DNA of 64,000 nt. It comes from Ruminococcus bicirculans (ex Wegman et al. 2014) (GTDB lineage Bacteria > Bacillota > Clostridia > Oscillospirales > Ruminococcaceae). The stretch lies in assembly GCF_000723465.1 (NCBI RefSeq), contig NZ_HF545617.1, positions 496,001-560,000 of the forward strand, written 5' to 3'. Each line of letters begins with the position of its first letter. Within the stretch, counting starts at the first letter, position 1. This document shows, one piece after another, positions 1-64,000 of this stretch. Made by a program: the position numbers and the translations under genes. The notes under the pieces were generated by a model. The model saw only the letters and a list, made by a program, of their open reading frames with translations, did no database searches and was not told the DNA's origin.

Positions 1-2
1 CC

Positions 3-1424
3 GATAATGAGATCAAGCCAGAAGTTGCTACTCCCAAAATTGCAATAGGAGGTCAAAATAAGCTTGTTGAAGTAAATGAAAACACATCTCAACAAACGCC
101 GGAATTCGTTGAAGAAATATTAAGCTGGTCGGAAGAACATGAACCTATGGACAGCGGTACCGGTTGGCTTGATTCATATGAAATGTATAAAGGTTATATT
201 GGTCATAATTATGCTGAAAAGGATGAAATGTGGTTCCAGGATCTAACCGGAGATGGGGAACCTGAACTTATTATTGGCGGATATGGACTTATGATCGGAC
301 AGGAGGAGCAAAAATGCTTCACTGTTTATGAAAAAGATAATGGAATTATTGCAACGGGAGAAGATCTCTATACCGTATGGAGTAGTAACAGAAGTGATTA
401 TGGACATGATGCGTTTACCTTTACTCCATATAAAGATTCAAACGGAAAAATAATATTGGCAGACGGACAATTTTATGCATACACAGGTACAGATCTTCCT
501 GAAGATGCAGGCGCATATACCTTAAATGAAGTTGTTTTAGGAGAGAACGATAAAAAAGTAAGGTGTACCGAGAAGATATACTTTAATTATGACGGTGAAA
601 ATAAAAAGTATTCTTCATTTAAAGTAGGAAATGATGAAACTACATCAAGTGAAGTCATTAATGCATATAACAATTATTTTGCAGATAAAACTCCTTTAAA
701 AGCGTCAGTTAAAACTATAAAAAAGCTGGATTATCTAAAAATGACTCAGGAAGAACGTAAAAAGGCATTGACTGAATCTTATTATGCTTTTAAATATACC
801 GAAGATAAAAGCATTAGGCCTCCGCTTAAAGATATGATCGATAGTATTCCTAAAGACAGTTCTGATAAAAAGGACACCGATAACATAGAAAAAAATAAAA
901 ATCCCGACGATGGTAAGAACACTGATGTTAAAGATATATACAGTGCATATCTTGACAAATTATCGGAATTAAATCAACAATCTTCCGTAGAACCCGCTTA
1001 CGCTTTATTTGACATAAATAGAGATGGTACAGATGAATTGATTTACATATATGATATAGCAGCAGCAGCCTCAAGGTTTCATGTATATGAATATGACCCT
1101 GATGATGGATCGGTAGTATCTACAGGTGATAGTGATACTGGCTGGGATGATCTGTATTATTCAAAAACGCTCAATTGCCTTGTAGATTATTATTCTCATG
1201 GTTGTGATGTTAATGCAAATACACCCAGTGGAATAATAACCTTTCTTACAAAGTATTCCTTGTCTAATGGTAAATTAACGTCAGAGGAAATTTATAAAGG
1301 AGATGCACTTGAATTTTCTGAGAATGAATATTCATATTACAATTTTTACGAAATAACTATTGAGCAATGTAATGGCTGTACTATTGATGATTTAAAATCA
1401 AATGCCGAAAGAAATAAATTTTGA
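3..1424 (+). CDS. Extracellular VCBS/FG-GAP-like repeat protein, 5' end outside window
   Basis: The frame is open from the first bases of the window without a start codon, so the N-terminus lies upstream; the first Met in view is at 147. Two Asp-rich loops, DLTGDGEPELI (near base 240) and DINRDGTDELI (near base 1010), resemble the calcium-binding loops of FG-GAP/VCBS repeats. They are separated by a Lys/Asn/Asp-rich linker around 850-930, suggesting two copies of one domain. Such proteins are normally secreted or lipid-anchored in Ruminococcus, but the signal sequence is not visible here. No catalytic motif was seen. It is followed after 39 nt by a Sel1-repeat gene on the same strand, so they may be co-transcribed. 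Confidence 0.7.
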   Translation, partial: DNEIKPEVATPKIAIGGQNKLVEVNENTSQQTPEFVEEILSWSEEHEPMDSGTGWLDSYEMYKGYIGHNYAEKDEMWFQDLTGDGEPELIIGGYGLMIGQEEQKCFTVYEKDNGIIATGEDLYTVWSSNRSDYGHDAFTFTPYKDSNGKIILADGQFYAYTGTDLPEDAGAYTLNEVVLGENDKKVRCTEKIYFNYDGENKKYSSFKVGNDETTSSEVINAYNNYFADKTPLKASVKTIKKLDYLKMTQEERKKALTESYYAFKYTEDKSIRPPLKDMIDSIPKDSSDKKDTDNIEKNKNPDDGKNTDVKDIYSAYLDKLSELNQQSSVEPAYALFDINRDGTDELIYIYDIAAAASRFHVYEYDPDDGSVVSTGDSDTGWDDLYYSKTLNCLVDYYSHGCDVNANTPSGIITFLTKYSLSNGKLTSEEIYKGDALEFSENEYSYYNFYEITIEQCNGCTIDDLKSNAERNKF

Positions 1425-1463
1425 TTGATACGGGTTGAAAAATATAAAGGAGGTCGGTAATAT

Positions 1464-2636
1464 ATGGACTTAAGGAATTGCACAAAACAAGAATTGTCTC
1501 AAATGCCTTATGAATATGTTCGTGAAGCATATTATCAGCACAACCCGAACGCTGTATGGATATTAGGAGTATTTTTTCGTCACGGAAAAAATGGTGCACC
1601 TCAAAACTATGAGAAAGCAAGACAGCTCCTTGAAATAGCTTACGAATATGAAGGTGCAGGATCGGGATTTATTTTGGGGAATATATATGAAGAAGGACTT
1701 GGAACAACTGTTGATCTAAAAAAAGCAGAAGATTATTATTGTGCATTTTCTGAAGAAACGCATGATCCAACCGGATACTCAGCCGCAGCTTTTTTATATC
1801 TGAAAAATGAAAACTTGCCGAATAGAGATGAAAAAATTCCGGAGTATCTAAAGAAAAGTGAGGCATTAGGCGGATGTCCATTATCAGATACGCTTATTGG
1901 TCAGTTATATATTGCAGGTACACCAGACTTTCCGAAGGATATTAATAAAGCTGTATTTTATCTTGAACGTTCAAAAAATTATAAAATACTTGGTGATTTA
2001 TTTTCAGATGAAAAAAATATTGAGCCAAATTATAAATTAGCAAGCTATTATTATGAGCTCGGAATGTCGGATAATATGGATTGTTGTGCAAAATATGCAT
2101 TTTTAAATTTATATTATGGTTCTATAAATGAATTGTGGACAAATGTCCCAAAAGGTATATCAGTAGCAAAAAAATATTTAAAAACCAATAATAATTATGA
2201 AAGTTCATTTTTTATTTTAAAAGCAATGTTTCTTTTTTTTGATAAAGCGAAAAATATTGAAGGTCTTGAATTGTGTACTGATTATTTATATATTATTGGT
2301 GAATGTAATAGTGATTCTGAAGATAAAAATCAATTATATTATTCAATTATTGATTCATTAAGTGATCTATATATAAATGAAAACCATACGGATAAATTAG
2401 ATGGTCTTTTATCAAAGCTTTCTAAAATGACTGACGCTTATCCTCAGATTGCTGAAATCACATTTTATTTAGAAGGCTTATTATGTTATAAACACGGTAT
2501 CTTTTGTTTAAATATAAATGAGATTTCAATGGCTTATGATTCTTTTGATTCAGCATATAAACTTGGGTTTGAAGATGCAAAAAAATTTTTGATCAGATTC
2601 AAAAGGGATATTTTCGGAAAATTAAAATTCAGATAG
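1464..2636 (+). CDS. Sel1-like (TPR) repeat protein
   Basis: A 390-residue protein preceded by AAAGGAGGTC eight bases before the ATG. The N-terminal half carries Sel1-type helical repeats with the usual spacing of small residues and a conserved ending, for example NYEKARQLLEIAYEYEGAG and GNIYEEGLGTTVDLKKAEDY (residues about 50-90), then more divergent copies near 105-180. The C-terminal half is helical and Tyr/Asn-rich without clear motifs. There is no signal peptide or membrane segment, so it is probably a cytoplasmic scaffold protein. SLR proteins mediate protein-protein contacts; the partner is not evident. It ends 13 nt before the CFI-box gene. Confidence 0.8.
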   Translation: MDLRNCTKQELSQMPYEYVREAYYQHNPNAVWILGVFFRHGKNGAPQNYEKARQLLEIAYEYEGAGSGFILGNIYEEGLGTTVDLKKAEDYYCAFSEETHDPTGYSAAAFLYLKNENLPNRDEKIPEYLKKSEALGGCPLSDTLIGQLYIAGTPDFPKDINKAVFYLERSKNYKILGDLFSDEKNIEPNYKLASYYYELGMSDNMDCCAKYAFLNLYYGSINELWTNVPKGISVAKKYLKTNNNYESSFFILKAMFLFFDKAKNIEGLELCTDYLYIIGECNSDSEDKNQLYYSIIDSLSDLYINENHTDKLDGLLSKLSKMTDAYPQIAEITFYLEGLLCYKHGIFCLNINEISMAYDSFDSAYKLGFEDAKKFLIRFKRDIFGKLKFR

Positions 2637-2649
2637 GGAAATGATAATT

Positions 2650-3111
2650 ATGGATTATGTAGAAATGAATAAATGCGGTTCCTGTAAGTATTATACTTAT
2701 GAGGGGGAATATAAGAAAGGCTATTGCAGTTGGTATAAATCTTATTACTATGCAGATGACTCGTGTAGCCATTGGGAAGAGGGAAACATATCAAGCACCG
2801 GAGGATGTTTTTTAACAACAGCTTGCTGCGAACATAAAGGCTTACCTGATGATTGCTACGAGCTAACAACATTAAGATCTTTAAGAGATCATTATATGAA
2901 ACAGTCTGTTTTCGGAAATGGGTTAATAAAAATTTACTATGAAACAGCACCTGCAATTATAGAAAAGATCAACAAATTAGATAGAAAAGATGAGATTTAC
3001 AATGAAATCTATAGTAAAATCGTTTATATCGTAGATCTTATTGAAACTAAAAAATACGACGATGCTGTATGTGAGTATGTACGTATGATGTTTTGGGCAG
3101 AAAAATTATGA
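2650..3111 (+). CDS. CFI-box domain protein with N-terminal Cys cluster
   Basis: The start at 2650 is preferred over an in-frame ATG at 2641 because AGGGA lies at a normal distance. The N-terminal 45 residues hold six Cys (NKCGSCKYYTYEG and later pairs), likely metal-binding. This is followed by CFLTTACCEHKGLPDDCYEL at residues about 53-72, which matches the CFI-box type C-terminal domain common in gut Firmicutes, and a helical tail with RSLRDHYM and YYETAPAIIEKI. The family is widespread but of unknown function. It sits at the end of a possible three-gene run with the Sel1 protein; no terminator is obvious after it. Confidence 0.7.
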   Translation: MDYVEMNKCGSCKYYTYEGEYKKGYCSWYKSYYYADDSCSHWEEGNISSTGGCFLTTACCEHKGLPDDCYELTTLRSLRDHYMKQSVFGNGLIKIYYETAPAIIEKINKLDRKDEIYNEIYSKIVYIVDLIETKKYDDAVCEYVRMMFWAEKL

Positions 3112-3410
3112 CTCGTAAAATTAATAAATAGTATACTAAAAGACATTTTCAATATAGTGACGTATCCATTAGGTCCTATTTCGGTTCTGAAAAAACAACT
3201 GTGTAAATGCGTATAACACCCAAAATAAAATCAATACTATATTTGCAGCCAAATAGGGCAACGCTGAGGAGCGACCCTATGCAAGCTGCGAGATAAAACG
3301 GTGGAAAGCAGCGGCAGCAATGTCGCTGCTTTTCGACCCTCTGAAAAAAAAGTCTGTAAAAAGTCAGTCAACTGTGGTAAAATAGAAATAACACAGGAGG
3401 CTGATTTTTT
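3112..3410. other. Intergenic region 5' of the IS256 remnant
   Basis: No gene is supported here. A 9-bp hairpin with arms 3305-3313 and 3324-3332 (AAAGCAGCG/CGCTGCTTT) lies 80 nt before the transposase start. The left inverted repeat of the IS was not located. Confidence 0.4.
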
Positions 3411-4335
3411 ATGGGAAGAAGAAAAAGAGAACCAATGAGTGAAGGAAAAAAGAACATCATCGGAATGCTGCTCAAGGAGTATGATATCCGGTCAGCAAGG
3501 GATATAGAAGATGCTCTGAAGGATCTTCTTGGCGGCACTATACAGGAAATGCTTGAGGCAGAGCTGGATGAACACTTAGGGTACAGTTCATATGAACGCT
3601 CGGACAACTCCAATTACCGTAATGGAAAGAAAACAAAGAAGATACGTGGAAATTTAGGCGAAACCGAGATCGAAGTACCACAGGATCGAGACGGAACATT
3701 CGAGCCTAAGGTCGTAAAAAAGCGTCAAAAGGATATTTCAGGTATCGAACAGAAGATAATATCGCTGTACGCAAAGGGCATGACAACACGCCAGATAAGC
3801 GATACCATCGAAGATATTTACGGATTTGAGGTCAGCGATGGTATGGTATCCGATATCACAGACCGTCTCCTTCCGCAGATAGAGGACTGGCAGAAACGTC
3901 CGCTTGATGAGGTTTATCCCATTGTATTTATTGATGCTGTACATCTTTCTGTACGAGAAAACGGACAGATAAAAAGCTTGCAGCGTATGTTGTTCTTGCT
4001 GTCAGTCTTACAGGACATAAGCAGGTATTGTCCATACATATCGGTGAAAACGAGAGTGCAAAGTACTGGCTTGGCGTTCTGAACGAGCTAAAAAATCGTG
4101 GCGTAAAGGACGTCCTCGTGATATGTGCCGATGGTCTTTCGGGTATGAAAGGAGCCGTAACAGCGGATACCGCCGTCTGAACAAACAGAGAAGCGTATTT
4201 CCGAGCGATACGGCGCTGTTGAAGGCTCTGTATCTTGCAACTCATAAAATAGCGAAAAAATGGACTATGCCACTGAGAAACTGGTGCAGAGTTCTTGGTG
4301 AGCTTGAAATCATGTATCCCGACAGGCTTGGCTGA
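3411..4335 (+). pseudogene. IS256-family (mutator-type) transposase, frameshifted and internally deleted
   Basis: AGGAGGCTGATTTTTT precedes the ATG. The first 190 codons are a typical IS256/MuDR-type transposase N-terminus (MLEAELDEHLGYSSYERSDN, GMTTRQISDTIEDIYGFEVS, first catalytic Asp in FIDAVHL). At 3971-3975 an A run is one base short: restoring it gives KKLAAYVVLAVSLTGHK and then VICADGLSGMKGAV with the second Asp. Near 4155 the frame jumps straight to the family C-terminus (LNKQRSVFPSDTALLKALYL, TMPLRNWCRVLGEL), so roughly a hundred residues including the catalytic Glu are missing. The copy cannot be active by itself. Confidence 0.88.
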
Positions 4336-4345
4336 GCGAGCCGCT

Positions 4346-4398
4346 GAAAATCAGCCTGATTCCATTGCGCTGTGCTCCACTCCATCAGGCTGATTTTC
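4346..4398. terminator. 15-bp perfect inverted repeat after the IS256 remnant
   Basis: GAAAATCAGCCTGAT (4346-4360) pairs perfectly with 4384-4398, with a 23-nt loop. It lies 10 nt past the transposase stop. It may be a terminator or part of the element end; no long T-run follows. Confidence 0.5.
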
Positions 4399-4731
4399 AA
4401 AAAGAACCTTGACAAATTACAGTACCCATTGTATACTGTAAAAAATTAGAGTGGCAAATTTTATGCCACTCCCAACTAATGTTTTTATCACAGTTGATTA
4501 ATTTACAGAGATTTTTTCGCAGAGCCAGCTTCGCTCACAAACGGTAAAAAATGCGTGTCTGCACTATCCGTCCAGTTTCCGTTTTACTTTATGCACAACC
4601 TATCCGTCAATCTCAAAAACGCAAGCAGAAAATATAATAAAAACGCACCAATTTCAAAACGGAGTTGAATTTTTTTGCTGTAGCATAAAAACACAACCGC
4701 TGTACTTCATAATAATTAAGAACACTGCTTA
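4399..4731. other. Intergenic region, no gene seen
   Basis: Contains an 8-bp hairpin (GAGTGGCA at 4449-4456, TGCCACTC at 4464-4471). Near 4580-4610 the complement can be read as LRLTDRLCIK then a stop, resembling the C-terminal tail of the AbrB-type gene at 6521-6697. It is probably decayed sequence left by rearrangements around the IS copy. Confidence 0.35.
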
Positions 4732-5478
4732 TCATCCAAAGATCCTATGTAATACCTCTACTACATCATCATTTTTAAGTCCATAGCTTTTCAAGGAATT
4801 GCTGTCAAATGGGTCTTGCCCCAACAAGTCAATAAAAGTATCAATATCTAATTTAACTTTTGCGGGTAATTCAGATACGCTTTCAAGCATTAGCTCAGCT
4901 GTTATTCGTAAAATGTCCTTTTTGTGCTTCTTTATATCGCTCGAATCAACAGCTTCGCCTTTCTCTTTCATTTGTTTCAAGTCAAGATATGCCTTTGCCT
5001 TGAACAGAATAAGATATTCAGGGCGAAGAACAGACAGGCCGTTTCTTACAACTTTTCCTTCCAGCAAAGCTTTATAATACTCATCATCAAGCAGAATTGC
5101 TGACAGACTTGAAACAGAATCATCTATGTGTATTGGTGTGATCCCTGTCATTTTACGAAGTTCAAAATTATTCCTACAAAACAGTTCTATCATTTTAGGA
5201 TAGGTATCATCTTCAGGTTTATCAAATCTGTAAAACTGCGGCTTTTGTACACTTGTTGTCTTATTTCGGTATCTCCCGTTCTGAATAAATTTCCAGAATC
5301 TTTCTCCAAACTCAGGCGTAAGAGCCTCGACTATCAAAACCATATCCAGATCCCTTGTTGCTCTGAAAGTTGCGTCATTGCTTTCAAATATAATATCACA
5401 GGCTGCACCGCCTATAAGCACATATTGTTCTTCGTAGTCGGCAAAATAGTTTCTGAAAGTATCTAATCCTTTTACCAC
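4732..5478 (-). CDS. Nucleotidyltransferase-fold toxin-like protein (AbiEii-like)
   Basis: A 248-residue protein starting at a GTG that overlaps the stop of the upstream gene by 7 nt, which implies translational coupling. Residues 20-46 contain the minimal nucleotidyltransferase signature: IGGAACDIIF followed by TRDLDMVLIV (G-G then D-x-D). The rest has the helical character of AbiEii/MNT-type proteins (YLILFKAKAYLDLKQMKEKG). AbiEii proteins act as toxins in type IV toxin-antitoxin and phage abortive-infection systems. The partner at 5472-6422 fits the antitoxin/regulator position. It could instead be a housekeeping nucleotidyltransferase, but the two-gene layout with an operator favours the toxin reading. 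Confidence 0.62.
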   Translation of the reverse strand: MVKGLDTFRNYFADYEEQYVLIGGAACDIIFESNDATFRATRDLDMVLIVEALTPEFGERFWKFIQNGRYRNKTTSVQKPQFYRFDKPEDDTYPKMIELFCRNNFELRKMTGITPIHIDDSVSSLSAILLDDEYYKALLEGKVVRNGLSVLRPEYLILFKAKAYLDLKQMKEKGEAVDSSDIKKHKKDILRITAELMLESVSELPAKVKLDIDTFIDLLGQDPFDSNSLKSYGLKNDDVVEVLHRIFG

Positions 5479-6422
5479 ACATATTCCTCCAACATCTCGT
5501 TTATAGATTTCATTACTCTTTCGTCCTGCAATTCTTCATTGGTCAATGACAGGGATGCGCTTAGTGGGTCTTGTATCGGCTTATGGTTATAGTCAATGAA
5601 ATAGCCCACTTCAAGAACTGCACAGCCAATAGCTTCTCCTTTTCGAACTTGCTTCAGCTTTTTTACCCCTGTGTCAGATAACTCTTTTTTTGTCACCGCA
5701 TAGGTAGTGTAAGCATTATCAGAGAGCAATGAATACTCGCACAGAGCAGTGATTCCTGCCTTTTTGTCTAAATATATATCATTCGGAAACTCGTATCTTC
5801 TAATAACAGGGCTTCTAAGAATGTGCTGAAGCTGTTCCCACAGCTGCTTTATATCAGACGGAACGGTAACAGCTCTTGCTTTGCCCTTTGTATCAAGGAT
5901 ATTGACATTCAGATATTCTATTTCATCAAAGCACCTGCTCGCAGACGTTTTGGATACGCCCAGCTTTGTGGCAGCTTCTGATACTGTTACCTTGTTCCAC
6001 CTTTCATAGATTGCCATAAGTATTAGCTTTTGCGTCAAGTACGAAATAATATCAACAGGTGCAATATCACGTTCACCTGAATTAGACAGCAGGCAGCCTA
6101 TAAACGGCAAATAAACCTGCTTGCCTTTCAGTACAAATGGGATGCCGTCCTCGACAAGTTTTTCCTTGATATAAGGGGTGGTCGATTTAAGAAATATTGC
6201 ACAGTTAAGTCCTGAAATATTCTGAACTTTAGCTCTGTCCTTTCGGAGCGCAATAAGACCAACATCGCCTTTTGGTTGAATTGCAAGCCAGTCTATTCCG
6301 TTGATTTCAACATCAAATAGATCGTATCTCCCTTTGAAAGCAAGCGGCAATCGGTCGTATAGGTCATTATTCTCTTTTATTTTAACGTTTTGTCTTAACG
6401 TTTTTTTTAGGTATTCTCTCAT
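5472..6422 (-). CDS. AbiEi-like regulator/antitoxin with central winged HTH
   Basis: A 316-residue protein, first gene of the pair. Residues about 145-180 form a helix-turn-helix (KVTVSEAATKLGVSKTSASR). The N-terminal 110 residues look like an AbiEi-type or restriction-like fold and the C-terminal part is mixed alpha/beta. The usual AbiEi antitoxin has its wHTH at the N-terminus, so this is a divergent arrangement. A nested palindrome covers the predicted promoter just upstream, consistent with autorepression as known for AbiEi. The overlap with the nucleotidyltransferase gene supports a two-component module. No signal peptide or membrane segment is present. Confidence 0.6.
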   Translation of the reverse strand: MREYLKKTLRQNVKIKENNDLYDRLPLAFKGRYDLFDVEINGIDWLAIQPKGDVGLIALRKDRAKVQNISGLNCAIFLKSTTPYIKEKLVEDGIPFVLKGKQVYLPFIGCLLSNSGERDIAPVDIISYLTQKLILMAIYERWNKVTVSEAATKLGVSKTSASRCFDEIEYLNVNILDTKGKARAVTVPSDIKQLWEQLQHILRSPVIRRYEFPNDIYLDKKAGITALCEYSLLSDNAYTTYAVTKKELSDTGVKKLKQVRKGEAIGCAVLEVGYFIDYNHKPIQDPLSASLSLTNEELQDERVMKSINEMLEEYVW

Positions 6423-6431
6423 ATGCTCACC

Positions 6432-6495
6432 TTTTAAATCTATAACGTAATTTAAGTTACAGATTTAAAATAACACATTCTTATCAAAATGTCAA
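6432..6495 (-). promoter_or_regulatory. Promoter and nested palindromic operator of the AbiE-like pair
   Basis: On the minus strand TTGACA (6490-6495) is followed after 17 nt by TATTTT (6467-6472). TTTTAAATCT (6432-6441) and AGATTTAAAA (6461-6470) are perfect 10-bp arms, and inside them is the near-perfect palindrome GTAATTTAAGTTAC (6447-6460). The right arm overlaps the -10 box and the element ends 10 nt before the start codon, where a repressor would block transcription. Confidence 0.6.
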
Positions 6496-6520
6496 GCTGT
6501 TTATAGTTTTTGCTTTTAAT

Positions 6521-6697
6521 TTATTTTATGTACAGCCTGTCCGCAATTCTCAGCAGACACATACAGCATTCCAGTTCGTAGTTCAACGTTGTCTGTAACG
6601 GGTCGCCCTCACGGATACGCATGGTGCGCCTTATTTCTTTAGGTATGACAACTCTGCCGAGATCGTCGATCCTGCGGACAATTCCTGTTGCTTTCAT
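6521..6697 (-). CDS. AbrB/SpoVT-type DNA-binding protein, short
   Basis: A 58-residue protein with GGAGGTCAT upstream of the ATG. MKATGIVRRIDDLGRVVIPK followed by EIRRTMRIREGDPL is the swapped-hairpin AbrB fold. The usual residues after GDPL (an EIF-type strand) are replaced by QTTLNYELECC, so the C-terminal half may be altered. The final LRIADRLYIK also occurs as an orphan tail at 23329-23370 and, degenerate, near 4590, so copies of this gene have been scattered and truncated. Probably a dimeric transcription regulator of growth-transition type. Confidence 0.72.
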   Translation of the reverse strand: MKATGIVRRIDDLGRVVIPKEIRRTMRIREGDPLQTTLNYELECCMCLLRIADRLYIK

Positions 6698-6814
6698 ATT
6701 TATGACCTCCGTTGTTTTTTCAAAATTGCAGTAATATTATTTGCAGAGGTGGGGAATTTATGCAGGAAAAAAGCGAGTGATAATCGTATGGATTTTAGCT
6801 TTTATTGTTCATTA

Positions 6815-7735
6815 TCACATTGATTGGGAAATGTAGTATATAACTAATATGATTATCATTATTATTACGATTGCAGCGGCTATAATGGCATTTACTTCAT
6901 TGGTTGTCCTTGGAAGTTCTTCAAGATCAGCTTCTAAATAATTAGGATCTAACTGTTTCAATTTTTCGTCAACTCTATTTATTGAATCAAGCCATTGCCT
7001 TTTATTTTTATAGTTATGGCGGTAGGACGTTTTTCGACATACAGAATATATATATGCATATTGTTGGCGTATGATTTTCCAAAGATATGTTGTCTTATAT
7101 TTGTCCGGTATAGTATGTATGATATGTTCTATTGATTCGATCATTCCCAATGATAGTTCCACGAACATATCATAAGTGTATTCACTATCATTAGTTGTAT
7201 AACTGCCATTCTTACCATATTCAGTCGTTGTATTCATTACAAATGAACTATTTAAAAAAGCAAGCAAATCAGAATTGATTCTTTGAATCAAAGCTTTGTT
7301 TTCTTCGTATTTTTTTGGTGAGCTATCATAATTGTCATCAATTACAGATATCGAATTTTTTAACACTTTAATTTTCTGTTCTCTTTTAAAGCGGTCAGAA
7401 TCTACAAGTGCCATTCTTGCTTTTCCATAGCTGGAGTAAAAAATAGCCTCAATATTTGTTGGCTCATACTGCTCTACCATGTTATAGTATTTTTCACATT
7501 CTTCCCAATCTTCTTTAGCTTTTGCACGGCGTGCGTTTTCGAGGGAACGCTCTACAAAAGAGGTGTTATCGACTGTGACTTTACTTCCTGACACATCGAC
7601 CTTGCCATTAACTTCGACAATAAGACGTTTAGCTTCTTCAGGTGAATATTTAGCACCGCAATACTGACAGATAAAGCAGCCGTCCTCTTTGACTAAATCA
7701 TTGCTACCGCAAACTTCGCATACGATTTGTTTCAT
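6815..7735 (-). CDS. TFIIB-type zinc-ribbon protein with C-terminal membrane anchor
   Basis: A 306-residue protein. The N-terminus has two Cys pairs, CEVCGSNDL and CQYCGAKYS, a zinc ribbon. This is followed by a beta-like segment (VNGKVDVSGSKVTV), then a helical TPR-like region (AKEDWEECEKYYNMVEQYEP, residues about 70-90). The last 25 residues include AIIAAAIVIIMIIILVIYY, a single tail-anchor helix. This combination is common in gut Clostridia, where its role is unknown. The ribosome site is weak (AGAAG). It could monitor or scaffold at the membrane; no enzymatic motif was seen. Confidence 0.68.
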   Translation of the reverse strand: MKQIVCEVCGSNDLVKEDGCFICQYCGAKYSPEEAKRLIVEVNGKVDVSGSKVTVDNTSFVERSLENARRAKAKEDWEECEKYYNMVEQYEPTNIEAIFYSSYGKARMALVDSDRFKREQKIKVLKNSISVIDDNYDSSPKKYEENKALIQRINSDLLAFLNSSFVMNTTTEYGKNGSYTTNDSEYTYDMFVELSLGMIESIEHIIHTIPDKYKTTYLWKIIRQQYAYIYSVCRKTSYRHNYKNKRQWLDSINRVDEKLKQLDPNYLEADLEELPRTTNEVNAIIAAAIVIIMIIILVIYYISQSM

Positions 7736-7785
7736 GCTTTAACATCTTCTTTCTGTGATTTGTATTTTCGTGATTAAAAAAATTA

Positions 7786-8592
7786 TTATATTTCTGGTCC
7801 GCTATAATGTGGTAAACCAGCTAAATCCATGTTTTCGTTATAATAATCAATACTATATACTGACAATGAGAGTGCATTACTTCCATTTGGTGTTATGGAT
7901 AACAGGTAGACATAGTTTCCGCATTTTACCGAAACCGAATCAGACTCGTCAGTTAAGTAATCTCCGGTGTACCTATATCTTTCTAAAGAAGTGTCAAGAA
8001 TATCACACGAATCGCTAATATCTTCAGAAGAAAGACCAACATCAGTGTATAAAATTGCACTGGCATAAAACATTCTGAGTATATTTAAAGCGTCAACTTC
8101 CGAAATTTCATCGCTCGTTTTTTCAATAGTACAGTCTGCGTCTTCGTAATATTCCCTTATCCATTCTCCTAGATCATCATATATGATAGACATACTTTCA
8201 ATGCTGTTATCATCTGAGCCGGTAATAGTGCATTTAAGTTTTGTTGGTGTGTTGTTAACAGTTATAGTGCAGATAACCTCAATGTTTCTGGTTTCAGTTT
8301 CATTAATGCTGTTTTCGTCATAATCAAAAACAGACATATTTTCTTTTGCATAATCTAATTTCTTTTTTACATTTGTTATAAATGTATCTTCATGGACATC
8401 TTGCGTAACCTCGCTTGTGGTTAGCGTGGTGGTCGCAACCTCATCTGACGTTGTTGTTGAGATCGTTGTTGTTGTGAAATCGGTTTGCTGTGAATTATTG
8501 ATTGATTTATTGCTGCTTTTAGTATTGTTTCCACAAGAACTTAAAATCAATGTTGAAATAACAAGTGATAATACTAAATAACCATTCTTCAT
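7786..8592 (-). CDS. Secreted lipoprotein of unknown function
   Basis: The start is placed at 8592 because GGAGG lies seven bases upstream; an in-frame ATG at 8607 overlaps that site. The signal peptide ends in a lipobox, ISTLILSSC, with Cys at about residue 20. A Thr/Ser-rich linker (TTTTISTTTSDEVATTTLTT) is followed by a globular domain of about 190 residues with no recognised motif. Extracellular and membrane-anchored by lipidation. Its promoter carries a 22-bp element also found upstream of the WYL operon at 39.9 kb (see findings). Confidence 0.7.
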   Translation of the reverse strand: MKNGYLVLSLVISTLILSSCGNNTKSSNKSINNSQQTDFTTTTISTTTSDEVATTTLTTSEVTQDVHEDTFITNVKKKLDYAKENMSVFDYDENSINETETRNIEVICTITVNNTPTKLKCTITGSDDNSIESMSIIYDDLGEWIREYYEDADCTIEKTSDEISEVDALNILRMFYASAILYTDVGLSSEDISDSCDILDTSLERYRYTGDYLTDESDSVSVKCGNYVYLLSITPNGSNALSLSVYSIDYYNENMDLAGLPHYSGPEI

Positions 8593-8652
8593 AAGAAATT
8601 CCTCCATATTCTTCTATAGTGCTTTTTTTGACACTATTTATTATGTACTGTC

Positions 8653-8696
8653 ATTATACCACATTATTTCCACGATTTGTTAAGCTGGCTGCTTAG
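8653..8696 (-). promoter_or_regulatory. Promoter of the lipoprotein gene with conserved 22-bp element
   Basis: Minus strand: TATAAT at 8653-8658 preceded by ATGTGG. A 22-bp element (8675-8696, beginning CTAAGCAGCC and ending TTAACAAAT) lies 16 nt upstream of it. The same 22 bp at the same distance occurs at 39904-39947. TTAACA within it may be a poor -35 at 19-nt spacing. Confidence 0.55.
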
Positions 8697-8831
8697 GATA
8701 ACGATTACATTTTGTAAACAAAGTGTAAATTTTGCAGATGTAAACGTTGATAGGGGGTGCTTTTGAAATAAGGAGTGGGGAGCGAGGGGTGTTATTTCAA
8801 AAAGTGGGGAGTTTTTGAAATAAGGGGGATA

Positions 8832-8875
8832 AAAAAATTCCGCTGCAGGTCGCATTAATTCGTGACCTGCGGCGG
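8832..8875 (-). terminator. Intrinsic terminator after the aldehyde dehydrogenase gene
   Basis: Hairpin with arms 8840-8851 and 8864-8875 (CCGCTGCAGGTC/GACCTGCGGCGG, one wobble), followed on the minus strand by a T7 run (complement of 8832-8838). Nearly the same hairpin is at 23285-23322. Confidence 0.75.
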
Positions 8876-8885
8876 TTTGTATAAT

Positions 8886-10367
8886 CTAGTGGTTATACCA
8901 CCCAAGAGGTGTACCAGATATATTTATGTTTATCTGCTTTGTTTCCTGATATTCATCAAGACCGCTTGTGCCAAGTTCTCTGCCAATGCCACTCATTTTG
9001 TAGCCACCCCACGGGGCTTCTGAAAAGGCTGGGTTATAGCAGTTTATCCACGTTATACCTGCACGAACTTCTTTTATCACCCTTAGAGCTTTTGCGGTAT
9101 CATTGCAGAAAACAGCACCTGCGAGTCCATAATCTGTATCATTTGCCAATTCTATTGCTTCTTCCTCTGTTTCAAAAGTCAGCACAGTAAGTACAGGACC
9201 AAATATTTCTTCACGAACTATTGACATATCAGAGGTGCAATCGTCAAATATGGCAGGCTTGATGAAATTTCCGTTGACAAGATCGTCATCTGTACATTTG
9301 TATCCACCGCAAAGAAGTTTTGCTCCCTCTGCCTTTCCTTTTTCAATATATCCAAGTACGTCCTGCATATGCTTTTTTGATATGAGCGGACCCATATCAG
9401 GGTTATCAAGAGGAGCGCCAAGGGTAAGCTTATCAGTTCTCTCGACAAGTTTTTTTAGAAATTTATCCTTTATCGATTTTTCTATTATCAGCCTTGATCC
9501 TGCACAGCAGACTTCTCCTTGATTTAAAAATATACCCATCATTACCCATTCAACGGTCTTGTCGATATCCGTGTCTGCAAAGACGATATTAGGTGACTTT
9601 CCACCGAGTTCAAGCCCTATTTTTTTTACGTTGCCAGCAGCAGCTCGCATTATGCCTTGCCCAACGGATGTGCTGCCTGTGAATGTAATCATATCTACCT
9701 TTTTGCTTTCGGCTAAAAGATTTCCAACTGTGCTTCCTGAACCGATGACCAGATTTGCAGTGCCTTTTGGTAGATCACATTTATCAAGTATCTCAAAAAG
9801 CTTCAATGCCGAAAGTACCGTTTCAGAGCTTGGCTTGAAAATTATACTGTTGCCAGCCGCAAGTGCAGGGGCTATTTTCCATACGCTCATCAAAAATGGA
9901 AAATTCCAAGGTGTGATAAGTGCGCAGACACCCACTGGTTCTTTCACTGTGTATGAGTGCATATTGCCGAAATTGCTGTTTACATTGTAAGTTTGACCGC
10001 TTGGTGTACGGATAAGCCCTGCATAATAACGGAAACAATGCACAGCATCGTCAACATCTGCCTGCGCTTCACGCAAGGGCTTGCCGTTGTCCATTGACTC
10101 TGTCTTAGCTATTTCATCAATCTCGCTCTCTATCATATCAGCGATCTTTAGAAGCTTGTCGCTTCGTTGCTGAACATCAAGATCACGCCATTCTCTGGTT
10201 TTGTAAAAGGAACGTGAGGCACTTTCTATTGCATATTCCACATCTTCCTTGCTGTTTTGCACTATCTCGCCTAACTCTTTGTTATTTGAAGGATCAACAG
10301 ATCTCAGAACGATTCCCGAAGCGCCTTCAAACCATTCTCCGTTAATGTATGTTTTATATCTGCGCAT
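8886..10367 (-). CDS. NAD(P)-dependent aldehyde dehydrogenase
   Basis: A 493-residue protein of normal family length. ALDH signatures are present: cofactor motif FTGSTSVGQGIM, catalytic Glu in LELGGKSPN and catalytic Cys in GEVCCAGSR, plus the C-terminal EIFGPVLTV. It oxidises an aldehyde to the acid; the substrate cannot be read from sequence. As the last gene after an aminotransferase and an iron-type ADH, gamma-aminobutyraldehyde or succinate semialdehyde are plausible substrates (inference from context). GGAGTTC precedes the ATG. Spacing of 23 nt to the upstream ADH gene indicates an operon. Confidence 0.88.
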   Translation of the reverse strand: MRRYKTYINGEWFEGASGIVLRSVDPSNNKELGEIVQNSKEDVEYAIESASRSFYKTREWRDLDVQQRSDKLLKIADMIESEIDEIAKTESMDNGKPLREAQADVDDAVHCFRYYAGLIRTPSGQTYNVNSNFGNMHSYTVKEPVGVCALITPWNFPFLMSVWKIAPALAAGNSIIFKPSSETVLSALKLFEILDKCDLPKGTANLVIGSGSTVGNLLAESKKVDMITFTGSTSVGQGIMRAAAGNVKKIGLELGGKSPNIVFADTDIDKTVEWVMMGIFLNQGEVCCAGSRLIIEKSIKDKFLKKLVERTDKLTLGAPLDNPDMGPLISKKHMQDVLGYIEKGKAEGAKLLCGGYKCTDDDLVNGNFIKPAIFDDCTSDMSIVREEIFGPVLTVLTFETEEEAIELANDTDYGLAGAVFCNDTAKALRVIKEVRAGITWINCYNPAFSEAPWGGYKMSGIGRELGTSGLDEYQETKQININISGTPLGWYNH

Positions 10368-10390
10368 AGAAAGAACTCCTTTGGCTTGAT

Positions 10391-11527
10391 TTACAGTGAC
10401 TTTAAATATAGATCTCTTATGTGTGACCTGTCAAATTTTACGGGATGATAGGATATACCTGCTGCTGAAACTTTCATACAGCTGTCTGTCAGCATATCGA
10501 TATCACTTTCTTTTACTCCAAAATCTGATAACGTACAGGTAAGACGAAGTGAGTCGATAAATTTTGTTATCTGTTCTGCACAATCATTCTCATTATTGCC
10601 GCCTAACACTTTTGAAATAAATGCAAGTTTCTGTGGGTCACCTTTTATGCTTGCTTCTGTTACTGCAGGGGTTATGGCTGCAAGACCTTTGCCGTGTACG
10701 GCATTCTTGAAACCGCTGACAGGGTGTTCCATACCGTGTGCAAGTGTAACACCTGCGGTATTTATGACCATTCCCCCCATTGTGCTTGCAAGACTTATCT
10801 TGTCCCAGTACTCTGGGTTATTGTCACCCTTAAAAAGCTTTGGAAGATCATCTGCAATAAGCTTCATTGCCTTTTCGCACATAATATCCGTAAATGGTTG
10901 AGCAATGCGGCTTATATAGGCTTCCATACAGTGACAAAAGGCATCAAAACCGACACTTGCCAAAACATTTTTCGGCATAGTCATCATACATTCAGAATCA
11001 ATGATAGACGCCTTTGCAACTATTGCATTGCATCTTAGTGATTTTTTATCTCCGTTTTCCGGGTTTGTTAATACAGCAAATCCGTTTCCCTCACTGCCTG
11101 TTCCGCAGGTCGTTGGGATAAGTATTATCGGCAGAGCTTTGCCGCTTTTCAGACGATTGAATATGTAGTCATTTATATCACCGTCATTTACTGCGATAAA
11201 TGCTGCTGCCTTTGCACAATCCATAACGCTTCCACCGCCGACGCCTATGACCATATCGCAGCCGTTGTCTTTTGCTATTCGTGCAGCTTGCTCAGCTGTC
11301 GTTGTAAGAGGATTTTGTGGTACTTTATCAAAAACAGTATATTCGATACCTGATTTTTTTAAGTGACTGCAAATTCGGTTAAGCAACCCAGAGCGCTTTG
11401 TGCTGCTTTTTCCTGTGACAACAAGTGCCTTTTTGCCGTGATCGCTTGCGATGATTCCAACAGAGCTGACTTTTCCTCTTCCAAAAACAATATTTACAGG
11501 CAGGTAGTAATTAAAATCCATACTCAC
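10391..11527 (-). CDS. Iron-containing (type III) alcohol dehydrogenase
   Basis: A 378-residue protein. The N-terminal NAD-binding part has the family motif GVGGGSVMDCAKA, then PTTCGTGSE. Metal ligands fit the pattern Asp/His in GFDAFCHCMEAY, HGMEHPVSG and AVHGKGLA. The start is taken as the GTG at 11527, eight bases after AGAGG; an ATG two codons downstream is possible. It reduces or oxidises an aldehyde/alcohol pair; 4-hydroxybutyrate or a similar C4 compound would fit beside the aminotransferase and ALDH. Spacing to both neighbours is about 22 nt. Confidence 0.85.
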   Translation of the reverse strand: MSMDFNYYLPVNIVFGRGKVSSVGIIASDHGKKALVVTGKSSTKRSGLLNRICSHLKKSGIEYTVFDKVPQNPLTTTAEQAARIAKDNGCDMVIGVGGGSVMDCAKAAAFIAVNDGDINDYIFNRLKSGKALPIILIPTTCGTGSEGNGFAVLTNPENGDKKSLRCNAIVAKASIIDSECMMTMPKNVLASVGFDAFCHCMEAYISRIAQPFTDIMCEKAMKLIADDLPKLFKGDNNPEYWDKISLASTMGGMVINTAGVTLAHGMEHPVSGFKNAVHGKGLAAITPAVTEASIKGDPQKLAFISKVLGGNNENDCAEQITKFIDSLRLTCTLSDFGVKESDIDMLTDSCMKVSAAGISYHPVKFDRSHIRDLYLKSL

Positions 11528-11549
11528 GTTTAATACCTCTTTTCTTGTA

Positions 11550-12914
11550 TTATTTATCAGACTTTGCTTTTACCAAAGCGGTCTCAAATATCTCAAAGCC
11601 TTTTTCAAGTTGTTCGTCTGTTACACACAGAGGGACAAGAAATCTTATAACGTTTCCGTGTGTGCCAGCATTTTCAAGCATAAGTCCCATTTGAAGGGCG
11701 TTCTGTATCACCTTAGAAACAAGTTCGCCGTTTGGTTCTTTTTCTGCTTTAGTCTTTACAAATTTCACGCCAAGCATCGAGCCAAGACCTCTTACATCTC
11801 CTACCTCTTCATATTTTTCTTTAAGACCGCTGAAAAATATAGTTGCCTTTTTACCTATTTCTTCAGCTTTGCCTGCATAATCTTCTTCCAGCATTATATC
11901 CATTACCTTGAGTGCAGAAGCACAGGCAAGAGGATTTCCACAATATGTTCCGCCAATAGTTCCCACAGGTACTGAATCCATAATTTCCTCACGGGCGGTT
12001 ATTGCACTTATTGGAACGCCGCCGCCAAGAGATTTTGCTGTTGCTATAATATCTGGTGCAGCACCTGCTTCCTTCCAATATTCTGAGGCATAGTATCTGC
12101 CACTTCGACAGTTTCCACACTGTACTTCATCAGCAATAAGTAAAATACCATTATCGTCGCATATCTTTCTGACGGCTTTTACCCATTCGATAGGTGCGGG
12201 GACAAAACCACCCTCTCCTTGAACAGGTTCGACTATCATTGCTGCAATATCACTGGCAGGTGCAGCTTCATCAAAAAGAGTGTTGAGTTTGTCTAGGTAA
12301 TATGCTATTGCTTCTTGTTCAGAATATCCTTTTGGTGCATGATAAAGGTAAGGGAACTCAGCTCTGTAAATATCAGACGGGAAAGGACCCATTCCCTTTG
12401 CATAAGATTTTTTTGCTGTAAGAGCCATTGTAAGATTTGTTCTTCCGTGGAATGCACCAGAGAAGCAGATGATGCCTTTTCTTCCTGTATATGCTTTGGC
12501 TATCTTTACTGCATTCTCATCTGCCTCTGCACCGCTGTTTGCAAAGAATGTTTTCAGTTTATCACCTTTGCATGGCATAAGTTTGTTGAGCCTATCAGCA
12601 AGTTCAATGTAACCACTGTGTGCCACCACATTGAAAATGCAGTGAAAATATTTTTCTGCCTGATCTTGAACAGCTTTCACGACCTCAGGTCTGCTGTAGC
12701 CGATGTTGAGAACGCCGACACCTCCGATAAAATCAAGAAAGATGTTTCCGTCAACATCTTCGAGCATTGCGCCCTCTCCACGCTTGATACATATAGGATA
12801 TGTATAGCCACAGAGCGCTTTAGGCAGTGCGTTGTCCCTTTTTTTCAAAAGTACACAGGCATTTGGTCCTGGAACCTTATCTGTAATTATAGTTGGCAAT
12901 GAATTTCTTAGCAT
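11550..12914 (-). CDS. Class III aminotransferase (GABA/putrescine-type)
   Basis: A 454-residue PLP enzyme. Visible are the phosphate/cofactor region SGAEADENAVKIAKAYTGR, the Asp of IADEVQCG that contacts the pyridine nitrogen, and the Schiff-base Lys in IATAKSLGGG. Length and motifs fit 4-aminobutyrate or omega-amino acid aminotransferases. It is first in the aminotransferase-ADH-ALDH operon, downstream of the PucR-type regulator. Likely role: transfer of a terminal amino group from putrescine or GABA made from guanidino compounds or polyamines. The exact substrate is inference. Confidence 0.86.
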   Translation of the reverse strand: MLRNSLPTIITDKVPGPNACVLLKKRDNALPKALCGYTYPICIKRGEGAMLEDVDGNIFLDFIGGVGVLNIGYSRPEVVKAVQDQAEKYFHCIFNVVAHSGYIELADRLNKLMPCKGDKLKTFFANSGAEADENAVKIAKAYTGRKGIICFSGAFHGRTNLTMALTAKKSYAKGMGPFPSDIYRAEFPYLYHAPKGYSEQEAIAYYLDKLNTLFDEAAPASDIAAMIVEPVQGEGGFVPAPIEWVKAVRKICDDNGILLIADEVQCGNCRSGRYYASEYWKEAGAAPDIIATAKSLGGGVPISAITAREEIMDSVPVGTIGGTYCGNPLACASALKVMDIMLEEDYAGKAEEIGKKATIFFSGLKEKYEEVGDVRGLGSMLGVKFVKTKAEKEPNGELVSKVIQNALQMGLMLENAGTHGNVIRFLVPLCVTDEQLEKGFEIFETALVKAKSDK

Positions 12915-13013
12915 TATAAAGTCACTCCAGTTCTTTTATTACGGAAAGTTTTTTCCTTTGATATAATTATAAGAAAAAAACAGTATAACAGCAATGTGTT
13001 GTCTTTATAATCT

Positions 13014-13038
13014 TTATTGTGGTGTATGCACACAATAA
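13014..13038. promoter_or_regulatory. TTATTGTG palindrome upstream of the aminotransferase operon
   Basis: TTATTGTG (13014-13021) and CACAATAA (13031-13038) are perfect 8-bp arms around a 9-bp centre containing TGTATGCA. It lies between the regulator's stop and the aminotransferase start, upstream of a possible minus-strand promoter. Related TTGTGCA boxes lie in the glnK/M81 intergenic region, so it is a candidate PucR-type operator. Confidence 0.45.
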
Positions 13039-13039
13039 A

Positions 13040-14235
13040 TTATGACTGATCTTTTTGACTTTCACGATAGTTTTTGATCTCAAACGCCATTTTAAGTTCA
13101 AGATAGACGTCAAGATCATCAAGTTCGCAGCAAAGTATCTTTTTGATCTTATCCATACGATAGCGCATTGTATTTCTGTGGATAAACAGGTGCTCTGCTG
13201 CGGCGGCAGCGTTGCAGTTATGATCAAGATAGGCTTCAAGCGTTTTGCAAAGGTCGCCCTCCTGCAAAACATCAGATTGTATCAGTTTGCCTATATGATT
13301 ATTTACATATTCATCAAGAAACTTATCATTTTTTATCTGCGCGATAAGCGAGTAGATACCGAGATTATCGTAAAAGAATATTTTCTGACTTTTACTTTCA
13401 GAGTGTGATATTTTAATGGAGTTCAGAGCTTCCTGAAAGCTTTTCTTTAATTCCGATATGTATTCATATGCAGATCCTATCCCTGCCTTTGCGTCAATGC
13501 CGTAGTAAGAACTAATGTGGTCTATTATCCTTGTGAGTATATTGGAGAGCAGATCGCGGCTAAATAGCTCCGAGGGGATAAGCATTATGCCTGTATCTAT
13601 TTGCCAGAGCATCAGCATTTTTGCAAACCATAGTTTTTAAATTCATATCTGATATATCTTTGCAGATTTTCATAAGAGTCCTGAAGTTTGTTGTTTTTGT
13701 TTAACTTCAGCACGACTATATGATTTTTATCCGATATACTAGTGCCTAGATAGCCTGCCCGTATCTTTATATCAGCGTCATTTATATTAGAGGAATAAAT
13801 TATTGCAGCAAGAAGCTGATCTATCGAGTTTGTGTTGCTTTCTTCTTCCACCAATGCCTTGCATACGATCTGTGAAAGATCAATGAGGTGCAGATCATAG
13901 GACAATTCAAACAGCGGTAGTTCGTTGTCATTGCAGTATTCGGTCAGCATAGGTGATATCTGTCCGACATTTATAACAAGCCCAGCTATATTCTTTTGGT
14001 TCATTTCCACAATCATACTGAGCATTTTGTCATCATTGTCTGTGAGTGCTGCATTTGTGACAATAACAAGTTCTCCTCCGTGTATCAACTGTGAGACTTT
14101 AAAATCATCTGAAAGACATTGTGTACAATCGGCAAAATATATCCACCGTATGTTTCTGTACATTCCTGACCCACCCGCTATAAGCTTCATTCCTGAATAT
14201 ATTTTGGGAATATTCATTAGATCTTCGCAGTTCAT
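13040..14235 (-). pseudogene. PucR-family transcriptional regulator, split by a frameshift
   Basis: Two overlapping frames together give one PucR-type protein. The first (14235 down to 13612) has the N-terminal PucR sensory domain (GGSGMYRNIRWIYFADC, GELVIVTNAAL). The second (13618 down to 13040) has the C-terminal helix-turn-helix (LEAYLDHNCNAAAAAEHLFI, HRNTMRYRMDKIKKIL). The break falls in an A5 run (complement of 13618-13622); one extra A restores a continuous frame of about 400 residues. PucR regulators typically activate nitrogen-compound catabolism. It is either a recent inactivating mutation or a sequencing error in a homopolymer. Confidence 0.85.
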
Positions 14236-14261
14236 TTGTTATCACTCCTAAAAACACCTTT

Positions 14262-14285
14262 AGCCCATAGGTAAAACTATGGGCT
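14262..14285 (-). terminator. Hairpin at the end of the pot-agmatinase operon
   Basis: AGCCCATAG (14262-14270) and CTATGGGCT (14277-14285) form a 9-bp stem between the agmatinase stop and the PucR gene, so the regulator is probably transcribed separately. The T-run after it is weak. Confidence 0.55.
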
Positions 14286-14298
14286 GGAGATGCGAGAT

Positions 14299-15201
14299 TT
14301 ATTCTTTATTATACATAAGATACATAAGGTCCTGTGCGATCGTTGCCGCCGCAAGTGCGGTGATCTCGCTGTGGTCATATGCGGGAAGCACCTCTACAAG
14401 ATCTGCTGCTACAACATTGATACCACGCAGTTCGTAAAGTAGTCGCCTTGCCTGAGCTGAGGTAGGACCGCCGATAACAGGCGTACCTGTACCTGGTGCA
14501 GCCGAGGGATCGAGAGCGTCGATATCAAAGGTTATGTATACAGGCATATCGCCCACAATGGCTTTCAACTGTCTAGCTAGCTCTTTCATATTCATATTTA
14601 CAGCGTCCATAGCATAGAAAATATTATATCCACATTTAGTCATTTCAGTTCTTATAAAAACCTGCGCCGAATGTGACGGGTCGATACACCCCTCAGCCTG
14701 TAAGTCATATGCGAAGTTTGCGTGGGATACATTTCCATCAGTGGACGGAGTGCTGTCCTGATGAGAGTCAAAATGCAGCAGAGCAAGTTTTCCAAACTTT
14801 TCGCTTGCAGCTCTGACCATACCATATGGAATAGTGTGGTCTCCGCCAAGGGTAAGAAGTTTGCTGCCAGATTCAAAAACTTTTTTTGCAGTATTATACG
14901 TTTCCTCAAGCATTACCTTCGTTGTATTTGCACCCACATAGTATCCTACATCGCCGTAATCAACGATCTTTGCTTTATCGCTGAGTTTGTAGCTCCATGG
15001 GTAGGCAAAGCAGTTTGTGAGCTGACTCATATTTCTTATAGCTCTTGGTCCAAGTCTTGCACCTGGACGATTTGTAACACCACTATCGAAAGGTACACCC
15101 ATTATAGTTATGTCAGCACATTCAGTATCCTGTGTGTACGGATAAAGATTAAAACTTGGTATTCCTGCATAATGCAGATGTTTCTGAATTTCATATTCCA
15201 T
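14299..15201 (-). CDS. speB: Agmatinase/ureohydrolase family protein
   Basis: A 300-residue arginase-superfamily enzyme. The Mn ligands can be assigned to GGDHTIPYG, FDSHQDS (usually DAHTDT-like), SHANF in the loop and TFDIDALDPS. Family members hydrolyse agmatine, guanidinobutyrate or similar guanidino compounds to urea and an amine. It is last in the glnK-pot operon, beside the polyamine transporter, which supports agmatine or a guanidino acid as substrate. The Gln in FDSHQDS is unusual and leaves the precise substrate open. GGAGCTATTTATT precedes the start. Confidence 0.83.
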   Translation of the reverse strand: MEYEIQKHLHYAGIPSFNLYPYTQDTECADITIMGVPFDSGVTNRPGARLGPRAIRNMSQLTNCFAYPWSYKLSDKAKIVDYGDVGYYVGANTTKVMLEETYNTAKKVFESGSKLLTLGGDHTIPYGMVRAASEKFGKLALLHFDSHQDSTPSTDGNVSHANFAYDLQAEGCIDPSHSAQVFIRTEMTKCGYNIFYAMDAVNMNMKELARQLKAIVGDMPVYITFDIDALDPSAAPGTGTPVIGGPTSAQARRLLYELRGINVVAADLVEVLPAYDHSEITALAAATIAQDLMYLMYNKE

Positions 15202-15220
15202 AATAAATAGCTCCTTTATC

Positions 15221-15883
15221 TTAAAATGTTATTGCGGTTGCACGGCAGGGACTTCCTTCACCGTTATGCAGTTTTAGTGGAAAGGCTGTAAAAAAGAACT
15301 TTTCAGGCAGAGATGATAAATTTACAAGACCAAGTATTATCGGTATCCCTGCTTCTGAAAACTTATAGTCGGGAAGAACGAGGTCAGCTCCTACTGATGA
15401 GATCCCGTCATTCGGATCGCCTATCATAGGGCTGTCCATTCCCACGAGTTTTATTCCCTTTGATACAAGATATTCTGCCGCAGGTACTGTAATATATGGG
15501 CTTTCAGATACATATTCTTTTTTGTTCCAAAAGCTATCCCAATTTGTTCGGATAATACATATCTCGTCTTTTTCAAGATCATCAGCACCTGCTGCTTTTA
15601 GTCTTTTCACTGTTATCTCTTTGCTTTCTGAGAACGGCAGGTAAAGTAACCGAGCGTTACCTGCGAATTTCTCAATAGGGGTCTCGCTTATTCCCTGTGC
15701 ATTTTCGCTCCAATGAGCGCTATTTTCTATGTGAGTGCCTGTGTGGGCTGTCAGTGTATATTCTCTTGCGATATAGCCATTTTTATCGACACACGCAAGA
15801 TCTTTTACGCTGTATGGCGTGTATGGCTCACCATAATACCACATTTTTTCTGTATATTCGCCGCTCAGATCAATTATTTTCAT
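15221..15883 (-). CDS. Cyclase family (kynurenine-formamidase-like) metal hydrolase
   Basis: A 220-residue protein of the PF04199-type cyclase family. The metal-binding motif H-x-G-T-H-x-E is seen in TAHTGTHIENSAHW (residues about 44-57). The family hydrolyses amides or cyclic amides such as N-formylkynurenine or isatin. In this operon it may open a cyclic or acylated amine derived from the imported compound; this is inference. The spacing of 19 nt to agmatinase indicates co-transcription. Confidence 0.75.
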   Translation of the reverse strand: MKIIDLSGEYTEKMWYYGEPYTPYSVKDLACVDKNGYIAREYTLTAHTGTHIENSAHWSENAQGISETPIEKFAGNARLLYLPFSESKEITVKRLKAAGADDLEKDEICIIRTNWDSFWNKKEYVSESPYITVPAAEYLVSKGIKLVGMDSPMIGDPNDGISSVGADLVLPDYKFSEAGIPIILGLVNLSSLPEKFFFTAFPLKLHNGEGSPCRATAITF

Positions 15884-15898
15884 AACATATGCCCCCTG

Positions 15899-17221
15899 TC
15901 AGAAATCCCAGCCATATCGTGTGGCATATATATCAAGCTGTTTTTCAATATCATCAGTGTATCCCTGAGGTATTTTTTCAATGCTGTCAAGATAGTTTAT
16001 AAGCTCACTTGAGAAATCAATAGGCTGATCAAAGCCCCTTTTGTCAATGTTTTTCATATCATCAGCAGGCGTATGTCCCCATACGAATCCACCGTTTGAC
16101 ATAGTAAGACTAGGGATTTTGTTTGATGTGAGATTTAGTGTGTCACAGGGAACGGGTCCGGAAAAAATGTCCAACGTTGAGCCGCACTTTTCAAATACTT
16201 TTTCAAATATCGCTTCAAAGTCTTTTACGCCTGCATAGGTTATGGAATAAGGCGTTGCCATTCCAATGATATCGTAATTGATATTATATTTTATACGTTT
16301 GTAAATGTCCTGGTTTTGCTGCAAAAAGTATTTACTTCCGTGCAGACCAGGTTCGTGACCCGACCAGCAGGCAAAATACAAGGTCCTATGTGTTCTGACG
16401 CCCTTGTCGGATAGAGCCTTGTATTTTTCTGCTAATGCCATAACAGTGCCTATTGCACCTGCATCATCAACAGCACCTTTGCTGCTGACTGCCGAGTCAA
16501 GATGACCTGAGATCAAGATCACTTCATCTTGCTTGTCTGTACCCTCTATCACACCTATCGTATTGGTGCTTTCTTTTTTCTGAACCTGAGTTTTTAATTC
16601 AACGTGCAGTATGACCTTATCATTTTGGCTGAACAGTTTATTCACATCATTTTTGTTCATTATGAATGACGGCAGCATATACTGTGCTTCTCTGTACTCA
16701 AAATTTGAATACACATATGGTATGCCTTGCTGTGACTCGTCTGTTGTGAATATTACGGCAGCGGGCTTATATTTTTCAAGTACCTTGTAGGTGTCTATAT
16801 CTGGGTAATCCATAAGAACGCTTCGCTCTATAACTACGATCTTTCCTTTGATATCTGTTTTTATACACTTGTCACTGATAGGATAGATCTCGCCGATAAC
16901 ACCCATTTTCTTGACGTCTGAATGTATAAGTACAGCTTCCGCTGTTAAGCCACCCTCTGGTGTATCTGTGCAGAAGCACACATTAGTATGTGGCAGAGGT
17001 GTGATCTGCTTGTTTGAGATCAACTCAACAACGCTTTTTTCAGTTCTGCAAACAGGTACTTGAAAATGATGCTGGATATATTTCATGCCGAGAGATCTGA
17101 ACACTTCGACAGCGTGTTCTGCTGCCTTGTTCATCGGTGTAGTGCCTGCGATACGCTCTCCGCATTCTTCAACAAAAAAACGTGTATGTTTGTATGCTAT
17201 CTCAGAATAATCTTTGCTCAT
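15899..17221 (-). CDS. M28-family zinc peptidase with PA-like insert
   Basis: A 440-residue protein. The zinc-binding core is visible as ISGHLDSAVSSKGAVDDAGA (His, Asp) with further ligands around CWSGHEPGLHGS and WGHTPADDM. A protease-associated-like insertion (KIVVIERSVLMDY, AAVIFTTDES) lies between residues 80 and 190. No signal peptide is present, so it acts in the cytoplasm, probably as an aminopeptidase or amidohydrolase on the compound imported by the adjacent ABC transporter. It is embedded in the operon between potD and the cyclase gene. Confidence 0.8.
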   Translation of the reverse strand: MSKDYSEIAYKHTRFFVEECGERIAGTTPMNKAAEHAVEVFRSLGMKYIQHHFQVPVCRTEKSVVELISNKQITPLPHTNVCFCTDTPEGGLTAEAVLIHSDVKKMGVIGEIYPISDKCIKTDIKGKIVVIERSVLMDYPDIDTYKVLEKYKPAAVIFTTDESQQGIPYVYSNFEYREAQYMLPSFIMNKNDVNKLFSQNDKVILHVELKTQVQKKESTNTIGVIEGTDKQDEVILISGHLDSAVSSKGAVDDAGAIGTVMALAEKYKALSDKGVRTHRTLYFACWSGHEPGLHGSKYFLQQNQDIYKRIKYNINYDIIGMATPYSITYAGVKDFEAIFEKVFEKCGSTLDIFSGPVPCDTLNLTSNKIPSLTMSNGGFVWGHTPADDMKNIDKRGFDQPIDFSSELINYLDSIEKIPQGYTDDIEKQLDIYATRYGWDF

Positions 17222-17235
17222 TGTAGGATCACTCC

Positions 17236-18309
17236 TTAGTTTGACATGATCTTATTCCATTGTTCATCATATGCGGAAAGTGCGTCAGTAGGGAGGTCCG
17301 AATTGAGAATGTATGATTTTTTATCATCAGGGATCTCAAACATACCTTCTATTTTCTTATAATCATCGGAAACATAATTCAGCGCTTCCTCATTATTTGA
17401 TATAGCGGGGTATGTATTCAAACACTCTGCATAAATTTTAGGGTCGCATATATAATCAATAAACTTTTCAGCATTCTTACTGTTAGGCGATTGCTTTTCA
17501 ATAACCCAATACTGTGTGCATTGCATAAATGTCTGGTCTTCTACCTTGAGGTAATCAAGATCAGGGTCATCAAGAAGCGCTCTTGAAGCGTCACTTGCAA
17601 ATGTAAGAGCCACACTGCATTCGCCATTTTTCACAGAAGAACTTGGTGTTGCGCCGTCGAACACCTTTACGTTCGCAGTAAGCTTCTTGACCCATTCTGT
17701 TGCTTCAGCAATCTCCTTTTCGTCTGTAGAGGAGTCTGAATATCCAAGGTGCATAAGTGCTGACGGATACCACATGAACGAATAAGGCATTGTAACGATC
17801 TGACCACGAAGCTTTTCATCAAGAAGATCATCCATTTTTGTGATAGTGACAGGACAGGTCTTTGTGTTGTATATCCAAGTGTAACCGCCGGTGGTGTTAT
17901 ATGGAATAGAGTACTTCTTGTCATTGTCATTCAGTGAGATATCACATTTATCTGTGGAAATATATTTGCTGTTTGGAATATCTTCATAGCTTATTTCTTG
18001 AAGCATATCTGCATCGATAAGTGCGTGCAGAGTAGAAATAGCAGGCTGACCAATATCATAACCCTTGGGATCTTCTGACCACTTGGTATAGATGAGAGTG
18101 TCATTGTCAACATAGTCGATATTACACTTTATGCCTGTTTCTTTTTCAAAGCTGTCAATGACAGATTGAGGGACATAGTCAGGGTAAAGAATCATATTAA
18201 GTTCTTTTGTGTCGCCTTTGCTGCCTGAATTGTTTCCACAGGAAGCCAGTCCGGTTGTTGCCGCCAATACCAATGCTGCTGTCAACGCCAAAAATTTTCT
18301 TCTTTTCAT
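17236..18309 (-). CDS. potD: Spermidine/putrescine-type ABC transporter substrate-binding lipoprotein
   Basis: A 357-residue protein with signal peptide and lipobox (TTGLASCGNN). The body matches PotD/PotF-type binding proteins: LNMILYPDYVPQSVIDSFEK at the mature N-terminus and PYNTTGGYTWIYN, MWYPSALMHLGYS. It captures a polyamine-like cation outside the membrane and delivers it to PotB/PotC. Stop and start with potC are separated by one base. Substrate could also be a related guanidino compound given the downstream agmatinase. Confidence 0.86.
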   Translation of the reverse strand: MKRRKFLALTAALVLAATTGLASCGNNSGSKGDTKELNMILYPDYVPQSVIDSFEKETGIKCNIDYVDNDTLIYTKWSEDPKGYDIGQPAISTLHALIDADMLQEISYEDIPNSKYISTDKCDISLNDNDKKYSIPYNTTGGYTWIYNTKTCPVTITKMDDLLDEKLRGQIVTMPYSFMWYPSALMHLGYSDSSTDEKEIAEATEWVKKLTANVKVFDGATPSSSVKNGECSVALTFASDASRALLDDPDLDYLKVEDQTFMQCTQYWVIEKQSPNSKNAEKFIDYICDPKIYAECLNTYPAISNNEEALNYVSDDYKKIEGMFEIPDDKKSYILNSDLPTDALSAYDEQWNKIMSN

Positions 18310-18310
18310 T

Positions 18311-19093
18311 TTACTTTCCTCTTTTCTTTTTTATTGCAATAGCCGCGGTAGCTATAAGCATTACCGCAAATATTATGGTGAACAATGCGTTATATTCAGG
18401 TGAGATACCTTCCTTCAGATTTGAGTATATTTTTACAGGAAGTGTGGTATATCCCGTGTTGCTGAGAAAATTTGATACGATAAGATCGTCAAATGACAGC
18501 GAGAATGCCATAAGTCCGCCAGTAAAAATACCTGGAAGTATCATAGGACAGATGATGTGTATGAATGTATATATCTGGTTTGCACCAAGGTCAAGTGAAG
18601 CTTCTTCTATAGAAACATCATAGTCTGCAAATCTTGACTTGAGCGTAACGATAATATACGGAAGAATGAATATAGTATGCGCACATACCATAACCCCAAA
18701 GCCTTTTGATATACCAGCTGCACCTGTAAGCCCAAGAAATGCTACCGCTATAACTATTTCTGGGATCACCATAGGTACAAAAAACATAAAATTCAGAAAC
18801 GAACGGCCCTTGAATTTAAGCCTGCAAAGCGCATATGCACCAAGGGTGCCGATAAAGATAGCGGCAAGCGTACTTACTACTGCCAGTGTAAGTGAGTTTA
18901 TAAGTACTTGGATCATTTCACTATCAGAAAACAGTTTGCTGTAATAATCAAGCGTGAAGCTTTCCCAATGCTGATTTGAAGGCAGGCTGTTGAATGAAAA
19001 TGCGACCATAACTATTACAGGAATAAATACAAACACATATATCAGCATCACATAAGCATTCGTTATTTTATTTACAAGTTTGCTGTTTTTCAT
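18311..19093 (-). CDS. potC: Polyamine-type ABC transporter permease
   Basis: A 260-residue integral membrane protein with about six segments (YVMLIYVFVFIPVIVMVAF at the start). The cytoplasmic EAA loop reads EEASLDLGANQIYTFIHI, which docks to the ATPase. Its closest role is PotC. It abuts potB directly (19093/19094) and overlaps nothing, as in a tight operon. Confidence 0.87.
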   Translation of the reverse strand: MKNSKLVNKITNAYVMLIYVFVFIPVIVMVAFSFNSLPSNQHWESFTLDYYSKLFSDSEMIQVLINSLTLAVVSTLAAIFIGTLGAYALCRLKFKGRSFLNFMFFVPMVIPEIVIAVAFLGLTGAAGISKGFGVMVCAHTIFILPYIIVTLKSRFADYDVSIEEASLDLGANQIYTFIHIICPMILPGIFTGGLMAFSLSFDDLIVSNFLSNTGYTTLPVKIYSNLKEGISPEYNALFTIIFAVMLIATAAIAIKKKRGK

Positions 19094-19957
19094 TTACATC
19101 GCCCCCAAATCATCAAGGTTTCCTATCCTACTGTAAAGATAAAGCATAAGCAGAATGAATATTACAACGCACACTGAGAGTGCTGCACCGAGAGGCCAGT
19201 TCCTTGCACTGAGAAATTGGTTGCATATAATGTTACCTATCATATATACTGTTCCACCGCCGATAACATCTGTAATAAAATATGTGCCTATAGCAGGAAC
19301 AAAAAGAATGATAAATGCTGCGATTATTCCCGGAAAAGTCATAGGGAGAATTACCTTTATGAAGGTCTTTATCTTGCCTGCTCCAAGGTCATAAGACGCC
19401 TCGATAGTTGCTTCGTCAAGTTTTTCTATAGATGAATATAACGGCATTACTGCAAACGGCAGAAGATATTGTACAAGCCCAATTGTGATCGAGCCGTTTG
19501 TATAAAGCATCTGCAAAGGTGAGCTTATGATATGAAGCTTCATAAGAGCAGTATTTATCAAGCCAGATGAATTAAACATTATAACAAGGCTATATAGTCT
19601 TGCAAGGCTACTGGTGTAAACAGGTATCATGAGCAGAAACATAAGCAGCTTGCCTGATTTTTTCCACTTTCTTGCCACAATAAAGGTAAATGGATATCCA
19701 AGCAATATGCATAATACAGAGCTTTTAAGAGCCATACATATTGATCTTCCTACGGCTTTGAGATAAGTAAAATCTGCAAGAGACTCATAAGCGTCGACTG
19801 TAAATCTTCTGATAGTGCCGCCGTATGCGCCACGTCCCATAAAACTCATTGCTCCAACATATAAAAGTGGAAGTACCACCAGCAGCAGAAGTGCCAAAGT
19901 TAGTGGGAGAATATATACAAGTGCCGTGAAATTGAACCTGCTGCGTGATGTTGTCAT
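19094..19957 (-). CDS. potB: Polyamine-type ABC transporter permease
   Basis: A 287-residue membrane protein with about six hydrophobic segments (LVYILPLTLALLLLVVLPLL near the N-terminus) and the EAA motif EASYDLGAGKIKTFIKVIL. It is the PotB-type partner of the next permease. It is placed directly between potA and potC with no intergenic bases, indicating translational coupling. Confidence 0.87.
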   Translation of the reverse strand: MTTSRSRFNFTALVYILPLTLALLLLVVLPLLYVGAMSFMGRGAYGGTIRRFTVDAYESLADFTYLKAVGRSICMALKSSVLCILLGYPFTFIVARKWKKSGKLLMFLLMIPVYTSSLARLYSLVIMFNSSGLINTALMKLHIISSPLQMLYTNGSITIGLVQYLLPFAVMPLYSSIEKLDEATIEASYDLGAGKIKTFIKVILPMTFPGIIAAFIILFVPAIGTYFITDVIGGGTVYMIGNIICNQFLSARNWPLGAALSVCVVIFILLMLYLYSRIGNLDDLGAM

Positions 19958-21079
19958 TTACTGCACCCCCCGCAATGTGTCAAAATTTTCGGCCATAGGG
20001 CTTGTCGGATTTTTGATCATTACAGCGTCCTTTGCGTCCCATTCAAGATATACCTTGTCACCGATATTTATATCGTTGTAGGAAGCAATGTCTGCAATTT
20101 TTATCTCGTGTCCGTTAGAAAGCACGGCAATATGTTTCATCATATTGCCAGTAAATATCTGCTCCTTTATCTCGGCTGGCAGTGAATTGCCGCTTCCTGC
20201 TTTTCTTGTGATCCGTACTTTTTCTGGACGAATGCAAACATATACCATTTGTCCTGCAACATAACCATCACCGCTGCACAGGATGTTTCCACTTTCAATC
20301 GCAACTGTGCAGTTGTCGCTATTTCTGTCCTTTACTACGCCCTCGAAGATATTTGACTCACCGATAAATTCTGCAACATATTTTGTTTTTGGCTTCATAT
20401 AAAGTTCCTTTGGGGAACAGACCTGTTCAAGTATGCCCTTGTGCATTACAGCAATCCTGTCACTCATCGTCAGAGCCTCTTCCTGATCGTGAGTGATGTA
20501 TATAAATGTTATGCCAAGCTTTTTCTGCATTGTTTTCAATTCCAGCTGCATCTGCTTTCTGAGATTAAGGTCAAGAGCCCCCAATGGTTCGTCAAGCAAC
20601 AATACCTTTGGATTATTGATGAGTGCTCTTGCAATAGATACACGCTGTTTTTGTCCGCCTGAAAGCTGAGCAGGCTTCCTTTTTTCATATCCGTCTAACC
20701 TGATAAGCGAAAGCATATGTGAAACACGTTCGTGTATCTCTGCTTTGGAAACTTTTTTTACTTTCAGACCATATGCAATGTTGTCATAAACGCTAAGATG
20801 AGGAAACAAAGCATAACTTTGAAAAGCCGTATTTACTTGCCTTTTATAAGGTGGAACACCTATCACGGAGCTGCCGTCTATACAAATATCGCCGGAGGAA
20901 ACGTCCTCAAAGCCAGCTATCATACGCAGCGTGGTGGTTTTGCCGCAGCCAGAAGCTCCAAGAATAGTCAAAAACTCGCCCTCATAAATATCCAGATCAA
21001 TATTCTTGACGACCTTGACATCATTGTCATATGTTTTTGATATGCCTTTTAAGGACACTATTACTTTTTTCTCTTTCAT
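19958..21079 (-). CDS. potA: Polyamine-type ABC transporter ATPase
   Basis: A 373-residue ATPase. Walker A GASGCGKTT, signature LSGGQKQR, Walker B VLLLDEPLGALD and switch His in ITHDQEEA are all present in the first 210 residues. The last 110 residues form the regulatory TOBE domain typical of PotA. It powers uptake through PotB/PotC. It follows glnK after 18 nt on the same strand, an unusual pairing of a PII signal protein with a polyamine importer. Confidence 0.9.
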   Translation of the reverse strand: MKEKKVIVSLKGISKTYDNDVKVVKNIDLDIYEGEFLTILGASGCGKTTTLRMIAGFEDVSSGDICIDGSSVIGVPPYKRQVNTAFQSYALFPHLSVYDNIAYGLKVKKVSKAEIHERVSHMLSLIRLDGYEKRKPAQLSGGQKQRVSIARALINNPKVLLLDEPLGALDLNLRKQMQLELKTMQKKLGITFIYITHDQEEALTMSDRIAVMHKGILEQVCSPKELYMKPKTKYVAEFIGESNIFEGVVKDRNSDNCTVAIESGNILCSGDGYVAGQMVYVCIRPEKVRITRKAGSGNSLPAEIKEQIFTGNMMKHIAVLSNGHEIKIADIASYNDINIGDKVYLEWDAKDAVMIKNPTSPMAENFDTLRGVQ

Positions 21080-21097
21080 AGTTACCTCTCTTACTGC

Positions 21098-21436
21098 TTA
21101 CAAAGCATTTTCTCCACATTCTCCTGTACGGATTCTCATGGCATCTTCGATGTTAGATACAAATACCTTGCCATCGCCGTGTGTTCCTGTACCAATCTCA
21201 TTGTAGATGTCGTTCATAATGAGCTTTAGCTCACTGTCTTTTACAACTGTCATAACATATATCTTAGGGAGAAGATTAGTTGCAACATCATCATTTTCAG
21301 CTTTGCTGATATGACCTTTCTGACGTCCGCAACCCATTACTGAATAAACGGTGAGACCAAGGCAATTGTGATTGACAAGGATCTTCTTGATAATCTCTAG
21401 CTTTTCCGTTCTTGTGATAATTTCGATTTTTTTCAT
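21098..21436 (-). CDS. PII-family nitrogen regulatory protein (GlnK-like)
   Basis: The start at 21436 is chosen because GGAGG lies nine bases upstream; the upstream in-frame codons overlap a hairpin. The 112-residue protein has the PII fold: MKKIEIITRTEKLEIIKKIL, the T-loop stem GCGRQKGH and the C-terminal GDGKVFVSNIEDAMRIRTGE. The T-loop lacks the Tyr that is uridylylated in GlnB/GlnK (GHISKAEND follows), so control is likely by ATP/ADP and 2-oxoglutarate only. First gene of the pot operon; it may sense nitrogen or energy state for uptake or catabolism. Confidence 0.83.
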   Translation of the reverse strand: MKKIEIITRTEKLEIIKKILVNHNCLGLTVYSVMGCGRQKGHISKAENDDVATNLLPKIYVMTVVKDSELKLIMNDIYNEIGTGTHGDGKVFVSNIEDAMRIRTGECGENAL

Positions 21437-21453
21437 GTAATCCAACCTCCTGA

Positions 21454-21497
21454 ATAAAAAAGACGCCATTTGCCTTTAAAAAGGAAATAACGTCTTT
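21454..21497 (-). terminator. Attenuator-like terminator in the glnK leader
   Basis: On the minus strand AAAGACG and CGTCTTT arms (21491-21497 and 21459-21465) enclose a second pairing CCTTT/AAAGG. A six-base T-run follows (complement of 21454-21460). It lies between the divergent promoter region and the glnK ribosome site, so it would stop transcription before the operon unless read through. Confidence 0.5.
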
Positions 21498-21565
21498 GTT
21501 CTTTGAAATATTCTGTTTTGTCTTTCTATGACCTAAGTATATCACAATAAACAAGATTAATCAAG

Positions 21566-21642
21566 TTGTGCAAGTTACAAATAATGTTGTTGTGAGTGCA
21601 CAATAATCAGTAATTGTGCAAAGAACACAGAGACAATTGTGG
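21566..21642. promoter_or_regulatory. Cluster of TTGTGCA boxes between glnK and the M81 gene
   Basis: TTGTGCAA at 21566-21573 and 21614-21621, the inverse TGCACAA at 21597-21603 and TTGTGG at 21637-21642. This divergent region must drive both transcription units. The similarity to the palindrome at 13014-13038 suggests one regulator, probably the PucR protein. Confidence 0.45.
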
Positions 21643-21732
21643 TGTTATGACCTTGAAATCTCTTTTATAATTTAATATAATTTTTATAAGGTAATGTTAA
21701 ACCCTTAATAATGACTATTGGAGATGATTTTT

Positions 21733-23227
21733 ATGAGAGCGGCGGTAGGCGGCTTTTTTCACGAAACAAATACATTCTGTGCTATACGCACAGACCTTGA
21801 CAGCTTTAAAGCTCGTGATTACATTGATGCTGATGATGTTAAGGAGTTTACGGAGTATTTCAACGACGCTCGTGAGATAACGGGCTTTTTGAGGACATTG
21901 GCAAAGTATAATGATGATGTATTACCTCTGCCAGCTGCGTTTGCTACGCCGTCGGGACTTATTGAAAAAGATGTATATGTCGCTATAAAAGAGAGAATGC
22001 TTGAAAGGATCGCTTTTACTAAGCCTGATGTTGTGTTTCTCAATCTCCATGGTGCAGCAGTAGTTGAAGGCTTTGATGGATTGTGAGGGGGACTTGCTCA
22101 GCTCAATCAAGGCACTTGTTGGAGAAGGTACGCCGATATATGCTGTACTTGACCTGCACGCAAATGTATCTCCTCTTATGGTGAAGAATGCAGACCTTCT
22201 TCTGGGTTATAATACAGAACCTCACGTTGATATAAGGAAACGTGAATCGGAATGTGTGGAGATATATCATAGACAGCTTGAAAAAGGCTTTGTAATGAAA
22301 ACGGCATATGCTCAGCCACCGCTCCTTTTGCCTGCGATCAATACAGATACAAATGGTGGTGCTATGACGCCATTTATAGCCCAAGCTTTTGAATATGAGA
22401 AACAGGCAGGCGTTATCAATGTATCACCATTTGCAGGCTTTTATGGCTCTGACAAATATAATGCAGGTCCGTCTATTATTTGTACGGTGACAACAGATGT
22501 ATCCGATGCACAGGCGATATGTAATGACATATCAAATATGTTTATAGACAAAAAAGATAGTTTCTTTGTGCACCTTGATCCACTTGACAAAATAATAAGC
22601 ACAATAAAGAGTGCACCTTCAAAGAAATATGCCGTTATCGATGAATGTGATGACCCGCTCGGCGGCGGTCCTGCTGATGGTACTTATATTCTTGATAAAC
22701 TTATTGAGGGCGGTATAAATAAAATAGGGGTATCAACTATCTGTGATAGAGAGATCACGGAAATGGCTTTTGCAGCAGGAGAGGGTGCTGTTATAAAGGG
22801 ACTTCTTGGTGGAAAAACTGATAATAAGCACGGACGACCTTTACCGATAACGGCGGTGGTCACTAAACTCATTTGCAAACCAATACCAATGTGCGAAGCT
22901 AATGGTGAAGAATTTGCAGATTATGGGGAAACATATACTGATTATGGTCGCATAGCTGTTATTAGCACGGAACAAGCAGATATTGTTGTAACTGAAAATA
23001 AAGTTCCAACGGAGATGATAAATATTTTTAGACATCTTGACATTGATAGCAACAAATATTCAGTTCTCGTTCTCAAAGGCTTCGGCCATTCATATAAGGC
23101 AAATTTTAGCGACAAGGAATATGTATATTTTACAGCAGAGAGTATAGGTGTCAATAATCCTGACGTTACAAAAATCGGTGAATTTAAGAAGATAAGAAGA
23201 CCTGTTTATCCGCTGGATATGAAATAG
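21733..23227 (+). pseudogene. M81-family metallopeptidase (MlrC-like), frameshifted
   Basis: The start at 21733 has GGAGATG at a good distance. The first frame (MRAAVGGFFHETNTF ... VFLNLHGAAVVEGFD) stops at 22084-22086. The second frame from about 22078 continues with CEGDLLSSIKALVGEG, AVLDLHANVSPLM and runs to 23227. Removing one G at 22078-22079 joins them into about 497 residues, the normal M81 length. Metal-binding motifs HETNTF, NLHGA and DLHAN are retained. M81 proteins include microcystinase C and appear in amidase-type catabolic loci. The lesion is a single base, so a sequencing error is not excluded. Confidence 0.85.
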
Positions 23228-23284
23228 TATGTTAGCTATGTTTCAAGGTAATTAGATCACAGATAACTATAAAAAAAAGAAGTC

Positions 23285-23322
23285 ACCGCCGCAGGTCACA
23301 TTAATTCGTGACCTGCGGCGGT
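23285..23322. terminator. Terminator-like hairpin, near-duplicate of 8840-8875
   Basis: Perfect 15-bp arms 23285-23299 and 23308-23322 (ACCGCCGCAGGTCAC and its complement) with an 8-nt loop. An A-rich tract precedes it, so the T-run is on the minus strand; it can still end the M81 transcript. Confidence 0.65.
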
Positions 23323-23328
23323 CTTGCA

Positions 23329-23370
23329 TTATTTTATGTACAGTCTATCCGCCAATCTGAGGAGTACCAT
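23329..23370 (-). pseudogene. Orphan C-terminal tail of an AbrB-type gene
   Basis: The complement reads MVLLRLADRLYIK and then a stop, matching LLRIADRLYIK at the end of the AbrB-like gene at 6521-6697. Only the tail remains; it is taken as the debris of a truncated paralogue or of a copied intergenic module. Confidence 0.4.
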
Positions 23371-23536
23371 TTTTTTGTGCAACATAATGCTCGTCAATAG
23401 TTTAGAGAAATATTTTTAAAATGTCATAATAACATTACAATTTTACACGAATATTAAAATTATGATATAATTTACGGCCATATAGTGTTACGATATAGTT
23501 GCAAACAAAACTAGAATCAGAAAGGACGGTAAAAAT

Positions 23537-24559
23537 ATGAGAAGATTTAATGGCTATATGCACGGCATCGATATCGGAGGCTGGCTGTCACAATGCGATT
23601 ACAGTAAGGAACATCTTGATAATTTTATTACAGAGGAGGACATCAAGCGTATAAAGGGCTGGGGCTGCGACCACGTTAGAGTGCCTGTGGATTATAATAT
23701 CTTTCAGGACGAAAACGGCTTTATAGAGAGCGGCTTCGACTATGTTCAGAAGTGTATCGATTGGTGCGGAAATAACGGTATCAATATGATACTTGACCTC
23801 CATAAGACAATGGGCTTTTTCTTTGACAAGGCTCAGGCTGAAAGCGGATTCTTTGATAACGCTGAGCTTCAGCAGAAATTCTATGACCTTTGGGAAGAGT
23901 TTGCAAAGCGTTTCAGCAAATATTCTGACAGAATTTCTTTTGAACTTCTCAATGAGGTAACTGATCCTAAGTTCAGCAAAAAGTGGAATGCTATCGTTGA
24001 AAATGCCATAAAGCTTATTAGAAGATATAGTGCTGATATAAATATTATTGTGGGCAGCTACTGGAACAACTCTATTGATTCAATGAAAGACCTTGATAAG
24101 CCTTATGACGAGCATATAGTTTATACTTTCCATTGCTATGACCCATTTCTTTTCACTCATCAGGCTGCCTATTGGGTAGATGAGATGCCGAGAGATTTCA
24201 GGATCGATTATCCGGGAAGCGTCCCAAAATACAGAAGTGAGGTAAAGCGTCTTGGTCTTGAATATATGCAGACATACGAGGAAGTCAAGACAGAGAAATT
24301 TACGCCTGATTATTTTATGGGAAGATTTGCTGAGGCTGTAAGGGTCGCAGAGGAAAGAAATGTTCCTATGTATTGTGGCGAATACGGTGTTATAAATCTT
24401 GCATCAGCTGAAAATACTCTTAACTGGTACAAGGATATAAGCAGTGCCTTTGAGAAATGTTCTATCGGAAGAGCGGCTTGGTCATATAAGGGTGTTGACT
24501 ATGGCTTTATTGACGGACATCTTGACAGCGTTCTTGATGAACTGGTAAAGTATCTTTAA
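23537..24559 (+). CDS. Glycoside hydrolase family 5 endoglucanase-like enzyme
   Basis: A 340-residue TIM-barrel protein with AAAGGACGG before the ATG. N-terminal GIDIGGWLSQCDYS and HVRVPVDYNIF fit GH5; the acid/base Glu is E140 in ELLNEV and the nucleophile is E282 in YCGEYGV. No signal peptide or binding module is present, so it should act inside the cell on imported beta-gluco-oligosaccharides. It lies upstream of a surface protein, a sugar-binding lipoprotein and a GH16, together suggesting beta-glucan use. A strong terminator follows, so it is its own transcript. Confidence 0.86.
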   Translation: MRRFNGYMHGIDIGGWLSQCDYSKEHLDNFITEEDIKRIKGWGCDHVRVPVDYNIFQDENGFIESGFDYVQKCIDWCGNNGINMILDLHKTMGFFFDKAQAESGFFDNAELQQKFYDLWEEFAKRFSKYSDRISFELLNEVTDPKFSKKWNAIVENAIKLIRRYSADINIIVGSYWNNSIDSMKDLDKPYDEHIVYTFHCYDPFLFTHQAAYWVDEMPRDFRIDYPGSVPKYRSEVKRLGLEYMQTYEEVKTEKFTPDYFMGRFAEAVRVAEERNVPMYCGEYGVINLASAENTLNWYKDISSAFEKCSIGRAAWSYKGVDYGFIDGHLDSVLDELVKYL

Positions 24560-24591
24560 TAGTTCATTTCTTAATATAACTCCATTTTTGG

Positions 24592-24627
24592 ACAAGCTCG
24601 GTCACGTTTGCCGAGCTTGTTTTTTTA
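24592..24627 (+). terminator. Terminator after the GH5 gene
   Basis: ACAAGCTCGG (24592-24601) and CCGAGCTTGT (24611-24620) with a T7 run. Confidence 0.85.
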
Positions 24628-24781
24628 TGCTTAGTTTCATAAATTGATGTTTGCTCATAAAATTCTATTTACGATAATTATTTGATGTAAATAATTGAAT
24701 ATTGATATAATAGTTTTAAAACAAAGCGTATAATATAAACATAATAATTCATAGTCACTTTCTTATAATAACTTCCGAATA

Positions 24782-24818
24782 AACAGACCTGCTTGAATAT
24801 CAAGTGGGTCTGTTTTCA
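24782..24818 (+). terminator. Second hairpin upstream of the surface-protein operon
   Basis: AACAGACC (24782-24789) and GGTCTGTT (24807-24814), with inner GCTTGA/CAAGT pairing and TTTT after it. Possibly an insulating terminator in the 421-nt gap before the next operon. Confidence 0.5.
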
Positions 24819-24888
24819 TATATTTATAATCTTTCATAAATTCGATATTAAACACTTTTATGATATTTATGTTACGTTTTTGATATAA

Positions 24889-24912
24889 ACAAAACGTTTA
24901 CATAGTTATAAT
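24889..24912 (+). promoter_or_regulatory. cre/LacI-type operator and -10 box of the 24.98-27.3 kb operon
   Basis: ACAAAACGTTTACA at 24889-24902 (complement TGTAAACGTTTTGT) resembles a catabolite-responsive or LacI-family site with the central CG. TATAAT follows at 24907-24912. Position at -10 to -30 would give repression. No good -35 is present at 17 nt. Confidence 0.45.
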
Positions 24913-24980
24913 ATATACAGAAACAACAAAATAAATTGCTTTTAGCAAAAAATTTTATTGAAAAATAGGAGGAAAAGGTT

Positions 24981-25838
24981 ATGAAGATCAAAAAATTTGT
25001 AGCAGGTCTTTCAGCAGCGGTTCTCGCAGCAACAATGATGTCAGTTTCTGTTTCGGCAGCAAAGCTTGGCGATGTTGTTCATCCGTCAGAGGAGGACTCA
25101 AAAATGAATGACTCATATTACTCTATCGGAGCAATGGGCTTTTATATGGGTCAGGACTGGACCTGGAATCAGGGCGATTGGGTAGGCATCGATGATTTTG
25201 GCAAGATAACTGTTGAATATAAGATAAGCAAAGTTGTCACCGACAAGACAATGTCAGGCAAGGGAACTCTTGGAGATATGGGCGTTATGGTGGCTAATCT
25301 TCCTGATGGTGTTTATCCTGTGGACGTTAAGATATCTGACGCAAAGTTCGTTGCCGAGGACGGCACAACAACGGTTTTTGATTCGCTTAATTCTATCACT
25401 TCATTGGACGAGGACCCAGAGGGTGGAATAAGAATACATATCAGACCAACTGACGAGGTCAATGATGAAACAGGCGAGGTAACAAAGAAGGCTTGTCCTG
25501 AGGTCGCAGGCTGGGAGAAGGAAGGCGCTTTCAACGGCGGCACACTTTCAATGACGCTTGATTTCGGTGTTGCATCTGCCGAGGGCGGAGAGTCAAAAAC
25601 AGATGCTTCAAAGGCAGATTCAAAGTCTGATGCTTCAAGCTCAAAGGCTGATACGTCAAAGAAAGACGTTTCTTCATCTAAGGCGGATGCAAACAAGACT
25701 TCTGCAGCAGCGGCTGCATCTTCAAAAGCATCTGACAATACATCTAAGGCAGCAGAAACAGGTGCGGCTGTTGGCGGAGCACTTGCTGTTATCGCTCTTG
25801 CCGGCACAGCAGTGATCGTTGCAAAGAGAAGAAAGTAA
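24981..25838 (+). CDS. Secreted surface protein with C-terminal membrane anchor, function unknown
   Basis: A 285-residue protein with AGGAGGAAAAGG upstream. A signal peptide ends near residue 26 (SVSVSAAKLG). A beta-rich domain of about 170 residues is Trp/Asp-rich (GQDWTWNQGDWVGIDDFG), as in carbohydrate-binding folds, though I do not recognise the family. A Ser/Lys/Asp/Ala linker (residues about 205-255) precedes ETGAAVGGALAVIALAGTA, a hydrophobic helix and AKRRK tail, a sortase-like or simple membrane anchor without a canonical LPxTG. It is followed 12-18 nt later by a sugar-binding lipoprotein, suggesting polysaccharide capture. Confidence 0.65.
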   Translation: MKIKKFVAGLSAAVLAATMMSVSVSAAKLGDVVHPSEEDSKMNDSYYSIGAMGFYMGQDWTWNQGDWVGIDDFGKITVEYKISKVVTDKTMSGKGTLGDMGVMVANLPDGVYPVDVKISDAKFVAEDGTTTVFDSLNSITSLDEDPEGGIRIHIRPTDEVNDETGEVTKKACPEVAGWEKEGAFNGGTLSMTLDFGVASAEGGESKTDASKADSKSDASSSKADTSKKDVSSSKADANKTSAAAAASSKASDNTSKAAETGAAVGGALAVIALAGTAVIVAKRRK

Positions 25839-25855
25839 TATTCGGAGGTATGGCT

Positions 25856-27280
25856 ATGAATAATGCAAAAAGAGTTTTAACATTTGCCCTTGCGGTTTGC
25901 TCGCTTTCAGCATTTGCTTCTTGCGGAAGTTCAAGTGATTCATCAAGCAAGGTAGTTGACAAAAAGCTTAAGGAAGATCAGCAGCAGATAGTTCAAAGAC
26001 TTGCTGATGATATGAAAGATGTGAGAGATCTCAAGAGCAACGAAATAAAGTGGTTTTCACATTGGGATATCAACCCTACTGAGGCAGAGGACAAGGAGAT
26101 AGGTGCTGACCTTGCTTTGTTCAAGACAAAGTATAATGGTAAGATAAACTGGGTGCAGACCACTTGGGAAACTAAGTTTGACGATCTTGCGGCACTTGTA
26201 ATGTCAAATGATTCACCTGATTTCATCGGTGCTGATGATATGGACGTTTTCCCTAAGGGTGCTATAAAGTCAATGATAGAGCCTATCGACGATTATATCG
26301 ATCTTTCAAAGCCTCTTTGGACAGACATAAAGGGTGCGACAGATCAGTTTATGCTTGGCGATAAGCATTATGTGAGCGTTATCAGAACAGACCCTGCATA
26401 TGTTTTTGTATACAACAAGCAGACAATGGAAGACAACGGCTATGACGATCCTGCTGAGCTTTTCAAAGAAGGAAAGTGGAACTGGGATACATTCACAGAA
26501 ATGTGTCTTGATTTTACTGACGCTGAAAGCGATAAATACGCTCTCGATGGCTGGTATTATGAAAAGGCTTTGCAGCAGTCTTCTGGTGTGCCGCTCATCG
26601 GTATCACAGACGGCAAGCTTGTAAATAATATTTCTGACCCTATGATAGCAAAGGCTCAGAATATGATGTATGAGCTGCAGAAGAACAATGTTGTTTATCC
26701 AAAGCACGAGAATAACTGGAAACTCAGAGGCGACGCAGAGGGCAGCGGAATGGCAACAGGTCTGACGCTTTTCTATCCTATCGGACTTTGGGCACTTGAG
26801 AATGCTCCGTCAACAACTGTAAACTATGGCGATGTATCAAAGGGAGAGGTAATGTTCGTTCCTGTTCCTTGCTCAGCTGATAGCGATAAACAGTATATCC
26901 CTTCCAGAGTACACGGCTTTAGCATTGTAAAGAACGCTCAAAATCCTGAGGGCGTGGCAGCTTTCCTTGAATGCTGCCGTTATGCAGAGCTTGACGAGGC
27001 TGCACATCAGATAACCCTCGATCAGTACAAGGACGATTACGGCTGGACAGATGAGATGCTTGAAATGAGAGAAACTATCTATGATCTGTCTGCACAGAAT
27101 CCTGTATTTGACTTTGAACAGGGCGTATCTGCCGACCTTAACTCTATCTGCGATACTGCCATAAGAGGAACAATGAATCCGCAGGAGTCAAAGAGCTGGT
27201 CACAGGTCGTTCAGGAAAATGAAAAGGCTATAGATTATCTCATCGACGAGGCTATGACTTCAATGAAAGAGGCTAAATAA
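25856..27280 (+). CDS. Family 1 extracellular solute-binding lipoprotein (sugar ABC type)
   Basis: The start is the ATG at 25856, seven bases after GGAGG; the ATG at 25850 is too close. The signal peptide ends in the lipobox AFASC. The mature 450 residues show the large two-lobe family-1 binding protein fold (INWVQTTWETKFDDLAALV, FIGADDMDVFP, EGVAAFLECCRYAEL). It likely binds beta-gluco-oligosaccharides. No permease or ATPase gene is adjacent, so it must use a transporter encoded elsewhere. Confidence 0.82.
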   Translation: MNNAKRVLTFALAVCSLSAFASCGSSSDSSSKVVDKKLKEDQQQIVQRLADDMKDVRDLKSNEIKWFSHWDINPTEAEDKEIGADLALFKTKYNGKINWVQTTWETKFDDLAALVMSNDSPDFIGADDMDVFPKGAIKSMIEPIDDYIDLSKPLWTDIKGATDQFMLGDKHYVSVIRTDPAYVFVYNKQTMEDNGYDDPAELFKEGKWNWDTFTEMCLDFTDAESDKYALDGWYYEKALQQSSGVPLIGITDGKLVNNISDPMIAKAQNMMYELQKNNVVYPKHENNWKLRGDAEGSGMATGLTLFYPIGLWALENAPSTTVNYGDVSKGEVMFVPVPCSADSDKQYIPSRVHGFSIVKNAQNPEGVAAFLECCRYAELDEAAHQITLDQYKDDYGWTDEMLEMRETIYDLSAQNPVFDFEQGVSADLNSICDTAIRGTMNPQESKSWSQVVQENEKAIDYLIDEAMTSMKEAK

Positions 27281-27300
27281 TATCTAATTATCAGAAAAAA

Positions 27301-27329
27301 GGGCGGCAGGGTGATTTGCCGTCCTTTTT
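27301..27329 (+). terminator. Terminator after the solute-binding protein gene
   Basis: GGGCGGCA and TGCCGTCC arms (27301-27308, 27317-27324) followed by T5. Confidence 0.7.
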
Positions 27330-27399
27330 CTATAAATATGAGGCTTTACTTGTGTCTGTAAATATGATATAATAAGCTAAAAAGCAGGGGGTGAAAGCT

Positions 27400-28161
27400 A
27401 TGGAAATAAACAGAGAATTGTCTAAGCGGCAGTTTATGCAAAAGGAAAATGACTATCATCATTCACCATATGAAACGGAACTGGAATTTTATTCTGCGGT
27501 GCGGGAGGGCGACCTTGAAACGGTCAAACGTTTGTATACGCCGCTGGATACAAACGGAAAGGGCAGACTCAGCAAAGACGAACTTAGAAACGTCAAGTAT
27601 CATCTTGTCATAACCATAGCTATGCTGTGCAGGTTTTGCATCGAGGGTGGACTTGACCCGGAAACTGCGTATACCATAAGCGATATATACATTAATAAAT
27701 GTGATGAGTGCCGCAATGAAGAAAGCGTTATGGCTGTACACAAAGAAGTCATCGTTTATTATACAAAGCAAATGAAAAAGGCTGCGTCACAGAACGTTTA
27801 CTCAAAGCATATTCTTATGTGCTTTGACTGTATTTTCGATAATATTTACAAGGGCGTGACCGTCAATCAGATAGCTGATGAACTGAACATAACGCCTCAG
27901 TATCTTTCAAAGCTTTTCAGAGAGGAAGTTGGCGTAAAGATCTCTGATTTCATTATGTCAAAAAGGATACAAGCGGCTGAAAATATGCTGAGATATTCTG
28001 AATATAGTCCGCTTGATATAGCCAATTATCTTGCTTTCAGCTCGCACAGCCATTTTATTGCCTGCTTTAAGAAACAGACAGGACTTACGCCGAAACAGTA
28101 TAGAGATCAGTTTTTCCGTGCAAACTGGAACAAGCATAGCACAAGCAGATCGAAAATATAA
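27400..28161 (+). CDS. AraC-family transcriptional regulator
   Basis: The ATG at 27400 is chosen because AGGGGGTG ends six bases upstream; a GTG at 27391 overlaps that site. The C-terminal 100 residues carry the paired AraC helix-turn-helices: VTVNQIADELNITPQYLSKL and SPLDIANYLAFSSHSHFIAC, with GLTPKQYRDQF at the end. The N-terminal 150 residues are helical and are not a cupin; they are typical of Clostridial AraC proteins that sense sugars through partner proteins. Position between the binding protein and GH16 suggests local control of beta-glucan genes. Confidence 0.85.
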   Translation: MEINRELSKRQFMQKENDYHHSPYETELEFYSAVREGDLETVKRLYTPLDTNGKGRLSKDELRNVKYHLVITIAMLCRFCIEGGLDPETAYTISDIYINKCDECRNEESVMAVHKEVIVYYTKQMKKAASQNVYSKHILMCFDCIFDNIYKGVTVNQIADELNITPQYLSKLFREEVGVKISDFIMSKRIQAAENMLRYSEYSPLDIANYLAFSSHSHFIACFKKQTGLTPKQYRDQFFRANWNKHSTSRSKI

Positions 28162-28275
28162 GTTGATGTTAATAATCTGATATTTGCATTACTTTTCTGA
28201 TATAAATATCACATTTGTTGATTTATAATACTTATAGAAGATAAAATTCTGATATTTATTCGGAGGTAATGAAAA

Positions 28276-29043
28276 ATGAAAAAAGTTTTGGCTATGTCGA
28301 TTCTCACAATGATAGTTATGTCTATGGGTGGCTGCGGTGCTTCATCTGACAGCAGTTCTTCGCAAGATGTCAGCAGCAAGGCGGAAACGGAAAGCAATTC
28401 TCCATACACGGTTGAGGCAGATTTCAGCAAGGGTGCGTCAAATGATTTTTCCATTTCAGCAGGCTGGTCAAATGGTGATCCGTTCAACTGTTCGTGGAGC
28501 GAAGATAATGTAACTTTCAATGACGGAAAAATGCAGCTTACCATTGACAGTATGGGCGATTCCGAAGCGTACAGAGGCGGCGAGTATCGTTCAAAGGAAA
28601 ACTATGGCTATGGACTTTATGAGGTATCGATGAAAGCCATAAAGAATGACGGCGTTGTATCATCGTTCTTTACATACACAGGCCCGTCGGAGGATAATCC
28701 TTGGGACGAAATAGATGTTGAAGTCCTTGGCAAGGATACAACAAAGGTGCAGTTCAATTACTACACCAATGGTGTTGGCAAGCACGAATATATGTATGAT
28801 CTTGGATTTGACGCTTCTGAGGATTTTCACACTTACGCATTTGAGTGGAAAGAGGACAGCATAACTTGGTATGTTGACGGAAAGGAAGCATACAAGGCTA
28901 CTGAAAATCTGCCTGTTACGCCTGGTAAAATAATGATGAATGCGTGGAACGGCATTGGCGTTGACAGCTGGCTGAAAGCCTTTGACGGCACAGTTCCGCT
29001 TACAGCGGAATATGAGTGGGCAAGGTTTACGGCAGAAAAGTAA
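28276..29043 (+). CDS. GH16 beta-1,3-1,4-glucanase (lichenase-like), lipid-anchored
   Basis: A 255-residue protein with GGAGG upstream. Signal peptide with lipobox MSMGGC. The GH16 catalytic signature DEIDVEVLG is complete: nucleophile E145, D147 and acid/base E149. [20 protein letters not shown] fits lichenases. It should degrade mixed-linkage beta-glucans at the cell surface, feeding the adjacent binding protein and the cytoplasmic GH5. A 19-bp-stem terminator follows. Confidence 0.88.
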
Positions 29044-29108
29044 AGTGATCCGCATATTATGCTTGCGTTTATGTCTTGATTTTTTTTAGTTAATGATATT
29101 GATATTTG

Positions 29109-29160
29109 AACCGACCCCATTCGCTAGGTCAAAAAGTCTAGCGAATGGGGTCGGTTTATT
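29109..29160 (+). terminator. Strong 19-bp terminator hairpin after GH16
   Basis: AACCGACCCCATTCGCTAG (29109-29127) pairs perfectly with 29138-29156; a 10-nt loop contains A5 and a T-rich tail follows. Confidence 0.85.
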
Positions 29161-29271
29161 TTACAAAGATAAACTCCATATATTAACTTTTCTCATGAGC
29201 CTGACTATTTATGATATCATGAGTATATTTCTGTATAGGGGCGTTTTTTGCTATAATTTTCATTTATATTC

Positions 29272-30450
29272 TCACATCTCAACTTCTCGGTTATACGCCT
29301 CAGCCCCCTCGACATACAGTGTTCTCATTTCTTCAAACGAGTCGCTTGGGGATAGGATAACGCCGTCTTTGCCGAACTTATTGAAATAGTATTTGACTTG
29401 GATAGGCGGGGAGATGAACTCGTTGACAGCGTTGGGCTTGGGCTTTTCATTGCCTTTTAGTATGGGGCGCTGATAGAGTATTTTGCCGAACATTTCAACG
29501 CCTTTTTCGGTGAGGTACACTTTGGAGATATCGCTCTCATCACTGCCAAAACGTGGGTCGCTGAGTAGGTGCTTCACGGACTTGACGTGACCCTCTTTCA
29601 GCCGTTCGTATTCGGTGACGGAGGAGTATTCCTTTTGGCTGAGCTTTTCTGCGATGCTTAGTCCGCTCAATCTGCTTATGCGATAGCTGTCGGCTTTGAA
29701 CTCTTTGCCTGCGCTTTTTTCGTCGGACAGGCAGACAAGATAATTATACATCTTATATTCGTCGCTGACGATACGGTAGGGGATAAGCCTTATGCGGCGC
29801 TTTTCACGGCTGTACATATTAGAATATGCGTAAATGAAGCTGTAATATCTGCTGCCGTTTTGTTTGATGACTTCATTTATTTTTATGATATTGTCGGCGA
29901 AAATGAGCCTTTCACGTTCGCAATCTGACAGCAGGGCATAGTCCTCATACACGGCTTTCAGAAATCTTCTTAGGGTCGAGCTGTACACTTTGTTTTCATA
30001 ATAAAGGTCATCACTGCTCAGTGTATCGTAAAGGTCACGGCATATGCTGAGCCTTACTCGCACTGCATTTTCGGTCTTGGTCTTTTCGTATTTTGCAGAG
30101 AGCTTTGAGATAAGATAGCTTTTTATTATCTCCTTGCTTTTATCATCAAGGCTGTCATCGATCTCCTCGATCTGCCATTTTACGAATGCGTTCAGAAGTG
30201 GGATACCAATATATTTATAGTTATCGTCACTTTTGTATTTTAATGATGCGATATATGCTGAATCAAATATACTTGTGAGAAATGAGGACATTGATACGCT
30301 GCCGTTAGGGGAAAGGCTTGTTTCAAATATGGACTTGTCCTTGATAATGACGGAATATGCAGAGGGTGAGAGGGGTATGGATTGCACCTCTGCGATATAT
30401 GGTACGCCGTCCTCACGCTTGGGCAGAAATGTGCTTGGGGTCATGCTCAT
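29272..30450 (-). CDS. WYL-domain accessory protein of the type VI-D locus (WYL1-like)
   Basis: A 392-residue protein. The ATG at 30450 is selected because AGAGGTGAT lies four bases upstream. The N-terminus (MTPSTFLPKREDGVPYIA) fits the ribbon-helix-helix-like segment of WYL1 proteins; the central part holds the WYL-type beta strands (RIRLIPYRIVSDEYKMYNYL, residues about 215-235), and a C-terminal helical extension follows. It is divergent from the array and cas13d. Related WYL1 proteins associated with Cas13d have been reported to bind RNA and enhance Cas13d activity. Here it has its own near-consensus promoter and no shared operon with cas13d. Confidence 0.82.
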   Translation of the reverse strand: MSMTPSTFLPKREDGVPYIAEVQSIPLSPSAYSVIIKDKSIFETSLSPNGSVSMSSFLTSIFDSAYIASLKYKSDDNYKYIGIPLLNAFVKWQIEEIDDSLDDKSKEIIKSYLISKLSAKYEKTKTENAVRVRLSICRDLYDTLSSDDLYYENKVYSSTLRRFLKAVYEDYALLSDCERERLIFADNIIKINEVIKQNGSRYYSFIYAYSNMYSREKRRIRLIPYRIVSDEYKMYNYLVCLSDEKSAGKEFKADSYRISRLSGLSIAEKLSQKEYSSVTEYERLKEGHVKSVKHLLSDPRFGSDESDISKVYLTEKGVEMFGKILYQRPILKGNEKPKPNAVNEFISPPIQVKYYFNKFGKDGVILSPSDSFEEMRTLYVEGAEAYNREVEM

Positions 30451-30470
30451 TTTTATCACCTCTTGTATCC

Positions 30471-30498
30471 ATTATATCACAAATGTACTTTTTGTCAA
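30471..30498 (-). promoter_or_regulatory. Promoter of the WYL1-like gene
   Basis: Minus strand TTGACA (complement of 30493-30498), 16 nt, TATAAT (complement of 30471-30476). The transcript would start about 15 nt before the ATG. Confidence 0.75.
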
Positions 30499-30614
30499 TA
30501 TCATAGAAAATTATTTTGTTGAAATTGTGATATAAATGCCGTAAAAACGTGATAAATGTGCAAAAACATAGACAAAAAAGTTTTTGAAAATTACACTTTT
30601 GTTGACGATGATAA

Positions 30615-30630
30615 GGTGGTATAATGTATA
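30615..30630 (+). promoter_or_regulatory. Extended -10 promoter for the mini-ORF leader
   Basis: TGGTATAAT with TATAAT at 30620-30625 and the TG extension at 30617-30618. The upstream -35 is poor (TTGACG at 30602 is only 12 nt away). Confidence 0.5.
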
Positions 30631-30657
30631 CAGAACAAAGGACAGGAGGTGATAAAA

Positions 30658-30738
30658 ATGGGAAAGACGATCCTTACGACTATCCTTATAGCCGTACTTG
30701 ACTGCGCTATCGCAGCTGTCAAGGAGCTTGGGGACTGA
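30658..30738 (+). CDS. 26-residue hydrophobic peptide in the Cas13d locus leader
   Basis: The ATG is preceded by ACAGGAGGTGATAAAA, one of the best ribosome sites in the window. The product MGKTILTTILIAVLDCAIAA then VKELGD is a short hydrophobic helix with a charged end, like small membrane peptides or type I toxins. It is separated by one base from the next ORF start. Not a known cas gene; it could also be a leader peptide. Confidence 0.45.
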   Translation: MGKTILTTILIAVLDCAIAAVKELGD

Positions 30739-30739
30739 G

Positions 30740-30802
30740 ATGAATTTACAACAGACAGGAGGTGATGAAAATGCTTTATGTAAAACAGCCACTTTCTATT
30801 GA
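30740..30802 (+). CDS. 20-residue ORF, possibly coupled to the upstream peptide
   Basis: Starts one base after the previous stop and encodes MNLQQTGGDENALCKTATFY. Inside it a second perfect AGGAGGTGAT (30757-30766) precedes an alternative ATG at 30771 encoding MLYVKQPLSIDICV. The two ribosome sites at 30645 and 30757 look duplicated. Which frame is used is unclear; it overlaps the array promoter. Confidence 0.3.
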   Translation: MNLQQTGGDENALCKTATFY

Positions 30803-30827
30803 CATTTGTGTCTGAAAATGGTATAAT
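30799..30827 (+). promoter_or_regulatory. Consensus promoter of the CRISPR array
   Basis: TTGACA (30799-30804), exactly 17 nt, TATAAT (30822-30827), a perfect sigma-A-type match. Expected start near 30834, about 70 nt before the partial repeat and 108 nt before the first complete repeat. The array is oriented for transcription to the right (repeats end in AAAAC before spacers). Confidence 0.8.
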
Positions 30828-30903
30828 ATATACATTAAAGCGTCGATAAAATAAGTTTGGTGTTTTATTACAGAATATCATTGATTATTTTGTCAACTTT
30901 GAC

Positions 30904-30920
30904 CTACTACACTAGTGCAA
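30904..30920 (+). repeat. Truncated leading direct repeat
   Basis: CTACTACACTAGTGC followed by AA equals the first 15-17 nt of the 36-nt repeat. It begins 38 nt before the first full repeat instead of 66, as if 28 bp spanning the repeat 3' half and part of a spacer were deleted. Confidence 0.65.
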
Positions 30921-30941
30921 TAGCTTCTCTGTTAGCTCTAG

Positions 30942-31175
30942 CTACTATACTGGTGCGAATTTGCACTAGTCTAAAATGCTATCTGTGTTACTTTCATAAA
31001 TTTTTCCCTACTACACTGGTGCGAATTTGCACTAGTCTAAAACTCATTAATAGATTTAGTTTTATCAAGACTGCTACTACACTAGTGCGAATTTGCACTA
31101 GTCTAAAACGAAACACCTGTGTTAGGCGTGTCAGGAACTCTACTACATTGGTGCGAATTTGCACCAACTGGCAAA
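30942..31175 (+). CRISPR. Type VI-D CRISPR array: 4 repeats of 36 nt, 3 spacers of 30 nt
   Basis: Repeats at 30942-30977, 31008-31043, 31074-31109 and a degenerate one at 31140-31175. The repeat starts CTACTACACTGGTGCGAAT and ends GCACTAGTCTAAAAC; GTGC...GCAC pair as the Cas13d crRNA stem, and the 3' AAAAC precedes the spacer. The first repeat ends in T instead of C. The last keeps about 25 nt and then diverges, marking the trailer end. Spacers are 30978-31007, 31044-31073 and 31110-31139, all exactly 30 nt. No spacer target was searched. Confidence 0.96.
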
Positions 31176-31203
31176 GTCTAACATCAAAAATAACAAATAA
31201 AAA

Positions 31204-31232
31204 ATCCCTTAACGCTCAATGCGCTAAGGGAT
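31204..31232 (-). terminator. Hairpin between array and cas13d, terminator in minus orientation
   Basis: ATCCCTTA (31204-31211) and TAAGGGAT (31225-31232) with an inner CGC/GCG pairing. The T-run is only on the minus strand (A-rich 31197-31204), so it would stop antisense transcription coming from cas13d, not the array transcript. Confidence 0.5.
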
Positions 31233-31255
31233 AACTAATATAAGGAGTGATATTT

Positions 31256-34012
31256 ATGGCAAAAAAGAATAAAATGAAGCCTAGAGAGCTGCGTGAGGCT
31301 CAGAAAAAAGCCAGACAGCTCAAAGCGGCTGAGATAAATAATAACGCTGTTCCTGCAATCGCTGCCATGCCTGCTGCAGAGGCTGCTGCACCTGCGGCAG
31401 AGAAGAAAAAATCCTCCGTAAAGGCGGCAGGAATGAAGTCTATTCTTGTCAGTGAAAATAAAATGTACATAACCTCTTTCGGCAAGGGCAATTCTGCGGT
31501 GCTTGAATATGAGGTGGATAATAATGACTACAACAAAACTCAGCTTTCCTCAAAGGACAACAGTAATATCGAGCTCTGTGATGTAGGCAAAGTAAACATC
31601 ACTTTTTCGAGCAGACGTGGCTTTGAGAGCGGTGTGGAGATAAACACTTCAAACCCTACTCACAGAAGCGGTGAAAGCTCGTCTGTAAGAGGGGATATGC
31701 TGGGGCTTAAATCGGAGCTTGAAAAGCGCTTTTTCGGCAAGAATTTTGATGATAATATACATATCCAGCTTATTTACAACATTCTGGATATCGAAAAGAT
31801 ACTTGCAGTGTATGTGACGAATATCGTTTATGCACTGAACAATATGCTTGGGGAAGGCGATGAGAGCAATTACGATTTCATGGGGTATCTTTCCACATTT
31901 AACACTTATAAAGTTTTTACTAATCCTAATGGCAGCACTTTATCCGACGATAAGAAAGAGAATATCAGAAAAAGTCTTAGCAAATTCAATGCCCTGCTGA
32001 AAACTAAGCGTCTTGGCTATTTCGGCCTTGAAGAGCCAAAGACAAAGGATACAAGAGCTTCGGAAGCATACAAAAAGCGTGTTTATCATATGCTTGCAAT
32101 TGTGGGGCAGATAAGACAGTGTGTTTTTCATGATAAATCGGGTGCAAAAAGATTTGACCTTTACAGTTTTATTAACAATATTGATCCCGAATACAGAGAA
32201 ACCCTTGACTATCTTGTAGATGAGAGATTTGATTCTATAAATAAGGGCTTTATCCAGGGCAACAAGGTCAATATCAGCTTGCTTATTGATATGATGAAAG
32301 GCTATGAGGCTGATGATATCATACGCCTTTATTACGATTTCATTGTGCTTAAATCTCAGAAAAATCTCGGTTTTTCTATCAAAAAGCTTCGTGAGAAAAT
32401 GCTGGACGAATACGGCTTCAGATTTAAGGACAAGCAATATGACTCTGTGCGCTCAAAGATGTACAAGCTTATGGATTTTCTGCTTTTCTGCAACTACTAC
32501 AGAAATGACATTGCCGCAGGCGAATCTCTTGTGCGCAAACTGCGTTTTTCAATGACCGATGATGAAAAAGAGGGGATATATGCTGATGAAGCGGCAAAGC
32601 TTTGGGGCAAATTCAGGAATGATTTTGAAAATATCGCCGACCACATGAACGGTGACGTTATCAAGGAGCTTGGCAAGGCTGACATGGATTTTGATGAGAA
32701 AATTCTTGACAGCGAAAAGAAGAATGCGTCTGACCTTTTGTATTTCTCCAAAATGATATATATGCTCACATATTTTCTTGACGGCAAGGAGATAAACGAC
32801 CTTCTTACAACGCTTATCAGCAAGTTTGATAACATCAAGGAGTTTTTGAAGATAATGAAAAGCTCTGCTGTTGATGTTGAGTGTGAACTTACGGCGGGCT
32901 ACAAGCTGTTCAATGACAGCCAGAGGATAACCAACGAGCTTTTTATCGTAAAGAACATTGCTTCCATGAGAAAGCCTGCGGCTTCGGCGAAGCTTACGAT
33001 GTTCCGTGACGCACTGACTATACTCGGTATAGACGACAAGATCACGGACGATAGGATAAGCGAGATTCTAAAACTTAAAGAAAAAGGCAAGGGCATACAT
33101 GGCCTGAGAAATTTCATAACAAACAATGTTATCGAGTCCTCTCGGTTTGTATACCTTATCAAGTATGCGAACGCTCAGAAGATAAGAGAAGTGGCTAAGA
33201 ATGAGAAAGTTGTCATGTTTGTTCTTGGGGGTATCCCTGACACGCAGATAGAGCGTTATTACAAGAGTTGTGTGGAATTTCCTGACATGAACAGTTCTTT
33301 GGGAGTAAAGCGCAGTGAGCTTGCGAGAATGATAAAGAACATCAGCTTTGATGATTTCAAAAATGTGAAACAGCAGGCAAAGGGCAGAGAAAACGTGGCT
33401 AAGGAGAGGGCAAAGGCTGTTATCGGGCTTTATCTTACGGTCATGTATCTGCTGGTGAAAAATCTTGTGAATGTCAATGCAAGGTATGTTATTGCGATAC
33501 ACTGCCTTGAACGTGATTTTGGGCTGTATAAGGAGATAATTCCTGAGTTGGCTTCAAAGAACTTGAAAAATGACTACAGGATACTTTCACAGACGCTTTG
33601 TGAACTTTGTGATAAGTCGCCGAATTTGTTCTTGAAAAAGAACGAGCGGCTGCGCAAGTGCGTTGAAGTTGATATCAATAATGCAGACAGCAGCATGACA
33701 AGAAAATACCGCAACTGTATTGCTCATCTTACTGTAGTTCGTGAACTGAAAGAATACATAGGAGATATTTGTACAGTGGATTCTTACTTCTCCATTTATC
33801 ATTATGTTATGCAGCGCTGTATCACGAAAAGGGAAAATGACACAAAGCAAGAAGAGAAAATAAAGTATGAGGACGATCTTTTAAAAAATCACGGCTATAC
33901 GAAAGACTTTGTAAAGGCTCTCAACTCGCCGTTTGGATACAACATTCCGAGGTTTAAAAATCTTTCAATTGAGCAGTTGTTTGACAGAAATGAATATCTT
34001 ACTGAAAAGTAG
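31256..34012 (+). CDS. cas13d: Cas13d RNA-guided RNase (type VI-D effector)
   Basis: A 918-residue protein; the ATG at 31256 follows AAGGAGTGATATTT. Both HEPN catalytic motifs are present: R287-QCVF-H292 and R819-NCIA-H824 (R-x4-H). Conserved family segments include DMLGLKSELEKRFFG, NILDIEKILAVYVTNIVYA, FLDGKEINDLLTTLISKFDN and the C-terminal PFGYNIPRFKNLSIEQLFDR. The N-terminal 50 residues are a Lys/Ala-rich extension (AAMPAAEAAAPAAEKKK) that is longer than in several homologues. It processes pre-crRNA and cleaves target RNA with collateral activity. It is 80 nt downstream of the array; no cas1/cas2 nearby. Confidence 0.96.
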   Translation: MAKKNKMKPRELREAQKKARQLKAAEINNNAVPAIAAMPAAEAAAPAAEKKKSSVKAAGMKSILVSENKMYITSFGKGNSAVLEYEVDNNDYNKTQLSSKDNSNIELCDVGKVNITFSSRRGFESGVEINTSNPTHRSGESSSVRGDMLGLKSELEKRFFGKNFDDNIHIQLIYNILDIEKILAVYVTNIVYALNNMLGEGDESNYDFMGYLSTFNTYKVFTNPNGSTLSDDKKENIRKSLSKFNALLKTKRLGYFGLEEPKTKDTRASEAYKKRVYHMLAIVGQIRQCVFHDKSGAKRFDLYSFINNIDPEYRETLDYLVDERFDSINKGFIQGNKVNISLLIDMMKGYEADDIIRLYYDFIVLKSQKNLGFSIKKLREKMLDEYGFRFKDKQYDSVRSKMYKLMDFLLFCNYYRNDIAAGESLVRKLRFSMTDDEKEGIYADEAAKLWGKFRNDFENIADHMNGDVIKELGKADMDFDEKILDSEKKNASDLLYFSKMIYMLTYFLDGKEINDLLTTLISKFDNIKEFLKIMKSSAVDVECELTAGYKLFNDSQRITNELFIVKNIASMRKPAASAKLTMFRDALTILGIDDKITDDRISEILKLKEKGKGIHGLRNFITNNVIESSRFVYLIKYANAQKIREVAKNEKVVMFVLGGIPDTQIERYYKSCVEFPDMNSSLGVKRSELARMIKNISFDDFKNVKQQAKGRENVAKERAKAVIGLYLTVMYLLVKNLVNVNARYVIAIHCLERDFGLYKEIIPELASKNLKNDYRILSQTLCELCDKSPNLFLKKNERLRKCVEVDINNADSSMTRKYRNCIAHLTVVRELKEYIGDICTVDSYFSIYHYVMQRCITKRENDTKQEEKIKYEDDLLKNHGYTKDFVKALNSPFGYNIPRFKNLSIEQLFDRNEYLTEK

Positions 34013-34056
34013 CGTGGTGTAGATACCGCCGCTCTCTTGGGGGACAGGAGGTGGCG

Positions 34057-34125
34057 GTGATATTCATTCTTGTAAAAGACGTGGTGGATATTCTGTTTGA
34101 TTTGTTTTTTGGAAAGAAGAAGTAG
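34057..34125 (+). CDS. 22-residue amphipathic peptide after cas13d
   Basis: GACAGGAGGTGGCG precedes a GTG start; product MIFILVKDVVDILFDLFFGK and KK. The alternation of hydrophobic and acidic residues with a Lys tail resembles membrane-active small peptides. It is 44 nt after cas13d. Conservation would have to be shown; a chance ORF with a good ribosome site is possible. Confidence 0.35.
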   Translation: MIFILVKDVVDILFDLFFGKKK

Positions 34126-34411
34126 GACAAGTGAAAATCAGAGCGCTGTATGCAATGTGATGCGGATATCTACAAACGCTTAGCAGCATAAAGCTGATGA
34201 AGCTCCTTAAAAAGCTGAATATTTTTCGATTTTCTACCTCACCAGCGTCATTAGGGGAATAGTCCCAATCGTCTGTAGAAGCGATAACAACAGTATCGTT
34301 CTTAAAGTCAACTATAGCGCCAACACCATATGTAGTGATAAGCTGAGTTTTTCTTATATCTCCAACGGAGATCTTTTTGTTTGAATATGTTGATATGCCA
34401 TTCTTCTGCAT
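34064..34411 (-). pseudogene. N-terminal remnant of a DUF1998/DrmB-like defence protein
   Basis: Residues 15-50 (VGDIRKTQLITTYGVGAIVD, then NDTVVIASTDDWDYS) match the start of DUF1998 proteins such as DrmB of DISARM (R-x2-Q, T-[FY]-G-x-G-A-[IL]-[VI]-D). Homology ends about residue 70 and the rest of the frame looks random, so more than 500 residues are missing. In a second frame just upstream (complement of about 34390-34490, LERVESIEPRIRDYAEEW) may be the tail of the preceding gene of the same operon. It is a deletion scar of a second defence locus beside Cas13d. Confidence 0.55.
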
Positions 34412-34489
34412 AATCTCTTATTCTAGGCTCGATACTTTCGACACGTTCAAGCATGGTTCGTTTTATCTGCTCTATATCTTTATCATCAG

Positions 34490-34615
34490 CAGTTTTTCGA
34501 CGATGGCAGCAAAAATCCTGCTCTCACACAGAAGATCGTGGACAGCGTATCGAAACTTTCTGAGAATGATCAGAAGCTTGTGCTGGAGATTTCGGAGAGG
34601 TTGGGGAAAGATTGA
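34490..34615 (+). pseudogene. C-terminal fragment of an XRE-type regulator
   Basis: Encodes 41 residues, QFFDDGSKNPALTQKIVDSV to a stop, nearly identical to the C-terminus of the intact XRE gene at 39323-39640 (complement). The N-terminal HTH is absent and the fragment is joined directly to the DUF1998-linked remnant on the opposite strand, showing a recombination junction at about 34490. Confidence 0.75.
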
Positions 34616-34621
34616 ATCGAT

Positions 34622-34654
34622 AAAGTGCCTTAATGCTAGTCATAAGGCACTTTT
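34622..34654 (+). terminator. Terminator after the XRE fragment
   Basis: AAAGTGCCTTA (34622-34632) and TAAGGCACTTT (34643-34653), 11-bp perfect stem with T4. Confidence 0.75.
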
Positions 34655-34678
34655 GCTATGTGGAGCATACAAAAAAGA

Positions 34679-34820
34679 GTTACGCTTTTCTGTTCCTCAA
34701 AGCATAACCCTACTTGTTTAGTTAATACAAAAACTTCCCCTGCGGCGTTAAGTTCTGATAATAAAAAAGCCATGACGGACAATGCCCGTCACGGCGAGTG
34801 ACTGGTCGAGGTGACGGGAC
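34679..34820 (-). repeat. 142-bp direct repeat, copy 1 (tRNA-Pro flank)
   Basis: Nearly identical to 34865-35006. It includes the terminator hairpin, the CCA and the last 15 nt of tRNA-Pro, but the tRNA body is missing (the match ends at GTGACGGGAC). It is a tandem duplication of the sequence 3' to the tRNA. Confidence 0.85.
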
Positions 34821-34864
34821 GTTGAACAGTGGGTTCAAGCCTGCGTTTCGACCAAAATAAAAAG

Positions 34865-35006
34865 GTTACGCTTTTCGGTTTCTCAAAGCATAACCCTACT
34901 TGTTTAGGTAATACAAAAACTCCCCCTGCGGCGTTAAGTTCTGATAATAAAAAAGCCATGACGGACAATGCCCGTCACGGCGAGTGACTGGTCGAGGTGA
35001 CGGGAC
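34865..35006 (-). repeat. 142-bp direct repeat, copy 2, joined to intact tRNA-Pro
   Basis: Offset 186 bp from copy 1. It contains the functional terminator hairpin (GCCATGACGG 34955-34964, CCGTCACGGC 34972-34981, minus-strand T-run from 34947-34954). Confidence 0.85.
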
Positions 35007-35066
35007 TTGAACCCACGGCCTCTGCGTCCCGAACGCAGCGCTCTACCAAACTGAGCCACACCTCGA
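34989..35066 (-). tRNA. tRNA-Pro (anticodon CGG), CCA encoded
   Basis: The complement folds as a cloverleaf: acceptor TCGAGGT/ACCTCGA, D-arm with AGTTTGGTAGAGC, anticodon stem CTGCG/CGCAG around loop TTCGGGA, T-arm with GGTTCAAGTCC. Body 34992-35066, CCA at 34989-34991. Confidence 0.95.
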
Positions 35067-35210
35067 AATACCACTGTAATATTGTATCACACCCATCAAA
35101 CCTTGTCAAGGCGTTTTTTTCTGTTTTGTATCCTCTTTGCTTTTTTTACTGCGTTGACCTTTGGTGTATGACGAATTTATTGAAATCATTCTCATTGTAA
35201 CTTATTTTCA

Positions 35211-35239
35211 TTGACATATGCCTTGCGTTGTGATATTAT
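35211..35239 (+). promoter_or_regulatory. Promoter of the large surface protein gene
   Basis: TTGACA (35211-35216), 17 nt, TATTAT (35234-35239). Confidence 0.65.
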
Positions 35240-35290
35240 ATATATAAAGGTGTTCTCGTTTAAAAGTTTTTGTATGAGGTGATGAAATTG

Positions 35291-38200
35291 ATGAATATGA
35301 AGAAAAGAATGTTGAGCATTGTCCTGTCTGGCGCAATGGCTGTTTCTACTGCTGTGTCTGCTGGATCGTTCAGTGCCTTTGCCGTGGCGCAATGTGTTGC
35401 GTATTCAGGCTCTAATGTGAATGATCAGGACTATGTGCAATGGTCTGACACAGTGAAATCTTACCTGACAGTGTGCGACAACGGCAATTATATGCGTGTC
35501 CAGTCAGGCGCTATCGAGGGCAAACTCCTTGTGGAATATTACAGCTCTGATTTTGAACCGCTCAGCACTAAGCTTATCGACAATGAACTGCCGATCTTTG
35601 GTGCTTTCTATGACTCCGGCAATAATTATTATGTACTTAGCGGTCAGGAAAATCCGAAACAAAACGACTCCCTCGAGGTTTTCCGTATAACGAAGTATGA
35701 TAAGAATTGGAACAAAATAAAGTCCTGCGGTCTGTATGGAGCTAACACTACAGTTCCATTCGATGCAGGCTCGGCAAGAATGACCCATAGCGGTGACCAC
35801 CTGCTTGTGAGAACCTGCCACGAAATGTATAAATCAAGCGACGGCAATAATCATCAGTCTAATGTTACCATTGAAGTGGATATGCCTTCAATGACTATCA
35901 CTGATTCGTATACCGGCATCATGAACGTTGATTATGGCTATGTGAGCCACTCCTTCAATCAGTTTATAAAAACCGACGGCAACCATATAGTCGCCCTCGA
36001 CCATGGTGACGCTCATCCACGTTCTGCCGTTCTGGTGAAGTATAATTCTGATTTTACTACAGGCAAATTTTTCCCAAGTTATTTTGAACAGGTCAGCAAT
36101 ATCGACGTTGTAACATACCCTGAATATACCGCCGGTCACTATAACTATACAGGTGCGGCTATAGGCGGCTTTGATGTGTCATCATCAAGCTATATCGTGG
36201 CACAGAGTACAGTTGACCTTGATTATATCAATACGTCAGAAACACGAAACGTCTACGTTTCCGCTGTTTCAAAGGACCTTTCCACAAACAAGCTCAATAA
36301 GATAACTTCTTATGCAGAGGGTACAGACTCAGCTTCTGCTCCACAGCTTGTGAAGATAAATAATAACAGCTTTTTGCTATTGTGGAGCAGAGATACAAAG
36401 GTAAGCTGTGTGAAGCTAAACGCTGACGGCACAGTAAACGGCAGTATACACACCTTTGAGGGAAGCCTTTCAGATTGCCAGCCTGTTATCAAAAACGGCA
36501 GAGCAGTTTGGTATGTTTACGATAAAAATAACGTTACCTTCAACTCCCTGAACCTTTCAAATCTTGACGATATAAAGACGGTTGACGTCAAAACAGGTCA
36601 TGACTACGAAACAAAGTACGCATCAAAAACTGACGGCACTGTAACACAGACCTGCAAGTCTTGCGGTTATGTGAATAAGTTCACAGTTCCGACCTCTACC
36701 ACTGTTTATTGGCGCACAGACCTTTCGAATACGTCCTTTTCAAGCGTATTGAGCAAAACTCAGTTCAGTGTGGGCGACAGCATTGATTTCTGGCTTTATG
36801 ACGATACAGACTACACAGTTGAATTTTCTGATCGCAGTATGGTAAGTGTAAATAAGCTTGAAAACTATGCTAATGATATCAGACGTATCACATTCAAAAA
36901 CGGCGGTTCACTCACTGTAAAAATTTATCCTACATACAATCCGTCTGTAGCAAAGACATACAAATTCACCTGCGGATGCACGAGCCACACATATGGCAAT
37001 GCTGTTATTACAAAACAGCCGACCTGCACATCAGAGGGTACAAAAACAAAGACTTGCACAAAGTGCAATGCGACAGTTACAGAAACTATACCAAAGACTT
37101 CACACAAATATGCTAACACAGTTGTTGCACCTACTTGCACTACTGACGGCTACACTCTCCACAAGTGTTCAGCTTGCGGTACTTCATACAAGGACAACAC
37201 AACAAAAGCAACAGGTCACAGCTACGGAAATTCTGTTGTAACAAAACAACCGACCTGCACATCAGAGGGTACTGCTATAAAGACTTGCACAAAGTGCAAT
37301 GCGACAGTTACAGAAACTATACCAAAGACTTCACACAAATATGCTGACACAGTTGTTGCACCTACTTGCACTACTGACGGCTACACTCTCCACAAGTGTT
37401 CTGTTTGCGGTACTTCATACAAGGATAGCACAACAAATGCAACAGGTCACAGCTACGGAAATTCTGTTGTAACAAAACAGCCGACCTGCACATCAGAGGG
37501 TACTGCTATAAAGACTTGCACAAAGTGCAATGCGACAGTTACAGAAACTATACCAAAGGCTTCACACAAATATGCTGACACAGTTGTTGCACCTACTTGC
37601 ACTACTAACGGCTATACACTCCACAAGTGTTCAGTTTGCGGTACTTCATACAAGGACAGCACAACTAATGCAACAGGTCACAGCTACGGAAATTCTGTTG
37701 TAACAAAACAACCGACCTGCACATCAGAGGGTACTGCTATAAAGACTTGCACAAAGTGCAATGCGACAGTTACAGAAACTATACCAAAGACTTCACACAA
37801 ATATGCTGACACAGTTGTTGCACCTACTTGCACTACTGACGGCTACACTCTCCACAAGTGTTCTGTTTGCGGTACTTCATACAAGGATAGCACAACAAAT
37901 GCAACAGGTCACAGCTACGGAAATTCTGTTGTAACAAAACAGCCGACCTGCACATCAGAGGGTACTGCTATAAAGACTTGCACAAAGTGCAATGCGACAG
38001 TTACAGAAACTATACCAAAGGCTTCACACAAATATGCTGACACAGTTGTTGCACCTACTTGCACTACTAACGGCTATACACTCCACAAGTGTTCAGTTTG
38101 CGGTACTTCATACAAGGACAGCACAACTAATGCAACAGGTCACAGCTACGGAAATTCTGTTGTAACAAAACAGCCGACCTGCACATCAGAGGGTACAAAA

Positions 38201-39238
38201 ATAAAGACTTGCACAAAGTGCAATGTGACAGTTACAGAAAAGCTTCCTGCAAAGGGTCACACTGCAGTTACCGACAAGGGCTACCCTGCTACTTGCACCA
38301 CCGCAGGCAAAACAGACGGCTCACATTGCTCAGTTTGCAATACTGTTATCAAGGTTCAGACAGTGATATATGCCACAGGTCACAAGTCAAGCGGTTGGAT
38401 AGTTGACAAGGCGGCTTCTATCGGAGTTAAAGGCTCAAAACACAAGGAATGTACAGTCTGCAAGAAAGTTCTTGAAACGGCTGAGATCCCTGCACTTTCA
38501 AGAATTAGCATTTCAAAGGCAAGCGTGACACTTTCCACTTCGACCTACGCATATGACGGCAAGGCAAAGAAGCCTGGTGTAACGGTCAAGCTAAACGGAA
38601 AAACTTTGAAGAATGGTACAGATTACACAGTTTCCTATTCAAACAACACCAAGGTCGGAACAGCTACTGTAAAAATCACAGGCAAGGGCAATTACACAGG
38701 CTCAGTTTCTAAGACCTACAATATCAAAAATAACTTCAAGAAAGCCACCATTTCAGGCATTTCAAACAAGTCATATACGGGCAAGAATATCACTCAGAGC
38801 TTTACTGTTAAATACAATGGCAAAACGCTGAAAAAAGGCACTGACTACACAGTTTCCTACTTAAGCAACAAGAATATAGGTACTGCCACTGTAAAAGTCA
38901 CAGGAAAAGGCTCTTACGCAGGCACTATCACAAAGACGTTCAAGATAAATCCTGCCAAGCAGGAGATACAGAAGCTCACTGCTAAGAGCAAGGCATTCTT
39001 TGTGGATTGGGCGCAGAAAGGTTCGGCTACCGGATACGAGATACAGTACGCTACCAACTCAAAGTTCACAAGTGCAAAGAAAGTTACCATAACAAACAAC
39101 AAGACCGACAAGACCACTATTTCAAAGCTTTCAGGCAAAAAGAAATATTACGTTCGTGTTCGTTCGTATACAACTGTAAAGGGTACTAAGTATTATGGCG
39201 CTTGGTCGGCTTCAAAGAGTGTGACTACTAAGAAGTAA
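35291..39238 (+). CDS. Large secreted surface protein with Cys-rich tandem repeats, Ig-like and Fn3-like domains
   Basis: About 1315 residues; GAGGTGAT lies seven bases before the ATG at 35291 (earlier in-frame ATGs overlap it). Signal peptide ends near SAGSFSAFA. Order: N-terminal beta-propeller-like domain (about 35-440), a domain with HDYETKYASK and CKSCG pairs, then five 77-residue repeats with two C-x2-C pairs each (TCTKCNATV, HKCSVCGTS), a sixth partial one, two Ig-like modules (NGTDYTVSYSNNTKVGTATV; KGTDYTVSYLSNKNIGTATV) and a C-terminal Fn3 domain. No LPxTG or membrane tail, so it is released or bound non-covalently. Likely adhesion or polymer binding. Confidence 0.85.
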   Translation: MNMKKRMLSIVLSGAMAVSTAVSAGSFSAFAVAQCVAYSGSNVNDQDYVQWSDTVKSYLTVCDNGNYMRVQSGAIEGKLLVEYYSSDFEPLSTKLIDNELPIFGAFYDSGNNYYVLSGQENPKQNDSLEVFRITKYDKNWNKIKSCGLYGANTTVPFDAGSARMTHSGDHLLVRTCHEMYKSSDGNNHQSNVTIEVDMPSMTITDSYTGIMNVDYGYVSHSFNQFIKTDGNHIVALDHGDAHPRSAVLVKYNSDFTTGKFFPSYFEQVSNIDVVTYPEYTAGHYNYTGAAIGGFDVSSSSYIVAQSTVDLDYINTSETRNVYVSAVSKDLSTNKLNKITSYAEGTDSASAPQLVKINNNSFLLLWSRDTKVSCVKLNADGTVNGSIHTFEGSLSDCQPVIKNGRAVWYVYDKNNVTFNSLNLSNLDDIKTVDVKTGHDYETKYASKTDGTVTQTCKSCGYVNKFTVPTSTTVYWRTDLSNTSFSSVLSKTQFSVGDSIDFWLYDDTDYTVEFSDRSMVSVNKLENYANDIRRITFKNGGSLTVKIYPTYNPSVAKTYKFTCGCTSHTYGNAVITKQPTCTSEGTKTKTCTKCNATVTETIPKTSHKYANTVVAPTCTTDGYTLHKCSACGTSYKDNTTKATGHSYGNSVVTKQPTCTSEGTAIKTCTKCNATVTETIPKTSHKYADTVVAPTCTTDGYTLHKCSVCGTSYKDSTTNATGHSYGNSVVTKQPTCTSEGTAIKTCTKCNATVTETIPKASHKYADTVVAPTCTTNGYTLHKCSVCGTSYKDSTTNATGHSYGNSVVTKQPTCTSEGTAIKTCTKCNATVTETIPKTSHKYADTVVAPTCTTDGYTLHKCSVCGTSYKDSTTNATGHSYGNSVVTKQPTCTSEGTAIKTCTKCNATVTETIPKASHKYADTVVAPTCTTNGYTLHKCSVCGTSYKDSTTNATGHSYGNSVVTKQPTCTSEGTKIKTCTKCNVTVTEKLPAKGHTAVTDKGYPATCTTAGKTDGSHCSVCNTVIKVQTVIYATGHKSSGWIVDKAASIGVKGSKHKECTVCKKVLETAEIPALSRISISKASVTLSTSTYAYDGKAKKPGVTVKLNGKTLKNGTDYTVSYSNNTKVGTATVKITGKGNYTGSVSKTYNIKNNFKKATISGISNKSYTGKNITQSFTVKYNGKTLKKGTDYTVSYLSNKNIGTATVKVTGKGSYAGTITKTFKINPAKQEIQKLTAKSKAFFVDWAQKGSATGYEIQYATNSKFTSAKKVTITNNKTDKTTISKLSGKKKYYVRVRSYTTVKGTKYYGAWSASKSVTTKK
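36980..38250 (+). repeat. 231-bp tandem repeats inside the surface protein gene
   Basis: Unit starts at 36980, 37211, 37442, 37673, 37904 and 38135 (last one partial). Units 2-3 and 4-5 alternate the same KTSHKY...TDGYT and KASHKY...TNGYT variants and are almost identical as a 462-bp pair, pointing to recent duplication of a dimer. Confidence 0.92.
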
Positions 39239-39249
39239 TTTTATATGAG

Positions 39250-39291
39250 AACAGCGTATCGCAGGGGACTGCGGTACGCTGTTTTATTTTT
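39250..39291 (+). terminator. Terminator after the surface protein gene
   Basis: AACAGCGTATCGCAG and CTGCGGTACGCTGTT pair over 39250-39283 and are followed by a T-rich run. Confidence 0.85.
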
Positions 39292-39322
39292 ACTTTGATA
39301 TTGCAGTTCGAGGCATCAAAAA

Positions 39323-39640
39323 TTATTCTTTTCCTAGTCTTTCAGAAACTTCAAGCACCAATCGTTGGTCTTTTTCCGAAAGTTTCGATACGCTCTCAAC
39401 TATTTTCTGCGTTAGTGCAGGATTTTTGCTGCCATCGTCGAAAAACTGCTTCGGAGTGACTTCAAGATACTCGCAAATGGCAAGAAATTCACCAAGGGAC
39501 GGCATCGTCCGTCCTGACGATATGCTTTGGATATATCCCTTACTGTGACCGAGTGCAAGGCTCATCTTGTATTCGGACACATTTTTTTGCAATCTAAGCT
39601 GCGTAATTCTGTTGCTGATATCCTTTTCCGTCATTTTCAT
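39323..39640 (-). CDS. XRE-family helix-turn-helix regulator
   Basis: About 105 residues; GGAGG lies four bases before the ATG at 39640 (ATG at 39634 also possible). N-terminal HTH: ISNRITQLRLQKNVSEYKMS, LALGHSKGYIQSISSGRTMP. The C-terminal tail (DDGSKNPALTQKIVESVSKL) is duplicated as a fragment at 34490-34615. Cytoplasmic DNA-binding protein, divergent from the WYL operon by about 330 nt; its target is unknown. Confidence 0.82.
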   Translation of the reverse strand: MKMTEKDISNRITQLRLQKNVSEYKMSLALGHSKGYIQSISSGRTMPSLGEFLAICEYLEVTPKQFFDDGSKNPALTQKIVESVSKLSEKDQRLVLEVSERLGKE

Positions 39641-39969
39641 TCTCCCTCCGTCGATTTGTATCACTATACCTATTATAATATATATAATGTGACGATATTA
39701 CCGCTTATATTAGTATTATTTCTTGACATATACCGCTAGAAAGGGTTATAATGTAAAAGTAAACTAATTTTAAACGGACATACCTTTGTCTGGCAATTAT
39801 GCTATACTGAAAGCAAGATAAAACGACAAAATACGATGATCTGCCGCACCAATAATTTGACATTTTTGGTTAAAATAAAAAAATATTCTTCGAAAACGTT
39901 ATACTAAGCAGCCAGCTTAACAAATTCAAAATCAAATGTGGTATAATTGTAAGAAAGAGGGGTAATAAA
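39641..39969. promoter_or_regulatory. Divergent promoter region of XRE gene and WYL operon
   Basis: Plus-strand promoter 1: TTGACA (39723-39728), 18 nt, TATAAT (39747-39752). Promoter 2: TATAAT at 39942-39947 with TG extension, and a 22-bp element at 39904-39925 (CTAAGCAGCC...TTAACAAAT) 16 nt upstream, identical to that of the lipoprotein gene at 8675-8696. The WYL start at 39970 lies 22 nt past the second -10. Confidence 0.6.
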
Positions 39970-40944
39970 ATGGAAAATGAACGTTTAGACAGAGTACTTG
40001 AAATATTTTATCGGCTTTTGCACGGCGAGGTCGTTTCTAACAAGCTTATTGCGGAGGAGTATGGGATATCATCCAAAAGCGTCAGTCGTGACATTGCAAG
40101 GATAAACGATTTTCTTGCGGAATACAGGGAGCTTATGCAAAATGCCGAGGTCACATATTCGCACAAGGACAGGGCTTACATACTTAAAAGCGACGAGTTT
40201 CTGAAAAATCAGGAGCTTTTTGCCTTGGTAAAAGTGATACTCGGGGCACGTTGTTTCAGCAAAGAAGATATGATATTCATTGTATCTAAGCTGAGAAAGT
40301 TTACCACTGCCAATGACCGAAAGCTTCTTGATGAGGTGATCCGCAGGGAGATATATCATTATCACGAGGTACGCTCTGACTGCGACAGCGTGATAAACAA
40401 TCTTTGGCGTCTTGTGCAGTGCATTGATGGTAAGAAGGTCATTTCGGTAACATATCTGAAAATGGACAGGAGCGAAGTTGTTAGGAAGCTGAAGCCTGCG
40501 GCGATAATGTTCAGCGAATATTATTTTTATCTTATCGCATATGCGGCAGATGATACCCAGTACAAGGCGAGGTATTTCCGCATTGACAGGATAAAAAATA
40601 TTGTTGAGCACAGGGAGAATTTCCAGCTTGATCGTGAGCACAGCTTTGACGAGGGCGACCTGCGTGAGAAAAATCAGTTTATGTTTCCAGGGGACAACGT
40701 GCGGATAACCTTTGAGTTTTCGGGGCTGTCTTTGCAGGCTGTTCTTGACAGGCTGCCCACCGCAAAAGTCATTGAGCAGAACGGCACAAAGAGCGTTATC
40801 ACTGCCGAGGTCAACTACGGCAGGGGGATAATAATGTACCTGCTCTCCCAAGGCTCGTGGGTAAAAGTCTTTGAGCCAAAACCGCTGGTGGAGGATATGC
40901 TGGCAGAGATCAGGGCGATGGGGGAAAGGTATGAGGAGAAATGA
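39970..40944 (+). CDS. WYL-domain transcriptional regulator (DeoR-like HTH)
   Basis: A 324-residue protein. N-terminal winged HTH (VVSNKLIAEEYGISSKSVSR), WYL domain at about 160-220 (KVISVTYLKMDRSEVVRKL, YYFYLIAYA and ARYFRIDRIKNI), and a C-terminal WCX-type extension. This architecture binds ligands, often nucleic-acid related, and controls many phage-defence loci. It leads a same-strand run with two unknown genes 47 and 19 nt downstream, suggesting it regulates them. It is different from the shorter-range WYL1 gene near cas13d. Confidence 0.85.
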   Translation: MENERLDRVLEIFYRLLHGEVVSNKLIAEEYGISSKSVSRDIARINDFLAEYRELMQNAEVTYSHKDRAYILKSDEFLKNQELFALVKVILGARCFSKEDMIFIVSKLRKFTTANDRKLLDEVIRREIYHYHEVRSDCDSVINNLWRLVQCIDGKKVISVTYLKMDRSEVVRKLKPAAIMFSEYYFYLIAYAADDTQYKARYFRIDRIKNIVEHRENFQLDREHSFDEGDLREKNQFMFPGDNVRITFEFSGLSLQAVLDRLPTAKVIEQNGTKSVITAEVNYGRGIIMYLLSQGSWVKVFEPKPLVEDMLAEIRAMGERYEEK

Positions 40945-40991
40945 TTTTACAGCGGTAATAATTAACTATTAAATACAAAGATCAGGTTAGG

Positions 40992-42554
40992 ATGTATAAT
41001 ATGAGTGAAATATTGAAATTAGAAAATGAGGGACTTGCCGTTGAATTTGAAGTCATACCGGCCGTAAGTGAAACTGACATTAAGCAGAGCGGCTATGACA
41101 TCGACGCTGCGATAAAAGATATAGATAATTGTCTAAACATCACAAATAAAAAAATCGAAGCTCTTAATTCCGAAATAGATAGGCTTACTAATCACGCTGA
41201 CGGAATGGATTATATTGTGGCAGTTGTAAGCGGAATATTAGCAGGAGCAATTGATTCTATATGGGTTGGAGATTTTTCATTAGATCGTGCAAATGAATAT
41301 GGTGATAATAAAGTAAATAACTTTGTGATTAAAATTGCACAAAAAGCGGGTTATACAGGTGATGATCTTAATGGTGCAGTAAAATATCTTGAAAAGAATT
41401 ATGCCATCGTTGCCGATAAAGCTACAAATGATTTCGGCGGAGGTTTACAGCACCATTTACGAGATTTCTCACATCACCCAACACTTATAGGTTTATTTTT
41501 CTCTATGCTTACTCAGTTTACACATAAATTATATGGCACAGACGTAGCCGGACACTTTAAAGTGGTTGAAGTGTCTCAAGCAGACCTGATCTTGATCGGT
41601 AAGAATTTGCCTGAGAAAATTACATTTGGATTGATCAACTGGTTTTTTCATATGATAAGCGATATGGCTGGCTCATCTTCTTCGATCAGCAAAGGTAATA
41701 CCGGAACTGGTTTGCCCGGTCCTTTAGTTTCATTTTTAAAGGAAATATCGGCACTTCCAATATTCCGTAAACTTGATGATAATGGATATAAGAAGTTTTC
41801 TGTTTGGATATCTAAACTCTTTAACGGAACATTGCTTGCAAAAAAAGATGAAAACGGGAAAATAATAGAAGCTGTAAAATTTGATCTGAGGACTGAAATA
41901 GGCGTTGCCAATGAATTAAAAAGGCAAGCTGTTCCAGTGATTATAAACGAATGCATTGTTCGTGGTTTTTATTTTATAAGAAGATTATGCAATGAAATAA
42001 AATCAAAGGATATCAGGTCATTTGATGAAATGTCACGAGTTGATTGGAAAGCAACTTTACCATTCAAAAATCGCACTATAGTGCGTATGCTTACAATCTC
42101 AACTGGAACGTTTATGGCTTTTGATTTAATTGACGCTGCAATAAGATCAGCGGCAAAGTCAGGCGGTAATGCAGCAGTTTTTGCAAAAGAGTTTATTCTC
42201 AAAGTGAATTTTGTAGGTGTGGGCAGATTTGCTATTGCCGCTGGCACGGATATCGGTATGGGCATAAAACGAAATAAACTTAGGAATGAGCGTATGCAGC
42301 TCTATACAACAAGTATTAGATTACTAAATGCCAAGGTATATTATTGTGAAGCAAATATGTGGATAGCAGCCGAGGATGCAGGAAAGAGTATCGAAGAAGC
42401 ATATCAGGTAATGATCGTGTCTGTAGAACGCTATCAAGAAAGTATACAACAAATTTCAGAAGATATGAAAAAATTAGATAAACTTATACCAGAAGCTGAA
42501 AAGAATAACCCAGGACTTACAGATGATATTTATGACATCTTGAAGTGGGGATAA
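40992..42554 (+). CDS. Conserved membrane-associated protein of unknown function
   Basis: About 520 residues (an ATG at 41001 is an equally plausible start; both have only AGG-type sites). Residues 20-70 form a coiled coil (INNKKIEALNSEIDRL region). MDYIVAVVSGILAGAIDSIW is a likely membrane helix; further hydrophobic stretches occur near LIGLFFSMLTQF and FGLINWFFHMIS. A His-rich motif HHLRDFSHHPTLIG, a Gly/Ser stretch (MAGSSSSISKGNTGTG) and VGRFAIAAGTDIGMGIKRNK are notable. I do not recognise a characterised family. It is between a WYL regulator and a tail-anchored coiled coil, and is probably the effector or membrane component of that set. Confidence 0.55.
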   Translation: MYNMSEILKLENEGLAVEFEVIPAVSETDIKQSGYDIDAAIKDIDNCLNITNKKIEALNSEIDRLTNHADGMDYIVAVVSGILAGAIDSIWVGDFSLDRANEYGDNKVNNFVIKIAQKAGYTGDDLNGAVKYLEKNYAIVADKATNDFGGGLQHHLRDFSHHPTLIGLFFSMLTQFTHKLYGTDVAGHFKVVEVSQADLILIGKNLPEKITFGLINWFFHMISDMAGSSSSISKGNTGTGLPGPLVSFLKEISALPIFRKLDDNGYKKFSVWISKLFNGTLLAKKDENGKIIEAVKFDLRTEIGVANELKRQAVPVIINECIVRGFYFIRRLCNEIKSKDIRSFDEMSRVDWKATLPFKNRTIVRMLTISTGTFMAFDLIDAAIRSAAKSGGNAAVFAKEFILKVNFVGVGRFAIAAGTDIGMGIKRNKLRNERMQLYTTSIRLLNAKVYYCEANMWIAAEDAGKSIEEAYQVMIVSVERYQESIQQISEDMKKLDKLIPEAEKNNPGLTDDIYDILKWG

Positions 42555-42573
42555 TAAAAAAGGAGTGTTACAT

Positions 42574-43797
42574 ATGAGTAATGAACTTGAAATTTTTAAG
42601 GTCAATCAATCTGAACTTCCAAACATCATTACAGATCAATGGCGTGATATACAAGGTTTGGAAGATAAGGTGAAGAAGTCTGTTAAAATGGCTCAGACTG
42701 CAAAAACTTCTGCTGACAGGGCTTATGGCAAATCAGCAGGTTTGGGACACAAAAAAGAAGCTATTGAATCTTTGCAGGAAGCTTCTGTTGATCTTGCAGA
42801 ATCACAAGTACAGGTCGTTGAGGCACAACAACTTTCTTTTGAATATCAGAAGAAGCTAAGCGAGATAACCAAGTATCTGTTTGCACTTGGCGTAAGTAAT
42901 ATAGCTGCCAACAGGACAGTTGTTCGTGAATTGGAGTTAAAGCTGAGAGGTGCTTCAGAGGGGGAGCTTTCCGACTTGGCAAGAAAAGAAGTTCTGAGCG
43001 TTATATCCCAGTTGAAAGCTCAGGAAGATATGATGAATAAGCAAAAGCAAATGTCTGAAACGTTAAAATCACAGGATAAAACGATATCAGAACATCAAAA
43101 GAAAGCGGAACATCACGATGAAGTCCTTGCAAAAATGGCGCAAAAAGACAAAGAACAAGACCTGACGCTATCTAAACACACTAAAAAAGATCTTGAACAT
43201 GATCGTCTTTTAGCTGAAAGAAAACAGAAAGACGAGGAGCAGGACAAATGGCTTTCTGAGCAGGCTGAAAAAGACCTTGAACATGACAGACTCTTGGCGG
43301 AAAGAAAACAAAAAGACGAAGAACAGGACAAATGGCTTTCTGAGCAGGCTGAAAAAGACCTTGAACATGACAGACTCTTGGCGGAAAGAAAACAAAAAGA
43401 CGAAGAACAGGACAAATGGCTTTCTGAGCAGGCTAAAAAAGATCGTGAACATGACAATCTCTTGGCGGAAAGAAAACAGAAAGACGAAGAACAGGACAAA
43501 TGGCTATCCGAACAGGCAGAAAAGGATCGTGAACACGATAGACTCTTAGAGGAAAGAAAGCAGAAAGATGAAGAACAAGACAGCAAGCTTTTGGAACATC
43601 AGGAATCATTAGACGTAATTATGGAAAGAGATAAATCCCAGGATAAAGCCATAAATAAACTTACAGATGAAAACAAAAAGCTTATGAAACTAGTCGAAGA
43701 CCTGACAGCAACCAAAAGTGATAAAAAAGCAACTATTATTTCATACATAGTTGCTGGAACATCATTGCTTTTGTCAATTGTTCATTTCTTTATTTGA
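42574..43797 (+). CDS. Tail-anchored coiled-coil protein with 14/28-residue repeats
   Basis: 407 residues; AAGGAG lies eight bases before the ATG at 42574. A helical N-terminal half (residues 1-165) is followed by repeats of 28 residues, each made of two 14-residue halves (EHDRLLAERKQKDE and EQDKWLSEQAEKDL), i.e. four heptads of a highly charged coiled coil. The last 22 residues, ATIISYIVAGTSLLLSIVHF and FI, form a C-terminal membrane anchor. It starts 19 nt after the membrane protein gene and ends the operon. Likely a long rod tethered to the membrane. Confidence 0.6.
   Translation: MSNELEIFKVNQSELPNIITDQWRDIQGLEDKVKKSVKMAQTAKTSADRAYGKSAGLGHKKEAIESLQEASVDLAESQVQVVEAQQLSFEYQKKLSEITKYLFALGVSNIAANRTVVRELELKLRGASEGELSDLARKEVLSVISQLKAQEDMMNKQKQMSETLKSQDKTISEHQKKAEHHDEVLAKMAQKDKEQDLTLSKHTKKDLEHDRLLAERKQKDEEQDKWLSEQAEKDLEHDRLLAERKQKDEEQDKWLSEQAEKDLEHDRLLAERKQKDEEQDKWLSEQAKKDREHDNLLAERKQKDEEQDKWLSEQAEKDREHDRLLEERKQKDEEQDSKLLEHQESLDVIMERDKSQDKAINKLTDENKKLMKLVEDLTATKSDKKATIISYIVAGTSLLLSIVHFFI
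43195..43590 (+). repeat. 84-bp tandem repeats coding the coiled coil
   Basis: Unit starts at 43195, 43279, 43363, 43447 and 43531 (last partial). The 43279 and 43363 copies are almost identical at the DNA level, suggesting recent duplication. Confidence 0.88.
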
Positions 43798-43902
43798 TCA
43801 TAAACTATATTACTTACTTATTTTAAACACTTTGTTTTCCATAACCACCCATCCTGTATAGTAACCGTCAAATCCTCCGCACCATCCCCCCCAAAAAAAT
43901 CA

Positions 43903-43935
43903 GACCCTGCAAGGAATCACCGTCCCTGCAGGGTC
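43903..43935. terminator. Hairpin after the coiled-coil gene
   Basis: GACCCTGCA (43903-43911) and TGCAGGGTC (43927-43935). The A7 tract before it gives a T-run on the minus strand; it can act in either direction. Confidence 0.55.
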
Positions 43936-44006
43936 ATATTCATTCATTGTCTTTGAATTTAAAATTTTTGTATACATACCTGATCATATTGTATTTGATC
44001 TCAGCT

Positions 44007-44274
44007 TTATTCAGCCCAAGGCAATAATATCGTTCCCGCTGGCTTTGAAAACAGCTCCGTCAGATATTTCTCTGCGTCAAGTCCATTCGTCTGAGCCGTT
44101 GAAATAAGTGAATATAGTGCGGAACTTGCTTTGGCTCCGTTGGCTGTGTTGCTGAAAAGCCAGTTTTTTCTGCCGATGGCAAACGGCATTATCGCATTTT
44201 CTGCCCTGTCGTTGTCTATGGGAACATCTCCGTTTTCTAGAAATGTGTAAAGATATTTTTTCTCATTGACATTT
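44007..44274 (-). pseudogene. IS66-family transposase C-terminal fragment
   Basis: The complement encodes [20 protein letters not shown], then [20 protein letters not shown] and a short tail. This is the conserved end of IS66 TnpC, including the final catalytic-region motif N-x2-AE. The rest of the element is absent. It abuts a LysM fragment on the other strand at about 44273, a deletion junction. Confidence 0.85.
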
Positions 44275-44467
44275 CACTGACTGGGCGGTATCCGCAAAGC
44301 CCTCTGCAAGCTCCGTCAAGAAGGTGGTGACTTACACTGTGAAGTGTGGGGACACGCTCTCGGCTATAGCTCAACGCTGCAAGACTACTGTTGTGAAGCT
44401 TGTCAAGGACAATGGTATCAAGAATCCGAACATCATTTACGCAGGACAGAAAATTAAAATCAAGTAG
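44273..44467 (+). pseudogene. LysM domain fragment of a cell-wall protein
   Basis: An open frame without start: [18 protein letters not shown] then [17 protein letters not shown] and [14 protein letters not shown] before the stop. It is one C-terminal LysM peptidoglycan-binding module with a linker, as found at the end of phage lysins or wall hydrolases. The catalytic part has been lost at the IS66 junction. Confidence 0.78.
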
Positions 44468-44489
44468 GTAGTAAGACAGCCGACAAGGG

Positions 44490-44678
44490 TTATTCCTTGT
44501 CGGCTGTTTTCATATCTTCATCTATTAACTTGTTAATGTACCCGTTGATACTCATGCCCTTACTTTCTGCATAGGCTTTTAGTTCTTCTCTCCTGCCTTT
44601 CTTGACAACTAAACTTATTCTGTCATATGCCTTTTCATTATATAGTCTTTTACTGGCTGTTGATGTTTTACCACTCAT
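44490..44678 (-). CDS. Ribbon-helix-helix DNA-binding protein (Arc/CopG-type)
   Basis: A 62-residue protein with AAGGAGGTGC upstream. DRISLVVKKGRREELKAYAE followed by SKGMSINGYINKLIDEDM is a ribbon-helix-helix fold. A 15-bp palindrome separates it from the divergent small-peptide genes and overlaps both promoters, so it most likely represses itself and them. This is the layout of an antitoxin or plasmid-type regulator. Confidence 0.78.
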   Translation of the reverse strand: MSGKTSTASKRLYNEKAYDRISLVVKKGRREELKAYAESKGMSINGYINKLIDEDMKTADKE

Positions 44679-44699
44679 AGTTGCACCTCCTTATTCTAT

Positions 44700-44740
44700 A
44701 TTATAGCATACTTGAAGCACTTACGCAAGTATGCTATAAT
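44700..44740. promoter_or_regulatory. 15-bp palindromic operator with symmetric divergent promoters
   Basis: ATTATAGCATACTTG (44700-44714) and CAAGTATGCTATAAT (44726-44740) are perfect arms with an 11-nt centre. Plus strand: TTGAAG (44712-44717), 17 nt, TATAAT (44735-44740). Minus strand: TTGCGT, 17 nt, TATAAT (complement of 44700-44705). Both promoters lie fully inside the palindrome. Confidence 0.75.
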
Positions 44741-44772
44741 AATATCATCAAAGAACGAAAGGAGTGAAACCA

Positions 44773-44909
44773 ATGGGTAAGAAAAAGAAAAAGCGGCTCA
44801 AAAGAGCCGCCGCTTAGATAATGAAGCCCTCGCAAAGCTACTCATTATCAAAGCAATTTTAGAACTCGCTGAAAGTTTACTGAAGCTTATCGACAAGCTT
44901 ACAGACTAA
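44773..44909 (+). CDS. Small basic/amphipathic peptide, candidate -1 frameshift gene
   Basis: AAAGGAG precedes the ATG at 44773. Frame 0 gives MGKKKKKRLKRAAA and stops at 44815. The -1 frame stays open from 44781 to 44909 and encodes an amphipathic helix (EALAKLLIIKAILELAESLL, KLIDKLTD) without any start codon of its own. The Lys codons form G-AAA-AAG at 44781-44787, and 5 nt later a 7-bp GC hairpin GCGGCTC/GAGCCGC (44793-44810) follows, the usual layout for -1 slippage. A simple frameshift mutation is the alternative. Confidence 0.45.
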
Positions 44910-44916
44910 CAGCATT

Positions 44917-44948
44917 CCGCAAGAGAGCCGAAAGGCTCTTCGCTGCGG
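44917..44948 (+). terminator. GAAA-tetraloop hairpin after the small peptide gene
   Basis: CCGCA (44917-44921) and TGCGG (44944-44948) flank AGAGCC-GAAA-GGCTCT. A stable GNRA hairpin without a T-run; possibly a partial terminator or mRNA stabiliser. Confidence 0.45.
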
Positions 44949-44979
44949 ATATTATATCACACAAAAGGAGAAATGTCAA

Positions 44980-45063
44980 ATGAAGATCATAAGCATTATT
45001 CTTAATGTGGCTGAGATAGTTATTCTTATAGCCGCCATAATCGTATTTTTCAGAAAAAAGTGA
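44980..45063 (+). CDS. 27-residue single-helix membrane peptide
   Basis: AAAGGAG lies ten bases before the ATG. Product MKIISIILNVAEIVILIAAI then IVFFRKK: one hydrophobic helix with a positive C-terminus, like type I toxins or small membrane regulators. Part of the transcript controlled by the palindrome at 44700-44740. Confidence 0.45.
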   Translation: MKIISIILNVAEIVILIAAIIVFFRKK

Positions 45064-45085
45064 TTAAATATTCGGAGGTAAAAAC

Positions 45086-45139
45086 ATGAAAGTTACAGTA
45101 CAGAAGATACGTTGCGGTCGGAGAAAGTATATCAGATAG
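45086..45139 (+). CDS. 17-residue basic ORF with good ribosome site
   Basis: CGGAGGTAAAAAC precedes the ATG; product MKVTVQKIRCGRRKYIR. Too short to judge; it may be the truncated start of a larger gene. A terminator follows 5 nt later. Confidence 0.25.
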   Translation: MKVTVQKIRCGRRKYIR

Positions 45140-45144
45140 TAGTT

Positions 45145-45179
45145 CAGCCGTATCAGGGTGATCTGAGGCGGCTGTTTTT
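45145..45179 (+). terminator. Terminator of the small-peptide transcript
   Basis: CAGCCG (45145-45150) and CGGCTG (45169-45174) with inner ATCA/TGAT pairing and T5. Confidence 0.65.
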
Positions 45180-45340
45180 GCGTACACGAATTATACACGA
45201 TAAAGCTGAATTGTAAATATATGCTTGTGAAATGCGGAACAAATGAAACGGCTTAAATGATGTAAATGCGTGGTTTACAAGCAATTTTATAAAGCAATAA
45301 AAAGTGGAGTGAAGTGGTATATTTAATCTCTCCATCTCCG

Positions 45341-45391
45341 CCAGTCACTCGCCGTGACGGGCATTGTCCGTCATGGCTTTTTTTGTTATCA
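45341..45391 (+). repeat. Inverted copy of the tRNA-Pro 3' flank and terminator
   Basis: About 50 bp from CCAGTCACTC through the terminator hairpin GCCGTGACGG/CCGTCATGGC and its T7 run match the complement of 34940-34991. The preceding bases end CATCTCCG before CCA, as in the 3' end of another tRNA-like gene, but no cloverleaf was found. A shorter piece (GCTCGCCGTGACGGGCATT) recurs at 45533. Confidence 0.7.
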
Positions 45392-45751
45392 AACTTCAGT
45401 CCCGCTCAATAAGTTTGTTTGTAAACTTTATAAAGTAGGGGGCGTGCCCCTGCACCCAATCCGCTATCATTTATGGTAGCGGATTTTTTCGCCCCCGCCC
45501 ATAGGTATGATACGCTGGGAGGGGTTTGATGCTCGCCGTGACGGGCATTTTATGTACTCATGTCCCTTGTGCATATGTGCTAAGCCCGCAAGATCGCAAT
45601 TGTATGTAATGTCGAAAAGGTGCAGATAGTCTTGACAAAAGGCTGGACGTCTGTTAAACTTATCCTAAGCAAAGACTGGGGACGACACCCATAGAAAATA
45701 ACAGCGTCGGAGCTAAACGCAAGCCTGTATAATGCAGGCACTAATTTAATA
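45392..45751. other. Non-coding stretch before the AUA-start gene
   Basis: Contains a terminator (ATCCGCTA 45459-45466, TAGCGGAT 45477-45484, T-run) and, near 45681-45740, a leader-like segment whose ACCCATAGAAAA context repeats at the next gene's start (45773). A short frame there (IENNSVGAKRKPV) would also begin at ATA. Confidence 0.4.
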
Positions 45752-46726
45752 TTGCTGTGCAAGGGGGAGATACCCATAGAAAAAAACGTTATTGTTACAG
45801 ACATAAACGGAAAACGAATCGGAGCTACTTATCCCAAAAGGGCTAAGGGGCTTGTTAAGAACGGTCGGGCAGAGTATGCAAGCGACTGTGAAAAATGTAC
45901 TATAAGAATATTGGATACTCATAAGCCGACCGTGGATGTTACGGAGGTAAATAATATGAGTAAAGTAATAGATTTTGATCCTAGAGATTTTAAGGCAGAT
46001 AAGTCCTGCGAAAACAATGTCATAGCTAAATATTTTGTGACCGATAAGGACGGCGAAAACGTTATTGCCTATTCTATTGGAAACTGGAATTGGGACTGGA
46101 CGCAGATATGCTGTGACAAAAAGCTTGAGAAAAATACCGACTATGTTTTCAGATTTGTGATAGTCGGAGGCTATTGCAATACGTGCAATGAAACTTCTCG
46201 TTTTGAGATTGTGCCTATGCCAGACGGCAGCTTAACCGATGAAGCTTACGAAGACAGATACACCTACGATCTGGCTCAGAACAGATATAAGCCTGTTTTA
46301 TGCAAAAAGACCGACGAGGGTATGCTGAGGCTTTTTGAGATACCTTTCAGCACCTTTGATTGCGAAGATTTCAGGTTTGTATTCATTGCTATGCACGCTG
46401 TTGCAACGCTTTATGCGCCAAAAGAGTTTTCAGCTTATGCAGACCTTGAGGATACGAATTTTGACCAGCTTCGTGATGAGATCAACAGCAAAAACAGCGA
46501 GGATAATTCTGCAAATGTGGTGATGGATTTCACAGGCGCTCATGTCACACGCTCGACTGTCACCGATCTGCTGACAATGGCTCGTTTTGGTAAAAGCGAG
46601 AATGTTTGTATTGATTTTACAGGAGCTTTCATAGAGGACGATAAGCCGGACGATATTCAGGCTGATGCAGATGATACCGGGTCTGACGATATTGCTGTTG
46701 AGCTTATGGACGTTGCAGATAACTGA
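45752..46726 (+). CDS. Unknown protein with N-terminal YPKRAKGLVKNGRA domain; start uncertain
   Basis: The frame is open from a TTG at 45752, but GGGGGAG at 45762-45768 points to ATA at 45776 as start (product would begin (M)EKNVIVTDINGKRIGATY). A second start with GGAGGTAAATAAT is at 45956 (MSKVIDFDPRDFKADKS, 256 residues). The N-terminal PKRAKGLVKNGRAEYAS module is common in gut Firmicutes and of unknown role. The body is acidic with Trp/Cys residues (NWNWDWTQICCDKK, YCNTCNET) and ends in MDFTGAHVTRSTVTDLLTMA and an acidic tail. Cytoplasmic. Confidence 0.55.
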   Translation: MLCKGEIPIEKNVIVTDINGKRIGATYPKRAKGLVKNGRAEYASDCEKCTIRILDTHKPTVDVTEVNNMSKVIDFDPRDFKADKSCENNVIAKYFVTDKDGENVIAYSIGNWNWDWTQICCDKKLEKNTDYVFRFVIVGGYCNTCNETSRFEIVPMPDGSLTDEAYEDRYTYDLAQNRYKPVLCKKTDEGMLRLFEIPFSTFDCEDFRFVFIAMHAVATLYAPKEFSAYADLEDTNFDQLRDEINSKNSEDNSANVVMDFTGAHVTRSTVTDLLTMARFGKSENVCIDFTGAFIEDDKPDDIQADADDTGSDDIAVELMDVADN

Positions 46727-46783
46727 GCTTCGCAGGAAGATATACTTTACTAAGATATTGTGATTTAATACAGCTAAAAGATG

Positions 46784-46818
46784 CAGAGAAACCCATTGAT
46801 CGGGTTTCTCTGTTTTTT
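46784..46818 (+). terminator. Terminator of the preceding gene
   Basis: CAGAGAAACCC (46784-46794) and GGGTTTCTCTG (46802-46812) followed by T6. Confidence 0.9.
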
Positions 46819-46823
46819 CGCAC

Positions 46824-46858
46824 AAAAAACCACCCACAGCCAAATCAGTCGTGGGTGG
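46824..46858 (-). terminator. Terminator of the glycerol dehydrogenase gene
   Basis: CCACCCAC (46830-46837) and GTGGGTGG (46851-46858); the minus-strand T-run is the complement of 46824-46829. Confidence 0.8.
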
Positions 46859-46886
46859 CAATATCATTTTAAATATACACTATTCT

Positions 46887-47984
46887 TTATTTTCCCAGCG
46901 CTATCTTGCCCATTGCGTCTGCCTGCATGATAGCGTCATAAAGTTCGATAGGCTGTACGTCGCCTGCAAGATTGTGGATAGTTTCGCCTGGGATACAAGC
47001 GTTCTTTGCGATAGCTTCTACCTGCTCAGGTGTAGTTACACCGATCTCCTCGAGTGTGACAGGAAGTCCCACTTCAAGGCAGAAGTTCTGTACCTCTTCA
47101 AACTCTTCCTTTGGCGCACCCTCAAGTACAAGCTGAACCAGTGTACCAAGGGCTACACAACAGCCGTGGTCTGCGTGCTTGATTCCCAATGATGTTACGC
47201 CATTGTAGAACGAGTGTGCAGCCGCACAGTTTACGTTATCTGCTCCAACACCTGAAAGATATACGTTAGCCTCGCAGATAGCTTCAAGGGCAGGTGTAAC
47301 TGCGTGTACCTTGCAAGCCTCAACTGCCTGCTTGCCGTATGTTTTCAGCGTGTCATAGCAAAGTCTTGCAAGTGCCTGTCCTGCTCTTGTGATGCCTGTG
47401 CCTTCAAGGCTTGCAGACTCTGTTCTTATGGAAGCTCTGCCCTCAAAATATGTACCAAGTGCATCGCCCATGCCTGCAATAAGGAACTTTACAGGTGCGT
47501 TTGCGATAACTGTTGTGTCTACCATTACTGCGTCTGGATTGGTAGGATAGAAAAGATATTTGTCAAAGCTGTGGTCATCATTGTATATTACTGACAGACC
47601 TGTACATGGCGCATCTGTTGCAGCAACTGTAGGCACGATAACAATGTGCTTGCCTGTGTAGTATGCTGTAGCTTTTGCAGTATCAACTGCGCTTCCGCCG
47701 CCAACTGCAACTACTGTGTCGATGTTGTCAGCCTTTACTATCTCTTCCATTTTGGCTATCTCGCCCTTGCTTGATATACCACCAAATACTTCATAGCGTC
47801 TGTAATCGTCAAGCTCGCCAAAGCTTTTCTCTATCTTGTCATGACAGGCTTTGTAGCCACTGTTTGAACATACAAACAGCCACCTTTTGCCCATATAGCC
47901 CATTTCTTCATGAAACTTAAGTGTAGCATCTCTGCCCTGAACATATTTGAGCGGCTCACGCATTGCTCTGAGTCTTCCCATCAT
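46887..47984 (-). CDS. gldA: Glycerol dehydrogenase (iron-type ADH superfamily)
   Basis: A 365-residue protein with GGAGGTAATTC before the ATG. NAD-binding motif AVGGGSAVDTAKA, PTVAATDAPCTG, and metal ligands in GMGDALGTYFE (Asp), AAHSFYNG (His) and KHADHGCCVALG (His), as in GldA. It interconverts glycerol and dihydroxyacetone with NAD. It stands alone between two terminators. Confidence 0.86.
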   Translation of the reverse strand: MMGRLRAMREPLKYVQGRDATLKFHEEMGYMGKRWLFVCSNSGYKACHDKIEKSFGELDDYRRYEVFGGISSKGEIAKMEEIVKADNIDTVVAVGGGSAVDTAKATAYYTGKHIVIVPTVAATDAPCTGLSVIYNDDHSFDKYLFYPTNPDAVMVDTTVIANAPVKFLIAGMGDALGTYFEGRASIRTESASLEGTGITRAGQALARLCYDTLKTYGKQAVEACKVHAVTPALEAICEANVYLSGVGADNVNCAAAHSFYNGVTSLGIKHADHGCCVALGTLVQLVLEGAPKEEFEEVQNFCLEVGLPVTLEEIGVTTPEQVEAIAKNACIPGETIHNLAGDVQPIELYDAIMQADAMGKIALGK

Positions 47985-48160
47985 AATGAATTACCTCCGA
48001 TTTGTTTGATTTATTAACTTTATACGGAATTCTCTCCGTATTTTCAATTAGATTATAGCATTTTGCACAAAAGATACAAGAAACATTTTATAAATGATAT
48101 GTGAATTATTTGTTGTGGCAACATTTGAAAATGTAAAGCTTGGAGGACGATAAAACAGAA

Positions 48161-48196
48161 AAAGCGGAGGCTCTTTGCGAGCTTTCCGCCTTTTTT
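48161..48196. terminator. Hairpin after the histidine kinase gene
   Basis: AAAGCGGA and TCCGCCTTT arms with inner GCTC/GAGC (48161-48193). A- and T-runs on both sides make it bidirectional. Confidence 0.65.
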
Positions 48197-49518
48197 CATA
48201 TGTTCAGCATTACGGAAGCGTAAAACATTCCGTCACCGTATTCAAATTTAGCTACGCCATTGTATTTGGCGGCAATGTTCTTGACAGACTCTGTGCCGAT
48301 CCCTTTGCCTTTGCGTTTTGAGGAAAGGAAACCGCCTTCTGGGTCGGTGAGGATAGTTCCGGTGAAGGTGTTGTCCACCGCCAGGCAAAGGGAATAGCTG
48401 TCAGCCTTTGCTCTGATTATTATTTTTTTATTCTTTGCACTGTCAGACACGCAGCCGTGAATGGCGTTTTCGATAAGATTTCCGAAAAGCACAGAGAGGT
48501 CGGTTATGTCTATTTTTATATCATCTGGGATGTCAGCGCTCACCTTGTATTCAATGCCGCTGCTTTCTGCTATTTGAGCAAAATATGCAAGAAGTGCGCT
48601 TACAGATGTGTTTTTGCAGTAAATGCGTTCTGATATATCGGGCATAGAATCCCTGAAAGAATTGAGATATTCCGAAAGCTTATCGTATTCGCCCTTTTTC
48701 AGAAGCTCCTGCATAAGAGCGATATGGTGTCTGACATCATGCTTATAGCGTCTTGTTTCTTTTATCTTATCCTGCAAATAGTCATATTGCAGGTTCTGCA
48801 TTTCAAGCAGGTGGTTATTTTCCTGAAGCCGCAGATTTTTCTGCTGTTCGATGACCAGCCGTGCCACGATGTAATACACCAGAAACGCTCCTGCGTTTAT
48901 AAAGAACAGAGCTATGGTGTTCTTTGGCTCCAGAGCAAGCTCTAAGCTGCTTTTCGTAGAGTTGCCGTAGAGCGTATAGTACCATATTATATAGAACGTA
49001 AATGGGATAAGCCAAAGATAGCGCCACTCCAGACCTGACGGCTCTCTTTCCACCGCAGGTGTGTAGACCTTTTTCATGTAGATAAAAAGCGGTCCCCATA
49101 CCACGGCTTCTGTCATAAGCATACAAAGGGAAAACGACCAGCGGTATGACTCATAGGCAAGTGACGGGAACAGAATGCCCTCCAGACATTTTGAGGTAAT
49201 GACGATAAAGCTTGCGTTATTTGAAAGCAAAAGCAGTGTGAAGCCTGTTTTGCCCACCTTGACCTTCACAGCGAAAAAGTAAAAAGCCGCATAGAGCAGG
49301 GTGCTGACTGCACTTAGCAGACCTGCATTTGTGCTGAAAAATGCCGCCTGCCAGCCTAAGAAGATCTGCACCAGTGAAAGAGCCACAACAAGTCCCACAG
49401 TAGCTGTTTTGGAAAAGCGAAGCCTATGCCGGAAGGGATAAAGGGCAAGCACCATAAGTGGCAGAAAATTCAGAAGGGAATATATGCCCACTTCCACAAG
49501 GCGGTATAAAGGAGGCAT
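48196..49518 (-). CDS. AgrC-like GHKL sensor histidine kinase
   Basis: 440 residues. About six membrane helices in the first 210 residues (LLNFLPLMVLALYPF onward), a coiled linker, then the H-box with phospho-acceptor His in RRYKHDVRHHIALMQ, N-box NLIENAIHGC and G-box GKGIGTESV. The ATG overlaps the stop of the response regulator gene (TAATG), a coupled pair. AgrC proteins respond to cyclic peptides, but no agrB or agrD is adjacent. Confidence 0.86.
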   Translation of the reverse strand: MPPLYRLVEVGIYSLLNFLPLMVLALYPFRHRLRFSKTATVGLVVALSLVQIFLGWQAAFFSTNAGLLSAVSTLLYAAFYFFAVKVKVGKTGFTLLLLSNNASFIVITSKCLEGILFPSLAYESYRWSFSLCMLMTEAVVWGPLFIYMKKVYTPAVEREPSGLEWRYLWLIPFTFYIIWYYTLYGNSTKSSLELALEPKNTIALFFINAGAFLVYYIVARLVIEQQKNLRLQENNHLLEMQNLQYDYLQDKIKETRRYKHDVRHHIALMQELLKKGEYDKLSEYLNSFRDSMPDISERIYCKNTSVSALLAYFAQIAESSGIEYKVSADIPDDIKIDITDLSVLFGNLIENAIHGCVSDSAKNKKIIIRAKADSYSLCLAVDNTFTGTILTDPEGGFLSSKRKGKGIGTESVKNIAAKYNGVAKFEYGDGMFYASVMLNI

Positions 49519-50231
49519 TACTGCTCACCGCCTTTTCGCAGATCACTGAAGCGAAACTGAGCGAAGGCGTCTAATGTTTCTCTGGATTTTCGGCGGCTTA
49601 TGGGGATATGTGTGCCGTCGCTCATTATGAAAAGGTCGCTTTTTTGCTGGGCTATCTCATAGAAATTCACGATGACGCCTTTGGTGGAGGTGTAAAAGTA
49701 TGAATGACTGCAAAAAATGCTCTCGATCTCAGCGAAAGAATTTCTTGAAACTATGCTTTCACCGTCTGTGCAATGGATTGTCACGATATGTGACGCACAG
49801 TCTATGTAGATAACATTTCTGAGTATCACGTTCTGACCGTCGGGAAGCTTAACTGAACGCATACGATCAATTTCATCAGAACCGATCCGGTCGAGCATTG
49901 CTTTTACTTTGTCAGCCTGAAAGGGCTTACAAAGATAGTAGCAGGCGTTGAGGTCGTAGCTTTCGCTTGCAAACTCGTTGCTTGAAGTGCCGAATGCGAT
50001 ATGCACGTTTTTGTCTGTTTCACGAAGCTTTTCTGCGACCTCTATCCCTGTCATTTTCCCCATGAATATATCAAGCACCACCAGATCATAAGCTCCCATC
50101 TGCCAACATGATAAAAAGCTTTCTCCGCTTGAAAACGTATCTATCTGACAGCTGTGAGCGGTTTGTTCGGAAATATATTCATGAAGAAGTGCAAGGTCGT
50201 TTTTATTATCGTCTACCAATGCCACTCTCAT
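49518..50231 (-). CDS. LytTR-family response regulator
   Basis: 237 residues; AAAGGA precedes the ATG at 50231. Receiver domain MRVALVDDNKNDLALLHEYI with phospho-Asp in LVVLDIFMGKMTG, and C-terminal LytTR DNA-binding domain (IYIDCASHIVTIHCTDGES, FYTSTKGVIVNFYEIA). LytTR proteins bind paired direct repeats about two helical turns apart; such pairs lie upstream of the divergent surface genes, the nearest 89 nt from its start codon. Confidence 0.86.
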   Translation of the reverse strand: MRVALVDDNKNDLALLHEYISEQTAHSCQIDTFSSGESFLSCWQMGAYDLVVLDIFMGKMTGIEVAEKLRETDKNVHIAFGTSSNEFASESYDLNACYYLCKPFQADKVKAMLDRIGSDEIDRMRSVKLPDGQNVILRNVIYIDCASHIVTIHCTDGESIVSRNSFAEIESIFCSHSYFYTSTKGVIVNFYEIAQQKSDLFIMSDGTHIPISRRKSRETLDAFAQFRFSDLRKGGEQ

Positions 50232-50319
50232 ACTGTAAAAATCCTTTCTTATACATGATTTCTTAATATATAATAACACACATCAAAGCAAAATTCAAGC
50301 ATTATTCATTTATTTTGTT

Positions 50320-50387
50320 ACCGCTTGTGCAGATTTTTGACCGTTTGTGCTAAATTTATTGACAAAGTGTGTAGTCTGTGTTAAAAT
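50320..50387 (+). promoter_or_regulatory. LytTR-type direct repeats and promoter of surface gene 1
   Basis: ACCGCTTGTGC (50320-50330) and ACCGTTTGTGC (50340-50350), 20 bp apart; TTGACA (50359-50364), 17 nt, TAAAAT (50382-50387). Repeats directly abut the -35, as for activation. Confidence 0.7.
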
Positions 50388-50456
50388 AATCGTGTAAAAT
50401 TATGTTCTGAGTAAAAAAGAAATATCAGCAACGAAAAATATTATGGAGGAATTAGA

Positions 50457-52160
50457 ATGAAAAAGAAAATTTTAAGTCTTTTGGTGACGGGCTGTCTTTT
50501 GTTTGTGCCGACAACGGCATTTGCAGACGATAATAAGACGGTAATAAAAACTGTTGACGACCTGTTGGCATTTTCAAAAGCAGTAAACGATGGCGATTTT
50601 AACGGCAAGACAGACGCTGTTGTAGTTCTCGATAAGGATCTTGACTTAACGGGCATTGATTGGACACCTATTGGAAATGTTTTTAACGCAAAGGGTGAAC
50701 TTCAGAATTATTTCAGCGGTAAATTTTACGGAAACGGTCATACGATATCAAATATTGACTTTACACCTATCTATGGCAAAGACGTGTTGGTCGGTTTCTT
50801 TGGCGATATTGAGGAAGCAGAGGTATCAGGTCTGACTATAGAGGGAAATCTGGATGTGACAAATACTGATAACGACTATACTTTTTATGGCACTATTGCA
50901 GGATTTGCAGGTGATTGTACTATTACTGATTGTGTGTCAAACGTATCTTTCAACAATAACGGCAAATATGTTTATGGCTTAATGGGCATGGTAGGTCAGG
51001 CAGACGCCACAACTTTTGAGTATTGTGAGAACACAGCAGACATAACTATCTCAGGCGACAGCGGAAGTCTTTATGTGGGCGGTATAGTTGGATATGCACA
51101 GAATGGAACGGAAGTCCGCTATTGTTCAAGCACAGGCGATATGGTATATGCTGCACCAGACGCCGGCGGTATCGTAGGACGTTTGTATGGCGATTCCAAG
51201 GTCATAAACAGCTATGTTACAGGAAAACTCACGCCGGTTGGCAACGGAACCACAGATGTAGGCGGTATTGTTGGTTCAGTAGCCGGCGGTTCTGTAAGTG
51301 ATTGCTATTTTGCAGGAGAAATTGACCTTTCACAGTACTCAGCCAAAAAGCCATATACACGTTTCGGCGGAATAGTGGGGAAGGATTCCTCGTCTACAAC
51401 TGACTTTAAAAACAACTATTTCACAGAAACAGAAGATGTTGAAGCTTGCGGTTCAAATAAAGAAGCAGGCAAGGCTAAATCATATGACTATATGACAACA
51501 AAAGAATTTTATGACGAGTTGACAGCTGGCGGTGCAAAGTATCAGTATGTTGAGGGAAAAACACCTGTCCTGCCAACTAAGGAATATGCAGTTGATTTTG
51601 AAGTAACACCTGCTGACCTGAAAAATGTTGTAATAAAGGTAGACGGAAAAGAGATAACAAGCAATACTGCAATGCTTACAGCAGGCACTTACACTGTAGA
51701 TGTAACTGCTGACGATTGCGAGCCTCTCAGCAAGGAAATAACTATTTCAGCAGATATCGCAACACATACACAGGCTTTTGAACTTGTTTACAAGTCAGCA
51801 GACTATACAGAGCTTGACAAGGCAGAGAAAGCCGCAAAGGCTCTCAACAAAGACGATTATGAGGACTTCTCAGAAGTTGAAAAGGCTCTTGCCGCTATCG
51901 ACAGAACAAAGAACATCACAGAGCAGGCTGACGTGGACGCTATGGCAAAGGCTATAAATGACGCTGTGGCAAACCTTGTAAAGAAAGCACCTGCTTCTTC
52001 ACAGCCTGACAGTTCATCAGCCGACAGCAAGGCAGACAGCAGCTCAAAGGCGGCTTCAAACGCTTCAAATACAAACCCGTCAACAGGCGTTGCTGGCGGA
52101 GCGTTCGCTCTTGCACTTCTGAGCGGTGCGGCTGTGGTAATGGCTAAGAAGAAAAAGTAA
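50457..52160 (+). CDS. NPxTG-anchored surface protein 1 with GLUG-like beta-helix and FIVAR-like module
   Basis: 567 residues; GGAGGAATTAGA before the ATG. Signal peptide ends at TTAFADD. Central repeats GGIVGYAQNGTEVRYCSSTG, GGIVGRLYGDSKVINSYVTG form GLUG-like beta-helix rungs. A FIVAR-like helical module (YTELDKAEKAAKALNKDDYE) is followed by a Ser/Asp/Lys linker and the sorting signal NPSTGVAGGAFALALLSGAA with AKKKK tail. It should be attached to the wall by a class of sortase using NPxTG. First of three related genes in tandem. Confidence 0.83.
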   Translation: MKKKILSLLVTGCLLFVPTTAFADDNKTVIKTVDDLLAFSKAVNDGDFNGKTDAVVVLDKDLDLTGIDWTPIGNVFNAKGELQNYFSGKFYGNGHTISNIDFTPIYGKDVLVGFFGDIEEAEVSGLTIEGNLDVTNTDNDYTFYGTIAGFAGDCTITDCVSNVSFNNNGKYVYGLMGMVGQADATTFEYCENTADITISGDSGSLYVGGIVGYAQNGTEVRYCSSTGDMVYAAPDAGGIVGRLYGDSKVINSYVTGKLTPVGNGTTDVGGIVGSVAGGSVSDCYFAGEIDLSQYSAKKPYTRFGGIVGKDSSSTTDFKNNYFTETEDVEACGSNKEAGKAKSYDYMTTKEFYDELTAGGAKYQYVEGKTPVLPTKEYAVDFEVTPADLKNVVIKVDGKEITSNTAMLTAGTYTVDVTADDCEPLSKEITISADIATHTQAFELVYKSADYTELDKAEKAAKALNKDDYEDFSEVEKALAAIDRTKNITEQADVDAMAKAINDAVANLVKKAPASSQPDSSSADSKADSSSKAASNASNTNPSTGVAGGAFALALLSGAAVVMAKKKK

Positions 52161-52227
52161 TATATCCATTAAATAGATATATAAAGCAATTAAGTGGGAC
52201 TTTCATACATTATTTGTTTAAACGAAT

Positions 52228-52294
52228 ACCATTTGTGCAGATTTTTGACCGTTTGTGTCAAACTTGTTGACAAGTGTGTGGGTTGTGTTAAAAT
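52228..52294 (+). promoter_or_regulatory. LytTR-type direct repeats and promoter of surface gene 2
   Basis: ACCATTTGTG (52228-52237) and ACCGTTTGTG (52248-52257), 20 bp apart; TTGACA (52267-52272), 16 nt, TAAAAT (52289-52294). Confidence 0.7.
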
Positions 52295-52364
52295 AATCGT
52301 GAAAAATTTATGTTCTGAGTAAAAAAGAAATATCAACCCCGAAAAATATAATGGAGGAATTAGA

Positions 52365-54281
52365 ATGAAAAAGAAGATTTTGAGCCTTTTGGTGACGATG
52401 GGTCTTGCGGCAAGCTTAGTGCCTGTTTCTGTTTTTGCTGACGGTACAGAGGTCTGGGACGGCTCTGTGGCGGAGTCTTTTGCAGGAGGAAAAGGCACAA
52501 AAGATGACCCTTATCAAATAGCTAATGGCTCACAGCTTGCGTATTTTGCGAAAAGAGTGAACGCAGAGGAATATGGTGAAAAATATGCAGACACATACTT
52601 TGAGCTTACAGAGGATATCGACCTCGGTGGAAAAGAGTGGACTCCAGTAGGAGAAACTGTGGCGGATCTTATTATGGGTGGTCATGAATATTTTGTTTTC
52701 TCTGGCAACTTTGACGGAAATGGTTATACTATCAAAAATCTTACCATTGGAACAGAAACATCGCCATACAGTGGCGATGTATGCGGCTTGTTCGGTGCGA
52801 CCAGCGGCACTATCGAGGACGTAGTTCTTGAAAATGTTTCTATAAACTATGTTGGCGGAAATCACAGCAGTGGATATGGCTTCCGCATGGGAGGTGCGCT
52901 TGTAGGTTATTCTATGGGCGATATAGTAAATTGTACTGTTATCGGTCTTGACATGAAGGCAGGCTCTGACGGCAGCTATGTTGCTCTTAACAGCATAGGC
53001 GGATTAGTAGGCATTCAGGACGGAGATACAACAGTGAGCCACAGCCGTGTTTCCGGAAAGATAGAGGAATCAACAAAAAAGGGCAATGTTGGTGGCTTTG
53101 TTGGTACGCTCGCAAAAGGCTCATCTGCTAAATATTGCGGTGCAGACGTTTCTGTTGAGGTAACAGGAAATGGTCGTGGTATCGCAGTAGGTGGCTTCGT
53201 TGGAATAGGTAATGGAGTGACAATTGATGAAACTTTGATAGAAAATTGCTATGCCACAGGCAATATAACAGGTGCAGAATATGCAGGCGGCTTTGTTGGA
53301 AACATCTCAGGTCTTAACATCAGCAACTGCTATGCAAAGGGCGATGTAAGCAACTGTTTTGTTGGTGCGTCATTCTTGGGTACTGACGCTGCAAGCAATA
53401 ACTATTATGGCACTGTAAAGAATTGCTATGCAACAGGTCTTGTATCTGATATTTCTTCTTCCGCTTATGCTTTTGCAATGCAAGATACGATGAAGAGAAG
53501 TACGATTCAAAATTGCTACTACAACATACAAAATACAGCAAAAAATACGGAATCAGCAGCTTCTCTTACTATTGACGATATGAAAACAGACAGCTTTTTA
53601 AATGTGCTCAACGGCTCATCAAACGTATGGACTAAGCGTGATAACGATACTCCTGCCTGCGGTGCTGAGCCTGCTGACTACAGCAATGTTTATGAAGTGC
53701 TGGGTAATATTCCTGCCGACCTTTCTGTCTACACAAATGAAAGCGTTGCAAACTTGTACAGTGCAGTTGAGGCTTTAAGAGGGTATAGAGATCTTGCACA
53801 GCAGTCAGATGTTGACAAAATGACGAAAGACATAAACGATGCCGTTGAAGCACTTGTTTACAAGTCAGCAGACTATACAGAGCTTGACAAGGCAGAGAAA
53901 GCCGCAAAGGCTCTCAACAAGGACGATTATGAGGACTTCTCAGAAGTCGAAAAGGCTCTTGCCGCTATCGACAGAACAAAGAACATCACAGAGCAGGCTG
54001 ACGTGGACGCTATGGTAAAGGCTATAAACGACGCTGTGGCAAACCTTGTAAAGAAAGCTCCTGCTTCTTCACAGCCTGACAGCGTAAGCAGTTCTGATGC
54101 TTCGTCAGATACGAGCAGTTCCACTTCTGACAGCTCATCTTCTGACAGCAAGTCAAACAGCAGCTCAAAGGCGGCTTCAAACGCTTCAAACACAAACCCA
54201 TCGACCGGTGTTGCAGGTGGAGCATTCGCTCTTGCACTTCTGAGCGGTGCGGCTGTGGTCATGGCTAAGAAGAAAAAGTAA
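52365..54281 (+). CDS. NPxTG-anchored surface protein 2 with GLUG-like beta-helix and FIVAR-like module
   Basis: 638 residues with the same GGAGGAATTAGA leader. Signal peptide ends at SVFADGTE. The beta-helix is larger (GGLVGIQDGDTTVSHSRVSG, YAGGFVGNISGLNISNCYAK). Two helical segments precede the same FIVAR-like module and NPSTG sorting signal as in protein 1; the last 160 codons and the 3' flank are near-identical at DNA level. Paralogue by tandem duplication. Confidence 0.83.
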   Translation: MKKKILSLLVTMGLAASLVPVSVFADGTEVWDGSVAESFAGGKGTKDDPYQIANGSQLAYFAKRVNAEEYGEKYADTYFELTEDIDLGGKEWTPVGETVADLIMGGHEYFVFSGNFDGNGYTIKNLTIGTETSPYSGDVCGLFGATSGTIEDVVLENVSINYVGGNHSSGYGFRMGGALVGYSMGDIVNCTVIGLDMKAGSDGSYVALNSIGGLVGIQDGDTTVSHSRVSGKIEESTKKGNVGGFVGTLAKGSSAKYCGADVSVEVTGNGRGIAVGGFVGIGNGVTIDETLIENCYATGNITGAEYAGGFVGNISGLNISNCYAKGDVSNCFVGASFLGTDAASNNYYGTVKNCYATGLVSDISSSAYAFAMQDTMKRSTIQNCYYNIQNTAKNTESAASLTIDDMKTDSFLNVLNGSSNVWTKRDNDTPACGAEPADYSNVYEVLGNIPADLSVYTNESVANLYSAVEALRGYRDLAQQSDVDKMTKDINDAVEALVYKSADYTELDKAEKAAKALNKDDYEDFSEVEKALAAIDRTKNITEQADVDAMVKAINDAVANLVKKAPASSQPDSVSSSDASSDTSSSTSDSSSSDSKSNSSSKAASNASNTNPSTGVAGGAFALALLSGAAVVMAKKKK

Positions 54282-54348
54282 TATATCCATTAAATAGATA
54301 TATAAAGGAAGTAAGTGGGACTTTCATACATTATTTGTTTAAATGAAT

Positions 54349-54416
54349 ACCGCTTGTGCTGATTTTTGACCGTTTGTGTCAAAACAGTTGAAAAATTATT
54401 ACCGCTCTGCTATCAT
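54349..54416 (+). promoter_or_regulatory. LytTR-type direct repeats and promoter of surface gene 3
   Basis: ACCGCTTGTG (54349-54358) and ACCGTTTGTG (54369-54378), 20 bp apart; TTGAAA (54388-54393), 17 nt, TATCAT (54411-54416). Confidence 0.65.
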
Positions 54417-54487
54417 AATTATAAGCAGGGCGGTTTTATATCGCAATGCAAATATGATATGAAGTCTTATATTTCGGGAGGATAAAT

Positions 54488-56020
54488 ATGAAAAAGACAA
54501 GAATTTTTAGCACGATGCTCGCAACAGTCATATGTATGGCATCTTTGCCTGCAATAAATGTTTTTGCGGCAAATCAGCAGAGAACTACAACTCTTGACCT
54601 TACAGTGGCAGGATTTCAGAACGATCAGAAAAATGAAGACGAGGGCTGGAGCTGGGACGCAGCAACTTCTACTCTTACACTTGACAATGTTGATTTTTCG
54701 ACGGCGAAAAAGTCTTGTGTCATTGTTGACGGAGAAAAAGTTACTAATATAGTTTTCTCAGGAGATAACAAGATGACCTCAGGCACTACAGTTATTTCGA
54801 GAAAAGGAAGCGCAAAAGATACCGGTGTAGTACTAAGTGGAAAGACTAAGGACAGTGTGCTTAATCTTGAAGAAACAGGCAACCTTCCAGTAATGGATCA
54901 GCCTAATGTTACTTTTGAGTCAGGAACTGTCAACGCAAAGGGCGGTGCTGTCATAACACTTTATTCCATAAAGGTAATGGACGCAACTCTTAATATTGAC
55001 ACAAGTGAAGTTGCCAATGGTGGCTGGAATGACGGTTTGTATGCAAACGGCTCTGTTGAGATATACGGCGGAGATGTGAATATCAATGCAGGAAGAGCAG
55101 GAATATTAGTAGTTGGTATAGGTGCCCCTGAGCCTAAGACAGGCTTGATTATAAAGGACGGAAAGGTAGATATCAATGCCAAGCTTGCGGATATTTATCT
55201 TGGTACAGACAATATAAAGAACGGTCTTATCTCGGGAGGAGATATCACACTCGGTGGTGACATAGGAATTTTCCTTAACGATTGCGAAAAGTGCGAGATA
55301 AAGGGCGGTACATTCCATACTGATGAATGTGAAAAACCATTCGCAGTTCATAGAGACAGTTCGGCTGTATTTGAGTATGCAAAGGCAGATTATACAGAGC
55401 TTGACAAAGCAGAAGAAGCTGCAAAGGCTCTTAATAAGGACAACTATGTGGACTTTACAGCCGTAGAAAAGGCACTTGAAGCTATCGACAGAACTAAAAA
55501 CCTTACACAGCAGTCAGATGTTGACAAAATGGCGAAAGACATAAACGATGCTGTTGAGGCACTTGTTTACAAGTCAGCAGACTACACAGAGCTTGACAAG
55601 GCAGAGGAAGCAGCAAAGGCTCTCAACAAGGACGATTATGAGGACTTCTCAGAAGTTGAAAAGGCTCTTGCCGCTATCGACAGAACAAAGAACATCACAG
55701 AGCAGGCTGACGTGGACGCTATGGTAAAGGCTATAAATGACGCTGTGGCAAACCTTGTAAAGAAAACACCTGCTTCTTCACAGCCTGACAGCGTAAGCAG
55801 TTCTGATGCTTCGTCAGATACGAGCAGTTCTGCTTCCGACAGCTCATCTTCCGACAGCTCATCTTCTGACAGCAAGGCAACTGACAGCAAGTCAGACAGC
55901 AGCTCAAAGGCAGCTTCAAACGCTTCAAACACAAACCCATCGACCGGAGTTGCTGGAGGAGCATTCGCTCTTGCACTTCTGAGCGGTGCAGCTGTGGTCA
56001 TGGCTAAGAAGAAAAAGTAA
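54488..56020 (+). CDS. NPxTG-anchored surface protein 3, beta-helix with two FIVAR-like modules
   Basis: 510 residues; GGGAGGATAAAT before the ATG. Signal peptide ends at NVFAANQQ. N-terminal 270 residues form a different right-handed beta-helix-like domain (TLTLDNVDFSTAKKS, VEIYGGDVNINAGRAGI). Two FIVAR-like helical modules (about 300-360 and 362-420) precede the Ser/Asp linker and NPSTG signal shared with proteins 1 and 2. The ligand-binding head was swapped while the stalk and anchor were kept. Confidence 0.82.
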   Translation: MKKTRIFSTMLATVICMASLPAINVFAANQQRTTTLDLTVAGFQNDQKNEDEGWSWDAATSTLTLDNVDFSTAKKSCVIVDGEKVTNIVFSGDNKMTSGTTVISRKGSAKDTGVVLSGKTKDSVLNLEETGNLPVMDQPNVTFESGTVNAKGGAVITLYSIKVMDATLNIDTSEVANGGWNDGLYANGSVEIYGGDVNINAGRAGILVVGIGAPEPKTGLIIKDGKVDINAKLADIYLGTDNIKNGLISGGDITLGGDIGIFLNDCEKCEIKGGTFHTDECEKPFAVHRDSSAVFEYAKADYTELDKAEEAAKALNKDNYVDFTAVEKALEAIDRTKNLTQQSDVDKMAKDINDAVEALVYKSADYTELDKAEEAAKALNKDDYEDFSEVEKALAAIDRTKNITEQADVDAMVKAINDAVANLVKKTPASSQPDSVSSSDASSDTSSSASDSSSSDSSSSDSKATDSKSDSSSKAASNASNTNPSTGVAGGAFALALLSGAAVVMAKKKK

Positions 56021-56053
56021 ATAAGATCTCCCCTATTGTTGATATTTCGGAGA

Positions 56054-56082
56054 AGGGCAGTTCCTTGTGGACTGCCTTTTTT
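56054..56082 (+). terminator. Terminator of surface gene 3
   Basis: AGGGCAG and CTGCCTT arms around a short loop (56054-56078) followed by T6. Confidence 0.8.
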
Positions 56083-56527
56083 CTGTTTGCAGGAAAGCGG
56101 AATTTGCCTGCATAATTTGGGGCGTTTTTTTGCAAAGAAGCATAAAAATGCAATTATTTTATATTGATACTGCAAAATCGTCTGCGCAAGCTTAGACTAA
56201 CTATTGATAATAGTCAATATCTTTTATTATCTATTTTATACCATGAAATTACATTTATTCATAAAAAATCGTTATAGATTTAAGCGAAATGTAAAAAATC
56301 AGCTCACAAAATCTGCGTTTACCCTTGCAATTCAGAAAAATATGTGGTATAATTATATTGCTGTAATAGGAGCACAGCATGAAACGCTGGCAGTGTGTTT
56401 TCAATTGTCAGATGAATTTCTGTATAGCTTATGCTTAATAATAAGGAAAGAAAATGAATGTGCCGGTGTGTGCTGTTTCATTATAGCGCCTATTAACGAT
56501 ATTTTTTTGAAAAGGAGTTATTGCAAC
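56083..56527 (+). promoter_or_regulatory. pckA promoter and 5' leader
   Basis: TTGCAA (56324-56329), 18 nt, TATAAT with TG extension (56348-56353). The leader to the ATG is about 168 nt. The frame is open upstream to 56204 but that part is not PEP-carboxykinase-like and is not coding. No riboswitch recognised. Confidence 0.55.
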
Positions 56528-58132
56528 ATGTCAAAGATCGATTTGAGCAAGTACGGTATCACCGGAACTACAGAAGTTGTTTACAACCCTTCTTACGAGC
56601 AGCTGTTCGAGGAAGAAACAAAGCCAACACTCGAAGGCTATGAAAAGGGTCAGGAGAGTGAGCTTGGCGCAGTAAACGTTATGACAGGCGTTTATACAGG
56701 CCGTTCACCTAAAGATAAGTTCATCGTTATGGACGAAAATTCTAAGGACACTGTTTGGTGGACTTCTGACGAGTACAAGAACGACAACCACCCAGCTTCA
56801 CAGGAGGCTTGGAAGTCTGTTAAGGAACTCGCTATCAAGGAACTTTCAAATAAGAGACTTTTCGTAGTTGACGCATTCTGCGGCGCTAACAAGGATACAA
56901 GAATGGCTATCCGTTTCATCGTTGAGGTTGCTTGGCAGGCTCACTTTGTAACAAATATGTTCATCAAGCCAACTGCTGAGGAGCTTGAGAACTTTGAGCC
57001 TGACTTCGTTGTATACAACGCTTCAAAGGCTAAGGTAGAGAACTATAAGGAGCTTGGTCTTAACTCTGAGACAGCCGTTATGTTCAACATCACAAGCCGT
57101 GAGCAGGTAATCATCAACACTTGGTACGGTGGAGAGATGAAGAAGGGTATGTTCTCAATGATGAACTACTTCCTTCCACTCAAGGGCATGGCTTCAATGC
57201 ACTGCTCAGCTAACACAGATAAGAACGGTGAGAACACAGCTATCTTCTTTGGTCTGTCCGGTACAGGTAAGACAACACTTTCTACAGACCCTAAGAGACT
57301 TCTTATCGGTGACGACGAGCACGGTTGGGACGACAACGGAGTATTCAACTTCGAGGGCGGCTGCTATGCTAAGGTAATCAACCTTGATAAGGATTCTGAG
57401 CCTGATATCTACAACGCTATCAGAAGAGATGCTCTTCTTGAGAACGTAACTCTTGACGAGAACGGCAAGATCGACTTTGCTGATAAGAGCGTTACAGAGA
57501 ACACTCGTGTATCTTATCCTATCGACCATATTCAGAACATTGTAAGACCTATTTCTTCTGCACCTGCTGCAAAGAACGTTATCTTCCTTTCAGCAGACGC
57601 ATTTGGTGTACTGCCTCCAGTATCTATCCTCACACCAGAGCAGACACAGTATTACTTCCTCTCTGGCTTTACTGCAAAGCTTGCAGGTACAGAGCGTGGA
57701 ATCACTGAGCCTACACCAACATTCTCAGCTTGCTTCGGTCAGGCTTTCCTTGAGCTTCACCCAACAAAGTATGCTGAAGAGCTTGTTAAGAAGATGCAGA
57801 AGAGCGGTGCTAAGGCATACCTGGTAAACACAGGTTGGAACGGCACAGGCAAGAGAATCTCTATCAAGGATACTCGTGGAATTATCGACGCTATCCTTAA
57901 CGGCGACATTCTCAACGCACCTACAAAGAAGATACCACACTTTGACTTTGAAGTTCCAACAGAGCTTCCAGGCGTTGATCCTGCAATTCTCGATCCTCGT
58001 GACACATATGCTGACGCTTCCGAGTGGGAGACAAAGGCTAAGGATCTTGCAAGCAGATTTGTTAAGAACTTTGCTAAGTATGAGGGCAACCCAGCAGGTA
58101 AGGCTCTTGTATCAGCAGGTCCAAAGGAATAA
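56528..58132 (+). CDS. pckA: Phosphoenolpyruvate carboxykinase (ATP)
   Basis: 534 residues from the ATG at 56528, which follows AAAAGGAGTTATT; the longer frame has no homology. Contains the kinase-1a and P-loop motif [11 protein letters not shown] (residues about 242-252), the metal site around [12 protein letters not shown], the adenine/PEP region and [15 protein letters not shown]. It interconverts oxaloacetate + ATP and PEP + CO2 + ADP; in rumen/gut anaerobes it often fixes CO2 toward succinate. Codon use (GAC, AAG, CTT rich) suggests high expression. Confidence 0.95.
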
Positions 58133-58161
58133 TCAATAACTCTGATACTATTATATAGTAT

Positions 58162-58197
58162 AAAAGCTGCTGTGCCTTTTGGTACGGCAGCTTTTTT
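58162..58197 (+). terminator. Terminator of pckA
   Basis: AAAAGCTGC (58162-58170) and GCAGCTTTT (58187-58195) with inner TGCC/GGTA pairing and T-run. Confidence 0.85.
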
Positions 58198-58253
58198 GTG
58201 CTCTTGAAAAAGTGTGATGAAGGTGGTATAATTGGTATGGAGGCGGATTTAGT

Positions 58254-58904
58254 TTGGAAAAGAAGAATTATGCCGCAAGGGCGGCTATATATGCCATGGG
58301 GCTTGTGATACTTGCCGCAGGGATAACGATGAACATCAAAACAGGGCTAGGGGTATCCACTATTATATCAGTGCCATTTGCCATATCGAGTATATGGGAT
58401 GTGAATTTTTCTCTTGTGACTTTTGCTACATATGCACTGTTCGTTGTGATAGAAATGATAATAAAAGGCAGCGACAGAACTGTTATAGACTGGCTGCAAA
58501 TACCATTCAGCATTGTGTTCAGCCTGCTGCTGAATATGTTTTCAAAGCTGCTTGATTTTAATTTCGGACATTTGTGGCAAAACACGCTGTATCTTGCAGC
58601 AGCGATAATCTGCACGGGTGCTGGAATGTCAATGATGATAGCCATGAAGTTCGTGCCGAACCCAGCCGACGGTCTTGCTCAGGCTATAGGAAAAGCCTTT
58701 GGAAAGAACATGGGCTTTGGCAAGAATATACTTGACGCATCGTGTGTTGCCATTGCCTGCGTGATAGGTCTGCTGTTTGACAAGCGGATAATAGGTATCG
58801 GTATCGGAACGGTGGCGGCAATGCTCCTTGTGGGAAGGTGCGTGGCAGTATTCGACCATTTCTTCAAAGACAGAATGAAAAGTGCCGCAGGGCTTGCAGA
58901 ATAA
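58254..58904 (+). CDS. YczE/YyaS-type integral membrane protein
   Basis: 216 residues from a TTG start ten bases after GGAGG. Five to six hydrophobic segments (AIYAMGLVILAAGITMNIKT, FATYALFVVIEMII, LYLAAAIICTGAGMSMMIAM). The Gly/Asn-rich loops NIKTGLGVSTI and VPNPADGLAQAIG are typical of the family. Transport or sensory function unknown. It lies between two terminators just outside the integrated element. Confidence 0.78.
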   Translation: MEKKNYAARAAIYAMGLVILAAGITMNIKTGLGVSTIISVPFAISSIWDVNFSLVTFATYALFVVIEMIIKGSDRTVIDWLQIPFSIVFSLLLNMFSKLLDFNFGHLWQNTLYLAAAIICTGAGMSMMIAMKFVPNPADGLAQAIGKAFGKNMGFGKNILDASCVAIACVIGLLFDKRIIGIGIGTVAAMLLVGRCVAVFDHFFKDRMKSAAGLAE

Positions 58905-58910
58905 AAAACG

Positions 58911-58940
58911 CCGCAGAGGACAGAAATCTCTGCGGTATTT
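58911..58940 (+). terminator. Terminator of the membrane protein gene
   Basis: CCGCAGAG (58911-58918) and CTCTGCGG (58928-58935) followed by TATTTT. Confidence 0.8.
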
Positions 58941-58955
58941 TAGTATTTATATAAT

Positions 58956-58987
58956 AAAAAATCCGCTCTACATAACGTAAAGCGGAT
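58956..58987 (-). terminator. Terminator that belonged to a minus-strand tRNA gene
   Basis: ATCCGCT (58961-58967) and AGCGGAT (58981-58987); minus-strand T-run from 58956-58960. It lies just beyond the tRNA 3' fragment at 59012, as expected for the native terminator separated from its tRNA by the inserted element. Confidence 0.6.
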
Positions 58988-59011
58988 ACAAGCAAAAGCT
59001 TAAACTTTTGC

Positions 59012-59037
59012 TGGCGCGGATTGAGAGATTTGAACTC
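59012..59037 (-). other. attachment site: 26-nt tRNA 3' end fragment
   Basis: The complement reads GAGTTCAAATCTCTC then AATCCGCGCCA: T-loop TTCAAAT, 3' half of the T-stem, acceptor strand, discriminator G and CCA. The 5' half of the T-stem does not pair, so tRNA identity ends there. It marks the left end of the element; the intact tRNA gene should lie to the right of the window beside the integrase. Confidence 0.75.
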
Positions 59038-59297
59038 AGCTTGTTTTATTTCACAGCGTTTAACAGCTTCTTATAAAAGTCCGTAAATAAAGGGTTTGTG
59101 CTGTTTTGCATTTCACAGCTTTTTATAAAATTCAGTCGATTTTCACCGCTTATAATGACCAAATAATGACCAGAATTTTTTGCGATAGTCAAGCAATGGA
59201 GACTATACGGCATAATGCACAATAACATTTTCGCTTATGCTTTCAATACCCCTCAAACGCTCTGACAGCTCCTGTGCTGCGTCCTGTGCTCTCGTCT
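59038..59297. other. Element left end, no supported gene
   Basis: Between the attachment site and the first element gene. A 60-codon minus-strand frame (59046-59228) has no ribosome site and no recognisable sequence, and is not called. Confidence 0.35.
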
Positions 59298-59498
59298 TTA
59301 AACTTTGCCGTCCTCTGCTTGCTGCGGCTCTGATAGCCTGTCATCTTCGTATCTCGCTTTTAGAAACTCAAAGTATGCAATAAGCAAATTCTTATAGGCT
59401 GCTTTTGACTTAGGTTTAAAATCTTCGCCATAACTTTTCACCCATTCTATCACATCATCGTCAAGTGATAGTTCAAATAAAGTATTGTACTTTTTCAT
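59298..59498 (-). CDS. Small element protein, unknown
   Basis: 66 residues, AAAGGATAAAAAT before the ATG. FELSLDDDVIEWVKSYGEDF and a helical middle (KAAYKNLLIAYFEFLKARYE). No known motif. Last gene of the leftward block. Confidence 0.5.
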   Translation of the reverse strand: MKKYNTLFELSLDDDVIEWVKSYGEDFKPKSKAAYKNLLIAYFEFLKARYEDDRLSEPQQAEDGKV

Positions 59499-59560
59499 AT
59501 TTTTATCCTTTCTGTTATTGGAGCAGTGCGAACGGTTTACTCGCTGGACGGTAAACTTAG

Positions 59561-59755
59561 TTAATTACGGTGTTGCATTATCAAGCTACAAATTTCAAGG
59601 CGTTCAACTCTTGTTACTTTGGTATGAGTTAAAGGCTCTTGTGCTTCGATAACGTAATAATTAGGCTGCTCGCTGCTTTTGTTTATGTGAATGTTGAAAT
59701 AACCACTCTTGGCAAGTCTTTTTCTGAGTGCTAGTAATTCTTTGGGTTGACTCAT
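59561..59755 (-). CDS. Small element protein, unknown
   Basis: 64 residues; GAAAGGAAAATAGGC upstream of the ATG. KELLALRKRLAKSGYFNIHI is basic, the rest mixed. It follows the 187-residue gene after 19 nt. Function unknown. Confidence 0.5.
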   Translation of the reverse strand: MSQPKELLALRKRLAKSGYFNIHINKSSEQPNYYVIEAQEPLTHTKVTRVERLEICSLIMQHRN

Positions 59756-59774
59756 TGCCTATTTTCCTTTCGGT

Positions 59775-60338
59775 CTATGTTTCAAGCCCACTTACATTCA
59801 AACCGAAAATAAGGCTTGAAAGATCCTTGCAAGCTTTGTCTATATCCTTGTACACTGTTCTGCTGTCAATTATTTCTCTTTCGGCTATCTCGTCATAAGT
59901 TGGGGTGGTCTCGCCTGTGATGAAAGCGGCTTCAACTACACGCCAACGCCTTTGCATATCCTCACGAACTGAGGAAGTACACCGAATTTTGTAAATATCA
60001 AGCATAGTTTGAACGTGTTCCATTATGGTTTTAGTGGTCACGATCTGATTTTTTATGCTTTCAACCTTGTATTTCTCGTATTCACTAAAGCCGATAAGCT
60101 CTCTTATGACAAGATCGTTTATCTGTGAAGCGTCACAAAGAGCATTTTCAGCATATGCCCTCAAATTTCGGTATTCTTTGAGCAATAGCTTGACGTTCTT
60201 GAACTTCTTGCTTTCGTTGTCCTTGATACGTTCGGCTTCTTGTGCTTGGTATATCTCAATAGCCTTTGCAGCTCCTGCTTCTGCTGCTATTCTTGAAATG
60301 TAATTGACTAGCTTTTGATTTGTGTTTTCTTGTGACAT
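59775..60338 (-). CDS. Element protein with C-terminal HTH, possible late-gene regulator
   Basis: 187 residues; the ATG at 60338 follows GAAAGGTGAAAAC. A long helical region is followed by RRWRVVEAAFITGETTPTYD and EIAEREIIDSRTVYKDIDKA, a sigma-like or ArpU/RinA-like helix-turn-helix near the C-terminus. Such proteins activate late genes in phages and satellites. Identification is by pattern only. Confidence 0.55.
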   Translation of the reverse strand: MSQENTNQKLVNYISRIAAEAGAAKAIEIYQAQEAERIKDNESKKFKNVKLLLKEYRNLRAYAENALCDASQINDLVIRELIGFSEYEKYKVESIKNQIVTTKTIMEHVQTMLDIYKIRCTSSVREDMQRRWRVVEAAFITGETTPTYDEIAEREIIDSRTVYKDIDKACKDLSSLIFGLNVSGLET

Positions 60339-60356
60339 TGTTTTCACCTTTCGTCT

Positions 60357-60752
60357 TTATGTTTGTGACCCGTTTTCAAACCCGTCATTGATTTGACCTA
60401 ATACCCTATCAAGGGCGGCTAAAACTTCTTCGCTTTCGTCATCGTCCTGAGAGATATAAACGCCCGTCATTTTGTTCAAAAGGTCTATCGCACGCAGCCT
60501 TGACGGCATACCCTCATCACTATCACGGGCAATGTCTGACAGCAGGGCTTGACGTTCCAACGCTGACATAATGCGTTCACGCTGTCCCTTTTCCGTCAGC
60601 TCCCGCACATATGCCTTGACCTCTTCAACGTTCAGAAACCTGCTGGCGTTCGTGTGAGCGAATTTCTTAGAATACCCAGCCTTAACAGCACTTTGCGTGG
60701 CGTTTCCGCTCTTAGCGTAATATTCGGCGAATTTCCTTTGCCTTGCTGTCAT
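60357..60752 (-). CDS. Terminase small subunit
   Basis: 131 residues; AAAGGAGGTGAAGAA precedes the ATG at 60752. The N-terminal DNA-binding domain FAEYYAKSGNATQSAVKAG, YSKKFAHTNASRFLNVEEV is the Terminase_2-type small subunit. It would recognise the element's packaging site. A large terminase subunit is absent, which is typical for satellites that redirect helper-phage packaging. Confidence 0.75.
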   Translation of the reverse strand: MTARQRKFAEYYAKSGNATQSAVKAGYSKKFAHTNASRFLNVEEVKAYVRELTEKGQRERIMSALERQALLSDIARDSDEGMPSRLRAIDLLNKMTGVYISQDDDESEEVLAALDRVLGQINDGFENGSQT

Positions 60753-60889
60753 TTCTTCACCTCCTTTCAGCAATGCCCGCTAGTGTAGTATTTTGTAGTG
60801 GTATCATAAGCTTGTGCTTGCTCGTATGTTCATTTGTCAATGCAATATGCACGGACTGTCAAGACAAAAAAATGGTTGCAGTATTAGCC

Positions 60890-61660
60890 TCAAATATCAG
60901 TCCAGGGATTTTTAAAGAGGTCTTCGGGGTCTTGCTGTTCGCTTGGCTGTGAAGCAAGTTGAGGGTATCGCTTTTGAACTTCGCCTATGACCCAACTTCT
61001 TATAGCGTGATAGTCGGACTTGTACTTAACACCCTTTGATAGCTTATAGTTGTTCAAGATTTCTATGCACTTATCGACAAACGGCTTTGAATGTTCTGAC
61101 ATTAGCTTGTCATATTCTTTTTCTGTGAGAGTGACAGCTTCCGCATTGTTGTTTTTGTTGTCTTTGACATTTTTCTTGTTCTTTGGCGTTGTGCGTTCCT
61201 TTTCTTCTATATTCTCATCTAATCTATTCTTATCTATACTAATCTTATCTAATCTATGTGGGCAGTTGGTTGACGCTTGGTTGTCAAGTGGTTGACAGTT
61301 GGTTGACAGTTGGTTGTCAATCATTGAATATGCTCCGTTATCCTCTGCCCTGAGCATAGATTTTTCGTTAGTGTACGTTGTTAGTGTCATTCTATCTTTT
61401 CGCAAAGTATTATGTATTAGCCAATGCTTTATGACAATTACGCCGCTTTTGAATGGAATAATATAACTTTTGGCGATAAGTAATTTCATATCATCATCGG
61501 TGCAGCCTATGGCTCGTTGTATCTTTTTCGGGTTGTTCATAAAGCCCTCATCATCTGCACGCATAGACAAATGAAAGTACAAAGCCTGTGTTGATAGCGG
61601 CATATCTAAGAACAAATCGCTATCAATAATGATTTTTGCAAACATTCTTTTTTCAGCCAT
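60890..61660 (-). CDS. Phage-type replication/DnaD-like protein
   Basis: 256 residues; GAGGGTTAAGC before the ATG, four bases after the previous stop. The N-terminus (DMPLSTQALYFHLSMRADDE, GFMNNPKKIQRAIGCTDDD) is a winged-helix replication-initiation domain; a Lys/Asn linker and a C-terminal DnaD-like part (IRSWVIGEVQKRYPQL) follow. It likely loads helicase at the element origin. Confidence 0.68.
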   Translation of the reverse strand: MAEKRMFAKIIIDSDLFLDMPLSTQALYFHLSMRADDEGFMNNPKKIQRAIGCTDDDMKLLIAKSYIIPFKSGVIVIKHWLIHNTLRKDRMTLTTYTNEKSMLRAEDNGAYSMIDNQLSTNCQPLDNQASTNCPHRLDKISIDKNRLDENIEEKERTTPKNKKNVKDNKNNNAEAVTLTEKEYDKLMSEHSKPFVDKCIEILNNYKLSKGVKYKSDYHAIRSWVIGEVQKRYPQLASQPSEQQDPEDLFKNPWTDI

Positions 61661-61663
61661 TGC

Positions 61664-61957
61664 TTAACCCTCGCTCTCCCACTTGTTAAGCAAGTCCTCC
61701 GCTGCTCTGAGCGTTGTTCTTATGCTTTGTGACCTTGCGTGTTCTGTACGAACGTACCGCCGCAGCTCGTATACATCGCTAGGCAAATAATAGCCATTGC
61801 TGCTGGAACATATAACCGCACCTTTACGCCGCATATGCTCGATACAAAGCCTTGTGCTGCGGTTGTCAAGCCCTGATATCCTGCACATATCGGAAAGGCT
61901 CACGGCGTTTTCTTCGCCTGCTCTGAGGGCGTTTGCTATCCTTTCGGCTGCTGTCAT
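61664..61957 (-). CDS. Small winged-helix DNA-binding protein of the element
   Basis: 97 residues. ENAVSLSDMCRISGLDNRST and RLCIEHMRRKGAVICSSSNG form a winged helix. It is sandwiched between the excisionase-like gene (1 nt) and the replication gene (3 nt), an operon with coupled translation. Confidence 0.6.
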   Translation of the reverse strand: MTAAERIANALRAGEENAVSLSDMCRISGLDNRSTRLCIEHMRRKGAVICSSSNGYYLPSDVYELRRYVRTEHARSQSIRTTLRAAEDLLNKWESEG

Positions 61958-61958
61958 A

Positions 61959-62162
61959 CTACACTACACCCCTTTCACCCTCGTTCAGATACTCAATGAA
62001 CTTTTCTACATTGACAAGTGCCTTTGCTCCACACTGAACAAACACGATCTTGTTTTCTTTCACAAGCTGTCTGATAGCGTGGGCAGGAAAGCCCGTTTCT
62101 TTTGCCGTCTCGTTTATCGTCCGCATACGGGGTGCGGCTCTTGTTATGCTGATATTATTCAA
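61959..62162 (-). CDS. Excisionase/MerR-like HTH protein
   Basis: 67 residues from a TTG start that has AGGAG five bases upstream (an upstream ATG at 62183 has no ribosome site). TINETAKETGFPAHAIRQLV followed by KENKIVFVQCGAKALVNVEK is the helix-turn-helix of MerR/Xis-type proteins. Probably the element excisionase. Confidence 0.62.
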   Translation of the reverse strand: MNNISITRAAPRMRTINETAKETGFPAHAIRQLVKENKIVFVQCGAKALVNVEKFIEYLNEGERGVV

Positions 62163-62191
62163 AATAACTCCTATCCACCACATTTCAAGAC

Positions 62192-62306
62192 TTGCGTTTC
62201 CACCCCTGAATGTGGTATAATAAGAGAGGAAACGTGTGTGTTTCTTTCAGCGGGCTTTAACGCCTGCTTTGCCGTCTGAGTGTTGCGATCACTCGGACGG
62301 CTTTTT
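62192..62306 (+). ncRNA. Candidate small RNA, antisense to the excisionase leader
   Basis: TTGCGT (62192-62197), 18 nt, TGTGG-TATAAT (62211-62221), then about 80 nt ending in a strong terminator: GCCGTCTGAGTG (62271-62282), CACTCGGACGGC (62290-62301), T5. A second stem GCGGGC/GCCTGC lies between. It runs opposite to the leftward operon, between its first gene and the excisionase. Confidence 0.45.
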
Positions 62307-62468
62307 GTTTTCTTTCTCTGCCGTTAACTTTTCAGCGTGCTTTTTAAAGAAGCGTGTCGTTGTGTCCTTGACCTTATCGGCGTTCTTTCTTTTCCATTCT
62401 CTATAGTATGCACGCCGCGCAAGCACAACGGATCTTTCTTCCTCTGAAAGCTTGGTAACATCAATCAT
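62289..62468 (-). CDS. Small basic element protein, first of the leftward operon
   Basis: 59 residues; GAAAGGAGGCAAAAC before the ATG at 62468. Highly charged (RRAYYREWKRKNADKVKDTT), perhaps nucleic-acid binding. The 3' end overlaps the candidate small-RNA terminator. Confidence 0.55.
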   Translation of the reverse strand: MIDVTKLSEEERSVVLARRAYYREWKRKNADKVKDTTTRFFKKHAEKLTAEKENKKPSE

Positions 62469-62504
62469 TGTTTTGCCTCCTTTCAAAATTGTTTCATTTT
62501 GATA

Positions 62505-62533
62505 TTGACAGATTTCGTTCCGCCTGCTATAAT
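62505..62533 (+). promoter_or_regulatory. Promoter of the element repressor
   Basis: TTGACA (62505-62510), 17 nt, TATAAT (62528-62533), perfect consensus, in the divergent region with the leftward operon. Confidence 0.75.
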
Positions 62534-62605
62534 AGTAACAGAAAAGCAAAACAAAATCAAGAAAAATCAATGGTATGTATCAAAATAGGCACAGGGGGCG
62601 GATTG

Positions 62606-63226
62606 ATGATTGAATGTAACAGCTTAGAGGATATCGGCAAGCGAATAAAGCACTACCGGACTTCAAAAGGAATGGAACAAAACGAATTAGCCAAAAAGCT
62701 ACGCGTAAAACGTGAGCTTGTATCAATGTGGGAAAATGGAAAGAGAGATATTAAAACATCAAATATAGTAATGCTTGCAAATATATTTGAAATTTCCTGC
62801 GATGAATTATTGACAGGCACAAAACCTGAACACGTTGACTTTAGACTTTCAACAGGTTTGAGCAGTCAAGCAATAGAAAAACTAATAAGCATTAACAGTC
62901 TTGTAATTGAAAATATTGACCCATATCACATTGACGAATATAATTTAATTGATGTTGTGAATTACATTATAGGACATCAGCATTTCATTACTTTTGTAAA
63001 GCATTTGTCTGAAATATATCGTATGTGCAGATCAAATGCTATTACAGTTGCTTCAAGTAATGTAATTAATGATGATAATTATGAAGAAATGCAAAGAGCC
63101 TTTTATAATTTTATAGACAAATTCAAAGTGAAATTAGTTTCTTATCAAGATTTTTACGGGAATGCGATCGGTAATTGTAAATATGATTTAGATTACATAA
63201 TGAGAGACTTGTTAAATGAGGATTAG
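62606..63226 (+). CDS. CI-like XRE repressor of the element
   Basis: 206 residues from the ATG at 62606 (GGGGGCGG upstream). N-terminal HTH: IGKRIKHYRTSKGMEQNELA, KKLRVKRELVSMWENGKRDI. No LexA/CI peptidase motif in the C-terminal part, which is Asn/Ile-rich and helical, so induction would be by partner protein, as with satellite Stl repressors. Confidence 0.72.
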   Translation: MIECNSLEDIGKRIKHYRTSKGMEQNELAKKLRVKRELVSMWENGKRDIKTSNIVMLANIFEISCDELLTGTKPEHVDFRLSTGLSSQAIEKLISINSLVIENIDPYHIDEYNLIDVVNYIIGHQHFITFVKHLSEIYRMCRSNAITVASSNVINDDNYEEMQRAFYNFIDKFKVKLVSYQDFYGNAIGNCKYDLDYIMRDLLNED

Positions 63227-63246
63227 CCCCCATTTTAAGCACAAAA

Positions 63247-63278
63247 AAACCGCCCTGTGTTGCAGCACAGAACGGTTT
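63247..63278 (+). terminator. Hairpin between repressor and integrase
   Basis: AAACCG (63247-63252) and CGGTTT (63273-63278) flank CTGTG/CACAG. Little T-run follows. Confidence 0.6.
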
Positions 63279-63379
63279 AAATAGACCTCACCGCAAGGGC
63301 AAAGCCTGCTATACAAAGCATATAAATTATAGCACAAACGCCCTTTCGGTGTCAAGTACACAGAAAGGAACGTGAGCTT

Positions 63380-64000
63380 ATGGCACACATCGACAAAAGA
63401 CCGAACGGCAGTTACCGCATTAAAGTTTCCTGCGGTTATTCAGCCGACGGCAAAGCACAGAAAACACAATCAATGACGTGGAGACCGCCAAAAGCGAATA
63501 TGACCGAAAAGCAATTACAGCGGGCTTTAAATAAAGCAGCGCTGGAGTTTGAGCAGAAATGCGCAGGCGGTCAGATCGTCAACGCGGTCAAGCTTGAAAA
63601 CTTCATTGAAGAATGGTTTAAGGTGCACGAAAACGCTTTAAAGCCCGCTACTCTGAAAAAGTATCGTGATCTATGCCCTCGCATATATTCTCAGCTGGGG
63701 CATTTGAGGCTTGACAAGATAAAGACAAAAGACCTTGACCACTTCTTGAAATGGCTGACAAACGAACGCAACGCCACTTCGCTTGCAAAGTGTAAAGTAG
63801 ATATGAAAAAGATGTTGCAGGATAACGGCGAAACTCAAAAGGCATTTTGTGAAAGAGCGGGCATTGATACACATATTGTGCGCAGCTGCTACCACGATAG
63901 GGCTATAAGGTGGGATAACGCCGCAAAAGTCGCAGCGGCTCTTGACAAGCAAACTTCTTCAATGTTTGAGAAGATAACCGATAACAGCAGGCTTTCACCT
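63380..64000 (+). CDS. int: Tyrosine-recombinase integrase, 3' end outside window
   Basis: The ATG at 63380 follows AAAGGAACGTGAGC. N-terminal arm-binding domain (MAHIDKRPNGSYRIKVSCGY), then core-binding domain (LENFIEEWFKVHENALKPAT, YSQLGHLRLDKIKTKDLDHF). Inside the latter is an XRE-like HTH insert (ETQKAFCERAGIDTHIVRSC, KVAAALDKQTSSMFEKI), known in some Clostridial integrases. The catalytic domain lies beyond 64000. It catalyses insertion into the tRNA 3' end; orientation points toward the expected intact tRNA. Confidence 0.85.
   Translation, partial: MAHIDKRPNGSYRIKVSCGYSADGKAQKTQSMTWRPPKANMTEKQLQRALNKAALEFEQKCAGGQIVNAVKLENFIEEWFKVHENALKPATLKKYRDLCPRIYSQLGHLRLDKIKTKDLDHFLKWLTNERNATSLAKCKVDMKKMLQDNGETQKAFCERAGIDTHIVRSCYHDRAIRWDNAAKVAAALDKQTSSMFEKITDNSRLSP

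Follow-up and report, generated by a model that had tools for sequence, protein, structure and literature searches.

A repeat length of 36 nt is a defining trait of CRISPR-Cas subtype VI-D. According to those sections of PMC9008242 that deal with the subtype, a WYL accessory gene is present in most type VI-D loci, and cas1 and cas2 do not lie next to cas13d. Two proteins of such systems that have been solved are the effector UrCas13d (PDB 6iv8/6iv9; PMC6559982) and the accessory protein RspWYL1 (PDB 6oaw; PMC6547453); part of the latter paper describes WYL1 as having a ribbon-helix-helix fold and an affinity for ssRNA that is much higher than its affinity for dsDNA. A further point of comparison is provided by EsCas13d (PDB 6e9e), whose locus we take to be L022 among the loci compared below (its first residues match those of 6e9e).

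Here we study a stretch of 64,000 nt, called the window, which spans positions 496001-560000 of contig C2 (0.73 Mb) in a genome of two contigs and 2,968,500 bases in total. A type VI-D CRISPR-Cas locus is found at 29272-34012 of this window. An earlier sequence-only reading had assigned the locus to type VI-D on account of its Cas13d and WYL1, and this assignment is confirmed by the near-identity of the two proteins to UrCas13d and RspWYL1, as well as by Cas13d family models. To judge from its sequence, the locus is a typical type VI-D interference locus, known already in kind and nearly in sequence, and it is probably functional. With considerable confidence, we regard it as an intact interference module that is most likely no longer gaining spacers.

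The cas13d gene occupies the open reading frame 31247/31256-34012 (+) and encodes 918 aa from the ATG at 31256. Counted from a full-length alignment (E 0), 869 of these 918 residues are identical in UrCas13d (6iv8), and the two proteins differ by substitutions and by two short gaps of 1 and 3 residues. A search against Cas13d families, as had been proposed, agrees with this match: NCBIfam NF038189 scores the protein at 1101.5 bits, compared with a cut-off of 150, and the PADLOC Cas13d models recognise it as well, while Pfam names neither the cas13d product nor the wyl1 product. The protein has no RxxxxH motifs other than R287-x4-H292 and R819-x4-H824, which lie exactly where the HEPN motifs had been placed, and the R-to-A sites of the crystallised UrCas13d mutant align with R287 and R819. 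The long Ala/Lys-rich N-terminus had been singled out as a point of interest, but it is not distinctive, since UrCas13d has nearly the same one (4 differences in 60 residues). Our comparison with UrCas13d, which has the same HEPN residues, covers the proteins. By analogy with this ortholog, as characterised in the relevant parts of PMC6559982, Cas13d would be expected to cleave RNA under the guidance of a crRNA.

The accessory gene wyl1 lies at 29272-30459 (-) and encodes 395 aa from a GTG at 30459, or 392 aa from an ATG at 30450. As had been claimed, it is oriented divergently from the array and cas13d. Its product is identical to RspWYL1 at 380 of 391 aligned residues (E 9e-247), with 6 of the 11 differences falling in the first 15 aligned residues. 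It is this match that identifies the WYL accessory gene of a type VI-D locus; NCBIfam, PADLOC and Pfam all leave the product unnamed at E 0.01.

The locus of EsCas13d resembles the present one in its effector family, in possessing an array, and in that its nearest cas1 lies about 122 kb away. It differs in several respects, however. Its effector is only 39-42% identical to the Cas13d studied here, its array is longer and lies downstream of cas13d, and a tblastn search of the 19 kb read (E 1e-3) finds no WYL1 homolog.

The CRISPR array extends over 30942-31175 (+) and contains four 25-nt repeat cores at a spacing of exactly 66 nt. That is, a 36-nt repeat alternates with a 30-nt spacer, as the sequence-only reading had stated. 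The repeats start at 30942, 31008, 31074 and 31140, and spacers 1, 2 and 3, each of 30 nt, occupy 30978-31007, 31044-31073 and 31110-31139 (+). The stem-loop of the repeat is placed 5' of the spacer, as in type VI-D arrays; repeats 1-3 form the same 9-pair stem-loop, and a similar stem is kept in the last repeat despite the decay of its 3' end. Repeats 2 and 3 end in TCTAAAAC, which is the U(-8)-C(-1) stretch that, in the experiments described in part of PMC6559982, was indispensable for target cleavage by UrCas13d. Repeat 1, ahead of spacer 1, ends in TCTAAAAT, with a final T instead of C. At up to 3 mismatches, the array holds the sole copies of the VI-D repeat in the genome.

Upstream of repeat 1 there is a truncated leader-proximal repeat, R0, at 30904-30918 (+), whose 15 nt are the same as the first 15 of repeat 3. 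It is separated from repeat 1 by a residual sequence of 23 nt (30919-30941), and the distance from R0 to repeat 1 is 38 nt, not 66. An array had been correctly reported in this region, but its extent, given as 30834-31180, must be corrected to 30904-31175, with three spacers, the truncated first repeat having been overlooked. The leader end, at 30874-30903 (+), resembles the leaders of other VI-D arrays. The sequence directly 5' of R0 agrees with three VI-D leaders from two other genomes at 14, 14 and 15 of 20 positions, compared with 5, 5 and 4 of 20 for the sequence directly 5' of repeat 1; these three are drawn from six other leaders, the leaders of L022, L020 and the upstream L023 array being left out of the scoring. 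The score of 15 is obtained against one L023 leader, and in the window 5 of 63980 20-mers, the leader end itself included, score at least 15 against it. We note that the loci L021 and L023 have arrays on both sides of cas13d, and that the leaders of L021 look similar to each other and to the downstream leader of L023.

R0 would then be the true leader-end repeat, its unit having been shortened by about 28 bases. Since the leader-proximal repeat is incomplete, the array of three spacers is probably frozen, in the sense of being closed to new spacers. A broken first repeat is no proof that acquisition is impossible, and the other repeats could in principle be used.

A Pfam search of the whole genome finds a single cas1 (C2:252264-253127, E 5.0e-94) and a single cas2 (C2:253277-253510, E 1.1e-24), about 242 kb from the left end of the window and about 272 kb from wyl1. 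The claim that cas1 and cas2 are missing from the 64-kb window therefore holds, and the locus has no adjacent cas1 and cas2 of its own, such as would mark an autonomous adaptive locus. The surrounding genes are named by NCBIfam as cas3, cas5c, cas8c, cas7, cas4, cas1c and cas2, a set that identifies the system as type I-C; the search elsewhere in the genome has thus located one gene of each kind, both in this system. Its array follows the cas set (L002:13728-20000), and the 20 kb read include at least 95 of its repeats. Two of its spacers are present more than once.

Given a complete I-C adaptation set and so large an I-C array, the VI-D array might still be receiving spacers in trans, from the type I-C Cas1-Cas2 or from the machinery of another strain. 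Because cas1 and cas2 do exist in the genome, albeit in a system with an unrelated repeat, their absence from the locus is no argument against such a supply. However, the I-C repeat (32 nt, GTCACGCTCC...) is unlike the VI-D repeat, no VI-D spacer agrees with any of the 94 I-C spacers read at more than 17 positions, and the leader-end repeat of the VI-D array is truncated. We therefore consider supply in trans to be very unlikely. The sequence-only reading had held that spacers must come from elsewhere or not at all; the genome indeed has its cas1 and cas2 elsewhere, in the I-C system, but the fragmentary leader-end repeat makes current acquisition unlikely. With no adaptation genes of its own, an unrelated I-C repeat and this fragmentary repeat, the array is most likely no longer gaining spacers.

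The absence of adjoining adaptation genes is by no means peculiar to this locus. A Cas13d match occurs in 5 of the 295 genomes searched, our own included, and the four other Cas13d-bearing relatives examined likewise have no cas1 or cas2 adjoining cas13d. Some cas1 is present in four of these five genomes and none in the fifth; in two of the four it lies on a different contig from cas13d, and in the others the distance is about 122 kb and 274 kb. These separations make the lack of adjoining adaptation genes the rule in the five genomes. These features that had been flagged as of interest are thus ordinary: the N-terminus is nearly that of UrCas13d, and the missing adaptation genes are in print for the subtype.

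In the 5.8 kb scanned, two sigma-70-like sites match the consensus at 12 of 12 positions, one directed into wyl1 (30464-30498, -; TTGACA-16-TATAAT) and one into the array (30799-30834, +; TTGACA-17-TATAAT). Promoter-like sites of all scores number 20, as against 15.1 expected from shuffles, and so the weaker sites mean little. These two complete sites bear upon the possibility that the locus as a whole is dead, a relic no longer capable of interference. Such a relic could account for the shortness of the array, for its degenerate first and last repeats, and for the gene remnant just downstream of cas13d, which is the N-terminus of a DrmB-family (DISARM-related) protein (34193-34366, -; model positions 2-59 of 604 only). 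Yet cas13d and wyl1 are both full length, the catalytic motifs of Cas13d are intact, the promoter consensus is matched fully at two sites, and repeats 2 and 3 retain the TCTAAAAC end. We find it highly improbable that the locus is dead, and we retain the reading of an intact interference module with a frozen array.

The promoter-like sites have a further property. The wyl1 site carries the box GATATAATGGATACA at 30464-30478 and the array site the box GGTATAATATATACA at 30820-30834; a third box, the -10-like GGTATAATGTATACA at 30618-30632 (+), precedes an ORF of 26 aa, and the consensus scan finds no consensus -35 at the usual spacing for it. The sequence GRTATAATNNATACA is common to all three sites of the gap between wyl1 and the array. 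Of its 7 copies in the genome, 3 fall within these 371 bases, but because it overlaps the -10 element, the sharing is partly a matter of promoter consensus. A further copy of the shorter TATAATNNATACA lies outside the locus, at position 24907 of the window, and in four distant Cas13d loci there is just one, 53 bases before the cas13d ORF of L022. That WYL1 reads the shared box is a guess.

Three possible small ORFs flank the array and cas13d, with similar strong ribosome sites (ACAGGAGGTG): one of 26 aa (30658-30738, +), its strong ribosome site being similar to the wyl1 one; one of 14 aa (30771-30815, +), with a ribosome-site region that copies the first one at 88%; and one of 22 aa (34057-34125), again with a strong ribosome site. 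The first and third appear hydrophobic by eye, and neither has a family match. In the four distant Cas13d loci, a loose search for the ribosome site gives a single match; it lies in L020, 2 kb ahead of cas13d, and not at a similar small ORF. Self-regulation of the kind called CreTA, with a crRNA directed against the small ORFs or against cas13d or wyl1 mRNA, is unsupported (lowest P 0.032 in 16 shuffle comparisons). One might also imagine a circuit proper to this locus, in which GRTATAATNNATACA would tie together wyl1, the gene for the 26-aa peptide and the array, possibly via the ribbon-helix-helix of WYL1, such that guides, helper and peptide would rise together on infection and a frozen memory would be deployed against the mRNA of an ssDNA microvirus. 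We hold this circuit to be unlikely.

Searches of the spacers against phages and plasmids, which had also been proposed, yield one suggestive match. Spacer 2 matches the gokushovirus KT264824 over 22 contiguous nt (positions 3-24; E 4e-3, with 20 of 145 records listed) and at 24 of 30 positions in all, and it matches two homologs of KT264824 at 21 of the 22 nt and at 22 of 30 positions overall; the three are not independent matches. In all three phages, 39 bases separate the end of the match from the VP4 start (in the third record, which is unverified, from that of a VP4-like feature), and the crRNA is antisense to the phage genes. The site lies inside a reading frame of 38 aa that ends in PMRGGIRL, a conserved small gokushovirus gene with relatives in 356 phage records at E 0.01. 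As reported in part of PMC6559982, UrCas13d no longer cleaved its target when two-base mismatches were placed at positions 5-8 and 13-22. KT264824 pairs with spacer 2 at all of these positions, and each homolog has one mismatch there, at position 6 or 16. A scan of viral_contigs with the back-translated pattern finds 12 stretches, none with a gokushovirus reading frame around the site, and one of them, from an unrelated phage, equals the 24 of 30 (in a set pre-selected by the pattern). The reversed sequences of spacers 2 and 1, used as controls, give nothing better than E 0.6 in the 5 matches listed of 225 and 174 records, respectively. At E 4e-3, with three spacers tested, the match is suggestive and not proof; a gokushovirus-like phage may possibly have been one past target. 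Our literature search found nothing that joins Cas13d and gokushoviruses.

For spacer 1, the phage matches listed (20 of 72 records) have E 0.2 or weaker. It agrees with one other microvirus at 22 of 30 positions and with an unclassified gut phage at 23, but these are discounted, since the best of 20 shuffled spacers already reaches 21. For spacer 3, none of the 5 records (all listed) is stronger than E 2. Exact 21-22-nt spacer cores have no match in viral_contigs, whole spacers at up to 3 mismatches match only their own array in 396 family genomes each, the stretch 30978-31139 has no match in plasmids at E 1, and a full-length protospacer is found for none of the three spacers. Nor does any spacer match elsewhere in its own genome at up to 3 mismatches, which indicates that there is no self-targeting. 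None of the 94 I-C spacers read matches any of 8 microvirus loci at better than 70% without gaps.

The surroundings of the locus hint at a spot of defence-gene turnover. A genome of the same genus, with 93% identity to the window over 24404-29044, lacks a Cas13d match and carries a hydrolase-like gene (by eye) after the glucanase gene; in the 19 kb read, its homology to this part of the window resumes only at 29040-29168, which contains a terminator-like hairpin, and its two other short matches correspond to distant parts of the window. Besides the DrmB remnant, a tRNA-Pro lies downstream of cas13d. Farther along, 35270-39238 encodes a protein of 1322 aa that by eye looks secreted; it has several near-identical repeats rich in cysteine, and its C-terminus matches fibronectin type III weakly, below the Pfam cut-off. 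A mobile vehicle for the locus is unsupported: viral_contigs contains no Cas13d relative, in a search reaching close relatives only, and phages show no DNA match at E 1e-5.

If the locus operates as its relatives do, the array would be transcribed into pre-crRNA, which Cas13d would cut into crRNAs with a 30-nt handle. Cas13d loaded with a crRNA would bind the complementary mRNA of a phage and cut it, cleaving RNA collaterally as well, and WYL1, expressed from the divergent promoter, would stimulate Cas13d. We infer the processing, cleavage and WYL1 steps from proteins of 95-97% identity tested by others, and the frozen state of the array from its sequence.

The main value of these results is one of correction, as both proteins are near-copies of solved ones and the absence of nearby cas1 and cas2 has already been described for the subtype. 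The small new points are modest leads: a VI-D array, probably frozen, whose genome also has a large type I-C array; gokushoviruses as a possible natural target of a system that acts on RNA; and a promoter box common to three sites, through which regulation by WYL1 can be tested.
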